Assembly: GCF_001028705.1 (NCBI RefSeq)
Contig: NZ_CP011770.1
Location: 747,501 to 811,500 of the forward strand
Reading direction: 5' to 3'
DNA length: 64,000 nt
From: Croceicoccus naphthovorans
Lineage (GTDB): Bacteria; Pseudomonadota; Alphaproteobacteria; Sphingomonadales; Sphingomonadaceae
How positions within the stretch are numbered: position 1 is the stretch's first letter; every line of letters starts with the position of its first letter. The position numbers were made by a program, and so were the translations under genes. Shown in pieces: positions 1-64,000 of the stretch. The notes beneath the pieces are model-generated. The model had not been told where the DNA came from. It did not search any database and saw nothing but the letters and a program-made list of their open reading frames with translations.

Positions 1-2
1 CA

Positions 3-875
3 TGGGCGCAGGCGTGGGAACAGGCCGGCGGCAGCTATTACCCGAAGCTGCAAATCTCGGCGCCGTTCACGCCCGCCACCGGTCCGCGCGTTCTGGCGGC
101 GAGCGAAGAATTCGCCCTCGCCATGCTGCGCGGGGCTGAGGCGTTGTGCGAGCAACAGGGTCTTTCCTCCGCCCACGCCACCTTCATCGCGCCCGAACAG
201 GTGCCGCTGTTCGAAAGGGCGGGTTGGATGATCCGCCACGACATCCAGTTCCACTGGCACAACCGCGACTACGCCGATTTCGATGCGTTTCTCGCCTCGC
301 TATCGTCGCGCAAGCGCAAGGCGATCCGCAAGGAGCGGGCGAAGGCGGTGGAAGGCCTGCGGATCGAGAGCCTGACCGGCGATGCGATCCGCGCCGAGCA
401 TTGGGATGCGTTCTGGCTGTTCTATCAGGATACTGGTGCGCGAAAGTGGGGCACGCCCTATCTGACGCGCGAAGCCTTCGAGCTAATCGGTGCGCGCATG
501 GCGGACGAGGTATTGCTGGTGCTGGCGTTCGAGGATGACCGACCGGTCGCCGGGGCGCTGAACTTCATCGGCCCGGACGCGCTCTATGGCCGGTACTGGG
601 GCGCGCTGGTCGACGTGCCGTTCCTGCATTTCGAGCTTTGCTATTACCGCGCCATCGACGCCGCCATCGAAAGCGGCCTGTCGCGCGTAGAGGCGGGCGC
701 GCAAGGCGGGCACAAGTTGGCGCGGGGTTATGAGCCGGTCCAGACGACCTCTGCCCACTATATCCCGCACGAAGGGTTCCGCCGTGCGGTGGCCGACTTC
801 CTTGATCGGGAGCGGCAAGGCATCGGCGCGGATCGGGCCATGCTTCAGGCGATGACCCCGTTCCGGAAAGGTTGA
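3..875 (+). CDS. FemAB/GNAT-like acyltransferase (DUF482), 5' partial
   Basis: The reading frame is open from the first bases of the window, so the start lies upstream and about 290 C-terminal codons are visible. The protein resembles the DUF482 group of FemAB/GNAT-fold acyltransferases, often labelled 'peptidogalycan biosynthesis protein'. Seen: a conserved Arg/Lys-rich helix (SSRKRKAIRKERAKA), a central segment GARKWGTPYLTREAF, and the end motif EAGAQGGHKLARGYEP, all typical of this family. Full-length members are near 380-400 residues, so roughly 100 N-terminal residues are missing here. The family is assumed to move acyl or aminoacyl groups, but the substrate is unknown. An internal ATG at 123 lies mid-domain and is unlikely to be the true start. 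Confidence 0.75.
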   Translation, partial: WAQAWEQAGGSYYPKLQISAPFTPATGPRVLAASEEFALAMLRGAEALCEQQGLSSAHATFIAPEQVPLFERAGWMIRHDIQFHWHNRDYADFDAFLASLSSRKRKAIRKERAKAVEGLRIESLTGDAIRAEHWDAFWLFYQDTGARKWGTPYLTREAFELIGARMADEVLLVLAFEDDRPVAGALNFIGPDALYGRYWGALVDVPFLHFELCYYRAIDAAIESGLSRVEAGAQGGHKLARGYEPVQTTSAHYIPHEGFRRAVADFLDRERQGIGADRAMLQAMTPFRKG

Positions 876-879
876 CGCG

Positions 880-1230
880 TCAGGCGACGCGGCGGTTGGC
901 GGCGAACTCTGCCAGGAATGCCCGGGCGCGGCGCTGTGCCTCCACGATTTCGCGGGCGGTCATTTCCTCGGCCACTTCGGCGCGGCAGGCCTGAGCCTCT
1001 TCATGGCCGCGCGATGCGGCGATGTTGAACCACTTGTGCGCTTCGACAAGATCGCAGAGCGCCCCTCGGCTGCCGGTGGAAAAGGCGCAGCCCAGTTCGA
1101 ACAGCGCATTGTCGTCGCCCTTGCGATCGGCCTTCAGGCAATTGCAGACGAGCGTTTCGGTTGAAAGCAGCACCGCCGGATCGATGGCGGGCCCGCATTC
1201 GACGAGATGGAGATGGTCAATGTAACCCAT
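880..1230 (-). CDS. Sel1-repeat family small protein
   Basis: A 116-residue protein starting MGYIDHLHLVECG. This start has AGGGGA about eight bases upstream; a longer in-frame ATG at 1281 has no comparable site. The segment LFELGCAFSTGSRG..DLVEAHKWFNIAASRG matches one Sel1-like (TPR-related) repeat, here with the usual AHKWFNIAASRGHEEA core. The C-terminal third is a charged helix. Sel1 repeats serve as protein-interaction scaffolds; no catalytic residues are visible. It converges with the preceding acyltransferase (four bases between the stops) and is divergent from dksA. Cytoplasmic, partner unknown. Confidence 0.7.
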   Translation of the reverse strand: MGYIDHLHLVECGPAIDPAVLLSTETLVCNCLKADRKGDDNALFELGCAFSTGSRGALCDLVEAHKWFNIAASRGHEEAQACRAEVAEEMTAREIVEAQRRARAFLAEFAANRRVA

Positions 1231-1514
1231 ATCTATCGTCCCCTGTTGTCGCCCCGAAAATCCCCAGCGGGGCAGGCACAAGGTCGGCCATCATGGTCAA
1301 CAATTGGTTAACGGCAATTTCGGCTGTTTTTTCAGTCCATTTGCACCCTTTAGATTCTGACAGTGTCGTTCGGCTGGTTTTAATCTGTGGGTGACTATCG
1401 ACACTGCTGAAAATGCCCTTGTTTGCGAATCGGCACGCCCGTATATCGCGCGCCAATGGGATGGATGGGTCGGTTGCCTTCCGCCGGCCTTCAATGGGGT
1501 CGGAGTGAGTCGTA

Positions 1515-1973
1515 ATGAGCGTAGTGGCTGCAAACGAAATCGATATTCTGGCCACCGCGCGCAATAACGTGGTCGGCGATTACATGCCCAGCAGTGATGA
1601 ACCCTACATGGGTCCGCGTCAGCTGGAATTCTTTCGCGAACTACTGGTGGAATGGAAGCATTCGATCCTGAATGCCGCCGCCGGAACCCTGCAGCAGTTG
1701 CAGGACGGCCCGATCCGCGAGCCCGATCTGAACGACCGCGCGTCGAGCGAGACCGACTGGGGGATCGAATTGCGCACCCGCGATCGTCAGCGCAAGCTGA
1801 TCGCCAAGATCGAATCGGCCATTCGCCGCATTGATGAGGGCGAGTACGGTTACTGCGAAGTGACGGGCGAGCCGATTGGCATCGGCCGCCTGATCGCCCG
1901 TCCGATCGCTACGATGACGGTAGAGGCGCAGGAAGCGCACGAACGGCGCGAGAAGATTTCGCGCGACGACTAG
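1515..1973 (+). CDS. dksA: DksA/TraR-family RNA polymerase-binding regulator, single-Cys zinc finger
   Basis: The 152-residue product has the DksA layout: a long coiled coil whose tip carries the DxxDxA motif (D71, D74, A76 in DLNDRAS), then a degenerate zinc-finger region with only one cysteine (C114 in YGYCEVTGEP), where classical DksA has four. Such cysteine-poor forms are common in alphaproteobacteria. DksA enters the RNA polymerase secondary channel and, with ppGpp, tunes rRNA and stress promoters. The start ATG follows GGAG at a nine-base distance. It is divergent from the Sel1 gene; the 284-bp space between them should hold both promoters. The family call is firm; zinc independence is inferred. 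Confidence 0.92.
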   Translation: MSVVAANEIDILATARNNVVGDYMPSSDEPYMGPRQLEFFRELLVEWKHSILNAAAGTLQQLQDGPIREPDLNDRASSETDWGIELRTRDRQRKLIAKIESAIRRIDEGEYGYCEVTGEPIGIGRLIARPIATMTVEAQEAHERREKISRDD

Positions 1974-2159
1974 TCGCGCTTCGGCTTTGGCCGGAATCGC
2001 TGCCACATTTTTGTCCCAATCGGGAACAGCGCACAACTCGGCGCTGATATCCGGTGCACGCTCTTTACCTTTCGTTATCCTTGCGGCGTTAATCATTGCG
2101 CATCGAGGTTAACGGGCGTGCAACACTTGCACCCCGCGCCGGTGATCAGGGGACGACCC

Positions 2160-2516
2160 ATGTCGAAACGGCCCATGCGGGAACAGGACAACCGCAGGCA
2201 CGAACGCGATTCGCTGTTTCTCGTCGCCGACTTGCGCGTAGAGCGCGACGGCGCGCCCTATTCGGTGAAGCTGCGCAATGTGTCCGACGCGGGCATCATG
2301 GCCGAAGGGCCGATGCGGCTCACGCGCGGCGGTACGGTCTGGATCGACCTTCCCAATATCGGCGAGGTTGCAGGAACCGTGGCATGGACGGCGGGCAACC
2401 GTTGCGGCATCGCTTTCGATCAGGAAATCGACGCATCGGAAGTGCGCTTTCCCTTGGCGGACGAGGATGCGCCCATCGAACCCCGCGCCGATCTGGAAAA
2501 CCATCGCCGCGATTGA
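2160..2516 (+). CDS. PilZ-domain protein
   Basis: A 118-residue protein made of one PilZ domain. The c-di-GMP signature is visible as NRRHER (the RxxxR part, residues ~10-15) and NVSDAGIMAEG (the (D/N)xSxxG part, ~40-50). The chosen ATG follows AGGGGA by seven bases; an upstream in-frame start at 2118 has no such site. A stand-alone PilZ domain normally acts as a c-di-GMP receptor that binds another protein, for example in motility or polysaccharide synthesis. No partner gene is adjacent, but this window also encodes a likely c-di-GMP-linked glycosyltransferase at 34-36 kb. Confidence 0.85.
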   Translation: MSKRPMREQDNRRHERDSLFLVADLRVERDGAPYSVKLRNVSDAGIMAEGPMRLTRGGTVWIDLPNIGEVAGTVAWTAGNRCGIAFDQEIDASEVRFPLADEDAPIEPRADLENHRRD

Positions 2517-2573
2517 GCGGATAAAAACGCAAACCTGCTGACCTTCGTTCGCGCGCCTGATAGAGATTGCGCG

Positions 2574-4013
2574 ATGCCACGCCTTTCGCGATTTGCCCTG
2601 CTAACTTCCCTTGTGCTGACCGCTAGTTGCGGTGGCGGCGGCGACGGCCGATTCGACGTACTCCTAGTCGGCTCGGAAGAAGCGGCGCTGAGCGAAGAGC
2701 CGCCCTATGGCGAAGCGGCGAAACTGGTGCGCGAAGCCACCGGCAGCGGCCTTGTCGCCTTGGATGCGGAGGGACGCATTCGCCCCGATCTGGCCGCGCG
2801 CTGGATCGTGACCGATGACGGGCTTAGCTATATCTTCCGTATTGAGCGCCAACCCGATGCCATAGATACGAACGCCGCTCCGCCGACCGCGCCCGAAGTG
2901 CGCAAGGCGCTGCTTGCCGCGATCCGCGACATGAAGGGCACCGGGCTGGCGCGCGATCTGGACGTGATCGACGGCATTTATGCGCGAACCAGCCAGGTGA
3001 TTGAAATCCGGTTGCGCACGGCGATGCCTGAATTCTTGCAGTTGATGGCCGTTCCCGAACTCTCGCTGAAATTGCCGGAGGGTGAGACCGACGCGCTGGA
3101 CCTGACCGCCGATGGGCCGTTGCTGACGCTCTCCGAACCCGTGTTCGAAGATCGGACGGCAGGCACGCTCGACATTCGCGTGGCAAAGGCAAAAGACGCG
3201 GTAGAGCGGTTTCAGCGGGGCGAGGCAGAGTTGATGCTGGGCGGCGGTATCGATGCCTTGCCGCATGTCGAGTTCGGCCTGTTGCGCGGCACGATCCGGC
3301 TGGACCCGGTGGCGGGCCTGTTCGGGCTGGCTGTCGCCGATAGCGAGGGTTTTCTGGCCGAGGCGAGCAATCGCGAAGCGCTCGCGATGGCAATCGACCG
3401 CGATGCCCTGATTGCACCGTTCAAGATCGGCGGCTGGACCCCGCGAACGCGGCTGGTGCCCGTGGGCCTGCCCGGCACACAGCAACCGCCGGGACGGTGG
3501 GACGATCTAAGCATCGAACAGCGCCAGGGCTTTGCTGCGCAACGTGTGGCGGGCTGGGTGGCCAGCAATGGCGCGGTCGCCCCGCTGACCATTGCGCTGC
3601 CCACTGGCACGGGCGGCAACATCCTGTTTCGAAGGCTTTCGGCAGACCTTGGTAGGATCGGACTGGCTGCAAAGCGCGTCGGACCCGATGAAAACGCGGA
3701 CCTGCGGCTGGTGGACGAGGTCGCCTATCTCGACCGGCCCGAATGGTACTTGCACCGGCTGGACTGCACGGTGATCCGCGCGGTCTGCAGCGCCGATGCC
3801 GACGCGCTGGTTTACGAAGCGCTGGGCGAAACCGCGGCCCCGCGCCGCGATGCCCTGCTGGCAGAGGCGGAGGCGATGCTGACGGCGCAGAACGGGTTTA
3901 TCTCGTTCGGGCCGCCGATCCGGTTTTCGCTGGTGCGCGGCGGGGTTGCGGGCTTTGCGATCAATCGCTGGGGCTTCCATCCCTTGTCGCAGCTGTTCGT
4001 CGACACCAACTAG
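2574..4013 (+). CDS. Family-5 extracellular solute-binding lipoprotein, orphan
   Basis: A 479-residue protein with a lipoprotein signal peptide (RFALLTSLVLTASC, Cys ~19) and the fold pattern of ABC family-5 (peptide/nickel) binding proteins. Seen: an early DLAARWIVTDDGLSYIFRI segment, a central REALAMAIDRDALI segment, and a C-terminal ALVYEAL...RRDALLAEAEAML segment. Such proteins bind oligopeptides or other solutes in the periplasm for a two-permease, two-ATPase importer, but no permease or ATPase gene lies nearby. The DUF4112 gene begins just after its stop. The ligand cannot be read from sequence; a scavenging or chaperone-like role without a transporter is possible. Confidence 0.8.
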   Translation: MPRLSRFALLTSLVLTASCGGGGDGRFDVLLVGSEEAALSEEPPYGEAAKLVREATGSGLVALDAEGRIRPDLAARWIVTDDGLSYIFRIERQPDAIDTNAAPPTAPEVRKALLAAIRDMKGTGLARDLDVIDGIYARTSQVIEIRLRTAMPEFLQLMAVPELSLKLPEGETDALDLTADGPLLTLSEPVFEDRTAGTLDIRVAKAKDAVERFQRGEAELMLGGGIDALPHVEFGLLRGTIRLDPVAGLFGLAVADSEGFLAEASNREALAMAIDRDALIAPFKIGGWTPRTRLVPVGLPGTQQPPGRWDDLSIEQRQGFAAQRVAGWVASNGAVAPLTIALPTGTGGNILFRRLSADLGRIGLAAKRVGPDENADLRLVDEVAYLDRPEWYLHRLDCTVIRAVCSADADALVYEALGETAAPRRDALLAEAEAMLTAQNGFISFGPPIRFSLVRGGVAGFAINRWGFHPLSQLFVDTN

Positions 4014-4018
4014 GGCTG

Positions 4019-4477
4019 GTGAACGACTTCGACGATAGCCCGCCCCGTGCCGACACCCGGCAATCCGGTCGCGCCCGCCGCATGGATTTGCGCGACCAGC
4101 TGCCGCTAGGCACCGACCCCGCTTCGATCCGTCAGCGGATAGAAGCAATGGAGGCCATGCTCGAACGTGCGATGGTCGTGCCGGGCACGAACTTTCGCTT
4201 TGGGCTGGACTCGGTAATCGGCCTCGTGCCGGTCGTTGGTGATTTCGTGACGGCAGCGATGGGCGCCTATATCGTGTGGGAAGCGCGCAACCTTGGCCTG
4301 CCGAAGTGGAAGCTGTGGCACATGGGCGCGAACGTTGCGTTCGATACCGCGATAGGTGCGGTGCCTTTGGTGGGCGACGCCTTCGACTTGCTGTTCCGAT
4401 CGAACACCAGGAACCTGAAGATCATCCGCAAGCACCTCGACAAGCATCACCCCGCGTCACAGGTGATCGAGGGCTGA
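4019..4477 (+). CDS. DUF4112 small membrane protein
   Basis: The product is 152 residues if translation starts at the GTG six bases after the upstream stop, or 131 from the ATG at 4082. Neither has a strong ribosome site, so the start is uncertain. The domain is DUF4112: DSVIGLVPVVGDFVTAAMGAYIVWEARNLGLPKW, then a second hydrophobic segment FDTAIGAVPLVGDAFDLLFRSN and the ending NLKIIRKHL. The twin 'GxVPxVGD' hairpins suggest two re-entrant or transmembrane helices. Function is unknown across the family. Confidence 0.8.
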   Translation: MNDFDDSPPRADTRQSGRARRMDLRDQLPLGTDPASIRQRIEAMEAMLERAMVVPGTNFRFGLDSVIGLVPVVGDFVTAAMGAYIVWEARNLGLPKWKLWHMGANVAFDTAIGAVPLVGDAFDLLFRSNTRNLKIIRKHLDKHHPASQVIEG

Positions 4478-4499
4478 GGCGCCCAAGGACTTTGCGCGA

Positions 4500-4676
4500 T
4501 CAGAAATCGATCGCGATGCCGTTCTTTTCCCAGTCGCCAAAACGCGTCGGGTCTGGGCGCTCTTCATCCTCGTGCCGCGAACCCGGACCGGGCTTGGGCG
4601 CGGGATCGTTGTTCCAGTGCGCGGGCTTCTGGAATTCCGCGGGGCGCTGCGTGGCGCGTTTGATCGGGTCGGTCAT
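4500..4676 (-). CDS. DUF1674 protein, succinate dehydrogenase assembly factor 4-like
   Basis: A short protein of 58 residues starting MTDPIKRATQ and ending in the hallmark DUF1674 tail PTRFGDWEKNGIAIDF. This family includes mitochondrial SDHAF4, which binds free flavinylated SdhA and helps it join SdhB. Alphaproteobacterial homologues are equally short. The reading frame continues upstream to 4862, but that part overlaps rsmB on the other strand and has biased composition, so the internal ATG is preferred. The neighbouring rsmB, divergent here, is a frequent genomic partner of this family as I recall it. Confidence 0.85.
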   Translation of the reverse strand: MTDPIKRATQRPAEFQKPAHWNNDPAPKPGPGSRHEDEERPDPTRFGDWEKNGIAIDF

Positions 4677-4758
4677 GCCCTGCAAGATGGGCGATTGGCC
4701 CGCGCGATGCAACGGGGCCATTGCCTGATCGCGCCAATCGGACCATAGCGCGCCGACC

Positions 4759-5988
4759 ATGGCCGAACCCGCCGGATTCCCCGCCCGCCGCGCTGCGCTG
4801 CGCATGCTCGATGCCGTCCTGCGCCGGGGCGAGACGCTGGACGGTGCCGCCGGGGCGGGCAAGGGCCTGCCCGGGCCGGACGCCGCGCTGGCCCGCGCGA
4901 TCGCGGGAGAAGCGCTGCGCTGGCTGGTCGACTGCGATGCGCTGATCGATAGCGCGACGCGTCAGATTTTGCCCGACGACGCCAAGGTACGCACGGTGTT
5001 GCGCATGATGCTGGTGCAGGCGTTAAGGCTGGAAACGGCGCCACACGCGGTGATCGCGACCGGACTTCCCTTGCTGGCCGGTGGGCCAAGGCGGCTGGCG
5101 CATGGGGTGTTCTCGACGCTGATGAAGCGCGGGGTCAGCCTGCCGGATTTCCCGACCCTGCCCGAAACGGTCGTGGCGCGATGGGGCGTGGAGCGGGCGG
5201 CGAAGATCGCCAGCGGTTTGGCCGAACCGCCGCCGCTGGACCTGACGCTGCGCGATCCGGCGGAAACCGACCTGTGGGCGGATCGGCTCGAAGCCACGAT
5301 CATCGCACCCGGCATCCTGCGCCTGTCGCGTGGGCGGGCGGTAGAGGGCCTGCCCGGATATACCGACGGTGCGTGGTGGATTCAGGACCTCGCCGCGTCA
5401 ATCCCTGCGACTCTGCTGGGGCGGGGCGAGGGACGGCGGGTGCTGGACCTCTGCGCCGCACCGGGTGGCAAGACGCTGCAACTCGCCGCAGCAGGGTGGC
5501 AGGTGACGGCGCTCGACATCTCGGCCCGGCGGCTGGAGCGTTTGAAGCGCAATCTGGCCCGCACCGGCCTGACGGCGGAAATCATCCAGATCGACGCCTT
5601 TCAATGGCACCCTGAAGCGCAGTTCGATGCCGTGCTGCTCGATGCGCCGTGCACCGCGACGGGCACGTGTCGCCGCCATCCTGATGTCCTTCACCGCATT
5701 ACCGACAACCATGTGGCGGAGATGGCGGGGATGCAGCAGAGCCTGCTCGACCGCGCCTCCGGCTGGCTCGGCCCCGACGGGCGGCTGGTCTACGCGGTCT
5801 GCTCGTTGGAGGAGGCCGAAGGGGCAGGGCAGGCGGAACAGGCCATGCTAACCCCTCATCCGATTACGGCAGACGAACTGCCTTGCGGTCTGCAACCAGA
5901 TGCGAACGGCTGGCTGCGAACCGATCCGGGCATGTTGCCGGAAATCGGCGGACTGGACGGCTTCTTCGTCGCCCGCTTCCGCGCCTGA
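4759..5988 (+). CDS. rsmB: 16S rRNA (cytosine-C5) methyltransferase RsmB/NOP family
   Basis: A 409-residue protein. The N-terminal ~130 residues form a NusB-like RNA-binding domain (RRAALRMLDAVLRRGETLDG...). The rest is a Rossmann SAM methyltransferase: motif I VLDLCAAPGGKTLQLA (~residues 228-243), motif IV LLDAPCTATGTCRRHPDV, and motif VI VYAVCSLEEAEG. The two conserved cysteines, in the DAPC and VCS motifs, are the release and nucleophile cysteines of m5C methyltransferases. By homology it methylates C967 of 16S rRNA using SAM. Other RsmB/NOP paralogues exist, so the exact target base is inferred. Confidence 0.88.
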   Translation: MAEPAGFPARRAALRMLDAVLRRGETLDGAAGAGKGLPGPDAALARAIAGEALRWLVDCDALIDSATRQILPDDAKVRTVLRMMLVQALRLETAPHAVIATGLPLLAGGPRRLAHGVFSTLMKRGVSLPDFPTLPETVVARWGVERAAKIASGLAEPPPLDLTLRDPAETDLWADRLEATIIAPGILRLSRGRAVEGLPGYTDGAWWIQDLAASIPATLLGRGEGRRVLDLCAAPGGKTLQLAAAGWQVTALDISARRLERLKRNLARTGLTAEIIQIDAFQWHPEAQFDAVLLDAPCTATGTCRRHPDVLHRITDNHVAEMAGMQQSLLDRASGWLGPDGRLVYAVCSLEEAEGAGQAEQAMLTPHPITADELPCGLQPDANGWLRTDPGMLPEIGGLDGFFVARFRA

Positions 5989-5991
5989 GCG

Positions 5992-6522
5992 CTATTCGGG
6001 CCGCACCCTGTCGGCAAAACTCTTACGTAGTTTTTGCAGTTTGGGCGGGATCGTCGCGACGCAATAGGGATTCCGCTTGCCATCGTTGACCCAATAGTCC
6101 TGATGGTAATCCTCTGCGGTATACCAGGTCGCGGGCCCCTCGATGGTTGTCACCACCGGCGTATCGTGCGTGTCCTGCGCGCGGGCAATCGCGGCCTCCG
6201 CTTCTGCCTTTTGCGCATCGTCCAGCGGAAATATCGCCGACCGGTACTGCGTACCGACATCGTTGCCCTGCCGGTTCAGCTGCGTCGGATCGTGCGTCGC
6301 AAAAAAGATATCGAGGATGTCGCCATAGCGCACGATGTCCGGGTTGAACGTTACCCGGACCGCCTCTGCATGGCCGCTCGCGCCTGAACAAACCTCTCTG
6401 TAGGTCGGGTTCTCAGTCTGGCCGCCGATATAGCCGCTCTCAACATTGTTGACGCCCAGAACGTCGCGGTACACAGCCTCGGTGCACCAGAAACAGCCGC
6501 CGGCCACGATAGCCTGTTGCAT
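5992..6522 (-). CDS. msrA: Peptide-methionine (S)-S-oxide reductase MsrA
   Basis: A 176-residue protein with the MsrA signature [13 protein letters not shown]; the first cysteine (C10) is the nucleophile. Other family blocks are [38 protein letters not shown] and [13 protein letters not shown]. It reduces methionine-S-sulfoxide with thioredoxin electrons, repairing oxidised proteins. The start ATG has AAGGAG ten bases upstream; the longer frame to 6576 lacks a good site. It converges with rsmB (three bases between stops) and is divergent from the SIMPL lipoprotein gene. Confidence 0.95.
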
Positions 6523-6675
6523 GCGCGCGTAACTCCTTCGATCGCGGGACTGATCAGATAGGAACGCCCCGCCCACTTGTCATCGTTTCGGTCGTCAACG
6601 GTTCAGCAAGCGGTTGGTATCCCACCCTTTCCAGTTGGTTGGAGAGGCCATTTGCCTGGAGAGGGTTGCTATACG

Positions 6676-7428
6676 ATGAAGAAACTTGCGATTTTGGTAG
6701 GCGCCTTGCCGCTTCTTGCCGCCTGTGCCAACAGCGACGAAAGCGCGCGCGGCGTGACGCACGAAGAAACGCTGTTGAGCGTCAGCGCCAGCGGAGAAGC
6801 CGATGCCCGCCCCGACGAGGCGGTGTTCATGGCCGGTGTCGAAACCTGGGGCAGCAATGCCAAGACCGCCAGCGCCAACAACGCCGAGGGCATCGCCAAG
6901 GTGGTCGCCGCCTTGAAGGAACTGGGCATCCCCGAAGACGACATCCAGACCCGTAGCGTCGGCGTGCGCAGGATCGACTGGGGCGACAGGAAGGGCCAGT
7001 ACGGCGCGAACAACACCGTCACCGTAACGGTGCGCGATATGGCCAAGGCGGGTGAGGCGGTGACCGCCGTGACCGAAGTGGGCGCCAACGTGATGAGCGG
7101 GCCGGACCTGCGCATGTCGGACCCGGAGGGGCAGGCCAATGCCGCCTATGCCGAAGCCTACAAGGCCGCGCGGACACGAGCGGAAGCTTACGCCGAGGCA
7201 GCGGGAATGGAGATCAGCCGCGTGCTCTATATCCGCGATGCGGGCGGATCGCAGGGCGGGCGCTATTTCCAGGGGGCCGTGCCTGTCGCTCCGCCGCCTC
7301 CGCCGGTTTCCCCCGCGTACCGGACGAGCACGCGCCCCGAAAGCATGGCCGATGCATCAGCAATCATGCCGGGCCAGACGACCAGCGCCGTAACGGTTCA
7401 GGTGGACTTCGCGCTCGTCCCGAAATAG
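6676..7428 (+). CDS. SIMPL-domain (DUF541) lipoprotein
   Basis: A 250-residue protein with a lipobox signal peptide (MKKLAILVGALPLLAAC, Cys 17). The SIMPL/DUF541 domain follows: LSVSASGEADARPDEAVF, then a coiled region of alternating Ala/Lys, and RARAEAYAEAAGM near the C-terminus. SIMPL proteins form periplasmic or membrane-attached oligomers linked to stress tolerance; no enzyme activity is established. A Pro-rich linker (VAPPPPPVSPAY, residues ~207-218) near the end is unusual. The aguB gene follows ten bases after the stop, so the two may be co-transcribed. Confidence 0.85.
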   Translation: MKKLAILVGALPLLAACANSDESARGVTHEETLLSVSASGEADARPDEAVFMAGVETWGSNAKTASANNAEGIAKVVAALKELGIPEDDIQTRSVGVRRIDWGDRKGQYGANNTVTVTVRDMAKAGEAVTAVTEVGANVMSGPDLRMSDPEGQANAAYAEAYKAARTRAEAYAEAAGMEISRVLYIRDAGGSQGGRYFQGAVPVAPPPPPVSPAYRTSTRPESMADASAIMPGQTTSAVTVQVDFALVPK

Positions 7429-7438
7429 TCGGGAGGAC

Positions 7439-8293
7439 ATGACCAAGATCACCGTTGCGGCGCTGCAATGCGCACTGGGCTCTGCCGACGAGCAAGAGAA
7501 CATCGACCGCATATCAGCGCTTGTCGAACAGGCGGCAGGTGAGGGCGCGCAGGTCATTCTGCCGCCCGAGCTCTTCTCCGGCCCCTATTTCTGCCGCGAG
7601 GAGGACGAGGCGCTGTTTTCGCTGGCCCGCCCGACGGCGGAACACCCCAGCGTGATCGCGATGCAGGCGCTGGCGAAAAAGTTGGGCGTGGCGGTTCCGA
7701 CCAGTTTTTTCGAGCGTGATGGGCACCATTATTACAACACGCTGGCCATGATAGACGCCGCTGGCGAGATCATGGGCACCTATCGCAAGAGCCATATTCC
7801 CGACGGACCGGGGTACGAGGAAAAGTACTATTTCCGTCCCGGCAACACCGGTTTCAAGGTGTGGGATGTGTTCGGAACGCGCGTCGGCGTCGGCATCTGC
7901 TGGGACCAGTGGTACCCGGAATGCGCCCGCGCGATGGCATTGATGGGGGCGGAATTGCTGTTCTACCCAACGGCTATCGGCTCGGAGCCCTACGACGCCG
8001 ATCTCGACACCAGCCGCATGTGGCGGCGCGCGATGATCGGGCATTCGGTATCGAACTGCATGCCGGTAATCGCTGCCAACCGCATCGGGAAAGAGGGCGA
8101 GCACCAGACCTTCTATGGCCACAGTTTCATCACCGACGAGTGGGGCGATCTGGTCGCCGCCTATGGCCGGGATGAAAGCGGGGTGCTGGTGACGACGCTC
8201 GACCTCGCCCGCGCCAAGACGCACCGCGCAGGGATGGGCTTTTTCCGAGACCGTCGTCCGCAATTGTACGGGCGCCTGGCGGAGGATGTCTGA
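7439..8293 (+). CDS. aguB: N-carbamoylputrescine amidase
   Basis: A 284-residue member of the nitrilase superfamily. The catalytic triad is visible: Glu44 in LPPELFSGPYF, Lys117 in TYRKSHIPDGPGY and Cys154 in GVGICWDQWYPE. The long matches to the AguB type (FSGPYFCREEDE, YRKSHIPDGPGYEEKYYF, YPTAIGSEP) make the subfamily call good. It hydrolyses N-carbamoylputrescine to putrescine, CO2 and ammonia, the last step of agmatine-based polyamine synthesis. The usual partner, agmatine deiminase (aguA), is not in this window. folK overlaps its last eight bases. Confidence 0.92.
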   Translation: MTKITVAALQCALGSADEQENIDRISALVEQAAGEGAQVILPPELFSGPYFCREEDEALFSLARPTAEHPSVIAMQALAKKLGVAVPTSFFERDGHHYYNTLAMIDAAGEIMGTYRKSHIPDGPGYEEKYYFRPGNTGFKVWDVFGTRVGVGICWDQWYPECARAMALMGAELLFYPTAIGSEPYDADLDTSRMWRRAMIGHSVSNCMPVIAANRIGKEGEHQTFYGHSFITDEWGDLVAAYGRDESGVLVTTLDLARAKTHRAGMGFFRDRRPQLYGRLAEDV

Positions 8294-8777
8294 CGCGGCG
8301 CATGATTACCTAATCGCGCTGGGCAGCAACGTCCGGCACGTTCGACATGGTGCGCCGGAGCGGGTTTTGAGCGCAGCTGTCGATGCGGTTGCGGAATTGG
8401 CCGAAGTCATGACCCTGTCCCGTGTCGTCCGCTCTCGCCCCTTGGGGCCGTCGCTGCGCGAATATGCGAACGCAGCCTTGGTCCTGCGCACCGATTGCGA
8501 ACCCGAAGATCTGCTTGAAGCGTTGCAATCGATCGAGCGATCGTTCGGTCGCAAACGCCGGGGCAGCGCGTGGTCGGCCCGGACGCTCGATCTCGACATC
8601 GTGCTGTGGTCGGGCGGTAGCTGGTGCACCCCTCACATCACCATCCCTCACCCCGAATTCCGTCGCCGCACCTTCGTCCTCGGCCCCGCCGCGCAAGTCG
8701 CGCCAAACTGGCGCGACCCGATATCGAACCTGACGCTTTTGCAACTCGATCACCGACTTCGTGACCAAGCCGCTTGA
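8286..8777 (+). CDS. folK: 2-amino-4-hydroxy-6-hydroxymethyldihydropteridine pyrophosphokinase
   Basis: A 163-residue HPPK with the N-terminal LIALGSNV motif, the central loop FGRKRRGSAWSARTLDLDIVLW (catalytic RTLDLDI aspartates) and the C-terminal IPHPEFRRRTFVLGPAAQVAPNW. It transfers pyrophosphate from ATP to hydroxymethyl-dihydropterin in folate synthesis. The start overlaps the end of aguB by eight bases, which suggests translational coupling. It ends 54 bases before tRNA-Lys. Confidence 0.92.
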   Translation: MSDAAHDYLIALGSNVRHVRHGAPERVLSAAVDAVAELAEVMTLSRVVRSRPLGPSLREYANAALVLRTDCEPEDLLEALQSIERSFGRKRRGSAWSARTLDLDIVLWSGGSWCTPHITIPHPEFRRRTFVLGPAAQVAPNWRDPISNLTLLQLDHRLRDQAA

Positions 8778-8831
8778 CCCACGCGATCCCCCTGCCTAGG
8801 TGGGCGGCGCACGAAGCGTAACGCGCTTTGC

Positions 8832-8907
8832 GGGCCCTTAGCTCAGTCGGTAGAGCAACTGACTTTTAATCAGTAGGTCGCTGGTTCGAACCCAGCAGGG
8901 CTCACCA
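8832..8907 (+). tRNA. tRNA-Lys (anticodon UUU)
   Basis: A complete 76-base tRNA with encoded CCA. The acceptor stem GGGCCCT pairs with AGGGCTC (one G-U at position 2). The D-arm is GCTCAGTCGGTAGAGC. The anticodon stem ACTGA/TCAGT encloses the loop CTTTTAA with anticodon TTT. The T-arm CTGGTTCGAACCCAG is standard. The 3' 46 bases are the integration site of the adjacent mobile element, and the gene stays intact after insertion. Confidence 0.97.
8862..8907 (+). repeat. attL: 46-bp direct repeat in the tRNA-Lys 3' half
   Basis: This segment, from the anticodon arm to the CCA end of tRNA-Lys, is repeated without mismatch at 18405-18450. The first bases outside the repeat differ at both ends, so 46 bp is the full identity block. 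A duplicated tRNA 3' end flanking an integrase-bearing block is the standard mark of tyrosine-recombinase integration. Confidence 0.95.
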
Positions 8908-8969
8908 TAGATAACTGATAAATAAGAATAAAAATGACTTTCTGACTGTAAGGCGCGACCTTTGTCAAT

Positions 8970-8990
8970 TCGTGTCCGTGCTGTGTCCGT
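8970..8990 (+). promoter_or_regulatory. Paired GTGTCCG motif near attL (arm-type site or operator)
   Basis: The 21-bp block reads TCGTGTCCG-N3-TGTGTCCGT and recurs in the same orientation at 18241-18261, with only the N3 differing. It starts 63 bases inside the attL core and 15 bases before the GTG start of the next gene. The position and symmetry fit integrase arm-type binding sites, or an element-encoded repressor operator. Confidence 0.5.
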
Positions 8991-9005
8991 AATCTGGAGT
9001 TTGTA

Positions 9006-9287
9006 GTGGCCGAAGTTCCCGATCACTTGGTCCCGAGCGATGGTTTTACCAACTCCACCGTTCGCTATGCCGGGTTTGACGCCATTCCCGGTGAGAGCGG
9101 TGCTTCGCACAGATTCGAGTTCGTAGATGGTGACGGTAGGGTGATCGGTACCTACCGGATCGAAACTAAGCCAACCAGCGACGGAACGATCGATGCGATG
9201 GTCGCCGGTGCGCATAGACAGATGACGAATGTGCTGCGGCAATGGCTATTCGTCACAGATAAAGTGCGGGCACACTACGAAAAATAG
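9006..9287 (+). CDS. Unknown 93-aa protein beside attL
   Basis: A GTG-start frame with GGAG six bases upstream, giving a 93-residue soluble protein (MAEVPDHLVPSDG...). The middle part, HRFEFVDGDGRVIGTYRIETKPTSDG, looks like a small beta-rich domain; no family is recognised. The base composition is less GC-rich than the host genes. It is the first rightward gene after attL and may be part of the cargo with the protease-like gene that follows 124 bases later. The paired GTGTCCG motif sits just upstream of its start. Confidence 0.55.
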   Translation: MAEVPDHLVPSDGFTNSTVRYAGFDAIPGESGASHRFEFVDGDGRVIGTYRIETKPTSDGTIDAMVAGAHRQMTNVLRQWLFVTDKVRAHYEK

Positions 9288-9411
9288 AAAATTTGGTGGA
9301 GCCGTATCTATCGCTCAGCATCACAGGATGGCGCGTCATAGTGAATTTTCTTGTGCGATAGAGAGTTCGCTTGCATCAGTCGAAACCTGATTGGTTCTGT
9401 TGGGGGAATTC

Positions 9412-10293
9412 ATGGCATCCACTATGCCACTGTTGGATCGCGTAATCTTTGATACGGTGGGCATTGCAGAAGCCGAGGTCGAAGCGAGCCTAGATTGCGA
9501 CCTCCTGTATTATTACGGAGAGCTTCGTACTAGCAATTTCACCTTTTTTCGCGATTCTGTCGAGCGCTTGGCTGAGCGCGATGAAAAGCGAAATACGCTA
9601 GGTCTCTGTTTGACAACGCCGGGCGGGCAGGCTGAGGCCGTCGAACGAATGGTGGAAGTGATCCGTCACCACTATGACAACTTCTATGCCCTTGTCCCCA
9701 ACACCGCCATGTCGGCAGGAACAATTTTCTGCATGGCCGCAGATAAAATCTACATGGACTATGCCTCAGCTCTCGGCCCGATCGATCCACAAGTTCCGGA
9801 TCGTGATAATCGGGTACTGGTTCCTGCTCTCGGTTATCTCGACAAAGTTGAAGAGTTGATACAAAAGAGTACCCTTGGCACAATATCACCAGCTGAGTTT
9901 CAAATGTTGCAGAGCCTCGATCTGGCCATGCTGCGCTTTTATGAACAAGCGAAAGAGCTTTCAGTGAATTTGCTGAAAAAGTGGTTGGCTGAATACAAGT
10001 TCAAAAACTGGACCGAACATCGTACGACCAATCCCGGAACGCCAGTTACCTCGGACGAGCGGTCTGCTAGAGCTGAAGAGATTGCCACCAAGCTCTCAGA
10101 TAACAATCGCTGGCATTCTCATGGGCGCATGATTGGTATGGGAACATTGCGCGGAGAGATGCGCTTGGAAATTGAAGATTTCAGCCAAGATAGCAAACTC
10201 CACAATCAGATTCGGCGCTATGCAGACACGTTAACGGGATATATGGAACGACACGGTAACACCTTCACCATCTTCAATCGTCACCTTCAGTGA
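9412..10293 (+). CDS. ClpP/SppA-fold serine protease-like protein (SDH_sah/S49-like)
   Basis: A 293-residue protein, starting at the ATG after GGGGGA (an upstream TTG in frame would add seven residues). The core has the ClpP/crotonase-fold pattern of the SppA and 'serine dehydrogenase proteinase' groups: LCLTTPGGQAEAVERMVEVI, then PNTAMSAGTIFCMAADKIYM and SALGPIDPQ. Ser101 in MSAGT is the likely nucleophile and Lys145, in the helix YLDKVEEL, a candidate general base, as in Ser-Lys dyads of SppA-type enzymes. There is no signal peptide or clear membrane segment. Its low GC contrasts with the element backbone. The 60-aa gene starts eight bases later. Role unknown; defence or host takeover is inference. 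Confidence 0.7.
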   Translation: MASTMPLLDRVIFDTVGIAEAEVEASLDCDLLYYYGELRTSNFTFFRDSVERLAERDEKRNTLGLCLTTPGGQAEAVERMVEVIRHHYDNFYALVPNTAMSAGTIFCMAADKIYMDYASALGPIDPQVPDRDNRVLVPALGYLDKVEELIQKSTLGTISPAEFQMLQSLDLAMLRFYEQAKELSVNLLKKWLAEYKFKNWTEHRTTNPGTPVTSDERSARAEEIATKLSDNNRWHSHGRMIGMGTLRGEMRLEIEDFSQDSKLHNQIRRYADTLTGYMERHGNTFTIFNRHLQ

Positions 10294-10300
10294 GGCTATC

Positions 10301-10483
10301 ATGAGCATCGAAAAGGCGGTGAAAAAAGCGCTTAAAACCAAGAGTGCGAAGGGCGAATTTGCTGAGCAGCTAGAAAGCAATCGCGCCTTTAGCGATCGTA
10401 TGGGCCGTGCTGGGGTTGTTATCCGCAAACAGGAATTTTCGATCCCACTGATGGAGCGTATTGCTCACTCTACAAGGGGTTAA
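10301..10483 (+). CDS. 60-aa unknown protein paired with the protease-like gene
   Basis: A small protein rich in Lys at the N-terminus (MSIEKAVKKALKTKSAKGEF) with a C-terminal segment AGVVIRKQEFSIPLMERIAHST. It lies eight bases downstream of the protease-like gene on the same strand and has the same low GC. The layout suggests a two-gene unit in which the small product could be a substrate, adaptor or inhibitor; this is inference. No family is recognised. Confidence 0.55.
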   Translation: MSIEKAVKKALKTKSAKGEFAEQLESNRAFSDRMGRAGVVIRKQEFSIPLMERIAHSTRG

Positions 10484-10578
10484 TCAGTCGCTCCATTAGA
10501 GGATGGAACCGGGAGAGCGATGGAAACACGCCCTCCCGGCAGGCGGGGTGCCACGGGGAATGGAGACCTCCACCCCAC

Positions 10579-11253
10579 CTAATCCAGTTCGGGCCGTGCG
10601 GGCGCTTCGATGCCCAGCCGGTTTGCGGCCTGTACCGCGTTTGAATGGCCTGCAATCAGCGCGTGTTTCAGATCCGATGCGCGGCGGAATGCGCGTTCGT
10701 CCGCAAGGCGCTGTTCGTGGCGCTTCACCGCCTCCGCCAGTTCGGCCAGTTCCGCCGTGTCGCGCTCGACCTGTTTGGCGTAGCTATCGACGCGGGCCTG
10801 ATCCTGTTCGCGTTCCCGGCGCGCGCGATCGGCAACCGCCTTTGTTTCCTGCACGTCCAGCTTGCGCAGATAACCGCGAATATGCGCCGCCTCGACCATC
10901 AGTTCGGCGAGGTTCCGGTGACTTGGGTGGGCAGGTTTCAGATCGCCAAGGCCCAGAGCGTGCCAACGCGGATTATCCGGCGTTCCATCCTTGAACGTCT
11001 CAGCCTGCATCACCTCGCGTTCGTCGGGCGTCGGTGCGCGTAGGTTGCGGAAGTTCCCGCCATTCAGCTTCACGCCAAGCGCGTTGAGACGCTGTTCCGC
11101 CGATGTCCGACCGGTGATGAACTGCCCGTGCTGAATCTGCGCAGCGTTCAGAACCGGCCAATCAGGGCAATCCGCAGGTTCGGGCCAAAGCTTGGCGGGA
11201 TCGAGCGTCATCGTCCGGTCGATCACGTCGGGCTTTTCCTTTGTTGCCAGCAT
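10579..11253 (-). CDS. Unknown phage-type protein with coiled coil (224 aa)
   Basis: The 224-residue product has an N-terminal globular part (residues 1-110) and a long charged helix from about 115 to 185 (QETKAVADRARREREQDQ.., heptad-like) predicted as coiled coil. It is the last gene of the leftward transcript and starts three bases after the stop of the 109-aa gene. No family is recognised. Its place after TerL, where a portal gene would be expected, is notable, but the sequence does not look like a portal. Confidence 0.65.
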   Translation of the reverse strand: MLATKEKPDVIDRTMTLDPAKLWPEPADCPDWPVLNAAQIQHGQFITGRTSAEQRLNALGVKLNGGNFRNLRAPTPDEREVMQAETFKDGTPDNPRWHALGLGDLKPAHPSHRNLAELMVEAAHIRGYLRKLDVQETKAVADRARREREQDQARVDSYAKQVERDTAELAELAEAVKRHEQRLADERAFRRASDLKHALIAGHSNAVQAANRLGIEAPARPELD

Positions 11254-11256
11254 CGG

Positions 11257-11586
11257 TCAGCCCTCCGCCTTGGGGAGCGTAAAGCCGGGTGCAACCTTGC
11301 TCGATGTAGGCTGTTCCGACTTCGGAAGCTGAAATGCTCCAGGCACATTGCGCCGGTTCGTCGCGGGCACTGGCGCAGCCTTGGCGTCCAGTTCCTCCAT
11401 AAGCGGCTTGATCGCCTCGCCGATTGCTGCCTTCAGATTGTCGGGCGAGAACACCGCGTCCATTTCGGACAGGATGCCATCGACCTTTTCGGACAACTCG
11501 TCGAACTCGTCGCGCGTGACAGGATTTCCAGCCTGCGAAGCGGTGAAACGGCGGATCGGATTGATATTGGTCAGTGCAGTTTTCAT
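11257..11586 (-). CDS. Unknown 109-aa protein coupled to TerL
   Basis: Starts at MKTALTNINPIRR, whose ATG overlaps the TerL stop as ATGA, a typical coupled start; the longer frame to 11676 lies inside terL. The protein has an acidic helix (RDEFDELSEKVDGILSEMDAVF) and a Pro/Lys-rich tail. It looks like a small phage accessory or scaffold-like protein; no family is recognised. Confidence 0.6.
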   Translation of the reverse strand: MKTALTNINPIRRFTASQAGNPVTRDEFDELSEKVDGILSEMDAVFSPDNLKAAIGEAIKPLMEELDAKAAPVPATNRRNVPGAFQLPKSEQPTSSKVAPGFTLPKAEG

Positions 11587-13043
11587 TGGATGTAGAACCT
11601 TTCTTGAGCGGGACGATTGCTGCGCCGGGTCGCAATCCAAGGTCCGACTGTTTTCTTTGCTTGGAGAATGAGCCACACCGCCCCGGCGACGGAATTGGCA
11701 AGGTCGTCATGCCCACCGGGCGCATGGTCGATGCTTTCGCGGCCACCACGGGCCACGCGGCGCTCTAGGCCGACAATCTGATTGGCTAACTTGTCGTGAT
11801 CCAGCAGGTCGCACCGCTGGCTGTTCAGGGCGGGCAACAGGTCGCGATAGAGATCGCTGCGCACCGCCTCGCTGCAATCGTATTCGATGCCGTGCTTGCG
11901 GAATTGTTCGCGCGGCCATTCGCCGCCGTAGCGGTCGCCCGTCACCTTTCGGATGCCGTACTGTTTCAGCAGGTCGCAGAACTCGCCCACAACCGCCTCA
12001 GGGCTGAAAGGCGGCTTGCGCTCCCGTACAGCGTCCAGAACAGCAACGCGGTCGTCGCCCCCTTCCTCATGGGCAATCGCAAGCGTCATGCTGTCCTGAC
12101 TGCCCCCGCTGGGGTCCACGAAGGCCACGTAGCGCGTATTGTTGACGGGCGCGCGCTCATAGACGCCCGGTGACAGGCAGGCTTCCACAACCTCGCGCGT
12201 CACGAAGGCCTCAACATCGACACGGAATTGCGCGCCGAACTCTGCCGCCGCCGATGCCGGATCATCGTTGAACGCTTCGGTCAGGAAATCGCCATCGCGC
12301 TTGATGGTCGGATTCATGCGCCACGTAGGAGCTTGTACGATCAGCACCTTGCCCGGTTTGCCGTAGTGCTTGCGGTACTTCGTCCACAGCAACCCGCGCC
12401 GCGCGTAGGGTGACGAAATGCCGATAAGCATCGCGCCGGGGATCGTTGCCATTGCAGGTTTCACCGCACGGTAAACGTCAAGGTCCGGGTTCACGGTAGC
12501 CTCGCTGCGCCAGAATGCCACCTCGTCAAACACTACGGCAACCACAGTCCGCCCGCGCACCCGGCGCTGATCGTTGGTGGTTATCTCGATGCCCAGCCCG
12601 TTGGTCAGTTCCAGCCCGTCCGCCATCGACTTGGCCACCATCTGGGCAAGGATAGGCTGCTCAAAGTATGCGCGGAGATAGCCTAGGCAGACGCGGGCCT
12701 GATCGCGGTCAACGGCAAGGATTTGCACAACGCCCCGCTCGCCCCTCACCAGACGGGAGAGAAACCCAAGCTGTTCCGCACCGAACGTGGCAAGGAACGC
12801 GCCAAGGGCTGCGGCCTTCACGTCCTTGCCGGACCTGCGCCCACAGACAAACCACGCTTCCTCTGCCGGTTCGGTCGGTGCCTCGGTCCTGCCGGTCAAC
12901 TCGGTGAAGGTGGCCAGTTCGTCTGCGTCGAGCGGTTCGCCGAACAATGCCTTGTCCACCACGCGCCACGCGGCCCAGCTATCCGCCTCAAACCAAGGGC
13001 CGAATAGGTTGGGATCGGTGCAGGCCTCCGCGAAGGTAATCAT
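11583..13043 (-). CDS. Phage terminase large subunit
   Basis: A 486-residue terminase. The ATPase domain has Walker A GRRSGKD (residues 68-74) and Walker B VVAVVFDEVAFW (Asp-Glu at 173-174). The C-terminal RNase H-like nuclease has VAFVDPSGGSQDSMT (Asp310), KVTGDRYGGEWPREQF (~375) and GGHDDLANSVAGAVW near the end, giving the three-acid metal site. It cuts and pumps phage DNA into procapsids. It overlaps the preceding small-subunit-like gene by four bases. The motifs are intact, so the protein should be active, yet no portal or capsid gene is present in the element. Confidence 0.93.
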   Translation of the reverse strand: MITFAEACTDPNLFGPWFEADSWAAWRVVDKALFGEPLDADELATFTELTGRTEAPTEPAEEAWFVCGRRSGKDVKAAALGAFLATFGAEQLGFLSRLVRGERGVVQILAVDRDQARVCLGYLRAYFEQPILAQMVAKSMADGLELTNGLGIEITTNDQRRVRGRTVVAVVFDEVAFWRSEATVNPDLDVYRAVKPAMATIPGAMLIGISSPYARRGLLWTKYRKHYGKPGKVLIVQAPTWRMNPTIKRDGDFLTEAFNDDPASAAAEFGAQFRVDVEAFVTREVVEACLSPGVYERAPVNNTRYVAFVDPSGGSQDSMTLAIAHEEGGDDRVAVLDAVRERKPPFSPEAVVGEFCDLLKQYGIRKVTGDRYGGEWPREQFRKHGIEYDCSEAVRSDLYRDLLPALNSQRCDLLDHDKLANQIVGLERRVARGGRESIDHAPGGHDDLANSVAGAVWLILQAKKTVGPWIATRRSNRPAQERFYIQ

Positions 13044-13480
13044 GCCGCCCCCGCCTTCTCAGCGGCCTTGTGGGCGGCATACTCGACAATCGTAGGGGTG
13101 ATGTTGCGGGCGGTGCGTTCTAGGCCCAGATCGCCCAGCAAGCGGCGCAGCGTGTTGCTGGCAGTGGTATAGGCCTTAACGTCGAACTCTTCGCCATTGG
13201 CTGCGGCTGCGTCCTGTTCCTCACACCAGCACACCAGCGAGGCAGCACGGCGGGCAAGCTGCGATTGTGCCTCCGAAGGGTCGCCGCCCATGTCGGTGAC
13301 GAGGCTGGCCAGAACCTCGCGATAGCGCCGGAACGTGGCTGACCGGCCATCGACGCCAGCAAGGACAGTCGAGCCGTTGCCTACGCGGGTGCGGGCCTGT
13401 GGCTTGGGAACGTCTATCGCGGCGGTATCAGCGGGCAAGATTGCCTCCAACGTGCGGACCTTATGCGGACACGAACGCAC
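13040..13480 (-). CDS. Putative terminase small subunit
   Basis: A 146-residue protein from a GTG start. It lies directly before TerL with a four-base overlap, the usual place for TerS. The sequence has helices consistent with a small DNA-binding subunit (RRYREVLASLVTDMGGDPSEAQSQLARRAASL and a second helical block LRRLLGDLGLERTARNITP), but no clear HTH signature. The call depends on position and size more than on motifs. A single TCGTGTCCG-type motif lies across its first codons. Confidence 0.6.
   Translation of the reverse strand: MRSCPHKVRTLEAILPADTAAIDVPKPQARTRVGNGSTVLAGVDGRSATFRRYREVLASLVTDMGGDPSEAQSQLARRAASLVCWCEEQDAAAANGEEFDVKAYTTASNTLRRLLGDLGLERTARNITPTIVEYAAHKAAEKAGAA
13463..13474 (-). 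promoter_or_regulatory. Third copy of the TCGTGTCCGCAT motif at the terS start
   Basis: Read on the minus strand the block is TCGTGTCCGCAT, identical to the first 12 bases of the paired motif at 18241. An AT-rich stretch with TATAT lies just upstream of it. Its place at a second leftward transcript start favours an operator role. Confidence 0.35.
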
Positions 13481-13669
13481 ATAGAGATATAAAAATCAAG
13501 CTATTTCAAGGAATATGTCACGATATGGCCACTGATAAGGAAACAGTGGCATGATGTGTCTGGGCGAGCGTCGGCTAGGCAGCCGGATCATAATTTCCCA
13601 TTGGCCAAGCAAAAAACGTGCCAAGCTGTTGAATTTGTCTGCCCGTTTCCCAGCCCGATCATAGCTACA

Positions 13670-14455
13670 TCAAAACACCATCACCGCGTCGGATAGCAAT
13701 TCACGGTATTTGCTTGGCAGATTGCCGCCGTTGATGAACTTGGACAGGGTGCCTTGCGGTATGCCCAGCCCATCAGCAAGCCGCGATTGCTCGCCCACCT
13801 CATTGCGTTTCAGGTGATTCAGCGTGGATGTTCGCAAAGCGTCCAATTCGGCCCGCGTATCAGGATTGGCTTGTTTCCGTTGCTCTGTTTCCAAACCATC
13901 AGACCCTTCCCCCTGGCTAACTGTTTGTGGCTCAATATCTGAGAAATACGAATTGGCGGAATTGACAGGTTTTTCCATTTCATCTGGCTTAGTTTCTGAG
14001 CCAGTAAGAGGCAGTGTTTCCAATCCAATGTCAGAAATTGAGCCCGGTTGTGTCAGAAACTGGTCCCGCGAATTTTCGTGTTTCCATTTTTCATAGGCGT
14101 GCGACGGTGCCCGGTTCGGCCCCGTTGGTCCTGCAAGCCATGTGAACCCGTACTTGGCCGCGTGGGGTGTTTTGCGGCTGAAGCCGCCCCGTTCACTGCA
14201 ATAGAGGAAACCTGTCTCGATCAGCTCGGCAATGGCGCGGCGAACAGTATTTCGCGATAGCCCCGTCATCTCTGCGCCGGTTCGGTCGCTGAAAAACCAT
14301 TCGCCGTTGTTGTCGCCATTTTCGAACAGGCCCATCGCCAGCATGACTTTTACCGCTGAGCCGCTGAGCGCGCGCCAAGCCTCGGTATCGATCTGTTTCT
14401 TGAACGATCGGACATGTTTCCGCTTGTCGATATAGGTCGAGCGATCCCGCCCCAT
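13670..14455 (-). CDS. Winged-HTH protein, probable replication or regulatory protein
   Basis: A 261-residue protein with two DNA-binding parts. The N-terminal ~110 residues look like a replication-initiator-type winged helix (SGSAVKVMLAMGLFENG..GLSRNTVRRAIAELIETGFL). The C-terminus has a Cro/XRE-like HTH (QSRLADGLGIPQGTLSKFING, ~225-245). The middle is Ser/Thr/Glu-rich and of low complexity. In phage satellites a gene at this place commonly starts replication; here a repressor role is an alternative. It begins three bases after the stop of the Toprim gene, so both are in one transcript. Confidence 0.65.
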   Translation of the reverse strand: MGRDRSTYIDKRKHVRSFKKQIDTEAWRALSGSAVKVMLAMGLFENGDNNGEWFFSDRTGAEMTGLSRNTVRRAIAELIETGFLYCSERGGFSRKTPHAAKYGFTWLAGPTGPNRAPSHAYEKWKHENSRDQFLTQPGSISDIGLETLPLTGSETKPDEMEKPVNSANSYFSDIEPQTVSQGEGSDGLETEQRKQANPDTRAELDALRTSTLNHLKRNEVGEQSRLADGLGIPQGTLSKFINGGNLPSKYRELLSDAVMVF

Positions 14456-14458
14456 CTA

Positions 14459-15340
14459 TCAGCCCTCCCGCTCGCGCAGACCGGCCAGCACGTCGAAATA
14501 GTCGCGGGCGGACTGTTCCTCGATCAATGCGGTCTTGACGGCATCGACTGGCAACAGGCTTTCAATGTGGTCAGCCAGCAATTTGCGCAGTGCGTGTGCA
14601 GGCATCGCCTCCGCCTCGACAGTGTGTTCGATGTAGCGAGCGCGCTTGTCACCCGCCTTTCTGGGCTTTGTCGGCAAGTCGTAATCGTGGATCTGTTCGG
14701 GCGTGATGGCGATGCGGCGAAAATCTATCCGCACATCCTCTTCCAAATGCTCGATCAGCTTTTGGTGAATGTCCTGATCGATCAGAACGCCTGCCGGATC
14801 GTAATCGCCGATATAGAATATCACCGCCGGTCGCCCGGCAGAGTAGGCGCGGATGTACTCTGCGGACTGATAGGCCAGCGTCATCGATGTGAAACCGCCC
14901 GCCGGGTACAGGCTCACCGCAAGGCGTTCGCAGTCATCCTGAATAACACCGGCGATGGACCGGCTTTCGCACCAGACTTCGCAATAGACATCAGCATCGC
15001 GCCAAACATCGGCACGGTACTGCCGCGATACCGCGCGCAGGAATTGTGCCTCATCGTCATAGGTTGCGACGTGATAGCCGCGACAGGTGGAATCGCTGAT
15101 CCAGCCATAAGGCAGCGAACCGGAGCGCCGAAGTTCTGCAACCCGGTGTTGAACTTGGTTATAGCCGTTGTCGGTCTTCTCGACCGGTTCCGGCAAGCGC
15201 GGATTGGTCATCCGGTAGAAGACGTGGCGAACGGACTGCGGGTGGTCAGCCCGCAGAACGTCCATGATCTGGCTATCAAGTTGATCGACCTGCGCGCGCG
15301 TCCGACGACGGCGCTTTATCTGGCCCGCCTGATAAGCCAT
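14459..15340 (-). CDS. Topo VI subunit A/Spo11-like Toprim-domain protein
   Basis: A 293-residue protein. Near residues 38-44 RHVFYRM resembles the tyrosine region of the Topo VI-A/Spo11 winged helix (Y42 the candidate). A Toprim-like core follows: a conserved Glu in VYCEVWCESRSIAG (121 or 125), then FYIGDYDPAGVLIDQD with Asp179 and Asp181 of the DxD motif. No B-subunit (GHKL ATPase) gene is nearby. Relatives occur as single genes in phages and plasmids as I recall; their role is not settled, possibly DNA nicking in replication. It starts one base after the acidic-protein stop. Confidence 0.7.
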   Translation of the reverse strand: MAYQAGQIKRRRRTRAQVDQLDSQIMDVLRADHPQSVRHVFYRMTNPRLPEPVEKTDNGYNQVQHRVAELRRSGSLPYGWISDSTCRGYHVATYDDEAQFLRAVSRQYRADVWRDADVYCEVWCESRSIAGVIQDDCERLAVSLYPAGGFTSMTLAYQSAEYIRAYSAGRPAVIFYIGDYDPAGVLIDQDIHQKLIEHLEEDVRIDFRRIAITPEQIHDYDLPTKPRKAGDKRARYIEHTVEAEAMPAHALRKLLADHIESLLPVDAVKTALIEEQSARDYFDVLAGLREREG

Positions 15341-15341
15341 G

Positions 15342-15986
15342 TCAGGCAGGATCGCCGGGCTTGCGCAGATCGTCGGTCGCTTTCGTTACCAGCGTTTTGC
15401 CGGTATCCGCCGACAACACCTCTCCGCCGTTTGTGCGGAAGCTGGCCGTCAGGTTACCGATGCCGAGAAATTGGCGCTCGTCGCTGAACAGATTGTAGTC
15501 GAGCGAATAAGTTGCGAGCATCGGCACATCGTCCTGCATCTGCTCGCGCTCTGCGTCGATTTCATCGCCAGCGCCGGTCTCGACATAGAACCCGCCGCCG
15601 CGAACGACAGCGCCGCTCATTATCCGGTCATCGCCAGCAGGGCAGCAATCCTCTTCAGGATCGATCCCCAGCGGGTTATCCTCGACGCCTGTGTCGGGGT
15701 CATCGTCTTCGGCGTCTTCGTGCCCGGCGGTGCGGTTCGGTCCCGACCGGGTGGACGGGTGCATATTCTGCCATTCCAGCCAAGCCAAGTCCTGGTCGGT
15801 GCCGTCGCTTTCGGCAGGGTCATCGTCTTCAGTGTCGGGATCGCCGTCGGCCTCGTTGAGCCGTTCCAGAATTATGGCGGCAGCACGCCCGCTGACTTCC
15901 TGCATCGCGGTGAGGCCCTGCAGAATCGCTTCAAGATCATCCCGAGCAAGAGCGATGGCCCTGTTTGACAGTTGAGGGAGGTTCAT
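15342..15986 (-). CDS. Unknown acidic protein (214 aa)
   Basis: Starts at MNLPQLSNRAIALARD with GAGGAGG seven bases upstream, an excellent ribosome site; the longer frame to 16028 is less likely. The middle is very acidic (EADGDPDTEDDDPAESDGTD and DAEDDDPDTGVEDN), followed by a more structured C-terminal half (MLATYSLDYNLFSDERQFLG). An acidic, DNA-mimic-like composition in a mobile element suggests interaction with a DNA-binding partner, but this is inference. No family is recognised. Confidence 0.6.
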   Translation of the reverse strand: MNLPQLSNRAIALARDDLEAILQGLTAMQEVSGRAAAIILERLNEADGDPDTEDDDPAESDGTDQDLAWLEWQNMHPSTRSGPNRTAGHEDAEDDDPDTGVEDNPLGIDPEEDCCPAGDDRIMSGAVVRGGGFYVETGAGDEIDAEREQMQDDVPMLATYSLDYNLFSDERQFLGIGNLTASFRTNGGEVLSADTGKTLVTKATDDLRKPGDPA

Positions 15987-16155
15987 AGCCGTGCCTCCTC
16001 GAAATAGGGGGCGAGGCGCATCAGCCATGTTAGGCGGTTTGCCATGGTGGCATTTGCTTGGATTTTCTGGCGATGTGGGCTAAGGCTGAGGGTGTCCGCC
16101 GCAATGGACATTCCAGCCCTCGCGCCCTGCTCGGCGCGGGGGTTTTGCGTTTGGA

Positions 16156-16371
16156 TCACCGGACAGCCCTCCGCGCATTGGGTTTGCGTTCACGGCTGGC
16201 GAGCCACTCTGCGGATGCGCGAACGGCGCGATATTTGCGCCCGCCCACCATCCAGTAGGGCAATCCGTTTGGCTGATTTGAATAGCGCGCGAGAGTGCGC
16301 GTGGTGACGCCCCAGCGGGACGCCAATTCAGCATCCAGAATGAGTTCGTCGTTCGGTATATCGATTGTCAT
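16156..16371 (-). CDS. AlpA/excisionase-like small DNA-binding protein
   Basis: A 71-residue protein with a MerR-like winged HTH typical of AlpA and excisionase proteins: DAELASRWGVTTRTLARYSNQ followed by GLPYWMVGGRKYRAVRASAEWL. Such factors direct excision and activate integrase in P4-like and PICI-like elements. It sits 81 bases downstream of the 176-aa gene in the leftward backbone. Confidence 0.8.
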   Translation of the reverse strand: MTIDIPNDELILDAELASRWGVTTRTLARYSNQPNGLPYWMVGGRKYRAVRASAEWLASRERKPNARRAVR

Positions 16372-16452
16372 CGTTGCCGCCTTTCGTTTGAAGGTCGGCC
16401 AACATTGGTCAGAAAGCTGACAGTGTTTTAAGGTGCGCTTTGAGCGGTTTGC

Positions 16453-16983
16453 TCACCCCATCTCTCGAAAAGCCTTTTCGTATCGATCCAGCATGGCGTT
16501 TGAGTTTTCTGAATAGAGTCGCTTCTGCTCAGAAATTTGACTTTCTGACCAACCTGCTCGTTTTTGCACCTCGTCGAATAGGCGCGCAAACTCTGCTATT
16601 TCTTGATCGCTTTTGCGAACGGCCATGTCCTTATGGCGCTTCAAGTATGATTTGAGCGTTTCTTCATTGATTTCCGGATTCAGGAACAGATACGCCTCAG
16701 CCGCTCTATATCGCGAAACCCCGAAATGCTTCGCCACGGTGTAGACTTCGTGCGCGATATTAACTTCGCGGCGGATCTGTGACGCTGTTCGTTGGTTTCC
16801 CGGCCTTCGCTTGATTTCGCCGCGAAGGTGTGCCGCCAGAAATATACGAATGGCATCATCTATAACGCCACCAGCTTCAATATGGCGGGCCAAATGCTCC
16901 GTTTCTCCGAGCTTTGCATCACCTAAGGCGATGGCTGCATCAGGATCGAAAGAGTCCGGCAACTCGATGTCGGAGTATTTCAC
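16453..16983 (-). CDS. Unknown 176-aa protein overlapping integrase stop
   Basis: Begins at a GTG whose G is the last base of the integrase stop (TAGTG), so it is translated in coupling with int. The helical product contains QRTASQIRREVNIAHEVYTVAKHFGVSRYRAAEAYLFL (HTH-like around AKHFGVSRYRAAEAYL) and a charged C-terminal helix. It may be a regulator or a recombination directionality factor; no family is recognised. Confidence 0.55.
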   Translation of the reverse strand: MKYSDIELPDSFDPDAAIALGDAKLGETEHLARHIEAGGVIDDAIRIFLAAHLRGEIKRRPGNQRTASQIRREVNIAHEVYTVAKHFGVSRYRAAEAYLFLNPEINEETLKSYLKRHKDMAVRKSDQEIAEFARLFDEVQKRAGWSESQISEQKRLYSENSNAMLDRYEKAFREMG

Positions 16984-18227
16984 TACTTCGCTGCCTTCAT
17001 TTGCACGACTTCCGCAACTTCGTTGGATGGCATAACAATCGCACCGACGCGCTCGGTTGCTTGCCGCAGCGGATCATCCATCAGGTGCGAATAACGGGCC
17101 GTAGTGGCGGGTTGGCTATGGCCCAGCAACGCGCCGATGATCGGCAAAGACATGCCGCTCGAAGCCAGAACGCTGGCGTAAGTGTGGCGCAGGTCGTGGA
17201 TGCGCGCCGATGGCGTCACGATGGTCTTTTCCTTGCCCTTGGCGTCCGTTTCGGTCGTGATCGTCACGATTCCAGATGCAACACACAGATTGTGCCACGG
17301 TCGCTTTATTTCCTGCCTGTGGCCTTCGTCGCGACCGGGAAACAGGTATTCCGCATCCTTCGCTGCGGCTTTGCGCATATCGTCCAGAAGCTGGCGGGCA
17401 GGGGCCGACAGGGGGACGCGGTGCAAGGTTTTCTGCTTCGTGGTGCTGCCGGGCTTCGTCCAGACGCCAGCATCAAGGTCGAACTGTTCCCAGCGCGCGG
17501 CCAGAACCTCACCCTTGCGCGCGCCGGTCAGGAGCAACAACCGAACGATGTTGGCCGCGTCCTGATCGTCGTGTTCGGCCAGCGCCTTGGTCAACGAAGC
17601 CAATTCAGCAGGGGAAAGATAGCGGTGCCGCTTTTCCTCACTGTTCCGCTCGATGCCCTTTGCGGGATTATCGGTGCGCCAGCCCCATTTGATCGAAAGA
17701 GAAAACATCTTCGACAGCACCGAAACAGTCCGGTTTGCCACATAGGTCGCGCCCGACTTGGTAATCTTGCGGTGCAGGGCATCCACATCGGCGAAGGTCA
17801 CTTCGGAGACTTTCACGTGCTTGAGCGCGGGCAGGATATGGCGAGCAATTAGCGCCTCGTAATCGCGCTTGGTGGCTGGGCGCTTTTTCGGAAGGTGTTC
17901 ATCCTCAAACCGCTTGCACAGATCGGCGACGGTCTTGGCCGCGCGTTCTGCATCGACCTCAGCCATTGGATCGTCGCCAACGTCGATGCGCCGCTTAAGC
18001 TCTTTGGCTTCTTCGCGGGCAACTGTTGTTTTCCAGTCAGGAAAGCCCCCAATCGTAATGCGGCGCTCGCGGCCTGAACGAGTCCGGTAGTTCAGCACGA
18101 ATGAACGCGCACCCGCCGCCGTCGTCCGAACTCCAAACCCGCGCACCTCCGTATCGTAGGTGATCCGATTGCCCTTCGCAGGGAGGGGTAGGGCTTTGAC
18201 TATCGTATCAGTTAGCCGCTGGGCCAT
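16983..18227 (-). CDS. int: Tyrosine-type site-specific integrase
   Basis: A 414-residue integrase of the P4/DUF4102 class. The N-terminal arm-binding domain is visible (TYDTEVRGFGVRTTAAGARSFVLNYRT), then the core-binding SAM-like domain (~residues 90-175) and the catalytic domain. Active-site residues: Arg in LLTGARKGEVLAAR, His-x-x-Arg in IHDLRHTYASVL, His/Trp-position His in LLGHSQPATTARYSHL and the final Tyr in ARYSHL. It is oriented away from attR, 178 bases from the core repeat. The internal ATG was chosen because the upstream extension overlaps the paired GTGTCCG motif. Confidence 0.95.
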   Translation of the reverse strand: MAQRLTDTIVKALPLPAKGNRITYDTEVRGFGVRTTAAGARSFVLNYRTRSGRERRITIGGFPDWKTTVAREEAKELKRRIDVGDDPMAEVDAERAAKTVADLCKRFEDEHLPKKRPATKRDYEALIARHILPALKHVKVSEVTFADVDALHRKITKSGATYVANRTVSVLSKMFSLSIKWGWRTDNPAKGIERNSEEKRHRYLSPAELASLTKALAEHDDQDAANIVRLLLLTGARKGEVLAARWEQFDLDAGVWTKPGSTTKQKTLHRVPLSAPARQLLDDMRKAAAKDAEYLFPGRDEGHRQEIKRPWHNLCVASGIVTITTETDAKGKEKTIVTPSARIHDLRHTYASVLASSGMSLPIIGALLGHSQPATTARYSHLMDDPLRQATERVGAIVMPSNEVAEVVQMKAAK

Positions 18228-18240
18228 TGTCAGTTCGCTC

Positions 18241-18261
18241 TCGTGTCCGCATTGTGTCCGT
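18241..18261 (+). promoter_or_regulatory. Paired GTGTCCG motif upstream of int (arm-type site or operator)
   Basis: TCGTGTCCG-N3-TGTGTCCGT, the same as the attL-side copy apart from N3. It lies 14 bases before the int start and 144 bases from the attR core. A single inverted CGTGTCCGC is present at 18348-18356. The set could be integrase arm sites that also autoregulate int. Confidence 0.5.
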
Positions 18262-18404
18262 CCAGATAACGGCACCTAATGCGCGCATAATGTCCACCGG
18301 CGTCCTGATAAGTCAAGCAATAAACCGCTTAAATCCGTCACTTATCTGCGGACACGGGCGGTTATGAATCAAAATCAATGGGTTAGCAGATGAGCAAAAA
18401 AGGA

Positions 18405-18450
18405 ACTTTTAATCAGTAGGTCGCTGGTTCGAACCCAGCAGGGCTCACCA
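18405..18450 (+). repeat. attR: 46-bp copy of the tRNA-Lys 3' end
   Basis: Exact copy of 8862-8907. It contains only the 3' part of the tRNA (from the anticodon loop), so it is not a second functional tRNA gene. Confidence 0.95.
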
Positions 18451-18638
18451 CGCAGTCTCCAGTTTTCCGGCAGTCTGCCATCGTCTGTCGCGGCGCCGGG
18501 ATTCTCCCCGAGTTTCCGCGGCTTTGCACTCGTGTAATCGTTGCATCGGCAAAACAGAGACGCACTGACCTCCCATTTGAGCGAGATTCTGGCACAGATT
18601 CTCTGCGGCCAAAAAAGCGACCCACTGTTGGGGTGGCA

Positions 18639-19061
18639 TCAGTTGGTGGAGATGTGCAGCGCCTTGTGCTGTTCGGCCCAGAAAAGGGGCATGTCGCCCA
18701 TGCGCCAAAGATCGCGGGCGCCGAGATGCGATGCGTGGCTGCCGTCGAGAATCGACCGGATGATGGTCGGATCGAGATAGCTGATGCGGGCAACGCGCTG
18801 GATGTGGCGGAGCTTTTCGACTGGCAGCGCATCGGTTTCTGACTGGTCCATCTGGAGGAGTTGCTCGCGTGCCGCGAATGCCCGGGCGAGAAGTTCGGTC
18901 AGCCGTTCATCCTTTTCGGTCGATGCATTGCCGGTCGGCTCGAGGCGGAGCATTGCCTCGTGACCATACCTGGCTGTTGGGTCGGCATGACGATGTCGAT
19001 TGTTCGATCAGGCATGCCATTCAGATCTGCAGCTGCGCCGAGAGCTGATGCGCTGAAGGAA
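18639..19061 (-). pseudogene. Remnant of a large serine recombinase (C-terminal part)
   Basis: An in-frame stretch from 18953 encodes RLEPTGNAS...LLARAFAAREQLLQ and YLDPTIIRSILDGSHASHLG, ending MPLFWAEQHKAL. This is the C-terminal pattern of large 'recombinase family' proteins, which normally have an N-terminal resolvase domain and a zinc ribbon. The preceding residues TIDIVMPTQ continue in another frame and rejoin at YGHEAMLRLE, showing a frameshift near 18975. The catalytic domain is absent. It is a relic of an older element next to attR. Confidence 0.6.
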
Positions 19062-19092
19062 GCGCGAGCATCTTCGGAGCTGACTGACACGG

Positions 19093-19370
19093 GTCGTATG
19101 CGGGAGCCAGCCGGTGGCTCCGACCAATTGCTCGAGCGTAGCACCCTCCCTACGGCGGAGCAGGCCAAGCAGCAGTTCGGCCTTGGTCATCCGCTTGGTC
19201 AGAGCCTTAACGGTTGCGGGAGCGGCAGCTTCAGATGCGGCAGCCTCTTCGCCTCCGTCTCGTGGCTTGGGGGCACGCGCCATTCGGCGCGGCCGGCGAG
19301 GTTTGGAATCCTTCGATAGGTTGGTGGCGGTTTGGACTATGGTCGTTCTCCTGAGGTGGTGAGACGACAT
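19093..19370 (-). pseudogene. Truncated DUF3489 gene
   Basis: The frame encodes TKAELLLGLLRRREGATLEQ and LVGATGWLPHTTR, the core of DUF3489, then loses the expected continuation (AALTGLRKKG-like) and runs into sequence related to the recombinase remnant. DUF3489, DUF2924 and a large recombinase often occur together, so a deletion has fused the first and last genes of this trio. The intact start may be MARAPKPRDG at 19283. Confidence 0.55.
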
Positions 19371-19699
19371 CTTGCCGCCTCACCACCTTAGGCCCCGGTA
19401 CGCGTCATGCGCCGGGGGTCATCGCCGCTTCGAGAGGCGATTCAGTACAGACAGCAATGCTTGCTTTGCCCCCGAAGTCGAATGGAATGTGCAATCGGAC
19501 TCGAATGACGGATTTGCGCCCTCATCTTCGCCATTCAATAGAGCGTCATCTTTTCCTAAGAGCTGCCGTTGAGGGAAGGGCCGCTAGCGGGTAAACGCAC
19601 CTGGCCCGGAGGTAGGCATCGCTGATACCGTATTGGTAGGAGGGCGGGTAATTAAGTTGTCATGTCCTGACACCTCTGCGAACCTGTTGGAACTGATCC
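19371..19699. other. Intergenic region upstream of 5-oxoprolinase
   Basis: 329 bases with no convincing gene. A GC-rich inverted repeat (CCCCGG at 19393-19398 and CCGGGG at 19412-19417) sits upstream of the DUF3489 relic. The rightward promoter of the oxoprolinase gene should lie here, but no clear -35/-10 pair was found. Confidence 0.4.
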
Positions 19700-22600
19700 A
19701 TGGCTGAAACTGATACGGGCTGGCATTTCTGGATCGACCGCGGCGGCACGTTCACCGACCTTGTGGCGCTTTCCCCTGCGGGCGAGCTGAGCACGAAAAA
19801 GCTGCTGTCGTCGCACCCCGAACGGTACAAGGATGCGGCCATTCAGGGCATCCGCGACGTGCTGGGCGTGGCGCAGAACGAGGAACTGCCGTCGGACCGC
19901 ATCGCCGCGGTGAAGATGGGTACGACGGTCGCCACCAACGCGTTGCTGGAACGGCAGGGCGAGCACGTTGCACTGGTCGTCACCGAGGGTTTCCGCGATG
20001 TCCTGCGCATCGGGTACCAGAACCGCCCGCGCCTGTTCGATCTAGATATCAAGCTGCCCGACCGGCTTGAACATCGCGTGATCGAGGCGAAAGAGCGCTG
20101 CGACGTTGACGGCAACGTCCTGATCCCGCTGGACACCGATCACATCACGCAGCAGTTGCAGGCAGCGTTCGACGATGGCTGCACCGCTGCTGCCATCGTC
20201 CTGATGCACGGATATCGCTATCCCGAACACGAAACGCAGATTGCACAAATCGCGAAACGCATCGGCTTCAGCCAGATTTCGGTCAGCCACCTCGTCAGCC
20301 CGCTGATGAAGATCGTCGGGCGCGGTGATACCACGCTGGTCGATGCGTACCTGTCGCCGGTGCTATCGCGCTATGTCCGCCAGGTCGAAAGCGCGCTTGG
20401 CGAAGGCGTGCCGCTGGCCTTCATGCAATCGAACGGCGGATTGGTCGGCTCGGCCAATTTCCGTGGCCGCGATGCGATCCTGTCCGGCCCGGCCGGCGGC
20501 ATCGTCGGCATGGTGGAAACCAGCCGCATTGCCGGGTTCGAAAAGATCATCGGCTTCGACATGGGCGGTACCTCGACTGACGTGTCGCACTATGCTGGAG
20601 AGCTTGAGCGGTCGCTCGAAACCGTTGTTGCCGGTGTGCGCCTGCGCGTTCCGATGATGACCATCGACACCATCGCCGCCGGTGGCGGTTCGATCTGCCG
20701 CTTTGACGGCAGCCGCCTGCGCGTCGGCCCTGCATCCGCGGGCGCGGACCCCGGCCCGGCCTGTTATCGCCGTGGCGGCCCGCTTACGATTACCGACTGC
20801 AACGTCATGCTCGGCAAGTTGCAGCCCGATTGCTTTCCGAGCCTGTTCGGCCCGAACGGAGACCAGCCGATCGATCCCGTCGTCGTGCGCGAACGGTTCG
20901 AAGCGCTGGCCGAAGAGGTCAAGGTCGCCGGTCTGCCCGCCCGCACGCCAGAAGAACTGGCCGAAGGCTTCCTCGCCATTGCGGTCGACGCGATGGCCAA
21001 CGCGATCAAGAAGATCTCGGTCGCGCAGGGGCATGACGTGGCCGACTATGTTCTCGCCTGCTTCGGCGGTGCCGCCGGGCAGCATGCCTGCCTCGTCGCC
21101 GATGCGCTGGGCATCCGGAGCGTGTTGGTCCACCCGATGGCGGGCGTTCTCTCCGCCTTTGGCATCGGCCTCTCCGATCAGCGCCTCGTCCGCCAGCGCG
21201 CGGTCGAGCAAGAGTTGGGCGAAGCCACGCTGAACGATACCCGCGCCATTCTGGATGAGTTGCAGGACGAGTGCCGCGCCGATGTCGAGACCGACGGTTT
21301 CGACCTGAGCCGCGCAACGTATGAGCGCCGCTATTCGGTCCGCTACGCCGGAACCGATACCGCGATGGAAGTGCCCGAAGGGACCGTCGCCGAAATCCGT
21401 GAGGCGTTCGAGGCAAAATACCACCAGCGCTTTACCTTCACCACGCCAAAGGTGCCGCTGATCATCGAATCCGCGATGGTCGAGCTGGTCGTCCCGTCGC
21501 TGAAGGCGGAAATCTCGAACGACGGGCAGACCGTCGCCGATGCGCCGGACCGACAGGTTGCCAGCTATATGGCTGGCAATCCGCAGGATGCCCGCCTCCT
21601 GCCGCGTGATGCGATTGCCATCGAGCAGGCGCTAACCGGCCCCGCCATCATCTACGATTCGACGGCAACGATCATTGTCGAGCCCGGCTGGTCGGCGGTG
21701 CGCCGCGCCAACGGAGACCTGGTGCTGACCCGCGTGGCAGAGCTTCAGTCCGCCGATGCGCAGGCCAACACCGCACTCGATCCGGTGCGTCTGGAAATCT
21801 TCAACAACCTGTTCATGGCGATTGCCGAACAGATGGGACAGGCGCTGCAGAACACGGCGCTATCGGTCAACATCAAGGAACGGCTCGACTTTTCCTGCGC
21901 ACTCTTCGACGGGTCCGGCGCGCTGATCGCCAACGCGCCGCACATGCCGGTGCACCTTGGATCGATGGGCGATTCCGTACGCTCCGTCCGCGACAAGGCG
22001 ATGGCCACCGTGGGGCTGCGCAAGGGCGACGTATATGTCGTCAACAACCCCTACAACGGCGGCACCCACTTGCCCGACCTGACCGTGGTCATGCCCGTGT
22101 TCGACGAGAAAGGCGATTGCTCATTCTATGTCGCCGCACGCGGCCACCATGCCGACATCGGCGGCAAGACACCGGGTTCGATGCCGCCCGACAGCCACAC
22201 GCTGGAGGAAGAGGGCATCCTGCTAGACAGCTTCCTGTTAGTCGAAAACGGGCGCTTGCGCGAAACCGAGTTCCGCGCGGCGCTGGCCGACGGACGCTAT
22301 CCCGCCCGCGATCCCGACCGCAACGTCGGCGACATTCGCGCGCAGGTCGCGGCCTGTGCCCGCGGTGCGGCGGAAATCAACAAGATGTGCGCGCACTTCG
22401 GCCTCGATGTCGTGCTGGCCTATATGCGCCATGTGCAGGACAATGCGGCAGAGGCGGTGCGCCGCGTGCTCGACCGTCTACCCGACGGAGCCTTTACATA
22501 TAAACTGGACGACGGTTCGCACATCAGTGTCGCGATCTCCATCGACCGGGTAAAGCGCCGCGCGGTGATCGACTTCACCGGCAGCAGCGAGCAGCAGCCG

Positions 22601-23308
22601 ACCAATTTCAACGCACCCCCGGCGATCTGCCGTGCCGCCGTGCTCTATGTGCTGCGCACCCTGATCGACGAGGATATCCCGATGAACGACGGTTGCCTGC
22701 AACCGGTCAACATCGTCATCCCCGACGGGTCGATCCTGCATCCCCACCACGCTGCTGCGGTCGTGGCGGGCAACGTGGAGACCAGCCAGGTCATCACTGA
22801 CACGCTCTATGGCGCGACCGGCGCGATGGCCGCAGCGCAGGGTACGATGAACAACTTCACGTTCGGTGACGAAACACGCCAGTACTACGAAACGATCTGC
22901 GGCGGCGCGGGCGCAGGCCCGGATTTCGACGGCAGCTCGGCGGTGCACACGCACATGACGAACAGCCGGATCACCGATCCCGAAGTGCTGGAATGGCGCT
23001 TCCCGGTCCTGCTGGAGGCGTTCGAGATCCGGCGCGGATCCGGCGGCAAGGGCAAGCACTCTGGCGGCGATGGTGTTCATAGGCGTATCCGGTTCCTGAA
23101 GGACATGACCGCCACGATCCTGTCGAACCGCCGTGTGGTGCCGCCCTTTGGCCTGAAAGGCGGATCGCCTGGTCAGCCGGGTCGCAACCGGGTGATCCGC
23201 GCCGACGGAACGGTGGAAGACATTGCCTCGACCGAGAGCACCGAAATGACGCCCGGCGACGTCTTCGTCATCGATACCCCCGGCGGCGGCGGTTATGGTC
23301 CCACTTGA
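19700..23308 (+). CDS. 5-oxoprolinase, fused hydantoinase A/B type (ATP-dependent)
   Basis: A 1202-residue protein joining two domains. Residues 1-~690 are HyuA-like ([12 protein letters not shown] phosphate loop, [59 protein letters not shown]). Residues ~693-1200 are HyuB-like ([56 protein letters not shown]). The fused form matches eukaryote-like and bacterial OplAH 5-oxoprolinases of ~1200-1290 residues, which open 5-oxoproline to glutamate with ATP. Related fused enzymes hydrolyse hydantoins, so the substrate is probable but not proven. No transporter or partner lies beside it. Confidence 0.88.
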
Positions 23309-24035
23309 AATTAGCGATCGCCAGGCGCGAAGGATGTGAGAAGCGGTTCGGTTTTTGAAAGTGCCTGCACCAGCAATTAATCACAAAAAGCCGACTGTCT
23401 GAATTCGGCTCAATAGCTTCCCGTGACGGTTCGGTTGACTGTCCAGACGACGAAAAAGAATCGGCGGTCCTGACGGGCATCCACGCGGTGTCTTACAGCG
23501 CACGAGCAGGCTTACGGACGGTAACTCGCTTGGTTCGCAACCACGAAAAGCGCGCGGGGTCCTGTTCAAGTAAGAATGCCCGAAGGCTGCTCCTCTGGTC
23601 GTTGCCAAAGCGGCTCGCAACTTGGGAGCTGATGCTGAATCCGTAATCAGAGCTTCTTCGGTCAGGGAAATGGCACGTTCTGGATGTCCGCCCTTACGCC
23701 AATGGCTGCTGGAGTTGACTGCATGCCATGGATCTTTGGTTGCGTGCCAATCAGCGGTCATAACCTGAGCTTCAATCATAGGCCAAGCGGCTGCGACCTC
23801 GTCGGTCCAACAGTCTTCGCCTCCAACCTGAAGCCATGCGACTGACGTTGGTTGCAGTCTCTCCCCTTTCGCCAAGGACAGTAGCAGCCGAATTGTCTAT
23901 TGGGGATTTGGCAGCTGCTCGGTCGATTAAACATGGTGCTCAAACCCGTCGATGAAGTCTGAACTTTGCGTCAAAGCACTCTAGCGCTGGCAGTCCGGAC
24001 GCCAGAAAGGTAGCCGAGCGATTCCAATTGCCGTC
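23309..24035. other. Gene-poor region with a TPR-like relic
   Basis: About 730 bases between the oxoprolinase and the copper promoter. Apart from the degenerate leftward frame described separately, I see no RNA gene or mobile-element end. Confidence 0.4.
23381..23875 (-). pseudogene. Degenerate TPR-like fragment
   Basis: An open frame of 164 residues in which only the part HPERAISLTEEALITDSASAPKLRAALATTRGAAF looks like real protein: it resembles TPR or sulfotransferase-associated repeats (pattern ERALxLxEEAL...LRxAxLTTRGAA). The rest is low in family signal and likely out of frame. It may be a decayed gene piece; a random open frame is the alternative. Confidence 0.3.
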
Positions 24036-24066
24036 TTGACCCTGACATCATGTCAGGCCCTACATG
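24036..24066 (+). promoter_or_regulatory. MerR/CueR-type promoter and operator of the copper operon
   Basis: TTGACC at 24036-24041 is followed after 19 bases by TACATG at 24061-24066. The over-long 19-bp spacer is the mark of MerR-family promoters. A perfect 17-bp palindrome, CCTGACATCATGTCAGG (24041-24057), fills the spacer. The cognate regulator gene cueR lies in the same operon. Copper-bound CueR would untwist the spacer and switch on copA. Confidence 0.75.
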
Positions 24067-24091
24067 AGTGGTCGGCAAGGAGATTAAGCCG

Positions 24092-26425
24092 ATGGACGAG
24101 CATCAGCACTGTAACCACGATAACGCAGCGGTAAGCAGCGCGACAGTCACCGATCCGGTATGCGGAATGCAGGTCGATCGGCAGACGACGACGCATCACG
24201 CTACGCATGCGGGGCAAGATTATCATTTCTGCAGCGCCCGCTGTCAGGCGCGATTTGCCGAAGATCCAGTTCGCTGGCTGACCGGAGCGGCTGACGAACC
24301 AGCCTTGACCGACGGTGCGATCTGGACCTGCCCGATGCATCCTGAAGTGCGCCAGGATCATCCGGGATCGTGCCCTATCTGCGGCATGGCGCTCGAACCG
24401 GAGATGGTCGATCCCGATGCCGGTCCGACCGAGGAACTGGTCGATATGACACGGCGGTTTTGGATCGGTCTGGCGCTGACCATACCTGTGTTCCTGCTGG
24501 AAATGGGCGGCCATGTGTTTCCAGTGATCCACCATCTTGTTCCGATAGACGTCTCGGTCTGGGTGCAACTGGCTCTGGCGACACCAGTAGTTCTATGGGC
24601 AGGCTGGCCGTTCATTACGCGGGCGGCTGCATCGGTCATCTCGCGCAACCTGAACATGTTTACCCTGATCGCGTTGGGGACCGGGGTGGCGTGGTCCTAT
24701 TCCATTGTTGCGGCCCTTGCACCCGGACTGTTTCCCGATGCGTTCCGCGCCCACGACGGCACCGTCGCGGTCTATTTCGAAGCAGCGGCAGTCATCACCG
24801 TGCTGGTCCTGCTGGGCCAGGTCCTTGAACTTCGCGCCCGCGAACGTACGTCCGGGGCCCTGAAGGCCCTGCTCGGCCTGACGCCCCACACCGCCCGCAG
24901 GATTGGCGCGGACGGTGATGAGGAAGTCCCGCTGGAGGATCTGCAGGTCGGCGATCGTCTGCGTATCCGGCCGGGTGAGAAAATTCCGGTCGACGGCACA
25001 GTGGCCGAGGGTGCTTCCGCCATCGACGAGTCCATGGTGACGGGGGAATCCATGCCCGTATCCAAGCAAGCGGGTGACACGGTGATCGGCGGCACCATCA
25101 ATACGACCGGTTCGCTGGTGATGGTCGCAGAAAAGCTGGGCCGCGATACGCTCCTCTCGCGCATCGTGCAGATGGTGGCCCAGGCCCAGCGCTCACGCGC
25201 ACCGATCCAGCGGCTGGCCGATCAGGTGGCGGGCTGGTTCGTGCCGCTGATCCTCGGCGTTGCGTTGATCGCTTTCGCCGCGTGGAGCCTCTGGGGGCCA
25301 GAGCCGCGCCTTGCCCACGCGCTCGTTGCCGCGGTGGCTGTGCTGATTATCGCCTGCCCCTGCGCGCTCGGTCTGGCGACACCTATGTCGATCATGGTCG
25401 GCGTGGGCCGTGGTGCAGAGGAAGGCATACTCGTGAAGAATGCCGAGGCGCTGGAGCGGATGGAGAAAGTCGATACGCTGGTCGTCGACAAGACCGGCAC
25501 GCTTACCGAGGGCAAGCCGTCGGTGACTCGCGTTGTTCCGCTTGGTAACCTGTCGGAAGATGACGTGCTTCGGCTCGCCGCAGGCGTCGAGCAGGCCTCG
25601 GAACATCCGCTGGCGCTGGCAATCATAGCCGAAGCGGAGCGGCGTGGTATCGACCCACCTGAGGTCGAGAATTTCGATTCCCCTACCGGCAAGGGGGCCA
25701 TGGGTACGATCGAAGGCAGTCGGGTTCTGCTTGGGAATGCCACTTTCTTGATCGAGCGCGGCGTCGATCCCGGACCCGCTGCCAGCGATGCCGACTTGCT
25801 GCGGCAGGATGGCGCAACGGCAATCCTGATTGCCATTGACCACAAGGTCGCGGGCATCATCGCCATCGCCGACGCGGTCAAGGCGACTACACCCGATGCG
25901 TTGAAGGCCCTTCGCGCCGAAGGCATCCGCCTCCTGATGCTCACTGGGGACAACCGGACGACCGCAGAGGCGGTGGCAAGGTCTCTGGGTATCGATGAAG
26001 TGGAGGCCGATGTCCTGCCCGATCGCAAGAGCGCGGTAGTCGAACGCTTGCGTGCACAGGGCCATGTCGTCGCCATGGCCGGTGACGGTGTGAACGATGC
26101 CCCGGCACTCGCCGCAGCAGACGTTGGTATCGCAATGGGATCGGGCACCGATGTCGCGATCGAGAGTGCTGGAATCACCCTGCTCAATGGCGAGCTGACC
26201 GGTATTGCCCGGGCTCATACGCTCAGCCGCAAGGTGATGTCGAACATCCGCCAGAACCTCGTCTTTGCTTTCGGCTACAACGCGTTGGGCGTGCCTGTGG
26301 CGGCGGGCGTGCTGTACCCGCACTTCGGTATCCTGCTTTCCCCCGTGATCGCGGCCGCCGCGATGTCGCTTTCCTCCGTCAGCGTGATCGGCAATGCCCT
26401 CCGACTGAAGGCGGCTCAGCTATGA
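24092..26425 (+). CDS. copA: Copper-exporting P1B-type ATPase with YHS and metal-binding domains
   Basis: A 777-residue P1B ATPase starting MDEHQHCNH, with AAGGAG ten bases upstream. Domains in order: His-rich start; YHS domain (DPVCGMQV ~21-28, YHFCSARC ~44-51); heavy-metal binding domain (WTCPMHPEV and [10 protein letters not shown], ~78-102); membrane helices with the Cu-translocating CPC motif IIACPCALG (~418-426); phosphorylation motif DKTGTLTEG (~466); and the [22 protein letters not shown] hinge. It exports Cu(I) (or Ag(I)) to the periplasm using ATP. cueR overlaps its stop by four bases. The CPC and HMBD/YHS layout supports copper or silver over other metals. Confidence 0.93.
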
Positions 26426-26847
26426 ACATTGGCGATGCGTCGCAGCGGATTGGCGTTTCGCAGCGGATGATCCGGCATCACGAGAAGATCGGCCTGATCT
26501 CGGCACCGCCACGTCGTGACAGTGGTTATCGCGATTATTCCGATGTGGACCTGAAAAGGCTGCGCTTTATCGCCAACGCTGGGGATCTGGGTTTTTCCAT
26601 CGAGGAGATCGGCGACCTGCTGCAATTGTGGAGTGACGAGCGTCGCGCCAATTCCGAAGTCAAGGCATTGGCTCTGGCGAAGGCAGACGAACTTGGCCGC
26701 AAGGTGGACGCGCTGGCCGCGATGCGCTCTAGCCTGCTCCATCTAGACCGCACGTGCCATGGCGACGATCGGCCGGATTGCCCGATCATCGAAACGATTT
26801 CAGGAGAGACGCTGGCCGTTCATGCCAGTTCAGCCAAGGATAATTGA
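26422..26847 (+). CDS. cueR: Copper-responsive MerR-family regulator
   Basis: A 141-residue MerR-family protein with an N-terminal winged HTH ([25 protein letters not shown]) and dimerisation helix. The Cu(I)-binding loop [12 protein letters not shown] has Cys112 and Cys120, the same numbering as in E. coli CueR, where two-cysteine linear coordination selects Cu(I)/Ag(I)/Au(I). It overlaps copA as ATGA. It most likely acts on the palindromic operator at 24041-24057. Confidence 0.93.
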
Positions 26848-26911
26848 CTCCTGTCCGATTGCCGTGATTGATCGGGCTGGCAGTTGCGAAAATGCCGCAA
26901 AGGAAAACACG

Positions 26912-27373
26912 ATGATCGCTTTTAAGTCCGCAATGGCCCGCCTGCCCGCGACGGCGCTTGCCTTGTCCCTGGCAGCCTGCACCGTGGCCGCGCAGGCAGC
27001 ACCATACGTCATGTTCCGCGATCCCGGTTGCGGCTGCTGCCACGAATGGGCCGAGCACATCCGGGCAGACATGCAGGCAGAGGTCGTAATGCGGGAAGAC
27101 GTCCCGATGACGCAAGTGAAGGCCGATCGCGGCATTCCGGCCGATCTGGCATCGTGTCACACGATGGAAGTGGAAGGCTACGTTATCGAAGGCCACGTTC
27201 CCGCTGCCGACATCAGACGGCTGCTTCGGGAAAGGCCCGAAGGCGTCAGGGGATTGGCTGTCGCGGGAATGCCGCTTGGCTCACCGGGCATGGAAATGGG
27301 CGGGCGCACCCAGCCCTATAAGGTTATTGCGTTCGGTGATTTCGGGCAGAGAGTTTTCGCAACCTATCAGTAG
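26912..27373 (+). CDS. DUF411 periplasmic metal-binding protein
   Basis: A 153-residue protein with a signal peptide (ATALALSLAACTVAAQAAP) and a DUF411 domain: MFRDPGCGCCHEWAEHIRAD, ASCHTMEVEGYVIEGHVPAADIRRLL, and VAGMPLGSPGMEMGGRTQPYKVIAFG. The CxCC, His and Met residues suggest copper binding. Such proteins are usually found with copper exporters. AAAGGAAAAC precedes the ATG. It follows cueR by 64 bases and probably belongs to the same operon. Confidence 0.85.
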   Translation: MIAFKSAMARLPATALALSLAACTVAAQAAPYVMFRDPGCGCCHEWAEHIRADMQAEVVMREDVPMTQVKADRGIPADLASCHTMEVEGYVIEGHVPAADIRRLLRERPEGVRGLAVAGMPLGSPGMEMGGRTQPYKVIAFGDFGQRVFATYQ

Positions 27374-27840
27374 GGAGCCCGTTGTCCGCAGCTGGCGAAG
27401 TCTGCCTGTGGAGCGGACAGCCCCTACGGCTCGCATGTGGAATGTCGGTTTTCTACGGCCCGGCCGCCGAAACCGGACGGTCTGTTGCCGGCCCAGAAGG
27501 TGGCATTCCACCGAAACCGAGGGGATGGCTGCTTTCCACCCCATTTTGGATATAAGCGCTTCGCGGCACTCGCCCCCTTAGCGGACTGGCAGCTATCCGG
27601 GCTTTCTGACCAAAAGCGGCTGGTCGGGTAACGAACCGATTGCGGACGCACGGATTTGCGCCAAGTCTCCTCTATAAGTGCGCTTCTTCAGATTTTATTT
27701 GAAATCTAGTTTCACTTATCTTCTTACTTCTCTGAACAAAGATGGACTTTTTATGATATTTATTTATTTAATATATACTGGTTAATAAATCTCTATGTGT
27801 TACTCTTAAGATTGCTACTCCAGTTCGCCAGGACAACTAA
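27374..27840. other. Intergenic region, AT-rich at its right half
   Basis: 467 bases between two converging genes. The left half has inverted GTCCGC/GCGGAC arms (27384-27389 and 27413-27418) and GC-rich repeat-like text; 27690-27840 is strikingly AT-rich for this chromosome. I see no gene and no confident terminator. The left half looks like the repeat-type intergenic text often seen in sphingomonads (low confidence). Confidence 0.35.
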
Positions 27841-28956
27841 TTAACCGATTGGGATCCACGCTCGTTGCGCGTAGGATAGTTCCGTCGCATCTATGATCTT
27901 TTGAACGTGAGCGGCCTGTTTGAAGCTAGGGCTGGCTTCCTTCCCTGATCGCACTGCGTCCACAAAATCCCGGAAGATCGCCGCAAGGGTGAAGACACCA
28001 ATCTGCTCAGTATCTGCTCTGACGGTACCGCATGGGATCGTCATGAGCCGTTCCGGTATCTCCACGAGAGCATCTGGCTCATCGAGGTAGGTCCCGACTG
28101 GACCAGAGTGGAGGGTTGTGCTGAATGCTTGGGGGAACCCTGGAGCCTTCAGTGTCAGCCGCCCCTTGCTGCCCCATGCCTCGAGGTTGAACCCATGCGC
28201 GTTTGCGGCGTTCCACGATACGTTGAGCTGCGCATCCACTCCGCTCGCCAGACGAAGGAGGAGGAAGACGTTATCGTGCACTTCCGGCTTGATGACGGAC
28301 CCATCGCTCGTCGGCCATGAATCAAGCTTTGTGCTCCCAGTGCCGATTACCTCGGTTACTGGACCGAACAAAGATACGAGGGCATGAAGCGCATGTCCGC
28401 CAATATTTCGCAAAACCGAAGCGCCTTGCGACGCATCCGCGAACCAAGCGTAATCCGGTACGTTGATCGACTTTGCGGTGAACAGCTGCACTTGGAAGCT
28501 GCAGTTGATACCGCTCACCTCTCCGATGAAGCCTTCGTCAAGCTTCTCCTTCATTAGCCGGCCGGCTGGCGTTGGCTGCACGGTTGCATCCACCATGCCG
28601 ACGAGGCCTTTGCCTTGCTGACGATCGAACATGTCTTGCGCTTCAGACGCGTTCATGCCGAATGGCATGCCAGCGTAAACATGCTTCCCCGCTTCTAGCG
28701 CGGCCGTAACCATCTCGTGGCGCAGCCTGGGTCTGGTGCCAACGTCGATGATGTCAATTTCAGGATCACGCGCCATCTCGCGATAGTCGCCATAGGCTTT
28801 CTTGATTCCGGTCTTTGCCGCCGCAGCTTCAGCCGTTTCTTGCCGCGAGGTGCAGATTGCAACAACTTCGACATCATCAAGACTTCGCCAGGCCGGAAGG
28901 TGGGCTTGAACGCCCCATGCCGCGCTGATTATCCCTACCCGCAATTTATCAGTCAT
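27841..28956 (-). CDS. Gfo/Idh/MocA-family oxidoreductase
   Basis: A 371-residue protein with an N-terminal Rossmann NAD(P)-binding domain (KLRVGIISAAWGVQAHLPAW, then VVAICTSRQETAEAAAAKTG) and the family's C-terminal beta-sheet domain. The EKP motif of the family is changed: where 'EKP' is usual the text reads KHVYAGMPFGMN. The family acts on sugars and polyols. The altered motif makes the substrate and even dehydrogenase activity uncertain. It is a single gene with an inverted repeat 110 bases upstream. Confidence 0.8.
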   Translation of the reverse strand: MTDKLRVGIISAAWGVQAHLPAWRSLDDVEVVAICTSRQETAEAAAAKTGIKKAYGDYREMARDPEIDIIDVGTRPRLRHEMVTAALEAGKHVYAGMPFGMNASEAQDMFDRQQGKGLVGMVDATVQPTPAGRLMKEKLDEGFIGEVSGINCSFQVQLFTAKSINVPDYAWFADASQGASVLRNIGGHALHALVSLFGPVTEVIGTGSTKLDSWPTSDGSVIKPEVHDNVFLLLRLASGVDAQLNVSWNAANAHGFNLEAWGSKGRLTLKAPGFPQAFSTTLHSGPVGTYLDEPDALVEIPERLMTIPCGTVRADTEQIGVFTLAAIFRDFVDAVRSGKEASPSFKQAAHVQKIIDATELSYAQRAWIPIG

Positions 28957-29301
28957 AACCGATTAACCGTTATTGCCTTGCGCATTGGCGGTAGTGCTAC
29001 AACTTGATTGGGGTCGCAAAAACACGTTCTAATGATCATTACGCTTGTGATTTCCGACCCGCTGGATTCGAACGAATAATACGTTCGTGAAACGTCCGAC
29101 CAGTTGCCAATGGCGATTTAATCGAGCTCTCGACGCAAGAATCTGTCAAATCGCTAATGTCCGAAGAATTATGTTCAATTTGGCAAACTCAAGTAGCTGC
29201 TTCCCACCCCGTAGCCGACACTCGTGACGAAGGCTGACTGACTGGTAGCAGACTTTCCGCGTGATGGACGGAAAGACCGAGAGTAGCGAGTAAAGCGGTC
29301 A
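28957..29301. other. Intergenic region with a CGAACG-CGTTCG inverted repeat
   Basis: 345 bases without a convincing gene. CGAACG (29069-29074) and CGTTCG (29082-29087) form a palindrome with a seven-base centre about 115 bases upstream of the Gfo/Idh/MocA start, a possible operator. The rest is moderately AT-rich. Confidence 0.35.
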
Positions 29302-29736
29302 TCATCGCCTAACCAGCTTCCGAATTGCGGATTGCCATCCCGGCAAGTGGGGCAAACGGTGTACCAAGGGATCTCTAAGCTTGGCCAACTTTGTCCGGCT
29401 CAGCTGTGTGAGCCTCTCCCAATCCGCTTTGAACAAGTAGAGTGCATTGCCGTACTCGAGATTTTCCAGTGCGACGAGGCGATCCCCGAATTTCGCTCCA
29501 AAGTCTCCCGCAAATTTACCTGTGCCGACGATGAAGCCGTCATGACCGAGGCGGTCAAGGTCCTCCAGTCTTTCTCTTGCGACCCTCAACCGCGCAGGAT
29601 TGCCCGACTTTCGTGACACCAGTCGCTCCAGTACGCGGTCCTTCGAACCGGTTGGCAAGAGCTCCCAGTACATATGTTGAATTCGAGCAAGATCAGGGTC
29701 GGAGAGATCAGCGTCGAATACGTGCGCTTCCCCATC
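29302..29736 (-). pseudogene. Unknown C-terminal protein fragment
   Basis: About 144 coherent residues from DGEAHVFDADLSDPDLARI to the stop (LPGWQSAIRKLVRR). They include MYWELLPTGSKDRVLERLVSRK and a helix GNALYLFKADWERLTQLSRT. Upstream in this frame the composition turns Arg-rich and nonsensical, so the true N-terminus is lost. It joins the methyltransferase relic at about 29736 by a frame change. No family is recognised. Confidence 0.45.
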
Positions 29737-30026
29737 AGTGCTTCGAAGTCGACCGCACTGCGGGCATCGCCGCACAGAAGTCGATGCCGTCCAAGAAGCC
29801 AAATGGCGCCGCGGCGTGAGACCGCAGGGCCGGTAGCTATGACAACCGCATCGTCGGCTGCGTCGCGGCCAGCCTCGCCCGCTTCCTCGATTACGAAATC
29901 GACTTCGGCGAGACTGAACCCGGTGAGCTCGATGTCGAACTCGAGATCGACCAGAGCCTGGAACTCGATGGCGAGGATTTCCTTGTCCCACCCGGCGTTG
30001 AGCGCGAGCTTGTTGTCGGCCAGCAC
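29730..30026 (-). pseudogene. Fragment of a ParB/DNA-adenine methyltransferase
   Basis: About 99 residues: VLADNKLALNAGWDKEI, IELTGFSLAEVDFVI and WLLGRHRLLCGDARS followed by FEALMG. This is the linker between the ParB-like N-terminus and the start of the CcrM/ParB-type site-specific DNA-methyltransferase domain in phage and island proteins. The ParB part upstream and the DPPY catalytic part downstream are missing. It is a decayed piece of an old element. Confidence 0.65.
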
Positions 30027-30522
30027 ATCATCGCAAGGTCGAAGTGCTGAGTGAGCAGGTGCTTACACAGCGGGACGGCTGGGCCATGGTTCTACTCCAC
30101 GCGGAGTTGGCCGACCCGGATTAGCCGGCGATAATCCCCCTCGCGGTACCCCGCCAATTGTCGACACCGATCGCTGACATATGCGCGACCGTTCCCTGTT
30201 ACCGGCATTCCTGTTCGTTGTTCCGGCACGAGGAATTCCCTGTTTCTCGCGCAGGGGATTTGGCCCACGAAATGGCGGAGTTCTTCGGTTTCAGTACTGC
30301 CTGACGGCGGAGATCGGCGTGAAAAATTGTCAGATTCCCTGAATTTTTCCCTGTTAAACGGGGAAATCAGGGGTGAGACCGGTTAGGTCAGGACCGCGCC
30401 ATTCACCACTTTTGCGATCATCACCGCGCCTTTTGGTATTCCGGCTTCACGTGCTCCCTCTTGACCGCTCTTTCGCGTTCGGCGAACCCGCCACCTGCCT
30501 TTAACAGCGGAATGGACGGTTT
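30027..30522. repeat. Intergenic region with repeated TTCCCTG hairpins
   Basis: No gene is seen. TTCCCTG occurs at 30192, 30236, 30335 and 30347. The strongest hairpin pairs CCCTGA/TCAGGG (30337-30342 with 30367-30372) and TTTCCC/GGGAAA (30346-30351 with 30361-30366) around a nine-base loop. A second, weaker hairpin is AATTCCCTG with CAGGGGATT. The pattern looks like a degenerate intergenic repeat family. Confidence 0.45.
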
Positions 30523-31509
30523 ATGATCAAACGAACCCTTGCCGGACGCGCGGTAAATCCCATCGGGCTTGGCTGCATGAATGTCACATGGGCCTATGGT
30601 TCGCCCATCTCGCGCGAAGATGCGGTCTCGCTATTTCGAGAGGCGTTGGACGAGGGTTACGATCATTTCGACACCGCGAATATCTATGGCGGCGGGGTCA
30701 GTGAGGAAATCTTGGGCGAGGCGATCATGGATCGTCGCGACGATTTCCTGCTGGCATCGAAGATGGGGATCGTGGTCGAGGGCGACCGTCGCGGCATCGA
30801 TTGCAGCCCGGATGCCATCGTAGCCTCACTGGATGCCAGCCTGAAGCGTCTAAAGACGGACCGCATCGATCTTTACTACATGCATCGGCTCGACCCCAAA
30901 GTACCGATTGCGGAAAGCGTCGGTGCGATGGTGCGGGCGATGGAGGCGGGCAAGATCGGCGCCTATGGCGTGTCTGAATGGAGCGCCGCCCACATTCGCG
31001 AAGCGCACGGGGTGCATCCGATGGCTGCGGTTCAGACCGAATATTCCCCGTGGACGCGCAACGTGGAACTGGGCGTTCTGGACACGACGCGGGAACTGGG
31101 CATTGCGCTTGTCGCTTTCTCGCCAGTGGCGCGCGGTGCATTGGCCAATGCACTGGGCGATCCGCTGATCCTGACCGGACAGGATTTGCGGGGCAATATG
31201 CCGCGGTTCAGTGCGGAGAACTGGCCGTGCAACATGGACCTGATCCGCGCCTTCAACGCCTTGGCGGCAGAGGCGCGCGTGACCCCGGCGCAGCTATCGC
31301 TCGCATGGGTCTTGTCGCGCGCACCGCATCTGCACGCGATCCCCGGCACGTCGAATGCTGCGCATATGGTCGAGAATAGCGGTACCAATTCGCTGACAAT
31401 TGCGCCCGATGTTTTGGAGAGGGTTGGCGAAATCGTGAACCAGGCGACCGTATCCGGCCACCGCTATCCGGAATCGCTGCGCGGATTTATCGATACAGAG
31501 GATTTCTGA
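30523..31509 (+). CDS. Aldo/keto reductase
   Basis: A 328-residue (alpha/beta)8 barrel. The tetrad residues are visible in DHFDTANIYGGG (Asp and Tyr), LLASKMGI (Lys) and IDLYYMHRLDP (His). VTPAQLSLAWVLSR and AIPGTSNAAHMVEN give the NADPH-binding and C-terminal patterns. It reduces aldehydes or ketones with NADPH; substrate unknown. A single transcription unit facing the polysaccharide operon. Confidence 0.9.
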   Translation: MIKRTLAGRAVNPIGLGCMNVTWAYGSPISREDAVSLFREALDEGYDHFDTANIYGGGVSEEILGEAIMDRRDDFLLASKMGIVVEGDRRGIDCSPDAIVASLDASLKRLKTDRIDLYYMHRLDPKVPIAESVGAMVRAMEAGKIGAYGVSEWSAAHIREAHGVHPMAAVQTEYSPWTRNVELGVLDTTRELGIALVAFSPVARGALANALGDPLILTGQDLRGNMPRFSAENWPCNMDLIRAFNALAAEARVTPAQLSLAWVLSRAPHLHAIPGTSNAAHMVENSGTNSLTIAPDVLERVGEIVNQATVSGHRYPESLRGFIDTEDF

Positions 31510-31553
31510 AAGCGCGCCGGCAGGCGGTGATGAGCATTATGCCGCCCGCCCGG

Positions 31554-32561
31554 TCAGGCAAGCGCCACGTGGCGCTTGCCCCGGAAATTCTCCTCCGCAA
31601 GGCTGGCGATCAGGGCCGAGGGCAGGTCGACAACTGTCGCCGCCGGGCGCCACGCGCTGGCGGTGGAAACCCGTACGCGATCGTGGTGCAGGGCGTTGCC
31701 GTGCGGGATCGCGGGATATTCCACCGCGTGCTGCATATTGACGCACAGCTTTTCCAGCCGCTCCGCCTCGTTCCGACCGGGCGAGAAGACGATAAAGCGC
31801 CCTTCGTCCCAATGCGCCAGTGTCACGCCCAAGGGCGCGGGCACTGTGCGTAGCCGCGCCGCGATTTCCCCGGCAAGCCGTTCTGCTCCGCGCACGCCGT
31901 GGAGGGCGACATAGGCGTCCAGCTCTTCGATCTGGATCAGCGCAGCCGCCATCGGCGTGCCGCGCATCCGGGCATCGCGCAGCAGCATTTCTGCCCATGC
32001 GCGTGAGGGCAGGCCGTCGGCCCCGTCGATCAAGGTGCCGTCCAGCACCGCCTCTTGCAGCTCGCGATTAGACGTAACCAGCTGGCGTTCACGCGCCTGC
32101 CTGCGATCCTGCTCTCGCTTTAAGCGTAGCAGGGTGCGGACGCGGGCTTGCAATTCCACCGGCTCGATCGGTTTGGTCACGAAATCGCTGGCCCCGGCCA
32201 TAAACGCCTGCCCCAGCGCATCGAGGTCGCGCCGACCCGACAGCATCAGGATCGGCAGGAACGCGCCACGCGGGCTGGTGCGGATGGCGGCGGTCGCCTC
32301 GATCCCGTCGACGTCGGGCATCAGGATGTCCATGATGACCAGATCGCATTCCATGCGCGCCTCGCGATTGCCGCCGCCGGTAAGGGATAGCGCGTTGTAG
32401 GCCGCCTGCGCGCTTTCCACGCAAGTGATGCGATACGATCCCCCGGCGGTCAGCAGGCTTGCGGTGATCTGCGCCGCATCGGGGTCGTCGTCGACGATCA
32501 GGATACGCGGGCCGGTCGCTTGCTGTCCGTCAAAGGGATGAAGGGGCGTGACGCTGTTCAT
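31554..32561 (-). CDS. Response regulator with degenerate GGDEF-like output domain
   Basis: A 335-residue protein from MNSVTPLHPF, coupled to the preceding gene by an ATGA overlap. The receiver domain has the acidic pair in LIVDDDPDAA, the phospho-Asp in LVIMDILMPDVDG, Ser in LMLSGRRD and Lys in DFVTKPIEP. A short linker leads to a diguanylate-cyclase-like fold (DGTLIDGADGLPSRAW as the start and LAHWDEGRFIVFSPG where GGDEF would be). The active motif is lost, so cyclase activity is unlikely; a c-di-GMP or protein-binding role is inferred. It is the last gene of the operon. Confidence 0.75.
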   Translation of the reverse strand: MNSVTPLHPFDGQQATGPRILIVDDDPDAAQITASLLTAGGSYRITCVESAQAAYNALSLTGGGNREARMECDLVIMDILMPDVDGIEATAAIRTSPRGAFLPILMLSGRRDLDALGQAFMAGASDFVTKPIEPVELQARVRTLLRLKREQDRRQARERQLVTSNRELQEAVLDGTLIDGADGLPSRAWAEMLLRDARMRGTPMAAALIQIEELDAYVALHGVRGAERLAGEIAARLRTVPAPLGVTLAHWDEGRFIVFSPGRNEAERLEKLCVNMQHAVEYPAIPHGNALHHDRVRVSTASAWRPAATVVDLPSALIASLAEENFRGKRHVALA

Positions 32562-34075
32562 TGTTCGCTGTCCTTGATCCATGCGCGCCACTGCGGTCCG
32601 TCATGCAGCAGGCGATATCCGGGAAGTCCATGTTCGTGCAGGTGCGGGAACGTGCGGCCCATCGCATCGGCCCCCTGCGGCGCGCGGTGGCTGCGCACAA
32701 CCTGCACGGGGGCGAACGAGGTCTGGCGCAGCCCGTCGATACGGAACCGCATGGACGACGCCCCGTCGATCCCGCCCGCACCTCCGCGATAGGCAATGGC
32801 GGCGGGGGCGGCCTCTGCATCGAACAACACCTCGCCATGGCCTTGCAATGCCATGCCCAGCGCGGCCAGTTCGGCATCGGCGGCGGGCACCGGCGATCCG
32901 GTCAGGGCCGCGCGCATCCGCTCGCTCTCCGCGTCGGGCGCGGCCCAGACCAGCACGGCCCCGCCGGTCCAGCCGATCGCGAGCAGGGCGAGGATCGGTT
33001 TCTCCCCACGGTCGCGGTTGCGCGGCCAACGGGTGGCGGAGGCCATCGCCAGCGGGATACCCAGCGCCGCCATTTGGACCGAGGAAGGCCACATGCGGAT
33101 CGCCCAAGCGGCGATGGCGGCCAGCACGATGGCCCCAGTCACGCCCACCGCCGCACGCCGCACGCCCCGCTGGCGCCGGGTACGCACGATCATGGCGGAA
33201 ATGATCGGCGCGGTGGCGACCAACCCCGACAACGCCAGCGAAAGTGTCTTTTCCGAAACCGGCGGCGCGGTCAGCAGCGCGGTGAACCCACCAAGGAACG
33301 CCCAGGGATCGCCGTTGAATATCCAGTTGGTATAGCCGAACCCCGCAAACACGAACGCCCCGGGAAACAACATGGTCAGCATCACCCCGATGGGGGAACG
33401 CCGCATCTGCGCATCCGGCACGCACAGCGCGATGGCCGGGATCGCGGCAACGACGATGACGATACCGATCGGATCGGACAGCATGATGACCGGCAGGGCC
33501 AGCGCCACCAGAATAACGTCGGTAATCCGGTGATCGCGGCGCAAGTTGAACAGCCCGATGGCCAGCATCGACAGTCCGCAATGCATCACCGCCCATCCCG
33601 GCCCCTCGGCCAGACTGCGCAACAGGATCGGATTGGTGGCCAACAGCACGATCGCAAACAGGGCGGCCCCGGCGTGAAAGCCCTCCGTACGGAAGGCCCG
33701 GCTCCACCCCGCTACCATCAGGCCGAAGAACAACGCGGTGATCATCACGGGCCATGCCGACCCGAAACCCGATGCGAACAGGTTGCCGGTCAGCGCGAAC
33801 AGGTAGGGTAGCGGCGGGTGCGCGGCGGCGACCGATGGGGCACGGATCGTACCTTCCGTCGCCAGCAGCGCGCGGCCCCAAAGCTCCAGCGTGGCGAGCG
33901 ACATGTATCCGGCCTGCCGCAAGGCAAGGAGCAAGCCCAGCAGCGCCGCCGCGAATGCCAGCGCAAGGATCGTGTTGAACTGATCGCGCCCCTTGCGCCC
34001 GTCGATATGGGGGAGCCGCGGCGCGACATGAGTGGCTGGCTCGCGGACCGGGGCTGGCCATGCGGTGGCGTTCAT
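32558..34075 (-). CDS. Polytopic membrane protein of the polysaccharide operon
   Basis: The product has 505 residues starting MNATAWPAPVREP. There are about ten hydrophobic helices (for example ILALAFAAALLGLLLAL, VMITALFFGLMVAGW, ILVALALPVIMLSDPIGI, AIVLAAIAAWAIRMW) and a C-terminal soluble part of ~130 residues. The segment AAAHPPLPYLFALTG is like the first loop of GT-C/ArnT-type membrane glycosyltransferases. It overlaps both neighbours by four bases, so it is a coupled part of the operon. A role as membrane glycosyltransferase or export helper is inferred. Confidence 0.65.
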   Translation of the reverse strand: MNATAWPAPVREPATHVAPRLPHIDGRKGRDQFNTILALAFAAALLGLLLALRQAGYMSLATLELWGRALLATEGTIRAPSVAAAHPPLPYLFALTGNLFASGFGSAWPVMITALFFGLMVAGWSRAFRTEGFHAGAALFAIVLLATNPILLRSLAEGPGWAVMHCGLSMLAIGLFNLRRDHRITDVILVALALPVIMLSDPIGIVIVVAAIPAIALCVPDAQMRRSPIGVMLTMLFPGAFVFAGFGYTNWIFNGDPWAFLGGFTALLTAPPVSEKTLSLALSGLVATAPIISAMIVRTRRQRGVRRAAVGVTGAIVLAAIAAWAIRMWPSSVQMAALGIPLAMASATRWPRNRDRGEKPILALLAIGWTGGAVLVWAAPDAESERMRAALTGSPVPAADAELAALGMALQGHGEVLFDAEAAPAAIAYRGGAGGIDGASSMRFRIDGLRQTSFAPVQVVRSHRAPQGADAMGRTFPHLHEHGLPGYRLLHDGPQWRAWIKDSEQ

Positions 34076-35985
34076 CGGATGGATCCCGCTATCCTGCCGT
34101 CCGGTCCCAGCGCCTCGGCCACTTCGCGGGCGGTGTGGCACGACAGGCCATGCGTGGTCTTTTCCCAGTAAAACGGCTTCGTCAGCAGCTGGTACAGCCC
34201 CTTCCACGCCGCGATGGACAGCAGGATCCAATAGGCCGGAACGGTCAAGGCCCACGGGGTCAGTTCAAGCCAGTTGCGCCGGAACGGGGCCAGCATCATC
34301 AGGAAGATCAGCATCCCGTTGCCGAGCAACAGGTTGAACAGCGAAATATAGAGCAGCACCGGAGGGAAGAAGATGTCGAAGCCCGCCGCCTGCGTCGCGG
34401 CCCAGACCGCGAAGACAGCCCAGAACACCGGATTCAGAAGGCCGGACAGCATCGTGCCGCCGATGAACATCGCAAAGCCCAGCACACCCAGCGGGCCGAC
34501 CTGCCGCGCGAAATCGCCGGGGCGGCGCAAGTGGACTAACAAGGTCTGCATGTACCCCTTGATCCAGCGAGACCGCTGGCGAATCCAGTTCCCCGCGCTG
34601 ACATTGGCTTCCTCGAACGTGGTCGATTCCACCAACTTCGTCGTATAGCCCTTCTGCGTCATGCGAATGCCGAGGTCGGCGTCTTCGGTGACGTTGAACG
34701 GATCCCACGCGATCAGTTCGCGCAGCACAGAGGTGCGGAAATGGTTCGACGTCCCGCCCAACGGAATCGGGATGCGCAGCTTCTCCAGCCCCGGCAGCAT
34801 TAGGTCGAACCACAAGGCGTAGTCCAGCGTGAACAGCCGGGTCAGCCAGTTCTCGTTGCGGTTGTAGTAGTTCAGCCGACATTGCACGCAGGCCACATCT
34901 TTCCCGGTGCGGGCGAACGTTGCGACGACGCGCTTCAACTGGTCCGGCTCGGGCTTGTCTTCTGCGTCATAGATCACGCAGAATTCGCCGCGGGCGAGGC
35001 GGAAGGCGTAGTTGCACGCCTTGGGCTTGGTCTGCGGGTGCGATGGGGGGACGAGGACGATCTCGAAAATCTCCTCCAACCGCAGCGCCTGTGCCGCAGC
35101 AATGGTCTCCTCGTCGCCTTCCTCCAGCACGATCTTGATATCGAGCTTCGCCGCCGGATAGTCGAGGTTGCGCAAGGCACCCGCGAGGATCGGCAGTACG
35201 TCGGGCTCTCGAAACATCGGGACCAGCACGGTATAGATCGGCAGGTCTTCGTCAGACAGCAGGCCGATGGCGGCGTCGATCTCTCGCCGTTGTGCCGTCA
35301 GGTCGGTGCCGCCCGCCCAGATGGCAAAGCCCTTGAACGCGAAGTTGCCAAGGTAGAACAGGCTCATCAAGGCATTCAGCGCGATCAGCGTCGCGATCGG
35401 CGCGATGATGGCGCCCAGCGCGAACAGGCTGGCCAGCGCCCAGAGCCAGACGAGCTGGCCCGCGGTAAACACCGTCCGCGCGCTCATCTGCGGATCGCGT
35501 TCGTCCAGTTCATAGACTGCGCGGTGTGACCAACGCTGAGAGAATGCGGCCTGCACTGCGTGGCGTAGCGCGCGTTTAGAAGTGATAACGACATCGACCG
35601 ACTGCCCCCAGCGGCGGCGGATATGGAGCATGGCGGCAGGGCCGGGGCGGGCGGTGGCGACGATCATGCGCTTTCCGCCAAGGCCCGGCCGGGTGCGCCA
35701 CGGCACGGTCAATTCGCGCATGTAGGCGTCGACCTCGTCCTCTTGGAGCAGGCCGGGATCGGGCGGTTCGTCGATCAGGTCGATATGTGAGAGGCCAAAG
35801 CGGTCGGCCAGCGAGCGATAGAGCGTGCGCCCATCCACAAAACGCCGCGCCAGCAGGACATCGGGCAGCGGCATCTGCCACTTGCGCGCCAGCGTGCTGG
35901 CTGTGTCCAGCTCGTCCAGCTCGATAATGCCTTGTTCGACAAGGTGGTCGCCGGTCCAAGCATCGGTCTCGGAAAGCTCAGGCAT
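34072..35985 (-). CDS. GT2 polysaccharide synthase with N-terminal GspE/MshEN-like domain
   Basis: A 637-residue protein. The N-terminal ~160 residues match the type II secretion E/MshEN domain (GDHLVEQGIIELDELDTA, MPLPDVLLARRFVDGRTLY, LADRFGLSHIDL), which binds c-di-GMP in MshE. After two membrane helices (AGQLVWLWALASLFALGAII...) comes a GT2 domain with VLVPMFREPDV, DxD-like YDAEDKPEPDQ (~338), TEDADLGIRM (~431) and RQRSRWIKG (~467), the QxxRW signature, then further membrane helices. It resembles BcsA-like and NfrB-like processive synthases. No PilZ domain is present. The start overlaps the BcsB-like gene by eight bases. Confidence 0.85.
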   Translation of the reverse strand: MPELSETDAWTGDHLVEQGIIELDELDTASTLARKWQMPLPDVLLARRFVDGRTLYRSLADRFGLSHIDLIDEPPDPGLLQEDEVDAYMRELTVPWRTRPGLGGKRMIVATARPGPAAMLHIRRRWGQSVDVVITSKRALRHAVQAAFSQRWSHRAVYELDERDPQMSARTVFTAGQLVWLWALASLFALGAIIAPIATLIALNALMSLFYLGNFAFKGFAIWAGGTDLTAQRREIDAAIGLLSDEDLPIYTVLVPMFREPDVLPILAGALRNLDYPAAKLDIKIVLEEGDEETIAAAQALRLEEIFEIVLVPPSHPQTKPKACNYAFRLARGEFCVIYDAEDKPEPDQLKRVVATFARTGKDVACVQCRLNYYNRNENWLTRLFTLDYALWFDLMLPGLEKLRIPIPLGGTSNHFRTSVLRELIAWDPFNVTEDADLGIRMTQKGYTTKLVESTTFEEANVSAGNWIRQRSRWIKGYMQTLLVHLRRPGDFARQVGPLGVLGFAMFIGGTMLSGLLNPVFWAVFAVWAATQAAGFDIFFPPVLLYISLFNLLLGNGMLIFLMMLAPFRRNWLELTPWALTVPAYWILLSIAAWKGLYQLLTKPFYWEKTTHGLSCHTAREVAEALGPDGRIAGSIR

Positions 35986-37816
35986 TGAGGCCTCTGATCG
36001 TGTCGTCGCGGCGGGCCTTGCGGGTTTGGAGAAGCAGCCAGCCGAACAGCGTGGAAATTGCAGCCCATGCGAGCAGCACCAACCAGATACGATGGCCTTC
36101 CATCCAGCGGGCCGGATCGAAATCGCCCTCGCGCTCTATCTTCACGATCCGTTCGCGCATCGAATGCATCGCGAATACGCGCTGTGAACCATCGAACATC
36201 GCGACATTGCCAAAGGCCAGTTCGGCCCCTTGCGGCAAGTTGGCGAGGCCTGCGAAATCCTGACCGGGCCGGATCCAGAGGATCGGGCGGTCCCCGGTTT
36301 CGACCAGTTGCGCCACGGTCAACCGGTCTATCACCGCATCGGGCAGCACGACTTCGCCATCGGCATCGCGGATGCGCTCGGCCCTGCCGCTCAGCCGCAT
36401 CGGGGGCTTTGCGCCGGGTGGTGGGGTGTGAGAGACCCAGATGGCCGGGCCATTTTCGGGCAAGTCGCCAAAGCGCACCGCAAGCCGCGCATGGGGTGAG
36501 AGCAACCCACGCAGCAGTCCGGCGATCGATGCGACATCTGCTGCCGAAGGGGCCGCTGCAAACACCAGCTTCGCCCCGTCTGCAACGGACGAGGGCAGGT
36601 CGTGGAAATCGGCAGCGGGCTTCGCCTCGCCCAGAGCGATGTGGCTTTCGGGAAGCAGGGTGGCGATCGTGCTTCCGCCAAGGCAATCTTCGCGCGTGTG
36701 TTCGCGCAGGACGTTGATGTCGATCCGGTTCACCGTCGTCGCCAGATTGTCCGGCACTTCGAGGTCGAGCCGCGTAGCCTTGCCGGGGCGGGCCACCTTG
36801 CTGCCGATCAGCGTGCCGTTCAGCGCAACGGTCACAACCGCAGGATCGCCGCGCGGCCCGCCGTCCAGCCGGACGTCGGCAACGATGCGCGACAGGGTCC
36901 GACCGTGGGGCAAGCCGGTAGCGGGAAGGGAGAGCATCCAGCCGCCACGGTCGGATATCGGTCGCGGCGCGATGTCGGCCGCAATGGCTGAAAAGGGCAG
37001 CGTTGCGACTGCGCTGGCGTTGTCGGCTTTGCTCGGGCGGGTGAACAGTTGCGCGATCTCTTCCGGGGATTGCGCCTCGATGCGGAGCGGGGCGGACCCG
37101 GGAACCGCCATTGTTAGATCGACCTTGCCCTTGGGCGCGGCGGCTATCTGAATTCGCGTTTCCTGCCAGTCGGGGCCGACCGGACCGCTCTTCGCGAACC
37201 GCGTCGGACGCTCTGCCGCCAGCAGCAGCGCGGTCGCAACGGTGCCCTCGCTAGGCTCGTCGGGAAGGGTAAGGACAAGCGGCAAGGGGGCGTGGGCAAT
37301 CAGGCTGGCGGGATCGCCCGCCGTGCTGCGGTCCAACGCCACCTCGGCGCGCGCATTAGGTCCGATATGGAGCGAATTGCGGGCTTCAGTCCCAAGGCAT
37401 TGGGCCGCTGCCTTCGGATCCGACAAGGCGAATTCGGCTACGACCACCCCCTCGCGCACAGTATCGACCGGCACCGAAACCCGCGCAACACCCGTTGTGC
37501 GACCGGCAACCGGTATTGTCGCGACGATACGTCCGGCCACGACCATACGCAGGACGGTTTCGGGCGAGGCGGGTCGGTCGAACTGCCACGGCAGGATCAG
37601 TTCTATCGCGTGTAGGCCGTTTGCCGGACCGACCGGCAGGTGCAGGGTCTGGCGCGGCTGGCGGTCGTCCATCTCGGCCACCGCGAAGGGGATGGTTCGT
37701 ACCAAGACATCGGCCCGCGCTTCGCCTGCACGCACATCGGCCCCTGCCGGAATCGCGCAGGCGGCGATTGCGGCAAGGGCGACCCCCGTTCGGCAAATGC
37801 TGACGATTCCGCCCAT
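35978..37816 (-). CDS. BcsB-like periplasmic subunit of a polysaccharide synthase
   Basis: A 612-residue protein with signal peptide (AALAAIAACAIPAGA-type, cleaved near residue 26), a large periplasmic part and a single C-terminal membrane helix (HRIWLVLLAWAAISTLFGWLLLQ) followed by a basic tail. This layout, and the segments LHLPVGPANGLHAIEL, SIPVDT-like, SLPATGLPHGRTLSRIVADVRLDG and NRIDINVLREHTREDCLGG, are BcsB-like, the partner that guides the nascent chain from BcsA. It is the first gene of the leftward operon. It is shorter than canonical BcsB (~750 residues), so the family call is by layout and motifs. Confidence 0.7.
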   Translation of the reverse strand: MGGIVSICRTGVALAAIAACAIPAGADVRAGEARADVLVRTIPFAVAEMDDRQPRQTLHLPVGPANGLHAIELILPWQFDRPASPETVLRMVVAGRIVATIPVAGRTTGVARVSVPVDTVREGVVVAEFALSDPKAAAQCLGTEARNSLHIGPNARAEVALDRSTAGDPASLIAHAPLPLVLTLPDEPSEGTVATALLLAAERPTRFAKSGPVGPDWQETRIQIAAAPKGKVDLTMAVPGSAPLRIEAQSPEEIAQLFTRPSKADNASAVATLPFSAIAADIAPRPISDRGGWMLSLPATGLPHGRTLSRIVADVRLDGGPRGDPAVVTVALNGTLIGSKVARPGKATRLDLEVPDNLATTVNRIDINVLREHTREDCLGGSTIATLLPESHIALGEAKPAADFHDLPSSVADGAKLVFAAAPSAADVASIAGLLRGLLSPHARLAVRFGDLPENGPAIWVSHTPPPGAKPPMRLSGRAERIRDADGEVVLPDAVIDRLTVAQLVETGDRPILWIRPGQDFAGLANLPQGAELAFGNVAMFDGSQRVFAMHSMRERIVKIEREGDFDPARWMEGHRIWLVLLAWAAISTLFGWLLLQTRKARRDDTIRGLNA

Positions 37817-38045
37817 GAGAATACCCTGTTGCTGACATGAGGCATTCTAGGCGGCGCGACCCGCAGGCGGTAACGCAAGCGCATCCGGCGCGGACCCATT
37901 TCCCGACAAGCGCGGTTTTTTCGCGCGCAAGATTTTATTTGATGCGGGCAAGGGCGGCGTCGGTTAGCCCCCATGATCTAGAAATCATCACAGACGGCGG
38001 TTGCATCTTCGCGCTCCCCTGCCGAACCCGAAACAGGATAACCAA

Positions 38046-38960
38046 ATGACCCGCGCCCTCACGCACCTTGAAAGGCTGGAGGCTGAAAGCATCCACATCA
38101 TCCGCGAGGTCGTTGCCGAGACCGAGAAGCCGGTGATGCTCTATTCGGTCGGCAAGGACAGCGCAGTGATGCTGCACCTTGCGAAGAAAGCGTTCTATCC
38201 TTCGCCGCCGCCGTTCCCGCTGCTTCATGTCGACACGACGTGGAAGTTCAAGGCGATGTACGATTTGCGCGACAAGGCTGCGCAAGATGCGGGCATGGAA
38301 CTGCTCGTCTATCAAAACCCAGAGGCGCAGGAGCGGGGGATCAATCCGTTCGACCACGGCCCGCTGCACACCGACATGTGGAAGACGGAAGGGTTGAAGC
38401 AGGCGCTCGACCTTTATGGCTTTGACGCGGCCTTCGGCGGCGCGCGGCGTGACGAGGAGAAGAGCCGCGCCAAGGAGCGTGTGTTCAGCTTTCGAACCGC
38501 CAGCCACGGTTGGGACCCCAAGAACCAGCGGCCCGAGTTGTGGAACGTTTATAACGCGAAGAAGGCCAAGGGTGAAAGCATCCGCGTCTTCCCGATCAGT
38601 AACTGGACCGAACTGGATATCTGGCAATACATCCAGCTGAACAAGATCGAGATCGTGCCGCTTTACTTTGCGGCCAAGCGCCCGACGTTTGAGTGGGAAG
38701 GCCAGCTGTTCATGGCCGACGATATCGAGCGGCTGGAAAAGGTGCTGGGCCATAAGCCCGAACTGACCGACCGCTCTATCCGCTTCCGCACGCTGGGCTG
38801 TTTCCCGCTGACCGGCGCGGTGGAGAGCGAGGCCGCGACGCTGTCCGAAGTGATCCAGGAGACGCTGCTGACCACGACGTCCGAACGTCAGGGCCGGGTG
38901 ATCGACAAGGATGCGGGCGGTGCCGGTATGGAGAAGAAGAAGCAGGAGGGGTACTTCTGA
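38046..38960 (+). CDS. cysD: Sulfate adenylyltransferase subunit 2
   Basis: A 304-residue protein with PP-loop ATP-pyrophosphatase motif [15 protein letters not shown] (SVGKDS 34-39) and conserved [16 protein letters not shown] and [12 protein letters not shown]. With CysN it makes APS from sulfate and ATP, the first step of sulfate assimilation. ATG follows AGGATAAC. It is divergent from the BcsB-like gene by 229 bases and overlaps cysNC by one base. Confidence 0.95.
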
Positions 38961-40888
38961 TGACCGACGTTAAAGACCCCGTCTACAAGACCGACGCCCT
39001 CATCGCCGAGGATATCGACAAGTACCTTGAGACGCATCAGCACAAGACGATGCTGCGCTTCATCACCTGCGGGTCGGTGGACGACGGCAAGTCGACGCTG
39101 ATCGGGCGGTTGCTCTACGATTCCAAGATGATCTTCGAGGATCAGCTTGCCGCGCTGGAGGCGGACAGCAAGCGCGTCGGCACGCAGGGGCAGGAGATCG
39201 ACTTCGCGCTTCTGGTCGACGGTCTTGCCGCAGAACGTGAGCAGGGCATCACCATCGACGTCGCCTATCGCTTTTTCACGACCGAGAAGCGCAAGTTCAT
39301 CGTGGCCGATACGCCGGGGCACGAGCAGTACACGCGCAACATGGTTACCGGCGCGAGTACCGCGGATCTTGCCGTGATCCTTGTCGATGCGCGCAAGGGC
39401 GTGCTCGTCCAGACGCGGCGGCACAGCTATCTGGCGCATCTTGTCGGTATCAAGAACATCGTGCTGGCGGTGAACAAGATGGACCTTGTCGATTACGACC
39501 GGTCCACCTTCCTCGACATCGTGGCCGACTATCGCGAATTCGCAGAGCAGATCGGCATCACCGATTTCACCGCGATCCCCATCTCGGGCTTCAAGGGTGA
39601 CAACGTTACCGACCGGTCTGACAAGACCGCGTGGTACGAGGGGCCGACCCTGATGGAGCACCTTGAAAACGTAGAGGTCTCTGCCGACGACGATCTGGCC
39701 AAGCCGTTCCGCATGGCCGTACAGTGGGTGAACCGCCCCAACCTCGATTTCCGGGGGTTCTCGGGCCTGATCAGCGGCGGCTCGGTCAAGCCGGGCGACG
39801 CCGTGCGCATCGTGCCTTCGGGCAAGACCAGCACGGTGAAATCCATCGTCACCTTCGATGGCGAATTGGACGAGGCGCAGGCGGGGCAATCCGTCACCAT
39901 CACGCTGGAGGATGAGGTCGATTGTTCGCGCGGGTCGGTGATCGCCGCTGCCGACAGCCCGCCGCAGACCGCCGACCAGTTCGAAGCGACCGTCGTTTGG
40001 ATGAACGACGAGGCGATGTTGCCGGGTCGGTCCTATTGGCTGAAGCTGGCGACGCAAACCGTGTCGGCGAGTTTGCAGGCGCCGAAATACGCGGTCGACG
40101 TCAATACGATGGACCATCTGGCGGCCAAGACGCTGGACCTGAACGCCATCGGCGTGACCGAACTGGTGACCGACAAGCCGCTGACCTTCATGCCCTATCG
40201 CGAGGAAGCGGGGTCCCTGAACAAGACGCTGGGCGGATTCATCCTGATCGACAAGATCACGAACCAGACCGTCGCGGCAGGTATGTTGAATTTCGCCCTG
40301 CGCCGTTCGCAGAACGTGCATTGGCAGGCGCTGGACATCACACGCGAAAGCCGTGCGGGCCTGAAGAACCAGGAGCCGAAGGTGCTGTGGTTCACCGGGC
40401 TTTCGGGTTCGGGCAAGTCGACCATCGCGAACCTGGTCGAAAAGCGGCTGCACCGGATGAACCGGCACTCGTTCCTGTTGGATGGCGACAACGTGCGCCA
40501 TGGGCTCAACAAGGATCTTGGCTTTACCGACGCCGACCGGATCGAGAACATCCGCCGCGTCGGCGAAGTCGCGCGCCTGATGACCGATGCGGGCCTGATC
40601 GTCGTCACCGCCTTCATCAGCCCGTTCCGGGCCGAGCGTGAGATGGTGCGCAACATGTGTGCCGAGGGCGAGTTCGTCGAAGTGTTCATCGATACGCCGT
40701 TGTCGGTGGCCGAGGATCGCGATGTGAAGGGCCTTTACAAGAAGGCGCGTGAAGGATCGCTCAAGAACTTTACCGGCATCGACAGCCCCTACGAAGCGCC
40801 GGAGAACCCGGAACTGCGCATCGACACGACGACCATGACCGCCGAGGAAGCGGCGGACAAGATCGTTGAATACGTGCTGGGGTGGTGA
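38960..40888 (+). CDS. cysNC: Bifunctional sulfate adenylyltransferase subunit 1/APS kinase (CysN-CysC fusion)
   Basis: A 642-residue fusion. The N-terminal part is a CysN GTPase: [13 protein letters not shown] (38-50), [20 protein letters not shown] and NKMDLVDYD, followed by beta-barrel domains. The C-terminal part from ~475 is APS kinase CysC with P-loop [16 protein letters not shown] and [15 protein letters not shown], and [10 protein letters not shown]. It makes APS (with CysD) and then PAPS. Such fusions are known as NodQ-type. cysQ follows after two bases. Confidence 0.95.
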
Positions 40889-40890
40889 GC

Positions 40891-41637
40891 ATGAGCGCGA
40901 TTATAGATGACGACGCCGAACTGGCCGCGCGGCTGGCCGAAGCGGCGGGTCGTATCGCGGTCGAAGTACGCGAAAGCGGGCTGATCGACGGCAAGGCGCT
41001 GGGCAAGGCGGGTGACGCGGTCGCGAACGCCTTCCTGATGCGCGCCATTGCCGAGCAGCGACCCGATGACGGCGTGCTGAGCGAAGAAAGCGCCGACACC
41101 GAAGAACGGCTTTCGAAAGAACGGGTCTGGATTATCGACCCGGTCGACGGCACCCGCGAATATGGTGAGCGCCGCAGCGACTGGGCGGTCCACGTCGGGT
41201 TGGCTATCGGCGGCAAGCCTGTGATCGGCGCAGTGGCGCTACCCGGCGTGCCGCAGGTTCTGCGCACCGATCAGGTTAACGCCCTGCCGCCTGCGCCGGA
41301 AACGCTGCGCATGGTGGTCAGCCGCACGCGTCCCGGCGCGGATAGCGCCGCCGTGGCGGAGGCTATCGGTGCCGAACTTGTCCCGATGGGCAGCGCCGGG
41401 GCCAAGGCGATGTCTATCATTCGCGGCGAGGCGGATATCTACCTGCACTCCGGCGGTCAGTACGAATGGGACAACTGCGCCCCTGCCGCCGTCGCGCTGG
41501 CGCATGGCCTGCACGTCAGCCGCATCGACGGGTCGCCGATGACTTACAACCACAAGGACGTGTCGCTGCCCGACCTGCTGATCTGCCGCCCCGAACATGC
41601 GGAGCGGGTGCTGAAGCTGGTCGCCGAACTGAGTTAG
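40891..41637 (+). CDS. cysQ: 3'(2'),5'-bisphosphate nucleotidase
   Basis: The product has 248 residues with the inositol-monophosphatase fold motifs EES (65-67), WIIDPVDGTREY (DPVDGT 83-88) and WDNCAPAAVALAHG. It removes the 3'-phosphate of PAP, the product of PAPS use. It follows cysNC at two bases, a sensible end for this pathway operon. The ATG at 40891 is preferred over two in-frame GTGs that lie inside cysNC. Its end overlaps the end of aroQ by four bases. Confidence 0.93.
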   Translation: MSAIIDDDAELAARLAEAAGRIAVEVRESGLIDGKALGKAGDAVANAFLMRAIAEQRPDDGVLSEESADTEERLSKERVWIIDPVDGTREYGERRSDWAVHVGLAIGGKPVIGAVALPGVPQVLRTDQVNALPPAPETLRMVVSRTRPGADSAAVAEAIGAELVPMGSAGAKAMSIIRGEADIYLHSGGQYEWDNCAPAAVALAHGLHVSRIDGSPMTYNHKDVSLPDLLICRPEHAERVLKLVAELS

Positions 41638-42065
41638 ATTTTCGCGGCTACGCTTTCGATGGCGAAGCCGTAACCCGCAATGCCCGCGCCGCAGATGACG
41701 GCACCGGCGATGGCCGAAATATAGCTGAAGTGGCGGAATTCCTCGCGCGCGTGGATGTTCGAGATGTGAATCTCGCCAATCGGGCCGTCGAATGCGGATA
41801 GCGCGTCGCGCAGCGCAATAGAGGTGTGCGACAAGGCGCCCGGATTGATCACGATGGCCGCCGCATCCTGACGTGCGGTGTGAATCCGGTCGATCAATTC
41901 ATGCTCGGCATTGGACTGGAAGAACGCCGCTTCATGCCCCAGAGCTTCGCATTTCTTGCGGCACAGGTCTTCTACGTCGGCCAGCGTATCGTGGCCGTAC
42001 ACTTCCGGCTCCCGCTGACCAAGCAGGTTCAGGTTCGGTCCGTTGAGGATAAGGATAGTCGCCAA
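41634..42065 (-). CDS. aroQ: Type II 3-dehydroquinate dehydratase
   Basis: A 143-residue dodecameric-type enzyme: ILNGPNLNLLGQREPEVYG (catalytic Arg and Tyr), FFQSNAEHELIDRIH, VINPGALSHTSIALRDAL and EIHISNIHAREEFRHFS. It dehydrates 3-dehydroquinate to 3-dehydroshikimate in the shikimate route. Converges with cysQ with a four-base overlap of the stops, so there is no room for a terminator between them. Confidence 0.96.
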   Translation of the reverse strand: MATILILNGPNLNLLGQREPEVYGHDTLADVEDLCRKKCEALGHEAAFFQSNAEHELIDRIHTARQDAAAIVINPGALSHTSIALRDALSAFDGPIGEIHISNIHAREEFRHFSYISAIAGAVICGAGIAGYGFAIESVAAKI

Positions 42066-42135
42066 TGCCCGCTTCCCGTGCGTTTCATCGCGTTGGGGCT
42101 TAGATGCGCCGCGACTTTAGCGCAATGGTGTGCCG

Positions 42136-42537
42136 TCAGGCCAGGGCAGACATGACCTGCCTCACCGCCTCTTCAAGACGGCCTGCGGGGCAGGGTTTCG
42201 TGCAGACGACTGCGCGCGGGTAATCGCGCGACAATTCGGCCGGATCGGCATGGCCGGAGTGGAAGACGATGGGAATGCTCATTTCGCGAAGCCGATCGGC
42301 AACGGGATAGACATCGCCATCGGTCAATTGCACGTCGAGGATAGCAACGTCGGGCTTGCCGTTTTCCAGCGCGGACAGGGCCTTGGAATTGCTGGGATAG
42401 GGGCCGTCGACATCGAAACCCGCCGAAGCGAGTTGATCCGCCATATCAAAGGCGATGATCATCTCGTCCTCGACAAGCAGGATCACCGGGCTCTTGCCCG
42501 CTTCGAAATGCCCGTTCTCGTAACCCCAGTCAGCCAT
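42136..42537 (-). CDS. Single-domain response regulator
   Basis: A 133-residue receiver-only protein: acidic LLVEDEMIIA, phospho-Asp in VAILDVQLTDGD, Ser/Thr position in IVFHSGHADP, Lys in VVCTKPCPAG. It has no output domain, so it acts by protein binding or as a phosphate sink. The upstream EcfG-type promoter suggests control by the general stress response. The receiver resembles those linked to HWE-kinase pathways in alphaproteobacteria. Confidence 0.88.
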   Translation of the reverse strand: MADWGYENGHFEAGKSPVILLVEDEMIIAFDMADQLASAGFDVDGPYPSNSKALSALENGKPDVAILDVQLTDGDVYPVADRLREMSIPIVFHSGHADPAELSRDYPRAVVCTKPCPAGRLEEAVRQVMSALA

Positions 42538-42633
42538 CGTATCTCAATACTTCCTGCGACCACGCGGCGATTATGCGCTTTGCGTGGTTAAAATCCGGTT
42601 ATGCGATCTTTATGTCCAGTTCCAACACTCGTT

Positions 42634-42658
42634 AACGACAATTGTTTCGTTCGGTTCC
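42634..42658 (-). promoter_or_regulatory. EcfG-type general stress promoter upstream of the response regulator
   Basis: On the minus strand GGAAC (42658-42654) is followed after exactly 16 bases by CGTT (42637-42634). GGAAC-N16/17-CGTT is the EcfG consensus in alphaproteobacteria. It lies 97 bases before the ATG. Confidence 0.7.
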
Positions 42659-42681
42659 GCAAAAATCTGCATTGTCGCAAC

Positions 42682-44742
42682 CTATTGTGTCCCTGACGCT
42701 ACGGAACTCGCCAGTTTGCCCAGCATATCGACGCTCAGGATCTGCGGCAGCACCTCTCCGTTCGCGCCGGGGGCATACCATACATATAGCGGCACGCCCG
42801 CCGCACCTTGCGATTGCAGGAACCGGGTGATCGCCGGGTCGCGCCGGGTCCAGTCGCCGCGCAGCACGATCACACCCGCCTTGTCAAACGCGGCGCGGGT
42901 CGCCTCTCGGTCGATAGCGGCGGCTTCGTTCACTTTGCAGGTGACGCACCAGTCGGCGGTGAAATAGGCGAAGACGGGTTTGCCCGACGCCCGCGCCTCG
43001 GCCAGCGCCGCCTCGCTGAACGGTTGTGCGTCGAGCGCACCTTCCTCGACAATGGGCTCAGGTCGATCCAGCGCGGCGCTGGCTCCGCCAGCCGCCAGAG
43101 CCACCGCAATTGCCGCCAGCGCCGGAGCCATGGCCCGCCCGCCGCGCCTCTGCTTGCGACCGGCGAACGCCAGCAGGACGATGACGATCAGCGTCGCGGC
43201 AAGCGCCAGTACCAACAGCATCTCGCCACCGACGCGCCATGCCAGCCAGCCAAGCGCCAGCGCGGTCAGCCCCATCGGCACTGCCATCGCGTGGCGGAAA
43301 TGGACCATCCACTTGCCGGGCTTTGGCAGCCCCTTACGCAGCAGCGGCACAAACCCGATGGCGAGGAACGGAAAGGCAAGGCCAAGCCCCAGCGCCCCGA
43401 ACAGCACCATCGCGTCCAGCACCGGCAACAGGAGCGCCGCGCCCATGGCCGCCGCCATGAACGGTCCGGTGCAGGGGGTCGCAGCAAAAGCGGCCAACAA
43501 GCCGGTCAGGAAAGCGCCGCCGTGATGCCCGCTGACGCCTACCGGCAGGGTCATCTCGAACAGTCCGGCCAGGTTCGCCGTAATCGCGGCGGCCAGCACC
43601 AGCAGGATCACGACAGTCGCCGGTTCCTGTAGCTGGAACGCCCAGCCCACTTCCTGCCCCGCCGCGCGCAAAGCCAGCAGGACCGCGCCCAAGGCCAGAA
43701 CCGCGAGCATGACGCCAGCGGTGTAGGCCAGCGCCTCTACCTTCGCGCCGCCGCTGTTCGCGCGGGCCAGCGAAAGCGCCTTCAGGCTGAGGATCGGGAA
43801 TACACAGGGCATGACGTTGAGGATGATTCCGCCGAGAAACGCGGCAAAGATCAGCCAGCCGAGGCTGTCGGCAACATTGCCATCGCCCGAACCGGCCAGC
43901 GGGATGCCGCCCGTAGGCACTTCGCCGGAAGCAAGCGTGACGGCGAGACCTCTGCCGTCGCCATCCATGCGCAGAACGGCATTGATCGGCGCGCCGGGCT
44001 CGAACCCGTCGGCGGCGTCCATTTCGACAATCAGCCAGTCGCCATCCTGCGCAAAGCTTTGCGGGGCGATGTAGCTGATTACGCCATCATCGACCGGGAA
44101 CAGGTGCGGTTCGAACAGTCCGGCACCCTTCGCGACAGGGATGGCCATGCGCAGTTTGCCGCCGACGAGTTCGTAGCGCCCCTGTTCCGCAACCGGAGAG
44201 GGAAGGGCGGTGCGCCACTGTGCGAATTGCGGGTCCGGGGCGGGTCGGTCCGCGCCCTTTGCAATCGTCAGTTCGGCTTCGAACCTGCCTTGTTCGGGCA
44301 CGCAGATCTTGTCGGTGCAGACGAGCCAGCGTGCCTCGACCGCAATCGACACCGTTTCTCCCGGTGTTGCGCTGTCCGGCACCGTGATAGGCACGAGGAC
44401 CGCGAATGGCCCTTCGTAAACGTGGTTCATCAGCGAGCCGATCACCAGCGGCTGCGGCACCGGGTATTCGGGCTGTCCGGCGCTGAAACCGGCAGGCAGG
44501 GTCCAGTCCAGCGACATGCCGTACCCGGCGTCTCCGGGGTTCGACCAGTATCCATGCCATCCTTTGGCAGGCACCTGCGCGATGGCGATCGTTACGGTTT
44601 CCCCGGGGGCAGCGGCCGCTTCGACCACCAGCCGCGTATCCATGTTGTTGGCGCGCGCCGCACCCGCCGACAGGGCAAGCAGGGCCGCCGCGAACAGCAT
44701 GAAAAGGCGGGCGATGACTGTGGTCTGGAAAGCGGTGCGCAT
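42682..44742 (-). CDS. dsbD: DsbD-family protein-disulfide reductase
   Basis: A 686-residue membrane protein starting MRTAFQTTVIARLF, with a signal peptide ending near SAGAARA. The N-terminal periplasmic domain (~residues 30-290) is DsbD/ScsB-like. It includes LVCTDKICVPEQG, which holds paired cysteines. The eight-helix membrane domain has the redox cysteines in NVMPCVFPILSLKAL and TPCTGPFM. The C-terminal thioredoxin domain has DWCVTCKVNEAA. It passes electrons from cytoplasmic thioredoxin to periplasmic targets such as cytochrome c maturation. The LVCTD..C form resembles the ScsB/DsbD variant in alphaproteobacteria. Confidence 0.88.
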   Translation of the reverse strand: MRTAFQTTVIARLFMLFAAALLALSAGAARANNMDTRLVVEAAAAPGETVTIAIAQVPAKGWHGYWSNPGDAGYGMSLDWTLPAGFSAGQPEYPVPQPLVIGSLMNHVYEGPFAVLVPITVPDSATPGETVSIAVEARWLVCTDKICVPEQGRFEAELTIAKGADRPAPDPQFAQWRTALPSPVAEQGRYELVGGKLRMAIPVAKGAGLFEPHLFPVDDGVISYIAPQSFAQDGDWLIVEMDAADGFEPGAPINAVLRMDGDGRGLAVTLASGEVPTGGIPLAGSGDGNVADSLGWLIFAAFLGGIILNVMPCVFPILSLKALSLARANSGGAKVEALAYTAGVMLAVLALGAVLLALRAAGQEVGWAFQLQEPATVVILLVLAAAITANLAGLFEMTLPVGVSGHHGGAFLTGLLAAFAATPCTGPFMAAAMGAALLLPVLDAMVLFGALGLGLAFPFLAIGFVPLLRKGLPKPGKWMVHFRHAMAVPMGLTALALGWLAWRVGGEMLLVLALAATLIVIVLLAFAGRKQRRGGRAMAPALAAIAVALAAGGASAALDRPEPIVEEGALDAQPFSEAALAEARASGKPVFAYFTADWCVTCKVNEAAAIDREATRAAFDKAGVIVLRGDWTRRDPAITRFLQSQGAAGVPLYVWYAPGANGEVLPQILSVDMLGKLASSVASGTQ

Positions 44743-44860
44743 GAAACCCGGGGGGCTGGGTGAACAGGTATTGCGATTGCGCCGGGGCTTGCCATGAACC
44801 CGCCCTGTCGCCATCTGGGTGGCCTGTTTACGGGCGGTCCGCCGGACTGTCCAGCAACGT

Positions 44861-44905
44861 ACGGCCAGCAAGCTACGGCCAGCAAGCTACGGCCAACTAG
44901 CTACG
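44861..44905 (+). repeat. 14-bp tandem repeat between dsbD and the ubiquinone hydroxylase
   Basis: Three head-to-tail units of 14 bases: ACGGCCAGCAAGCT twice (44861-44888), then ACGGCCAACTAGCT (44889-44902), and a partial fourth. It sits 14 bases before the start of the hydroxylase gene in a divergent promoter region. Confidence 0.8.
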
Positions 44906-44918
44906 GAGAGCATCGGTA

Positions 44919-46145
44919 ATGGCAGGGGTAGGCGAAGACCGGCGCGACGTCGTAATTCTGGGCGGGGGGCTTGTCGGTATGAGCCTTGCGCTCGCGCTGG
45001 CCAGTAAGGGGGTGAGCAGTCATGTGCTCGACGCCTCGGACCCTGCCACGCAGACTGCGGCGGGGTTCGACGGGCGCGCCTCTGCCGTTTCCACTGCCAG
45101 CTGGAATCTGTTCGGCAATATCGGCGTGGCGAATCGGCTGGAGCCGTTCGGCTGTCCCATCGATTCCATCGCCGTTTCCGACCAATTGAAGCCCGGTGAA
45201 CTGCATTTCCGCCCGGAACCGGACGAAGGCTCGCTAGGCCGCATGTTCGCCAATCGCCAGTTGCGCATCGCTTTGAACGAAGCGGGCGTGGCGGAGCCGC
45301 TGATTGCGTTTCACCCCAACAGCCGCATCGTCGCGCGCGAACGGGACGAATTCGGGGTTGCCGCCATTCGCGAGGATGGTGCGCGGTTTACCGGTAGCCT
45401 GCTGGTCGCCGCCGAAGGTCGCCGCTCGCCCACACGCGAGGAGGCGGGGCTGTCGGTCGCGAAGTGGGACTATCGCCACCGCGCGCTGATCTGTGGGCTG
45501 GTGCATGAAAAGCCGCATGGAAATGTGGCTTGGGAAATCTTCTATCCCGCCGGACCTTTCGCGCTGCTGCCCATGTTGGACGACGATCGCGGGCGGCATC
45601 GCTCGGCGCTCGTCTGGACCGTAGCCGAAAAAGATGCCCCGGCGTGGTTGAAGCTGGGCGAGCGGGCCTTCGTGGCCGAGGCGCAGAAGCGGATGGGTGG
45701 CATTCTGGGCGAGATCGAGCTGGAAGGGCCGCGTTCGTCATTCCCGCTGGGGTTTCACCACGCGCCGACAATCATTGCCGACCGTCTGGCGCTTGTCGGT
45801 GACGCGGCGCATGGCATTCACCCCATTGCCGGGCAGGGCCTCAACCTCGGTCTGCGCGATGCGGCAGCTTTGGCGGAGGTCATCGCCGATGGCATGCGGC
45901 TGGGGCTGGAGCCAGGCGATGCGCAGATTCTGAAACGTTATCAGGACTGGCGCGGGCTGGACGACTTTACGGTTGCGCTGGCCACCGACGGTCTGACATG
46001 GCTTTTCGGCGTGCCCGGCAAGACCGCCAGCGCGGTGCGCCGCGCCGGGATGGGCGCGATTGAGCGGATTGCCCCGCTGAAACGCTGGTTCATGGATGAG
46101 GCGCGGGGCGTGTCCGGCACGCTGCCCGCGCTGTTGCAGGACTAG
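44919..46145 (+). CDS. UbiH/UbiF/COQ6-type FAD monooxygenase
   Basis: A 408-residue flavoprotein: FAD-binding GGGLVGMSLALALASKG (~14-30), DGRASAVS in the second block, and LVGDAAHGIHPIAGQGLNLGLRDAAALAE, the DG/GD motif of the UbiH-COQ6 group. It hydroxylates the ring in ubiquinone synthesis; which position cannot be read from motifs. Its upstream region has 14-bp tandem repeats. The 3' end overlaps the Mic60-like gene by four bases in opposite orientation. Confidence 0.88.
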   Translation: MAGVGEDRRDVVILGGGLVGMSLALALASKGVSSHVLDASDPATQTAAGFDGRASAVSTASWNLFGNIGVANRLEPFGCPIDSIAVSDQLKPGELHFRPEPDEGSLGRMFANRQLRIALNEAGVAEPLIAFHPNSRIVARERDEFGVAAIREDGARFTGSLLVAAEGRRSPTREEAGLSVAKWDYRHRALICGLVHEKPHGNVAWEIFYPAGPFALLPMLDDDRGRHRSALVWTVAEKDAPAWLKLGERAFVAEAQKRMGGILGEIELEGPRSSFPLGFHHAPTIIADRLALVGDAAHGIHPIAGQGLNLGLRDAAALAEVIADGMRLGLEPGDAQILKRYQDWRGLDDFTVALATDGLTWLFGVPGKTASAVRRAGMGAIERIAPLKRWFMDEARGVSGTLPALLQD

Positions 46146-47104
46146 TCGCCCGCGACCGCCGCCGCTTCGCTATCGTTAGCGCGGATGGCGGCAGTCGGGC
46201 GGGACGACGGCGCGGCGGGACTGCCCTGACGCACCGGCCGACCTTCGCTGTTGATCAACTGGCGCGGTTCCAGCAGCGCCGCTGTCTCGATAAGGTCCAA
46301 CGCATCGTGCACCGCGACATAGCGCCGCGCATCGGCCAGCCACGGGGCCGTGCGTTCGGCATTGGGCAGACGTTCGACCAACGCCGAAGCCGCCTCGATC
46401 CGTCCGTCTTCCAGCAATTGTTGCGCCCGGTCCATCCGCGCCACCGGCTGCGGCGAGGGGGCGCTGGCCTTGCGCAGCACGAACAGGCTTTGCAATTCTG
46501 ACTGGACCCGGTCCCACGTCGACGCGCTGTCCGGCTCCTGGACCGCTTCGTTAGACATCGTTTCGAGGCCGAGGCGTAGCGAATCCAGCGTGACCGGATT
46601 GCGCGCGCCGTTGATGATCGTGCGAACCGCGTTGGGCTGGGCATTGCCGAAGCGCAGCTGCAGCTGGTTTTCCAGATAGCCAAGCGGCGCACCGCGTTCG
46701 ATCAACCGGCGCGCGGCAAAGGCGACCAGCAGTCCCTCGGCCCGCGCGGCGTGGCCCGATGCGGCTTCTGCCTGTAAGTCCAGCCGGTTGAGCCTGCGTT
46801 CCAAGTCCTCGATCCGCATACCCATTGTTGCGGGCGAACCGGCGGCCAGCGCGGTTTCTGTCGGCACGGCAGCGGCCATTTCGGGATCGTCGGGCAGGGC
46901 TGCAATGGCTGCCTGTTCCTGTGCCGCGTCTTCGGGATCGCTCAGCCACCCGCTCGACCACGCCAGGTAGAATGCCAGCGCCCCGCCTAGCACGAACGAC
47001 AGCAGCACGGCGGAGGCCATCGTGCGGATACGGTTCACGCTGCGGTCCGGGCGGCGATAGGTGCCGGTCGCGGTGGGGGGTGTCGCTTCCATAGGGTCAG
47101 TCAT
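46142..47104 (-). CDS. Mic60/mitofilin-like inner-membrane protein (COG4223 type)
   Basis: A 320-residue protein with one N-terminal membrane helix (ASAVLLSFVLGGALAFYLAW, ~residues 30-50), a coiled coil (RIEDLERRLNRLDLQAEAA) and a C-terminal helical region (RMDRAQQLLEDGRIEAASALVERL). The place right after hemC-hemD in the same direction is the hallmark of the alphaproteobacterial Mic60 homologue, which shapes intracytoplasmic membranes. The sequence is short for the family and diverged, so the call leans on position and layout. The ATG at 47104 was chosen; a GTG at 47128 is an alternative. Confidence 0.6.
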   Translation of the reverse strand: MTDPMEATPPTATGTYRRPDRSVNRIRTMASAVLLSFVLGGALAFYLAWSSGWLSDPEDAAQEQAAIAALPDDPEMAAAVPTETALAAGSPATMGMRIEDLERRLNRLDLQAEAASGHAARAEGLLVAFAARRLIERGAPLGYLENQLQLRFGNAQPNAVRTIINGARNPVTLDSLRLGLETMSNEAVQEPDSASTWDRVQSELQSLFVLRKASAPSPQPVARMDRAQQLLEDGRIEAASALVERLPNAERTAPWLADARRYVAVHDALDLIETAALLEPRQLINSEGRPVRQGSPAAPSSRPTAAIRANDSEAAAVAGD

Positions 47105-47115
47105 CTCGTCCGCGA

Positions 47116-47799
47116 TCACGCTTGGCACATTTGCAACGCCATGGCCAGCAGGGCCCGGTCATCGGGCTGGCTGGCGGTGGAAAGGGCGCGCCAGCCGCCG
47201 CCAGCCCGCTCCGCAATGCGGGGGGCGAGGCAGGTGATGGCGATGGATTGGCGCGGGATATTCAGTCGGTCGACTTCGTTCGCGAAGTGCGCCGCCGCCT
47301 CGCCGGAGTGGAGCAGGACGACTGCGCCTTTGCGGAGCGTTTCGGTGAACGCCGCGCCGATAGGCAAGGCGTTGACGCGATAGAGGGTGCGGGTGTCGAG
47401 CGTTGTCCCGGCGGGCAGGTCCAGCGGTACGTGCGCTTCGCCGGACAGGCGGAGCAGCCGAGACCAGCCGTTTGCGGTCGCAATTGCCAGGACCGACTGC
47501 AAACCGCCCTTCCCGACATGCGTAACCGTGAAGCCGGCTTGCTCGGCGGCGCGCGCCGTTGCCTCGCCGACGCAGAGGGCGGGCAGGGTGATCAGGGAAG
47601 CCAATCCGGGTCCGCCGTGGCGCAAGGCATTGGCGCTGCCGAGCAAGACCGCATGGAATCCGGCCGGATCGGGTAGGTGCCACTTCAGAGGTCCGACTTC
47701 GAACAAAGGAAAGCTTGCGATCGTCAGCCCCAGTTCGCGCCCCAGCGCAACCGTGGCGGCATCTCCAGGTGCCGGACGGATCGTGACGATGGGCGTCAA
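47116..47799 (-). CDS. hemD: Uroporphyrinogen-III synthase
   Basis: A 227-residue protein with weak but typical HemD features: VTIRPAPGDAATVALGRELG at the N-terminus, a central GSANALRHGG and LPALCVGEATARAAEQAGF, and the C-terminal IPRQSIAITCLAPRIAERA. It cyclises hydroxymethylbilane to uroporphyrinogen III. It overlaps hemC by four bases, which supports the assignment. Confidence 0.88.
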   Translation of the reverse strand: MTPIVTIRPAPGDAATVALGRELGLTIASFPLFEVGPLKWHLPDPAGFHAVLLGSANALRHGGPGLASLITLPALCVGEATARAAEQAGFTVTHVGKGGLQSVLAIATANGWSRLLRLSGEAHVPLDLPAGTTLDTRTLYRVNALPIGAAFTETLRKGAVVLLHSGEAAAHFANEVDRLNIPRQSIAITCLAPRIAERAGGGWRALSTASQPDDRALLAMALQMCQA

Positions 47800-48740
47800 G
47801 CCTGCGAGCCTGCGAAATGAACCGCGACCGCATCCGGCGCATCGGCTAGAAGCTGGCGTGCCAATTCAGCCGGACCGTCGCTCTTGGCGGCGAACGTGGC
47901 TTCGGCCTCGACCTTCACCGCGCCGTCGGGACTGAAAATACGGGCGGTCATGGTCAGATCGCCATCGCCACGCGTCCATACCGCGATGGGGCTGTGACAA
48001 TTGCCGCCCAGCGCCAAGAGCAGTGCGCGCTCGGCCATCACTTGCGCCCGCGTTGGTGCATCGTCGATGGCGGCCAGCGCCATGTGCGTCGCTTCGTCGT
48101 CGACACGGCACTCGATCCCGATTGCGCCCTGTGCGGGGGCGGGGAGCCATTGCGGCGGATCGAGCGGGCGCCCGATGCCGGATTCGTTCAGTCGTTGAAG
48201 CCCGGCTGCGGCGAGCAGCGTTACCTCGGCCTCCCCCGTTTGCAACTTCGCCAAACGCGTCGCGACATTGCCACGGAATGAAACCACCGTCAGGTCGGGC
48301 CGCAGGTTCAACATCTGCGCGGCCCGACGCGGTGCGCTGGTGCCGACCCGCGCGCCGGGCGGTATCTGTGAGATCGAACCCGCGCCGACCAGAACGTCGC
48401 GCACATCGGCGCGGGGTAACAACGCGGCGATGGCAATCTGCTCGGGTCGGATCGTTTCGACGTCCTTCATCGAGTGAACCGAAAAATCGATGCGATTTTC
48501 GATCAGCCAGCCGTCGAGCTCCTTGGTCCACAGCGCCTTGCCGCCGATCTCGGCCAGCGGACGGTCCAGCACCTTGTCGCCGCTGGCCAGTACGGGAACG
48601 ATCTCAACCGCGGATTCGGGCCATCCGTGAGCGGCGCACAGGCGCGTGCGCGCCTCGTACGCCTGCGCCATCGCCAGCGGGGAACGACGCGTGCCAAGGC
48701 GCAGGGGGCTTGCGGGAATGGGGGCGGGACTTGGTGACAT
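47796..48740 (-). CDS. hemC: Porphobilinogen deaminase (hydroxymethylbilane synthase)
   Basis: A 314-residue protein from [12 protein letters not shown]; an ATG nine bases earlier is equally possible. Family blocks: [70 protein letters not shown] and the dipyrromethane cofactor Cys in [12 protein letters not shown]. It joins four porphobilinogens into hydroxymethylbilane. Divergent from tsaD. Confidence 0.95.
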
Positions 48741-48792
48741 AGACGGCATCGCGGCTTGTGCTAGCGGCGCAAAGCGTTCAGGGAAAGCCGCC

Positions 48793-49860
48793 ATGAAGCC
48801 GACCGCAAAAACCGGCCCTTTTGTCCTAGGTATAGAATCGAGCTGCGACGAGAGCGCGGTAGCGATTGTCGCCGCCGACGGGACCATCTTGGCGCAGGCC
48901 ATCGCCTCGCAAGACGAAGCGCATCGACCCTATGGCGGGGTCGTCCCCGAAATCGCCGCGCGGGCCCATGTCGAAGTGCTGGCCCCGATGATCGACCGCG
49001 TGCTGAACGACGCGGGGATGGGTTTGGGCGATCTGGATGCGGTTGCTGCAACCGCGGGGCCGGGGCTGATCGGCGGTGTGATGGTTGGTCTGGTTACGGC
49101 CAAGGCGCTGGCTATGGCAGAGGGGCTGCCGCTGATCGCGATCAATCACCTTGAGGGTCATGCCTTAAGCCCGCGTCTGGCGGATCGCGGGCTGACCTTT
49201 CCGTACCTGCTGTTGCTGGCCAGCGGCGGGCATTGCCAGATTCTGGAAGTGCGCGGGGTCGGCAATTACCGCCGGATCGCGACGACCATCGACGATGCGC
49301 TGGGCGAGGCGTTCGACAAGACCGCGAAAATCTTGGGCCTTGGCTATCCGGGCGGGCCTGCGGTGGAGCGGCTGGCGAGGGAGGGCGATGCCAAGGCCGT
49401 CCCGCTGCCACGCCCGTTGAAGGGGGCGAAAGAGCCGTACTTCTCATTCGCGGGGCTGAAGAGCGCGGTTCTACGCGCAAAGGAGAGCGGCGACTATAAC
49501 GATGCGGACATTGCAGCATCGTTTCAGCAGGCGGCGCTGGATTGCGTGCTGGACCGGACGCGGCGGGCCTTGGGCGAGGCTGGCGATGTCGGTGCGCTGG
49601 TTGTCGCCGGGGGCGTTGCCGCAAATGCGCCATTGCGCATGGCGCTCGAACACTTTGCGCGGGAGCATGATTTGCGGTTCGTCGCGCCACCGTTGAAACT
49701 CTGCACCGACAACGCCGCGATGATCGCTTGGGCGGGGCAAGAGCGGTTGGCGGCGGGACTGGTCGCGCCGGAAGGCGATCCGCTGGACTTCGTGGCGCGG
49801 CCGCGCTGGCCGCTCGATCCCGATGCGGAGCCGGCGCGCGGTGCGGGGGTAAAGGCATGA
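48793..49860 (+). CDS. tsaD: tRNA N6-adenosine threonylcarbamoyltransferase
   Basis: A 355-residue protein with the ASKHA-fold motifs [58 protein letters not shown] (metal-binding His pair) and [16 protein letters not shown], and [13 protein letters not shown]. With TsaB/TsaE it transfers threonylcarbamoyl to A37 of ANN-reading tRNAs. ATG chosen at the family start. gpsA overlaps its stop as ATGA. Confidence 0.96.
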
Positions 49861-50879
49861 GTTCGGCCAAGAATCCAACCATAGGCGTTATCGGAGCAGG
49901 TGCGTGGGGCACCGCGCTGGCACAGATGCTGGCAAGCGACGGGCGCAATGTGCGGCTCTGGGCGCTGGAGCCGGAGGTCATCGAGGCGGTCAACGGTGAT
50001 CATCGCAACCCGCTCTACTTGCCGAGCGCACACCTTGCGCCGCAGATTCGCGCGACTGGCGATCTGGCGGAATTGGCCGGACTGGACATCGTGCTGGCCG
50101 TCACCCCGGCGCAGCATCTTGGGCGCGTGTTGACCGACATGCCCCATTTCGCGGGTGATCTGGTGATCTGTTGCAAGGGGATCGAGGCGGGCACCGGCCG
50201 CCTGATGGCCGATGTCGCCCGCGCCGCCGCGCCGAACGCGATGCAGGCCGTGCTTTCGGGGCCTACCTTCGCGCATGAGGTCGCCGGTGGGCTGCCGACA
50301 GCGGTCACGCTCGCCTGTGAGGGCGGCGAGGAGCAGTGGGATCGTCTGTCCGACGCCATCGCGCGGCCCGAATTCCGGCCGTATTATTCCGAGGACCTGA
50401 CCGGGGCCGAGATCGGCGGGGCGGTCAAGAACGTGCTCGCCATCGCGTGCGGCGTGGTGGACGGGATGGAGCTGGGCCAGAACGCCCGCGCCTCACTGAT
50501 CGCGCGCGGTTATGCGGAGATGTTGCGGTTCGGGCTTGCCAAGGGGGCGCAGGCGGAAACGCTGGCGGGCCTTTGCGGGCTGGGCGATCTGGTGCTGACC
50601 TGTTCGTCGACCAGCAGCCGCAATTTCTCGCTGGGCAAGGCGCTGGGGCAGGGCGAAGACCCGGCCGCGCTGATGAGCAACCGTCGCACCGTGGCAGAGG
50701 GTGCGCATACCGCGCCGGTCCTGCGCGAAGTTGCGCGCGAAATCGGGATCGAGATGCCCATTGCCGAGGCGGTCTGCGCTTTGTTGGAAGGCAAGACCCG
50801 CCCCGACGAGATGGTCGATGCGCTGCTCGCCCGTCCGCTGCGGACCGAAGTCGCGCTGCCAGAGGAGGGCGACGCTTGA
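49857..50879 (+). CDS. gpsA: NAD(P)H-dependent glycerol-3-phosphate dehydrogenase
   Basis: The product has 340 residues: Rossmann motif [48 protein letters not shown], the catalytic Lys in [21 protein letters not shown], and [19 protein letters not shown]. It makes sn-glycerol-3-phosphate for phospholipid synthesis. Coupled to tsaD and followed by the flippase gene, whose TTG start overlaps its stop. Confidence 0.96.
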
Positions 50880-52432
50880 ACGATCCCGTTTCCCCCGCTC
50901 CGGGTGGTTCCCCGGTGGCGGGGGGCGGGAGCGATACGCCTGACGACATGGCCGCGCTGGCCAAGGGCGGTCGCACGAATTTCATGGGTTTCCTGTTGCG
51001 GCTGGCCGCGCGTCTGCCGTTCCTGTTCATCGCCGGGCGGCTCTATGGTGCGGATCAATTGGGGCGCTTTGCTTCCGCGCTGATCGTCATTGAAATCTGC
51101 GGGCAACTGGCGACGCTGGGCCTGAAGCGCGGGCTGGCGCGTGAGCTCAACAACGACGACCGTGACGAAACGCACGTTGTTGCCGACGGTCTGCTGCTCT
51201 CGCTGATCACCAGCGCGGTTTTTGCAGGGATCCTGTTCGTGTTCCCCGACCCGATGTTTCCGAACGGGCGCAACAGCGATTGGGATCTGTGGCTGCCATT
51301 GGGCATCGTGATGCTGGGGCTGACCGAGGTCATGCTGGCCGCGCTCGCCTATCGTTACAACATCGCGGCCACGGTGCGCAGCCGTGCGATTGTGGAGCCA
51401 TGGTCGATCTCGATCATGGCAGGCGTCTTCTTTTACATTCCGGCGACGCAGGATGGGGGGCTGGCGTTGGCCTACCTTTTTTCGGTCATCGCGGCGATGC
51501 TTACCGCGCTGGTGCCGCTGGTGCGCAGCTATGGCCTGCCGCATGGCTGGACCCCGCGCATCGTGCCGCTGGCCAAGATCGCGCGCGACAATTTCCCGCT
51601 GGCGCTGGCCGATGCCATCGAATGGGGCACTCGCCGCCTGGACATCGCGATCCTTGCCCTGTTCGTCAGCCCGGCGACGGTCGGCATTTATTACATCGCG
51701 CAGCAGGTTGCCTCGCTGCCGCAAAAGCTGAAAACCAGTTTCGAGCCCATCCTTGGCCCTGTCATCGTGCGCAAGCTTAAGGACAAGGACTATGCCGCCA
51801 TTGCGCGGCAGGTCTGTCAGGCGGGGTTCTGGATCATCGCGGCGCAGGCGGGGATCGGGCTGGCGCTGGGGATTCCGGGCGAGGCGGTCATGGGCCTTGT
51901 CGGGCCGCAGTTCGTGTATGGCACCGGGGCCTTGGCCTTCCTGCTGGCGGCGGAAGTCGTCGCGGCGACGGCGGTCGTATCCGAGGCGGCGCTGATTTAC
52001 CTTGCGCGGCTCAAAAACCTTGCCGTGTCGTTCGCGACCCTGGCGGTGCAGGGCGCGCTGACCATCGGGATCATCGTCCTGATGCAGCGGGCCGGGTTGG
52101 GCGAGCTGTTTCAGGCGGCCGGGGCCGCGATCGGGCTGATGCTGGCGCTGGGCTTTGCGTCGGTGGTGAAATCGCGGATGCTGGCGCGCATTCTGGACAG
52201 GCGAATCAACAATTTCCGTTGGCCGCTGGTATGGGCGGTCGGTCCGGCGGTTGTCGTCGGCTATGCCTTTACTTTCGGGCCGGAGTGGGCGGAACTGGCC
52301 ATCGGTGTGCCCGCGATCCTCGTCACTTACGGCTACATCATATGGAAGCGCGGGTTCGGGCCCGAGGATCGCGTGTTGTTCCAGAAGGCGGGGGCGACGG
52401 TACCGCTTTCGCCGGAGAACGAAGCGCGGTAA
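50876..52432 (+). CDS. MOP-superfamily polysaccharide flippase
   Basis: A 518-residue membrane protein with 12 or more hydrophobic helices (for example FLLRLAARLPFLFIAGRLYG, GLALAYLFSVIAAMLTALVPL, AVVVGYAFTFGPEWAELAI). GADQLGRFASALIVIE is the typical N-terminal block of Wzx/MATE-type exporters of the polysaccharide biosynthesis family. The start is a TTG overlapping the gpsA stop, with AGGAGGG seven bases upstream, the best ribosome site in the region; an ATG at 50948 is the alternative. The exported substrate is unknown. Confidence 0.8.
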   Translation: MNDPVSPAPGGSPVAGGGSDTPDDMAALAKGGRTNFMGFLLRLAARLPFLFIAGRLYGADQLGRFASALIVIEICGQLATLGLKRGLARELNNDDRDETHVVADGLLLSLITSAVFAGILFVFPDPMFPNGRNSDWDLWLPLGIVMLGLTEVMLAALAYRYNIAATVRSRAIVEPWSISIMAGVFFYIPATQDGGLALAYLFSVIAAMLTALVPLVRSYGLPHGWTPRIVPLAKIARDNFPLALADAIEWGTRRLDIAILALFVSPATVGIYYIAQQVASLPQKLKTSFEPILGPVIVRKLKDKDYAAIARQVCQAGFWIIAAQAGIGLALGIPGEAVMGLVGPQFVYGTGALAFLLAAEVVAATAVVSEAALIYLARLKNLAVSFATLAVQGALTIGIIVLMQRAGLGELFQAAGAAIGLMLALGFASVVKSRMLARILDRRINNFRWPLVWAVGPAVVVGYAFTFGPEWAELAIGVPAILVTYGYIIWKRGFGPEDRVLFQKAGATVPLSPENEAR

Positions 52433-52445
52433 CGGGGCACTTGCG

Positions 52446-53204
52446 ATGAATGTTCTCCTCTCCCTGCCCCCTGCGGTGAAGATCGCCATCGGCGCGCTTT
52501 TGGTTGTCGCCGTTGCGCTGTTTGCCGCGTACAGGAACGACGATGCCATCGTCGCGAAGTTGCAGGCCGAGGCGGACAAGGCGATTGCCGCAGAGGGCGG
52601 CAAGGGCATCCGCGCCGACTTCACCGGTCGCAATGGCTGGACCACGCGGCACCCGACATTGCATGGCGGCGATGACCTCGACGATGGCGTGCGGTCTCGC
52701 GTCGCCCGTGCCGTTGCCGCAGTTCCCGGCGTGGGCGGCGTCCACTGGGCCAACCGCAAGGCCCGTGCCGCCGCGCAGGAGGCAGCGAACGAGCCCGGCC
52801 CGTTCCATTGCCAGCGCGATGTCGAATCCTTGCTCGACGTGCGCGTGATCCGTTTTGCCCAGTCGAGCGCCGCGATAGAGGAAGGCAGCGAACTGCTGCT
52901 CGACGAAGTGGCGGAGGCGTTGAAACCCTGTCGCGGCAGCATCATCGCGGTGTCGGGGCATTCCGATGCGGTGGGCAATGCGGCGGTCAACCTGCGCCTG
53001 TCGCGCGAACGCGCCGATGCCGTGCGCGATGCGCTGGTGGCGCGGGGCTTGCCGCGCGATTCGTTGCGGTCTGAGGGATACGGTTCGGCTCGCCCGGTCG
53101 AGGGGCTGGAGCCTGAAGACCCGGCCAATCGCCGCATTGAATTTTCGGTCATCTCGATCATGCCGCAAGTGCCGACCCCGGTCGACACGCCGGACGCAGG
53201 GTAA
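52446..53204 (+). CDS. OmpA-family outer-membrane or periplasmic protein
   Basis: A 252-residue protein with an N-terminal membrane helix (VKIAIGALLVVAVALFAAY) and a C-terminal OmpA/MotB peptidoglycan-binding domain: IIAVSGHSDAVGNAAVNLRLSRERADAVRDALVARGLP, LRSEGYGSARPV and NRRIEFSV. The linker carries a BON-like piece (VARAVAAVPGVGGVHWAN, ~85-103). It lies 13 bases after the flippase stop, so the two may be co-transcribed. Confidence 0.85.
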   Translation: MNVLLSLPPAVKIAIGALLVVAVALFAAYRNDDAIVAKLQAEADKAIAAEGGKGIRADFTGRNGWTTRHPTLHGGDDLDDGVRSRVARAVAAVPGVGGVHWANRKARAAAQEAANEPGPFHCQRDVESLLDVRVIRFAQSSAAIEEGSELLLDEVAEALKPCRGSIIAVSGHSDAVGNAAVNLRLSRERADAVRDALVARGLPRDSLRSEGYGSARPVEGLEPEDPANRRIEFSVISIMPQVPTPVDTPDAG

Positions 53205-53215
53205 GGGGGGCGCGG

Positions 53216-53380
53216 GTGCCGATCTGGATCGAATTGCTGGTCGCCATGCTGATCGTCTATGGTGCGGTCTTGGTATTGGCGCTCGCCTTTTTTTCGCGCC
53301 GTGTGCGCCTTGCCCGTCTGACGAAAATGCGCGCCGCGCGCATGGTCTATCGCGGCACCGCAATTGAAGAGGATACCTGA
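53216..53380 (+). CDS. Small single-pass membrane protein (54 aa)
   Basis: A GTG-start frame preceded by GGGGGG, encoding 54 residues: WIELLVAMLIVYGAVLVLAL forms a membrane helix, followed by a basic tail (RRVRLARLTKMRAARM) and an acidic end (IEEDT). It lies eleven bases after the OmpA-family stop and two bases before the HhH gene, in the same direction. Short size, helix and context support a real gene; function unknown. Confidence 0.6.
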   Translation: MPIWIELLVAMLIVYGAVLVLALAFFSRRVRLARLTKMRAARMVYRGTAIEEDT

Positions 53381-53382
53381 CG

Positions 53383-54000
53383 ATGGTGGAACTGGTACAG
53401 GCGAACTGGGTCGCCTTCACGATCGTGGCGGTGCTGGCCGTCATTATCGCGCTGTGGTTGCTGGCCCGCCCCCGCAAAGAACGTGTGCGCAGCCACCGCC
53501 CCGATGTGCTGGACGAAGGCGTGGGCCCCGCCAAGCGGAACCAGGCGTTGATCGATGCGCCCTCGGCGACGACCGGCGTCACGCACGAACACGAGCCGCC
53601 CGTCGCGCCCGAAGGCATGGCCGGGATGGGCGAGGCCATCGGTGCCGCGGCATGGGTTCATGATGAGCAGATGCACGCCAAGGATGCGGACCAAATGCCG
53701 GATACGGCGGAAGACGCACAGGCCGTCGCCGTCGCGATCAAGATCGGGGCAGAGGGCGGCGATGCCGACGACTTGTCGCGGATCAAGGGCGTGGGGCCAA
53801 AACTGCTGACCATGCTGGGCGACATGGGCATTTCGCGTTTCGACCAGATCGCGGCGTGGTCGGATGACGATGTACAGAAGATCGACGGCCAGCTGGGCCG
53901 CTTTGCCGGGCGGATCGATCGCGACGACTGGCGGGCACAGGCCAAGTACCTCGCCGAGGGCGATACCGCCGGTTACGAGGAAAAGTTCGGCAAACTGTAA
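53383..54000 (+). CDS. Membrane-anchored helix-hairpin-helix protein
   Basis: The product has 205 residues: N-terminal membrane helix (VAFTIVAVLAVIIALWLLA), an acidic and disordered middle, and a C-terminal domain DLSRIKGVGPKLLTMLGDMG.. and QLGRFAGRIDRDDWRAQAKYLA. This HhH-type domain is also found fused to NuoE and other proteins in alphaproteobacteria; the G-V-G hairpin can bind DNA or protein. It follows the 54-aa gene by two bases. Confidence 0.75.
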   Translation: MVELVQANWVAFTIVAVLAVIIALWLLARPRKERVRSHRPDVLDEGVGPAKRNQALIDAPSATTGVTHEHEPPVAPEGMAGMGEAIGAAAWVHDEQMHAKDADQMPDTAEDAQAVAVAIKIGAEGGDADDLSRIKGVGPKLLTMLGDMGISRFDQIAAWSDDDVQKIDGQLGRFAGRIDRDDWRAQAKYLAEGDTAGYEEKFGKL

Positions 54001-54008
54001 GGCTCGCG

Positions 54009-54596
54009 TCAGGCAGGAGGCGCTTCGGTCTCGTCCACGCCCTTGATCGTTGCGTCGGGCTCTATCGTGCAATTGGTGATCGTGCCTGCCGCGATCGAGC
54101 TGGCGGGTGAGATCACTTTGCCGCCGCCCGCGACGGTGGCATAGAACGGCCCGCCGGTCACCGCGATCCAGTGCGGATCGTCGGACCGCAGGGCACCGCG
54201 CCATGCTTTGCCATCATTCTCAACCTTCAGGCGCAGAATGCCGCGATAGCCGACGAAGGCCAGCAGCGCCTTGGCGCCATCGTCCGATGCGGCGTTGCGG
54301 GTGACGGAAACCATCCCGTCCTCGCATGTCATTTCAATCAGCGGCGTTTTCCCCGGTTCGCCATAGCGTGCGCCGCCATCGACCTGCGTCCATTTCGCAT
54401 CGGGCGGGTCGATCTTGCCGGGCATCGCTTCGGACAGGGCGCGCTGCCGGGCCATCTCGCCCTTGTCCTGTTCAGGCAGGTCGAAGCGCGCGACCGCGCC
54501 GTCGGTGGGTTGTTGCGGCTCCGGCTCCGAAGAGCAGGCGGTGGATAGCAGAATCAGCCCGATCAGGGCGGTGCGAGAGAGGAGCGACCCGGTCAT
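54009..54596 (-). CDS. Unknown lipoprotein
   Basis: A 195-residue protein starting MTGSLLSRTALIGLILLSTAC, a lipobox signal peptide. A second in-frame ATG at 54626 would add ten residues without a better site. The C-terminal half has beta-rich blocks (YRGILRLKVENDG, DPHWIAVTGGPFYATVAGG) but no recognised domain. Convergent with the HhH gene, nine bases between the stops, and downstream of uvrB. Confidence 0.7.
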   Translation of the reverse strand: MTGSLLSRTALIGLILLSTACSSEPEPQQPTDGAVARFDLPEQDKGEMARQRALSEAMPGKIDPPDAKWTQVDGGARYGEPGKTPLIEMTCEDGMVSVTRNAASDDGAKALLAFVGYRGILRLKVENDGKAWRGALRSDDPHWIAVTGGPFYATVAGGGKVISPASSIAAGTITNCTIEPDATIKGVDETEAPPA

Positions 54597-54658
54597 GACA
54601 GGGTCGCTATCATCGTGCCGATCCATGCGAAAGGTTGGGCAGAGCCTTATAAACGACC

Positions 54659-56845
<2,187 letters not shown>

Positions 56846-56911
56846 GCGCCGGGATATGGGGGCAGAGCGATGGCGATGCAATCGGATGGGTTTTCTTGCC
56901 GGGCGAAATGA

Positions 56912-56937
56912 CGCATTCCCGCGAATGCGGGACGAAC
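56912..56937. promoter_or_regulatory. Palindrome with SOS-like GAAT-N7-GAAC box between uvrB and amidohydrolase
   Basis: CGCATTC (56912-56918) and GAATGCG (56923-56929) form a hairpin with a four-base loop. GAAT at 56923 and GAAC at 56934 are spaced by seven, one base from the alphaproteobacterial LexA box (GAAC-N7-GAAC). It may be a weak SOS site or just an extragenic palindrome. Confidence 0.3.
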
Positions 56938-56952
56938 TGAGGGGTAGTGCGA

Positions 56953-58365
56953 ATGCGTCGATTTGGGTGGGCAGCGATCTGGCTGGCGGCGATGGGCGGT
57001 GCGCAACCGGCTTTGGCAGGTGAGCCGGAATCCTTCCTGATCGAAAACGTCCGCATCCTCGATCTGGGTGGGGCAGATCCGGTGCTGTCCGCTGGCGATG
57101 TCCTCGTTCGCGATGGCATGATCGTCGACGCGTCCGGTGCGGTGCCCGATGGCGTGCGGCGTATCGATGGCAATGGCCGCGTGCTGATGGCCGGTCTCGT
57201 CGACATGCACGTTCATATCTGGGATCGCGCGTCGCTGGGCGCTTATCTGGCGGCGGGCGTGACGACGGTGCGCAATGCGTCGGGCATGCCGATGCATCTC
57301 GATCTGGCGCAACGGATCGAGGCGGGCGACCTACTTGGCCCGCGCCTGATCACGACCGGGCCGATTCTCAACAGCCCGGGCCCCAATGCGCAGATCAACC
57401 ACCAGATGGTGTCTAGCGCGGACGAAGCGCGTGCGGCGGTGCAGGCGCAGTACGGAGCCGGATTTCGCCGGATCAAGGTGTACTCGAACCTGACGGCGGA
57501 GGCCTACGCGGCGATCCATGACGAGGCGGAGCGGCTGGGTATGACGGTCATGGGCCACTCGCCCGAAGGCACGCGCCGTCAAGGCATGCCCCATGACGTC
57601 CCGTTCAAGATCGCATTCGAGAATCTGCTCGACGATGGCTTTACCACCTTCGAGCACACCGAAACGATCGTCTGGCACGGTCTGCGCGATCAGCACGATG
57701 TGGAGGCAATGCGCGAACTGGCCAGCCGGATCGCCGCGTCCGGCATTGCCGTCGATCCGACCTTGGTGGCGTTCTACAACCTGTTGCGGGTGGCGGAAAC
57801 GAAAGGCGGGTACCTCACGCGCGACGGGGTGGAAACGCTCAACCCCCTGCTCGTCGCGCAAGAACAGCCGAATTACGAACGCTGGACGCATGAGGATGTA
57901 GAGCGGAACCGTGCGGCATTCGAGTTCTACAAGCTGGCGACCCGAATCCTTGCGGAGGAAGGCGTTTCGCTGATCGCGGGAAGCGATGCGGGCATCTTCA
58001 CCAATATTCCGGGCGTCTCGCTAATCGACGAATTGGCCCTGCTGGAAGAAGCGGGACTGACGCGCCACGCCGTTTTGCGCGCGGCCACGATCAACCCGGC
58101 AGAGGTCTTGGGCGAAGCGGGCGAGGTAGGCGCCGTGGCAGCGGGCCAGCGTGCCGACTTGCTGTTGCTCGATGGCGATCCGACAGAGGACTTGTCCGTT
58201 CTGCGTTCTCCCGCCGCCGTCGTCGCGGGCGGGCACTATCTCGATAGGGTTGAACTGGCGCGGCTGCTTGCGTCTGCATCGGTGCACGATATCGAACGGA
58301 CGAAGCGCAACGTGGTTCAGGGGTTGATCGCGCAAGATGCGGACGTGTCTGCGCTGGGGCTCTGA
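56953..58365 (+). CDS. Secreted amidohydrolase-family enzyme
   Basis: The product has 470 residues with signal peptide ([18 protein letters not shown]). The amidohydrolase metal site shows as [28 protein letters not shown] (Lys), VMGHSPEG (His), FEHTETIVW (His) and [10 protein letters not shown] (Asp). RPE-type ending [17 protein letters not shown].. and [13 protein letters not shown] confirm the family. Imidazolonepropionase/prolidase-like secreted peptidases are close relatives, so a dipeptidase or lactonase-like substrate is possible but unknown. ATG at 56953 follows GAGGGG. Confidence 0.85.
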
Positions 58366-58440
58366 ACGCCGCACATTGCAATCGCCCCGGCTTGCTCTAG
58401 CCTGAGTCGCAACGCAATTTCCTGTCTGGAGTGACTTTCG

Positions 58441-59007
58441 ATGCCCATCCGCCCCGTTGCCCGGCTTACCGTCCTGTGCCTTGCCCCGCTGACCTTGGCC
58501 GCCTGCGGTTCCGACGAACCGGCCGAGCAGGCTGCGGCCTCTGCCGAAGGGATGAGCACCGACGAAATCGCTGCCGAGATGAAACAGGGCGTTCGGCCCC
58601 AGCCGGGGCAGTACCGTTCCAACGCCGAACTGGTCAGCCTTGAGATACCCGGCATGCCCGCCGCGCAGGTCGACCAGTTGAAAAGCATGATGGCCGGCGC
58701 GATGGCGCAGGCAAATACCTATTGCCTGACGCCGGAGGATGCCGAGCAAGGCTTCGAAAAGATGGCGACCGAGGCGCAGGAAAACTGCAAGGTCGAGAAG
58801 TTCGATGTCGATGGCGGTAAATTCTCGGGCAGGTTCGTATGCAGTGGCGACGATGCCAGCGGCACGATGACGATGGACGGCAGCGGCACCGAAACTTCGT
58901 CGCAGATGAACATGGCGATGGACATGTCGTCTGGCAGCATCCCGGGTGGGAAGATGATGATGAAGATGCGCGCCAGTTCCGAACGCATCGGCGAGTGCGA
59001 GGGATAG
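58441..59007 (+). CDS. DUF3617 lipoprotein
   Basis: A 188-residue protein with lipobox (LCLAPLTLAAC) and a DUF3617 domain: VRPQPGQYRSNAELVSLEIPG, YCLTPEDAEQGF, CKVEKFDVDGGKFSGRFVC, GTMTMDGSGTETSSQMNM and CEG at the end. Family function is unknown; members are periplasmic or outer-membrane lipoproteins with conserved cysteines. Confidence 0.85.
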   Translation: MPIRPVARLTVLCLAPLTLAACGSDEPAEQAAASAEGMSTDEIAAEMKQGVRPQPGQYRSNAELVSLEIPGMPAAQVDQLKSMMAGAMAQANTYCLTPEDAEQGFEKMATEAQENCKVEKFDVDGGKFSGRFVCSGDDASGTMTMDGSGTETSSQMNMAMDMSSGSIPGGKMMMKMRASSERIGECEG

Positions 59008-59054
59008 GTCCGGCCATTCGGGAAACCACTTTGGCATCGCGCGTTAAGAGGGCA

Positions 59055-59981
59055 ATGCAATCGACGACGGGCAACATCAACGACGGAGCGGATTTCGTGC
59101 CGGACGGTAAGGGCGACAGGCCAGCCGCGACGGGCCATGCGTCTGCTCCGCGTGAGCCGGGCAGGGGCTTTTCGCTGTTGTTCGGCGAATTGGCGCGGCG
59201 GCACCAACTGGCCTCGCGCCCGCAACCCGATGGCGTTGCGACGCCCAAGTCGAAACTGCTGATTTCAGAATTCGCCTCTCTGGCATTTCCGCAGGTCTAT
59301 GCCGCAATGCACGGGCCGGTCGCCTTGCCCAAGGCAGAACATCCCCGCGCGGTCATGTTGCTGCCCGGATTCGGCTCGCACCCGTGGCGCATGGCGCGGA
59401 TGCGCAAGGAATTGGAAAAGGCGGGTCACTCGGTCACCGACTGGGGGCTGGGCTGGAACCTTGGCCCCACGGTCGACCGATTCGAACGGCTGTTGTCGCG
59501 AATCGAGCGCGTGTCGCGGGCAGAAGGTCGCAAGCTGGTCCTTGTCGGTTGGAGCCTTGGCGGACTTTTCGCGCGAGAGGCGGCGAAGCGCCTGCCCGAT
59601 CGTGTCGAGATGGTCGTGACTATGGGCTCGCCCTTTTCGGGCGACATGCACGGCAATAATGCGTGGCGCGTCTATCACTGGATCACCGGCCATCCGGTCG
59701 ATCAGCCGCCAGTGGGTGAAAACTTCGCGGAAAAACCGCCGGTTACGACTGTCGCGCTGTGGAGCGCGCAGGACGGTGTCGTTCATCGCCACTGCGCCTG
59801 CGGGCGAACGGGTGAGCGGGATATTTCGATTTCAGTGCGCTGTACGCACATGGGTTTCGCGTGGCATCCCCGCGCGATCCAGTGCGTTGCGCAAGTCCTC
59901 GACACGGTGCCTGCCAGCGTGCATGAAGGGGACGGAGAGTTGCGAGAGGGCAGGAAAACCGACGAAACAGGGGTTTCATGA
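59055..59981 (+). CDS. Alpha/beta hydrolase at the head of the Anbu operon
   Basis: A 308-residue protein starting MQSTTGNINDG. Hydrolase core from ~95: AVMLLPGFGSHPWRM, LVLVGWSLGGLFAREAAKRLPD (nucleophile Ser in GWSLG), WSAQDGVVHRHCACG (Asp) and HMGFAWHPRAI (His). The first 70 residues are charged and probably disordered. It overlaps the ATP-grasp gene by four bases (ATGA), so it is coupled to that operon. PGAP1-like or esterase activity is possible; substrate unknown. Confidence 0.8.
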   Translation: MQSTTGNINDGADFVPDGKGDRPAATGHASAPREPGRGFSLLFGELARRHQLASRPQPDGVATPKSKLLISEFASLAFPQVYAAMHGPVALPKAEHPRAVMLLPGFGSHPWRMARMRKELEKAGHSVTDWGLGWNLGPTVDRFERLLSRIERVSRAEGRKLVLVGWSLGGLFAREAAKRLPDRVEMVVTMGSPFSGDMHGNNAWRVYHWITGHPVDQPPVGENFAEKPPVTTVALWSAQDGVVHRHCACGRTGERDISISVRCTHMGFAWHPRAIQCVAQVLDTVPASVHEGDGELREGRKTDETGVS

Positions 59982-61408
59982 CCGGCAACGGCGCGGATAA
60001 TTTCGACGAGATGCTCGACGCTAACGGCGGCGTGCGAGAGGCATACCGGGGCTATTCGGCCTGGTTCGACGATCAGGACCCGCAAGGGCTGCGGCGAAAG
60101 CATCAGGAAGCGGAAGCGTTCTTCCGCAAAACCGGCATCACCTTCAACGTTTACGGTCAGGATGAGGCGGAAGAACGCCTGATCCCGTTCGACCCCGTGC
60201 CGCGGATTATCACCGCGCACGAGTGGCGACGGCTGTCCAAGGGGATCGAACAGCGGGTCCGCGCACTCAACGCGTTCCTGCACGATCTCTATCACCGGCA
60301 GGAGATCATTCGCGCGGGCCGCGTGCCCGAATGGTTGCTGCGCGGAAACGAGGCGTATTTGCCGCACATGTCGGGCTTCACGCCGCCGGGCGGTGTTTAC
60401 ACCCATATCACCGGCATCGACCTTGTCCGCACCGGGCCGAACGATTTTCATGTGCTGGAAGACAATGCACGCACGCCCAGCGGCGTTTCCTACATGTTGG
60501 AAAACCGCGAGACGATGATGGCGATGTTCCCAGAGCTGTTCACGCAAGTTAAGGTCGCCCCGGTTTCGAACTATCCGCGCCGTCTTGCTCGCAGCCTTGC
60601 CGCCTGCGCCCCGCGCAAGACCGAGGGGCGTCCCGTCGTCGCTGTTCTCACGCCGGGCATCTACAACTCGGCCTATTACGAGCATGCCTTTCTCGCCGAT
60701 CAGATGGGCGCGGAACTGGTTGAGGCGGGCGACCTGCGTGTCGTCGGCGGGCGGGTGCAGATGCGCACCACGCGCGGCTTTACCCCTGTCGACGTGCTCT
60801 ATCGCCGGGTCGACGATGAATATCTCGATCCGCTGACTTTCAACCCGGAATCGATGCTGGGCGTGCCGGGGATCATGGACGTGTACCGTTCCGGCGGGAT
60901 CACCATTGCCAACGCGCCGGGTACGGGCATTGCCGACGACAAGGCGCTCTATTCCTTCATGCCGGAAATCGTCGAGTTCTACACCGGCGAAAAGCCGCTG
61001 TTGCCCAACGTGGAAACGTGGCGTTGCATGGAGGAGGACTCGCTCAAGTACGTCCTCGATAATATCGACGACCTCGTCATCAAGGAGGTCCACGGTTCGG
61101 GCGGCTATGGCATGTTGATCGGGCCCGCCGCCTCGAAGCGCGAGATCGCCAAGTTCACCGAGAAGCTGAAGGCCAAGCCGCACAATTACATCGCGCAGCC
61201 GACGCTTTCGCTGTCGACCGTGCCGATCCTGACCAAGAAGGGACTGGCCCCGCGCCACGTCGACCTTCGCCCCTTCGTGCTGATGAGCCCCAATGGCATC
61301 GAAATCACTCCGGGCGGTCTGACCCGCGTGGCCTTGAAGCGCGGCAGCCTGGTGGTGAATTCCAGCCAGGGCGGCGGCACCAAGGACAGCTGGGTTCTGG
61401 AGGAGTAA
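59978..61408 (+). CDS. Circularly permuted ATP-grasp type 2 protein
   Basis: A 476-residue protein of the DUF404/DUF407 ATP-grasp group: RIITAHEWRRLSKGIEQRVRALNAFLHDLYH, ITGIDLVRTGPNDFHVLEDNARTPSGVSYMLENR, APGTGIADDKALYSFMPEIVEFYTGEKP, DLVIKEVHGSGGYGMLIGP, LRPFVLMSP and GSLVVNSSQGGGTKDSWV. ATP-grasp enzymes form amide bonds using ATP. This family nearly always lies beside alpha-E and transglutaminase-like genes, as here, and in Anbu operons. Its substrate is unknown; a peptide or amino-acid ligase role is inferred. Confidence 0.93.
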   Translation: MTGNGADNFDEMLDANGGVREAYRGYSAWFDDQDPQGLRRKHQEAEAFFRKTGITFNVYGQDEAEERLIPFDPVPRIITAHEWRRLSKGIEQRVRALNAFLHDLYHRQEIIRAGRVPEWLLRGNEAYLPHMSGFTPPGGVYTHITGIDLVRTGPNDFHVLEDNARTPSGVSYMLENRETMMAMFPELFTQVKVAPVSNYPRRLARSLAACAPRKTEGRPVVAVLTPGIYNSAYYEHAFLADQMGAELVEAGDLRVVGGRVQMRTTRGFTPVDVLYRRVDDEYLDPLTFNPESMLGVPGIMDVYRSGGITIANAPGTGIADDKALYSFMPEIVEFYTGEKPLLPNVETWRCMEEDSLKYVLDNIDDLVIKEVHGSGGYGMLIGPAASKREIAKFTEKLKAKPHNYIAQPTLSLSTVPILTKKGLAPRHVDLRPFVLMSPNGIEITPGGLTRVALKRGSLVVNSSQGGGTKDSWVLEE

Positions 61409-61413
61409 TCGAG

Positions 61414-62358
61414 ATGCTCGGACGCTCCGCCAACGCCATCTTCTGGATGTTCCGCTATCTAGAGCGGGCAGAGAACCTTGCGCGCCTGCTCGACACCGGG
61501 TTCCGCATGGCGCTCACCCGCGATCACCTGACCGCCGAAGAGGAATGGCGATCGGTTATCGAAACCGCCGGCATGCGGCACGGTTATGCCGCGCAGAACG
61601 GGACTTATGCGGGCATTCAGGTCTGGAATTACATCCTGCGTGATCGGGATAACCCGAACTCGATCCGTTCGCTGATCGGGGCCGTCCGGTCCAATGCCCG
61701 CTCCGCGCGCAATTCGATCACCACCGAGCTGTGGGAGGCGGTGAACGAAAGCTACCTGCAACTCAACGACCTGCTGGCGCGACCGGTGACGCAGTCGGGC
61801 CTTGCCGATGCGATCAACACGGTGAAGCGGGAATCGACGCTTGTGCGCGGCGCAATGGATGGGTCGATGCTCCGCAACGACATTTATAACTTCGCGCGGA
61901 TCGGATCGTTTGTTGAACGCGCCGACAACACCGCGCGCATCATCGACGTGAAGTACTATGTCCTGCTGCCTTCGCTGTCCTACGTCGGGTCGAGCCTCGA
62001 CAACGTACAGTGGGAGACGATTTTGCGATCCTTAGGGGCGGAACGCGCCTATCGCTGGCTGAACGCCGGTCAGCTGGATGCGCGGGGGATCGCGAACTTC
62101 CTGATCCTCGACGGCCAGTTCCCGCGTTCGTTGCGGTTCTGTTATGCCAAGATCCGGTCGAACCTGCACAACCTTGCCCTGCAATACGGCGAAAAGCTCT
62201 CCTCAAACGAGGCGATGCGCAAGGCCGACCTGAACCTGCAAGACAAGGATATCGACGCGGTGTTGGAGCAGGGGCTGCACGAGTTCCTGAGTGACTTCAT
62301 TGCCGATACGCACGACATCGCGACCGCTGTCGAAACCGACTATCGCTTTACCGACTGA
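61414..62358 (+). CDS. Alpha-E domain protein (DUF403)
   Basis: A 314-residue, all-helical protein: MLGRSANAIFWMFRYLERAENLARLLD, AVRSNARSARNSITTELWEAVNESYLQLN, SFVERADNTARIIDVKYY and LNAGQLDARGIANFLILDGQFPRSLRFCYAKI. This is the alpha-E (DUF403) family that always accompanies the ATP-grasp gene; its function is unproven. Five bases separate it from the ATP-grasp stop. Confidence 0.93.
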   Translation: MLGRSANAIFWMFRYLERAENLARLLDTGFRMALTRDHLTAEEEWRSVIETAGMRHGYAAQNGTYAGIQVWNYILRDRDNPNSIRSLIGAVRSNARSARNSITTELWEAVNESYLQLNDLLARPVTQSGLADAINTVKRESTLVRGAMDGSMLRNDIYNFARIGSFVERADNTARIIDVKYYVLLPSLSYVGSSLDNVQWETILRSLGAERAYRWLNAGQLDARGIANFLILDGQFPRSLRFCYAKIRSNLHNLALQYGEKLSSNEAMRKADLNLQDKDIDAVLEQGLHEFLSDFIADTHDIATAVETDYRFTD

Positions 62359-62372
62359 CCCGGAGCCGTACC

Positions 62373-63185
62373 ATGCGCCTCGCCATCACGCACCGCACAC
62401 GCTACGACTTTGAAGATCCGGTCGTTCATGCCTTGCAACGTCTGCGGCTGACCCCGAAGAGCACGAGTGGGCAGTCCATCGCTGAATGGAAGATGGAGCT
62501 GACCGGCGCCGCCAGAGAGCTGGAATACGAAGATCACAACTGCAACTTGACCACATTGGTGGCGGTCGAACCCGGCGTGCAGAAAGTAGAGATCGAGTGC
62601 AAGGGCATCATCGACACCAATGACAACGGCGGTGTCATTGGGCGGCATGCGGGGCATTTGCCGCTATGGCATTTCGCCAGCCAGACGAAGCTGACCAAGC
62701 CGGGCGCGGGTATGCGCGCTTTGGTGCAAGGATTGTCGGCAGAGCAAAATCCGCTGGACACCATGCACGAACTCTCGGCCCGTGTGCTCGATGCCGTGAC
62801 CTATGAAACCGGCCGGACCGACAGCGATACGACGGCGGAAGAGGCGATGGGGGCAGGACACGGCGTGTGTCAGGACCATGCGCATATCTTCATTGGCTGT
62901 GCGCGGCAGCTGGGCGTTCCGGCGCGCTATGTCTCCGGCTATCTGATGATGGACGACCGCGTCTCGCAAGAGGCGGGACACGCATGGGCAGAGGCGCATA
63001 TCGGCGGGCTGGGCTGGGTCGGCTTCGATATTTCCAACGGGATCAGCCCCGACGCCCGCTATGTCCGCGTGGCGACCGGGTGCGATTATGCCGAGGCTGC
63101 GCCAATCACCGGCATCAGCTTTGGCAGCCACAGCGACCGGCTGAGCGTGGAGCTTGAGGTTGCGCAGCAAACTGCGGATCAATAA
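62373..63185 (+). CDS. Transglutaminase-like protein
   Basis: A 270-residue protein with N-terminal bacterial transglutaminase-like domain (MRLAITHRTRYDFEDPVVHALQRLRLTP) and the papain-fold core with Cys166 (GHGVCQDHAHIFIG), His203 (AGHAWAEAHI) and Asp219 (GWVGFDISNG), an intact triad. These enzymes are peptidases or amide-transfer enzymes. It lies 14 bases after the alpha-E gene and belongs to the operon. Confidence 0.92.
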   Translation: MRLAITHRTRYDFEDPVVHALQRLRLTPKSTSGQSIAEWKMELTGAARELEYEDHNCNLTTLVAVEPGVQKVEIECKGIIDTNDNGGVIGRHAGHLPLWHFASQTKLTKPGAGMRALVQGLSAEQNPLDTMHELSARVLDAVTYETGRTDSDTTAEEAMGAGHGVCQDHAHIFIGCARQLGVPARYVSGYLMMDDRVSQEAGHAWAEAHIGGLGWVGFDISNGISPDARYVRVATGCDYAEAAPITGISFGSHSDRLSVELEVAQQTADQ

Positions 63186-63287
63186 TCGCGAAATCTTGCG
63201 CGGGGGCGTGCGAAACGGGATACGGCCCTATTCCGGCACGCGCGATGCCGTGGCGGATAGGGCCAAGGCCATGAAGGAAAGAGTTCT

Positions 63288-64000
63288 TTGACGTATTGCG
63301 TGGGCATGATGCTCGAAAAAGGGCTGGTGTTGATGAGCGACACCCGCACCAATTCGGGCGTCGACAACATTTCCGTCTTTCGCAAGATGCACCACTGGTC
63401 GGTTCCGGGGGAGCGCATCATCACGTTGATGACGGCGGGCAACCTGGCCACGACGCAGTCGGTGATCAGCCTGCTGGAAGAGCGGACCAAGGCACCCGAA
63501 GACCGCGAACCGTCGATCCTGCGTGCGCCGACGATGTTTCAGGTCGCGACGATGGTCGGCAACCTGCTGGCCGAAACGATCCGCAAGCGTCAGGAATCGA
63601 ACGACCATATGTCGGGCGGGCCGAAATTCACCGCCTCTATCATCCTTGCCGGACAGATCGCAGGGATGGAGCCGCGCCTGTTCCTGATCTATCCCGAAGG
63701 CAATTTCATCGAGGCGTCGGTGGACACGCCCTTTTTCCAGATCGGTGAAACCAAGTACGGCCGCCCGATCATCATCCGCGCCTACAACAGGAACATGAGT
63801 TTCGAGGAAGGCGTAAAGCTGCTGATGGTGTCGATGGATTCGACATTGGCGGCGAACCTGTCAGTCGGCATGCCACTGGACCTGCTGGTGATTGAACGCG
63901 ATAGGTTCGAGCCGCTGCACGAACGGCGCATCCATGCCAGCGACAAGTTCTTTCAGGACATTTCCACCGGGTGGAGCGAAGCCTTGCGCAACGCCTTCCA
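63288..64000 (+). CDS. Anbu-type proteasome homologue, 3' partial
   Basis: A frame of about 237 codons open to the window end. The start is a TTG with AAGGAAAGAG upstream, giving MTYCVGMMLEKGLVLMSDTRTNSGVDN, the Anbu/BPH start in which Thr2 would be the N-terminal nucleophile after Met removal. Further blocks are FTASIILAGQIAGMEPRLFLIYPEGNFIEA and GETKYGRPII, then SVGMPLDLLVIERD. Anbu is an Ntn-hydrolase beta-subunit paralogue that forms helical or open-ring assemblies. It lies at the end of the ATP-grasp/alpha-E/transglutaminase operon, 102 bases downstream of the transglutaminase-like gene. Confidence 0.9.
   Translation, partial: MTYCVGMMLEKGLVLMSDTRTNSGVDNISVFRKMHHWSVPGERIITLMTAGNLATTQSVISLLEERTKAPEDREPSILRAPTMFQVATMVGNLLAETIRKRQESNDHMSGGPKFTASIILAGQIAGMEPRLFLIYPEGNFIEASVDTPFFQIGETKYGRPIIIRAYNRNMSFEEGVKLLMVSMDSTLAANLSVGMPLDLLVIERDRFEPLHERRIHASDKFFQDISTGWSEALRNAF

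Follow-up and report, generated by a model that had tools for sequence, protein, structure and literature searches.

The window analysed here, 64,000 nucleotides of the Croceicoccus naphthovorans genome, contains at a tRNA-Lys gene an element of about 9.5 kb, which is probably (at roughly 0.6) a self-replicating satellite that packages its own DNA with its own terminase, TerS-TerL, through the portal of a helper phage and borrows the rest of the particle. A capsid-less satellite in tRNA-Lys, as proposed in an earlier note on this DNA, is the best reading because its anatomy is intact and bounded and its nearest TerL relatives are also portal-less. The two 46-bp copies of the tRNA-Lys 3' end, which the note had taken as the borders, are exact, and all genes between them are open (Table 1). 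A 19-bp motif, CGTGTCCGnnnTGTGTCCG, is present in two perfect copies, one just inside each end, and these are the only zero-mismatch copies in the 64 kb; they are candidate arm sites of the integrase. When up to three mismatches were allowed, three matches were obtained against 1.05 expected, a number that was reached in 11 of 100 shuffles, and the arm-like copy at 13455, with three mismatches, was therefore rejected as not above chance.

Table 1. Features of the tRNA-Lys element (positions in the window).
Feature	Position	Strand	Evidence
tRNA-Lys(ttt), integration site	8832..8907	+	ARAGORN; Rfam tRNA 75.5 bits
Left attachment repeat, tRNA-Lys 3' end, 46 bp	8862..8907	+	exact repeat
Candidate integrase arm site, left, CGTGTCCGTGCTGTGTCCG	8971..8989	+	perfect motif match; putative function
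Cargo ORF, 93 aa (orf93)	9006..9287	+	ORF list, gene caller, Pfam scan
Cargo ClpP-fold SDH-type serine protease	9424..10293	+	PF01972 2.4e-14
Cargo small ORF, 60 aa (orf60), after protease	10301..10483	+	ORF list
orf224, conserved after orf139	10579..11253	-	40-46% in three relatives
orf139, after TerL, 109 aa from ATG at 11586	11257..11586	-	conserved in relatives
Large terminase TerL, ATPase and nuclease residues conserved	11583..13043	-	phrog_2 1e-22
Putative small terminase TerS; alternative GTG start at 13480	13040..13438	-	position and conservation
Replication initiator, O-like, winged helix	13670..14455	-	phrog_270 2.9e-8, phrog_345 9.1e-8
TopoVI-A-like (TOPRIM) protein	14459..15340	-	phrog_6247 2.3e-45
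orf228	15342..16028	-	fragment recurs in L010, same genome: 69% over 48 aa
AlpA-like excisionase/regulator	16156..16371	-	phrog_66 1e-4, weak
orf176, predicted helical protein	16453..16983	-	ORF list; low-confidence model, pLDDT 52
Tyrosine integrase with arm-binding domain, start codon uncertain	16983..18239	-	PF00589 2.8e-22, PF13356 2.4e-15, phrog_1 2.6e-71
Candidate integrase arm site, right, CGTGTCCGCATTGTGTCCG	18242..18260	+	perfect motif match; putative function
Right attachment repeat, exact 46-bp copy of tRNA-Lys 3' end	18405..18450	+	

The integrase, AlpA-like and Toprim/Topo VI-A-like genes, which had been named from the letters, were all recovered by the family searches, that of AlpA with a weak match. 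We take the integrase to be of the P4 type. The TopoVI-A-like protein has relatives at 51-62% in eight IMG/VR contigs, and its match to the structure 1d3y (TopoVI A) was weak (E=0.033). The gene noted as 'wHTH' does encode a winged helix, but it is better identified as an O-type replication initiator by its two PHROG matches, and a homologue with 84.7% identity over 261 aa is found in L010 of the same genome. A scan of viral contigs with the initiator as the query gave nothing confirmed. No primase match was obtained in PHROG, and the replication genes seen are the O-like initiator and the TopoVI-A-like gene. For orf176 and orf228, Pfam and PHROG gave no significant family match. When ten proteins were compared with a defence library, nothing was convincing; the best hit, that of the initiator, covered a short helix-turn-helix (2.1e-4). 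The orf176, AlpA-like and orf60 genes were taken from the ORF list, and the simple gene caller missed all three.

The absence of portal, capsid, tail and lysis genes, which is the core of the earlier claim, was confirmed by the scans, in which orf93, the cargo protease and orf60 were compared with Pfam, and the other element proteins with both Pfam and PHROG. In the same scans we found neither a major capsid protein, a head protease of the cf-PICI type, a portal or a head-tail connector family, nor an HNH family, and no primase, helicase or capsid-modifying family was matched in Pfam, PHROG or NCBIfam. The unassigned ORFs are at most 228 aa, and therefore too small for a portal. Unlike a prophage, the element has no portal, capsid, tail or lysis genes of its own; it has the incomplete virion gene set, the own integrase and the defined attachment repeats of satellites in general, and it is free of phage structural and lytic genes, as classical PICIs are.

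The TerL gene claimed for this element was borne out by its PHROG match and by its catalytic residues; K73, D173, E174, D310, D370 and D447 are invariant in all eight aligned sequences. TerL showed no match in Pfam, and its profile matched none of the solved structures at E≤0.01. The claim of a TerS-like gene stood in part. The gene lies directly 5' of TerL and is conserved among 13 aligned members, the window included, and for these two reasons we named it TerS; however, none of the 13 members matched PHROG, and no significant match was obtained in Pfam or NCBIfam. The difference between the terL genes of the window and of L087 is 0.21, 0.17 and 0.49 at codon positions 1, 2 and 3, and the pattern over codon positions speaks for purifying selection on both terL and terS. 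Of the genes of this module TerL is the best conserved, and orf139 shows 31-44% identity in L087, L098 and L011. A long C-terminal helix (110-213) was predicted for orf224 by a two-row model with pLDDT 77; neither a fold search nor a comparison with phage records gave a significant match for this protein. Among the terS-upstream regions of the window, L087, L011 and L098, no motif of at least 10 bp was common to at least three of the four, and one 9-mer was common to three.

We consider it unlikely that the element, as a PICI-like satellite, owes its packaging mainly to the TerL of the helper and that its own TerL is a passenger or a poison of helper packaging. This explanation accords with descriptions of PICIs with a TerS or a cos site and the helper's TerL, in passages of two papers (PMC6092414; PMC10690885), and no matching helper portal is known. 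Against it, the ATPase and nuclease residues are invariant in the eight aligned TerLs, a TerS-like gene stands before TerL in all eight members of the clade described below (that of L009 was detected by tblastn only, and the simple gene caller may miss small genes in the relatives), and TerL is better conserved than its neighbours in the module.

In a quick TerL tree, the window element falls within a clade of eight (SH-aLRT 100, the only support value computed; rows shorter than 380 aa and the second TerL copy in L092, which is partial, were left out, and L111, L132 and L141, with no called TerL, stand outside the tree). No portal was seen in any of the eight by the gene caller, by PHROG on chosen ORFs and by one Pfam portal model, and a search of the complete records of L098, L008 and L009 gave no PF04860. 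The nearest TerL relatives are other portal-less elements. The gene order TerS-TerL-orf139-orf224 is common to four clade members, three of which occupy three different tRNA genes, and it is kept between the window element and L011 despite an integrase identity of only 25%. Repeats derived from tRNA genes were found in L011 (tRNA-Lys(ctt)), L087 (tRNA-Asn), L006 (tRNA-Arg) and L007 (tRNA-Ser, 15 nt only). The members differ in what lies behind TerL: the window element and L011 have no extra virion gene, L087 and L098 a tail fibre gene (the L087 protein without a match in Pfam), L006 and L007 a tape measure gene, and L008 and L009 a protease, a major capsid protein and a tape measure. The deeper relatives L058 and L059 are elements of 9.4 and 9.8 kb with exact terminal repeats, TerS, TerL and a tape measure, and PF04860 portal was found in neither of them.

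At lower identity, some TerL relatives are located in contigs with a portal gene. The idea that this TerL occurs only in satellites was rejected when a wider scan (48 loci, 43 of them new) gave relatives in portal-bearing contigs, and the terminase lineage is therefore not confined to satellites. Outside L062-L065, a portal family was present in the fetched locus for 14 of 48 tree rows; of the other 34, many are cut contigs in which absence says little. The portal labels came from a BLAST graph; PHROG confirmed a single member in each of two portal families, and the third family was identified by BLAST to PF04860 proteins. These portal-bearing relatives are what a decayed prophage would lead one to expect, that is, one reduced by the loss of structural and lysis genes, in which the integrase, replication and terminase genes persist by chance, and defective prophages are common. 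We nevertheless judge this quite unlikely, since all genes are open, the codon positions of terL and terS point to purifying selection, the nearest TerL relatives also have no portal, and four elements, of which three occupy three different tRNA genes, have this reduced module in common.

The tRNA-Lys locus of related genomes, a check suggested in the earlier note, also argues against a decayed prophage. The folK-tRNA-Lys locus was recovered in 12 of the 13 other genomes of the genus, and no element gene was found in the 1.8 to 13 kb fetched behind tRNA-Lys in these 12; the remaining genome, G303, had a short tRNA-end match only, with no folK-tRNA junction. The note had named a full prophage relative in this site as the finding that would speak for decay; such a relative was sought and not found. 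In whole-genome searches of six other genus genomes, TerL gave no match at E≤1e-20. Four genus genomes have copies of the tRNA end next to other integrases (28-38%), so that other elements use the tRNA-Lys site too. In none of the other genus genomes was the right flank (from 18451) found to adjoin tRNA-Lys, and therefore no clean empty site can be read. The element family is rare, with two of 298 genomes of the taxonomic family, three of 385 in a class sample and three of 396 in an order sample, own genome counted in each.

The genome contains a second element, L010, which shares the initiator (85%) and has a different terminase, and in which no portal was seen. Relatives of TopoVI-A and the initiator also occur together in islands of 10-12 kb with capsid, protease, portal and TerL genes. 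Four such islands from IMG/VR (L062-L065) share this pair with the window element and are near the cf-PICI layout; their TerLs are only remotely related to that of the window element, and the branches that part them from it are by a wide margin the longest in the tree. In the genome, PF05065 capsid and PF04860 portal, the two families searched, were found only in an RcGTA-like gene transfer agent (GTA) cluster, which also matches PF23666 and PF09343 and whose portal gene lies about 19 kb left of the element. The element might thus be a satellite of the resident GTA, whose packaging would be replaced by TerS-TerL so that GTA heads are filled with element DNA, and the sole capsid and portal of these families at so short a distance would fit. 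We regard this as very unlikely. The capacity of such GTA heads is only about 4 kb, against 9.5 kb for the element, and the tail fibre or tape-measure genes found in relatives from other taxa point to a phage helper. That the GTA lies so near may be a coincidence.

Three rightward cargo ORFs (9006-10483), including a ClpP/SDH-like protease, were absent from the earlier note. The protease matched NF047768 at 2.4e-17, under the cut-off of that model, and ClpP-related head proteases at 1.6e-6, also sub-cut-off. A homologue at 51% adjoins a LexA-family repressor in a lambdoid prophage region. Helper exclusion is a possible role of the cargo protease. Two protease homologues are followed by small ORFs, of 56 and 76 aa, that are placed like orf60, and neither ORF gave a BLAST match.

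For a satellite with its own packaging motor, we propose the following course, in which helper, excision, packaging and transfer are all inferred from sequence. A helper phage would trigger the element, and the integrase would excise a circle by recombination between the two 46-bp repeats; the TopoVI-A/initiator module would replicate this circle. TerS would recognise a site in the DNA of the satellite, and TerL would dock on the portal of the helper procapsid and fill the head with satellite DNA, the head, tail and lysis being supplied by the helper. The orf139 and orf224 proteins, kept with the motor, may adapt it to the helper particle. Because sister elements carry a fibre, a tape measure, or a protease, capsid and tape measure, satellites of this group seem, on this comparison, to exchange odd parts of the helper particle for their own. 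More tentatively, at somewhat under even odds, such 'motor satellites' may form a distinct class with a TerS-TerL core and no portal, in which added virion parts (fibre; tape measure; neck and tape measure; protease, capsid and tape measure) would replace those of the helper at assembly, and the satellite would edit the head size, tail length or host range of the borrowed particle. The window element would then be the stripped-down form, its orf139 and orf224 lying at what may be the position of part-swapping genes.

Among known satellites, those like P4 have a P4 alpha-type primase-helicase and the Sid/Psu capsid genes. The window element resembles them in its integrase in a tRNA gene, presumably P4-type, its AlpA-like gene and its presumed reliance on a helper for particles; it differs in that the family scans gave no primase-helicase or capsid-modifying match. 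It also has its own terminase, whereas P4, in a passage of PMC10690885, uses that of the helper. According to parts of the same paper, cf-PICIs encode a major capsid protein, protease, portal and head-tail connectors, and their packaging module includes an HNH endonuclease (PMC10690885). The window element is likewise an integrated island of about 10 kb with an integrase, an AlpA-type gene, TerL and, by position and conservation, a putative TerS, but no portal, capsid, protease, connector or HNH gene was found in it. Classical PICIs are described, in excerpts of PMC6092414, as free of phage structural and lytic genes, with a pri-rep replication module followed by an origin, and with phage-dependent induction, interference and specific packaging. 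With Gram-negative PICIs the window element shares a tRNA-type att site, int, an AlpA-like gene, own replication genes and the lack of structural and lysis genes; unlike them it has a complete TerL, where PICIs have at most TerS or cos sites in the passages concerned (PMC6092414, PMC10690885). The PICMI of Vibrionaceae are similar in their very small gene content and lack of capsid genes, and differ, as compared by description only, in that the word 'terminase' does not appear in the text of the PICMI paper (PMC10803314). The AH14b satellite of Pseudomonas sp. ANT_H14, which is packaged in the capsids of a co-resident prophage, similarly has no structural genes, and is set apart, by description only, as a 16.8-kb element of a pseudomonad (portions of PMC4936722). 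Among the literature matches listed, with titles and abstract starts, no portal-less satellite with its own TerL was described, and an earlier description in VEIME, tycheposon or satellite-survey work is possible; a literature search for Sphingomonas satellites or prophages with integrase and terminase gave no paper. The satellite types compared here, as portrayed in these parts of the sources, have either the large terminase of the helper or a whole head of their own. A portal-less element with a complete motor would, if true, require the TerL of a satellite to be compatible with a foreign portal, and motor-portal specificity would therefore be testable by genetics. The odd virion genes of the sister elements would, if the reading holds, amount to an experiment of nature on the exchange of head, tail-length and receptor-binding parts, and motor-bearing satellites are indicated in sphingomonads and other Alphaproteobacteria.

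The last 46 bases of a tRNA-Lys(ttt) gene recurred exactly in a repeat search, so that the element measures 9,543 bp, and the bounds that the earlier note had read from two tRNA-end copies were thereby confirmed. A 19-bp motif has zero-mismatch copies at only two places in the 64-kb window; in the excised circle they would lie on either side of the joined attachment site, as integrase arm sites would, and they are candidate arm sites. A short way right of the element lies a 104-aa ORF with no Pfam match, and between 18451 and about 19700 there is almost no DNA match to other genomes of the genus. Leftward from the right end, the genes are the integrase, orf176, an AlpA-like gene, orf228, a TopoVI-A-like gene, an O-like initiator, a TerS-like gene, TerL, orf139 and orf224, and a 93-aa ORF, a ClpP-fold SDH-type protease and a 60-aa ORF run rightward at the left end. 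For the putative TerS, named from gene position and conservation, and for the 12 relatives aligned with it, PHROG gave no match (0 of 13). In TerL, K73, D173, E174, D310, D370 and D447, which we take to be the Walker A, Walker B/catalytic and nuclease residues, were invariant in all eight aligned rows. Bounded and intact, the element carries replication and motor genes, and no particle genes were found in it, in agreement with the earlier claim that it has no portal, capsid, tail or lysis gene.

Features of the window element and of related loci
Feature	Location	Detail	Match or method
tRNA-Lys(ttt)	8832-8907		ARAGORN
Copy of tRNA end	18405-18450	46 bases	repeat search
19-bp motif	8971-8989; 18242-18260		
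Integrase			phrog_1, 2.6e-71
AlpA-like gene			phrog_66, 1e-4
TopoVI-A-like gene			phrog_6247, 2.3e-45
O-like initiator			phrog_270, 2.9e-8
TerL			phrog_2, 1e-22
ClpP-fold SDH-type protease		rightward, left end	PF01972, 2.4e-14
Protease and small ORF, window	9424-10483		
Protease and small ORF, L144	5920-6993		
Protease and small ORF, L145	4833-6049		
Right-flank ORF	18639-18953	104 aa	
L011 bounding repeat		tRNA-Lys ctt, 19 nt, tRNA-derived	
L087 bounding repeat		tRNA-Asn, 17 nt, tRNA-derived	
L006 bounding repeat		tRNA-Arg, 27 nt, tRNA-derived	
L007 bounding repeat		tRNA-Ser, 15 nt, tRNA-derived, weak	
L087 tail fibre			phrog_5616, 6.7e-60
L010, second element	G000:C1:1281500-1301400	tRNA-Asn, 19-nt repeat	
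L096, RcGTA-like cluster	C1:718000-737900		

The window element does not look like a prophage remnant. Every gene is open, and between the window and L087, its relative in genome G882, codon positions 1/2/3 differ by 0.21/0.17/0.49 in terL and by 0.27/0.22/0.48 in terS. The folK-tRNA-Lys locus was obtained from 12 of 13 other genus genomes (ARAGORN called the tRNA in 11), and no element genes stood behind it within the 1.8-13 kb fetched; the full prophages at this site that the earlier note had considered were not found there. In four genus genomes the tRNA-end copies adjoin other integrases (28-38% identity). Because the right flank is not syntenic, no clean empty site was seen.

TerL relatives at 64-74% identity were found in G131 (L011), G882, two Hyphomicrobium genomes (L006, L007) and the IMG/VR contigs L008, L009 and L098, and in a quick tree of 52 TerLs these seven and the window TerL formed a single clade (SH-aLRT 100). 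End repeats were looked for in L008 and L098, and none were found. The order TerS-TerL-orf139-orf224 is kept in four elements (window, L011, L087 and L098), and the genes beyond the shared TerL module vary. L087 and L098 have an additional tail fibre (716-717 aa, 71% identical to each other), L006 and L007 a tape-measure protein (phrog_3336, 5.9e-83 and 1.2e-71), and L008 a head protease (phrog_80, 3e-49) and a capsid protein (phrog_10, 1.7e-84) with homologues in L009; the tape measures of both L008 and L009 match phrog_24. Among the called ORFs no portal was seen in any of the eight members, and the PF04860 portal model, run over the complete records of L098, L008 and L009, gave no match; the absence is based on these ORFs and this one model in three records. 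The sole unassigned called ORF above 300 aa in the clade (306 aa, far end of L009) looks like a membrane protein.

A second profile scan of viral contigs brought the wider family to 48 loci; most of those not met before have 43-53% identity. Portal genes occur in some of them (phrog_146 in L123, phrog_145 in L112), and the portal-bearing L120, L121, L123, L124 and L125 group with L129 beside the clade of eight (support 94, not starred). Others combine TerS-TerL with genes for a tape measure, a baseplate hub or a neck protein. The deeper relatives L058 and L059 are related contigs (9.4 and 9.8 kb) whose ends are exact repeats, 60 and 114 bp long. They encode an integrase, TerS, TerL, a tape measure and a neck-like protein (phrog_5, 2.7e-9 in L058), with no PF04860 portal and no portal or capsid among their called genes. 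PF04860 was found in one of 16 records searched, a 56.6-kb IMG/VR record (L103, L142, L143). A TerS-TerL-tape-measure element occupies about 1-15 kb of this record, and a siphophage that looks complete occupies about 25-48 kb. The siphophage terminase shares 53% identity with the terminase of the IMG/VR island L065 and lies outside the window TerL family; element and siphophage are a possible satellite-helper pair. Related TerLs are also plasmid-borne in Methylobacterium (51%) and Komagataeibacter (45%), with a partial TerL on a 9.7-kb Roseomonas plasmid. These plasmids (L091, L092, L093) carry the related TerS-TerL pair, and the Komagataeibacter plasmid has a head-protease gene after TerL (phrog_12864, 6.8e-91). 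Among 50,697 phage records, 92 matched TerL, every one below 60% identity and none reaching 80% coverage.

The same genome has a second portal-less element, L010, with integrase, AlpA-like gene, initiator, orf228 fragment, TerS (phrog_309, 4.5e-11) and TerL (phrog_2, 1.6e-27; phrog_979, 1.1e-21), interrupted by one gene, presumably a transposase. Its initiator is 84.7% identical to that of the window over 261 aa. BLAST gave no link between the two TerLs; since both match phrog_2, they are remote relatives. TopoVI-A relatives (51-62%) occur in eight IMG/VR contigs, four of which (L062-L065) hold, as named by similarity, integrase, TopoVI-A, initiator, capsid, protease, portal, a TerS-placed gene and TerL within 10.3-12.0 kb. 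From the gene sharing with L010 and L062-L065, packaging and replication modules seem to be exchanged by recombination.

We infer that a helper phage would trigger excision, that the excised element would replicate, that its own TerS-TerL would package its DNA into helper procapsids via the helper's portal, and that helper lysis would release it. Orf139 and orf224, which keep company with the motor, may serve to fit it to the helper. A search of the genome for the capsid family PF05065 and the portal family PF04860 found them only in L096, whose reading as a gene transfer agent (GTA) is backed by PF23666 and PF09343 matches and whose portal gene lies some 19 kb to the left of the element. This resident GTA is a possible helper; however, the GTA head is too small for the element, and an infecting phage is more likely to be the helper.

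On an E. coli plasmid, a lambdoid prophage region carries a 51% homologue of the window protease immediately next to a LexA-family repressor, with a small ORF after the homologue. In lambda the rex exclusion genes occupy this position, and by this analogy the window protease may reasonably be guessed to act in helper exclusion. Alternatively, it may be related to ClpP-related head proteases, to which it has a weak match (1.6e-6, below the cut-off). The pair of protease and small ORF recurs in the window element, in the E. coli lambdoid region by the repressor and on a Methylosinus plasmid; the three small ORFs had no BLAST match to each other. The protease and the small ORF may form a superinfection-exclusion or defence cassette.

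The islands L062-L065 are near the cf-PICI layout in the excerpt of PMC10690885, and no HNH gene was identified in them. The window element differs from cf-PICIs in having neither head genes nor HNH, and it gave no match to the primase-helicase and capsid-modifying families that mark P4-like satellites. With classical PICIs it shares the absence of structural genes, but its TerL departs from their descriptions in the excerpts of PMC6092414 and PMC10690885. We class it as a phage satellite outside the cf-PICI, P4 and classical PICI families.
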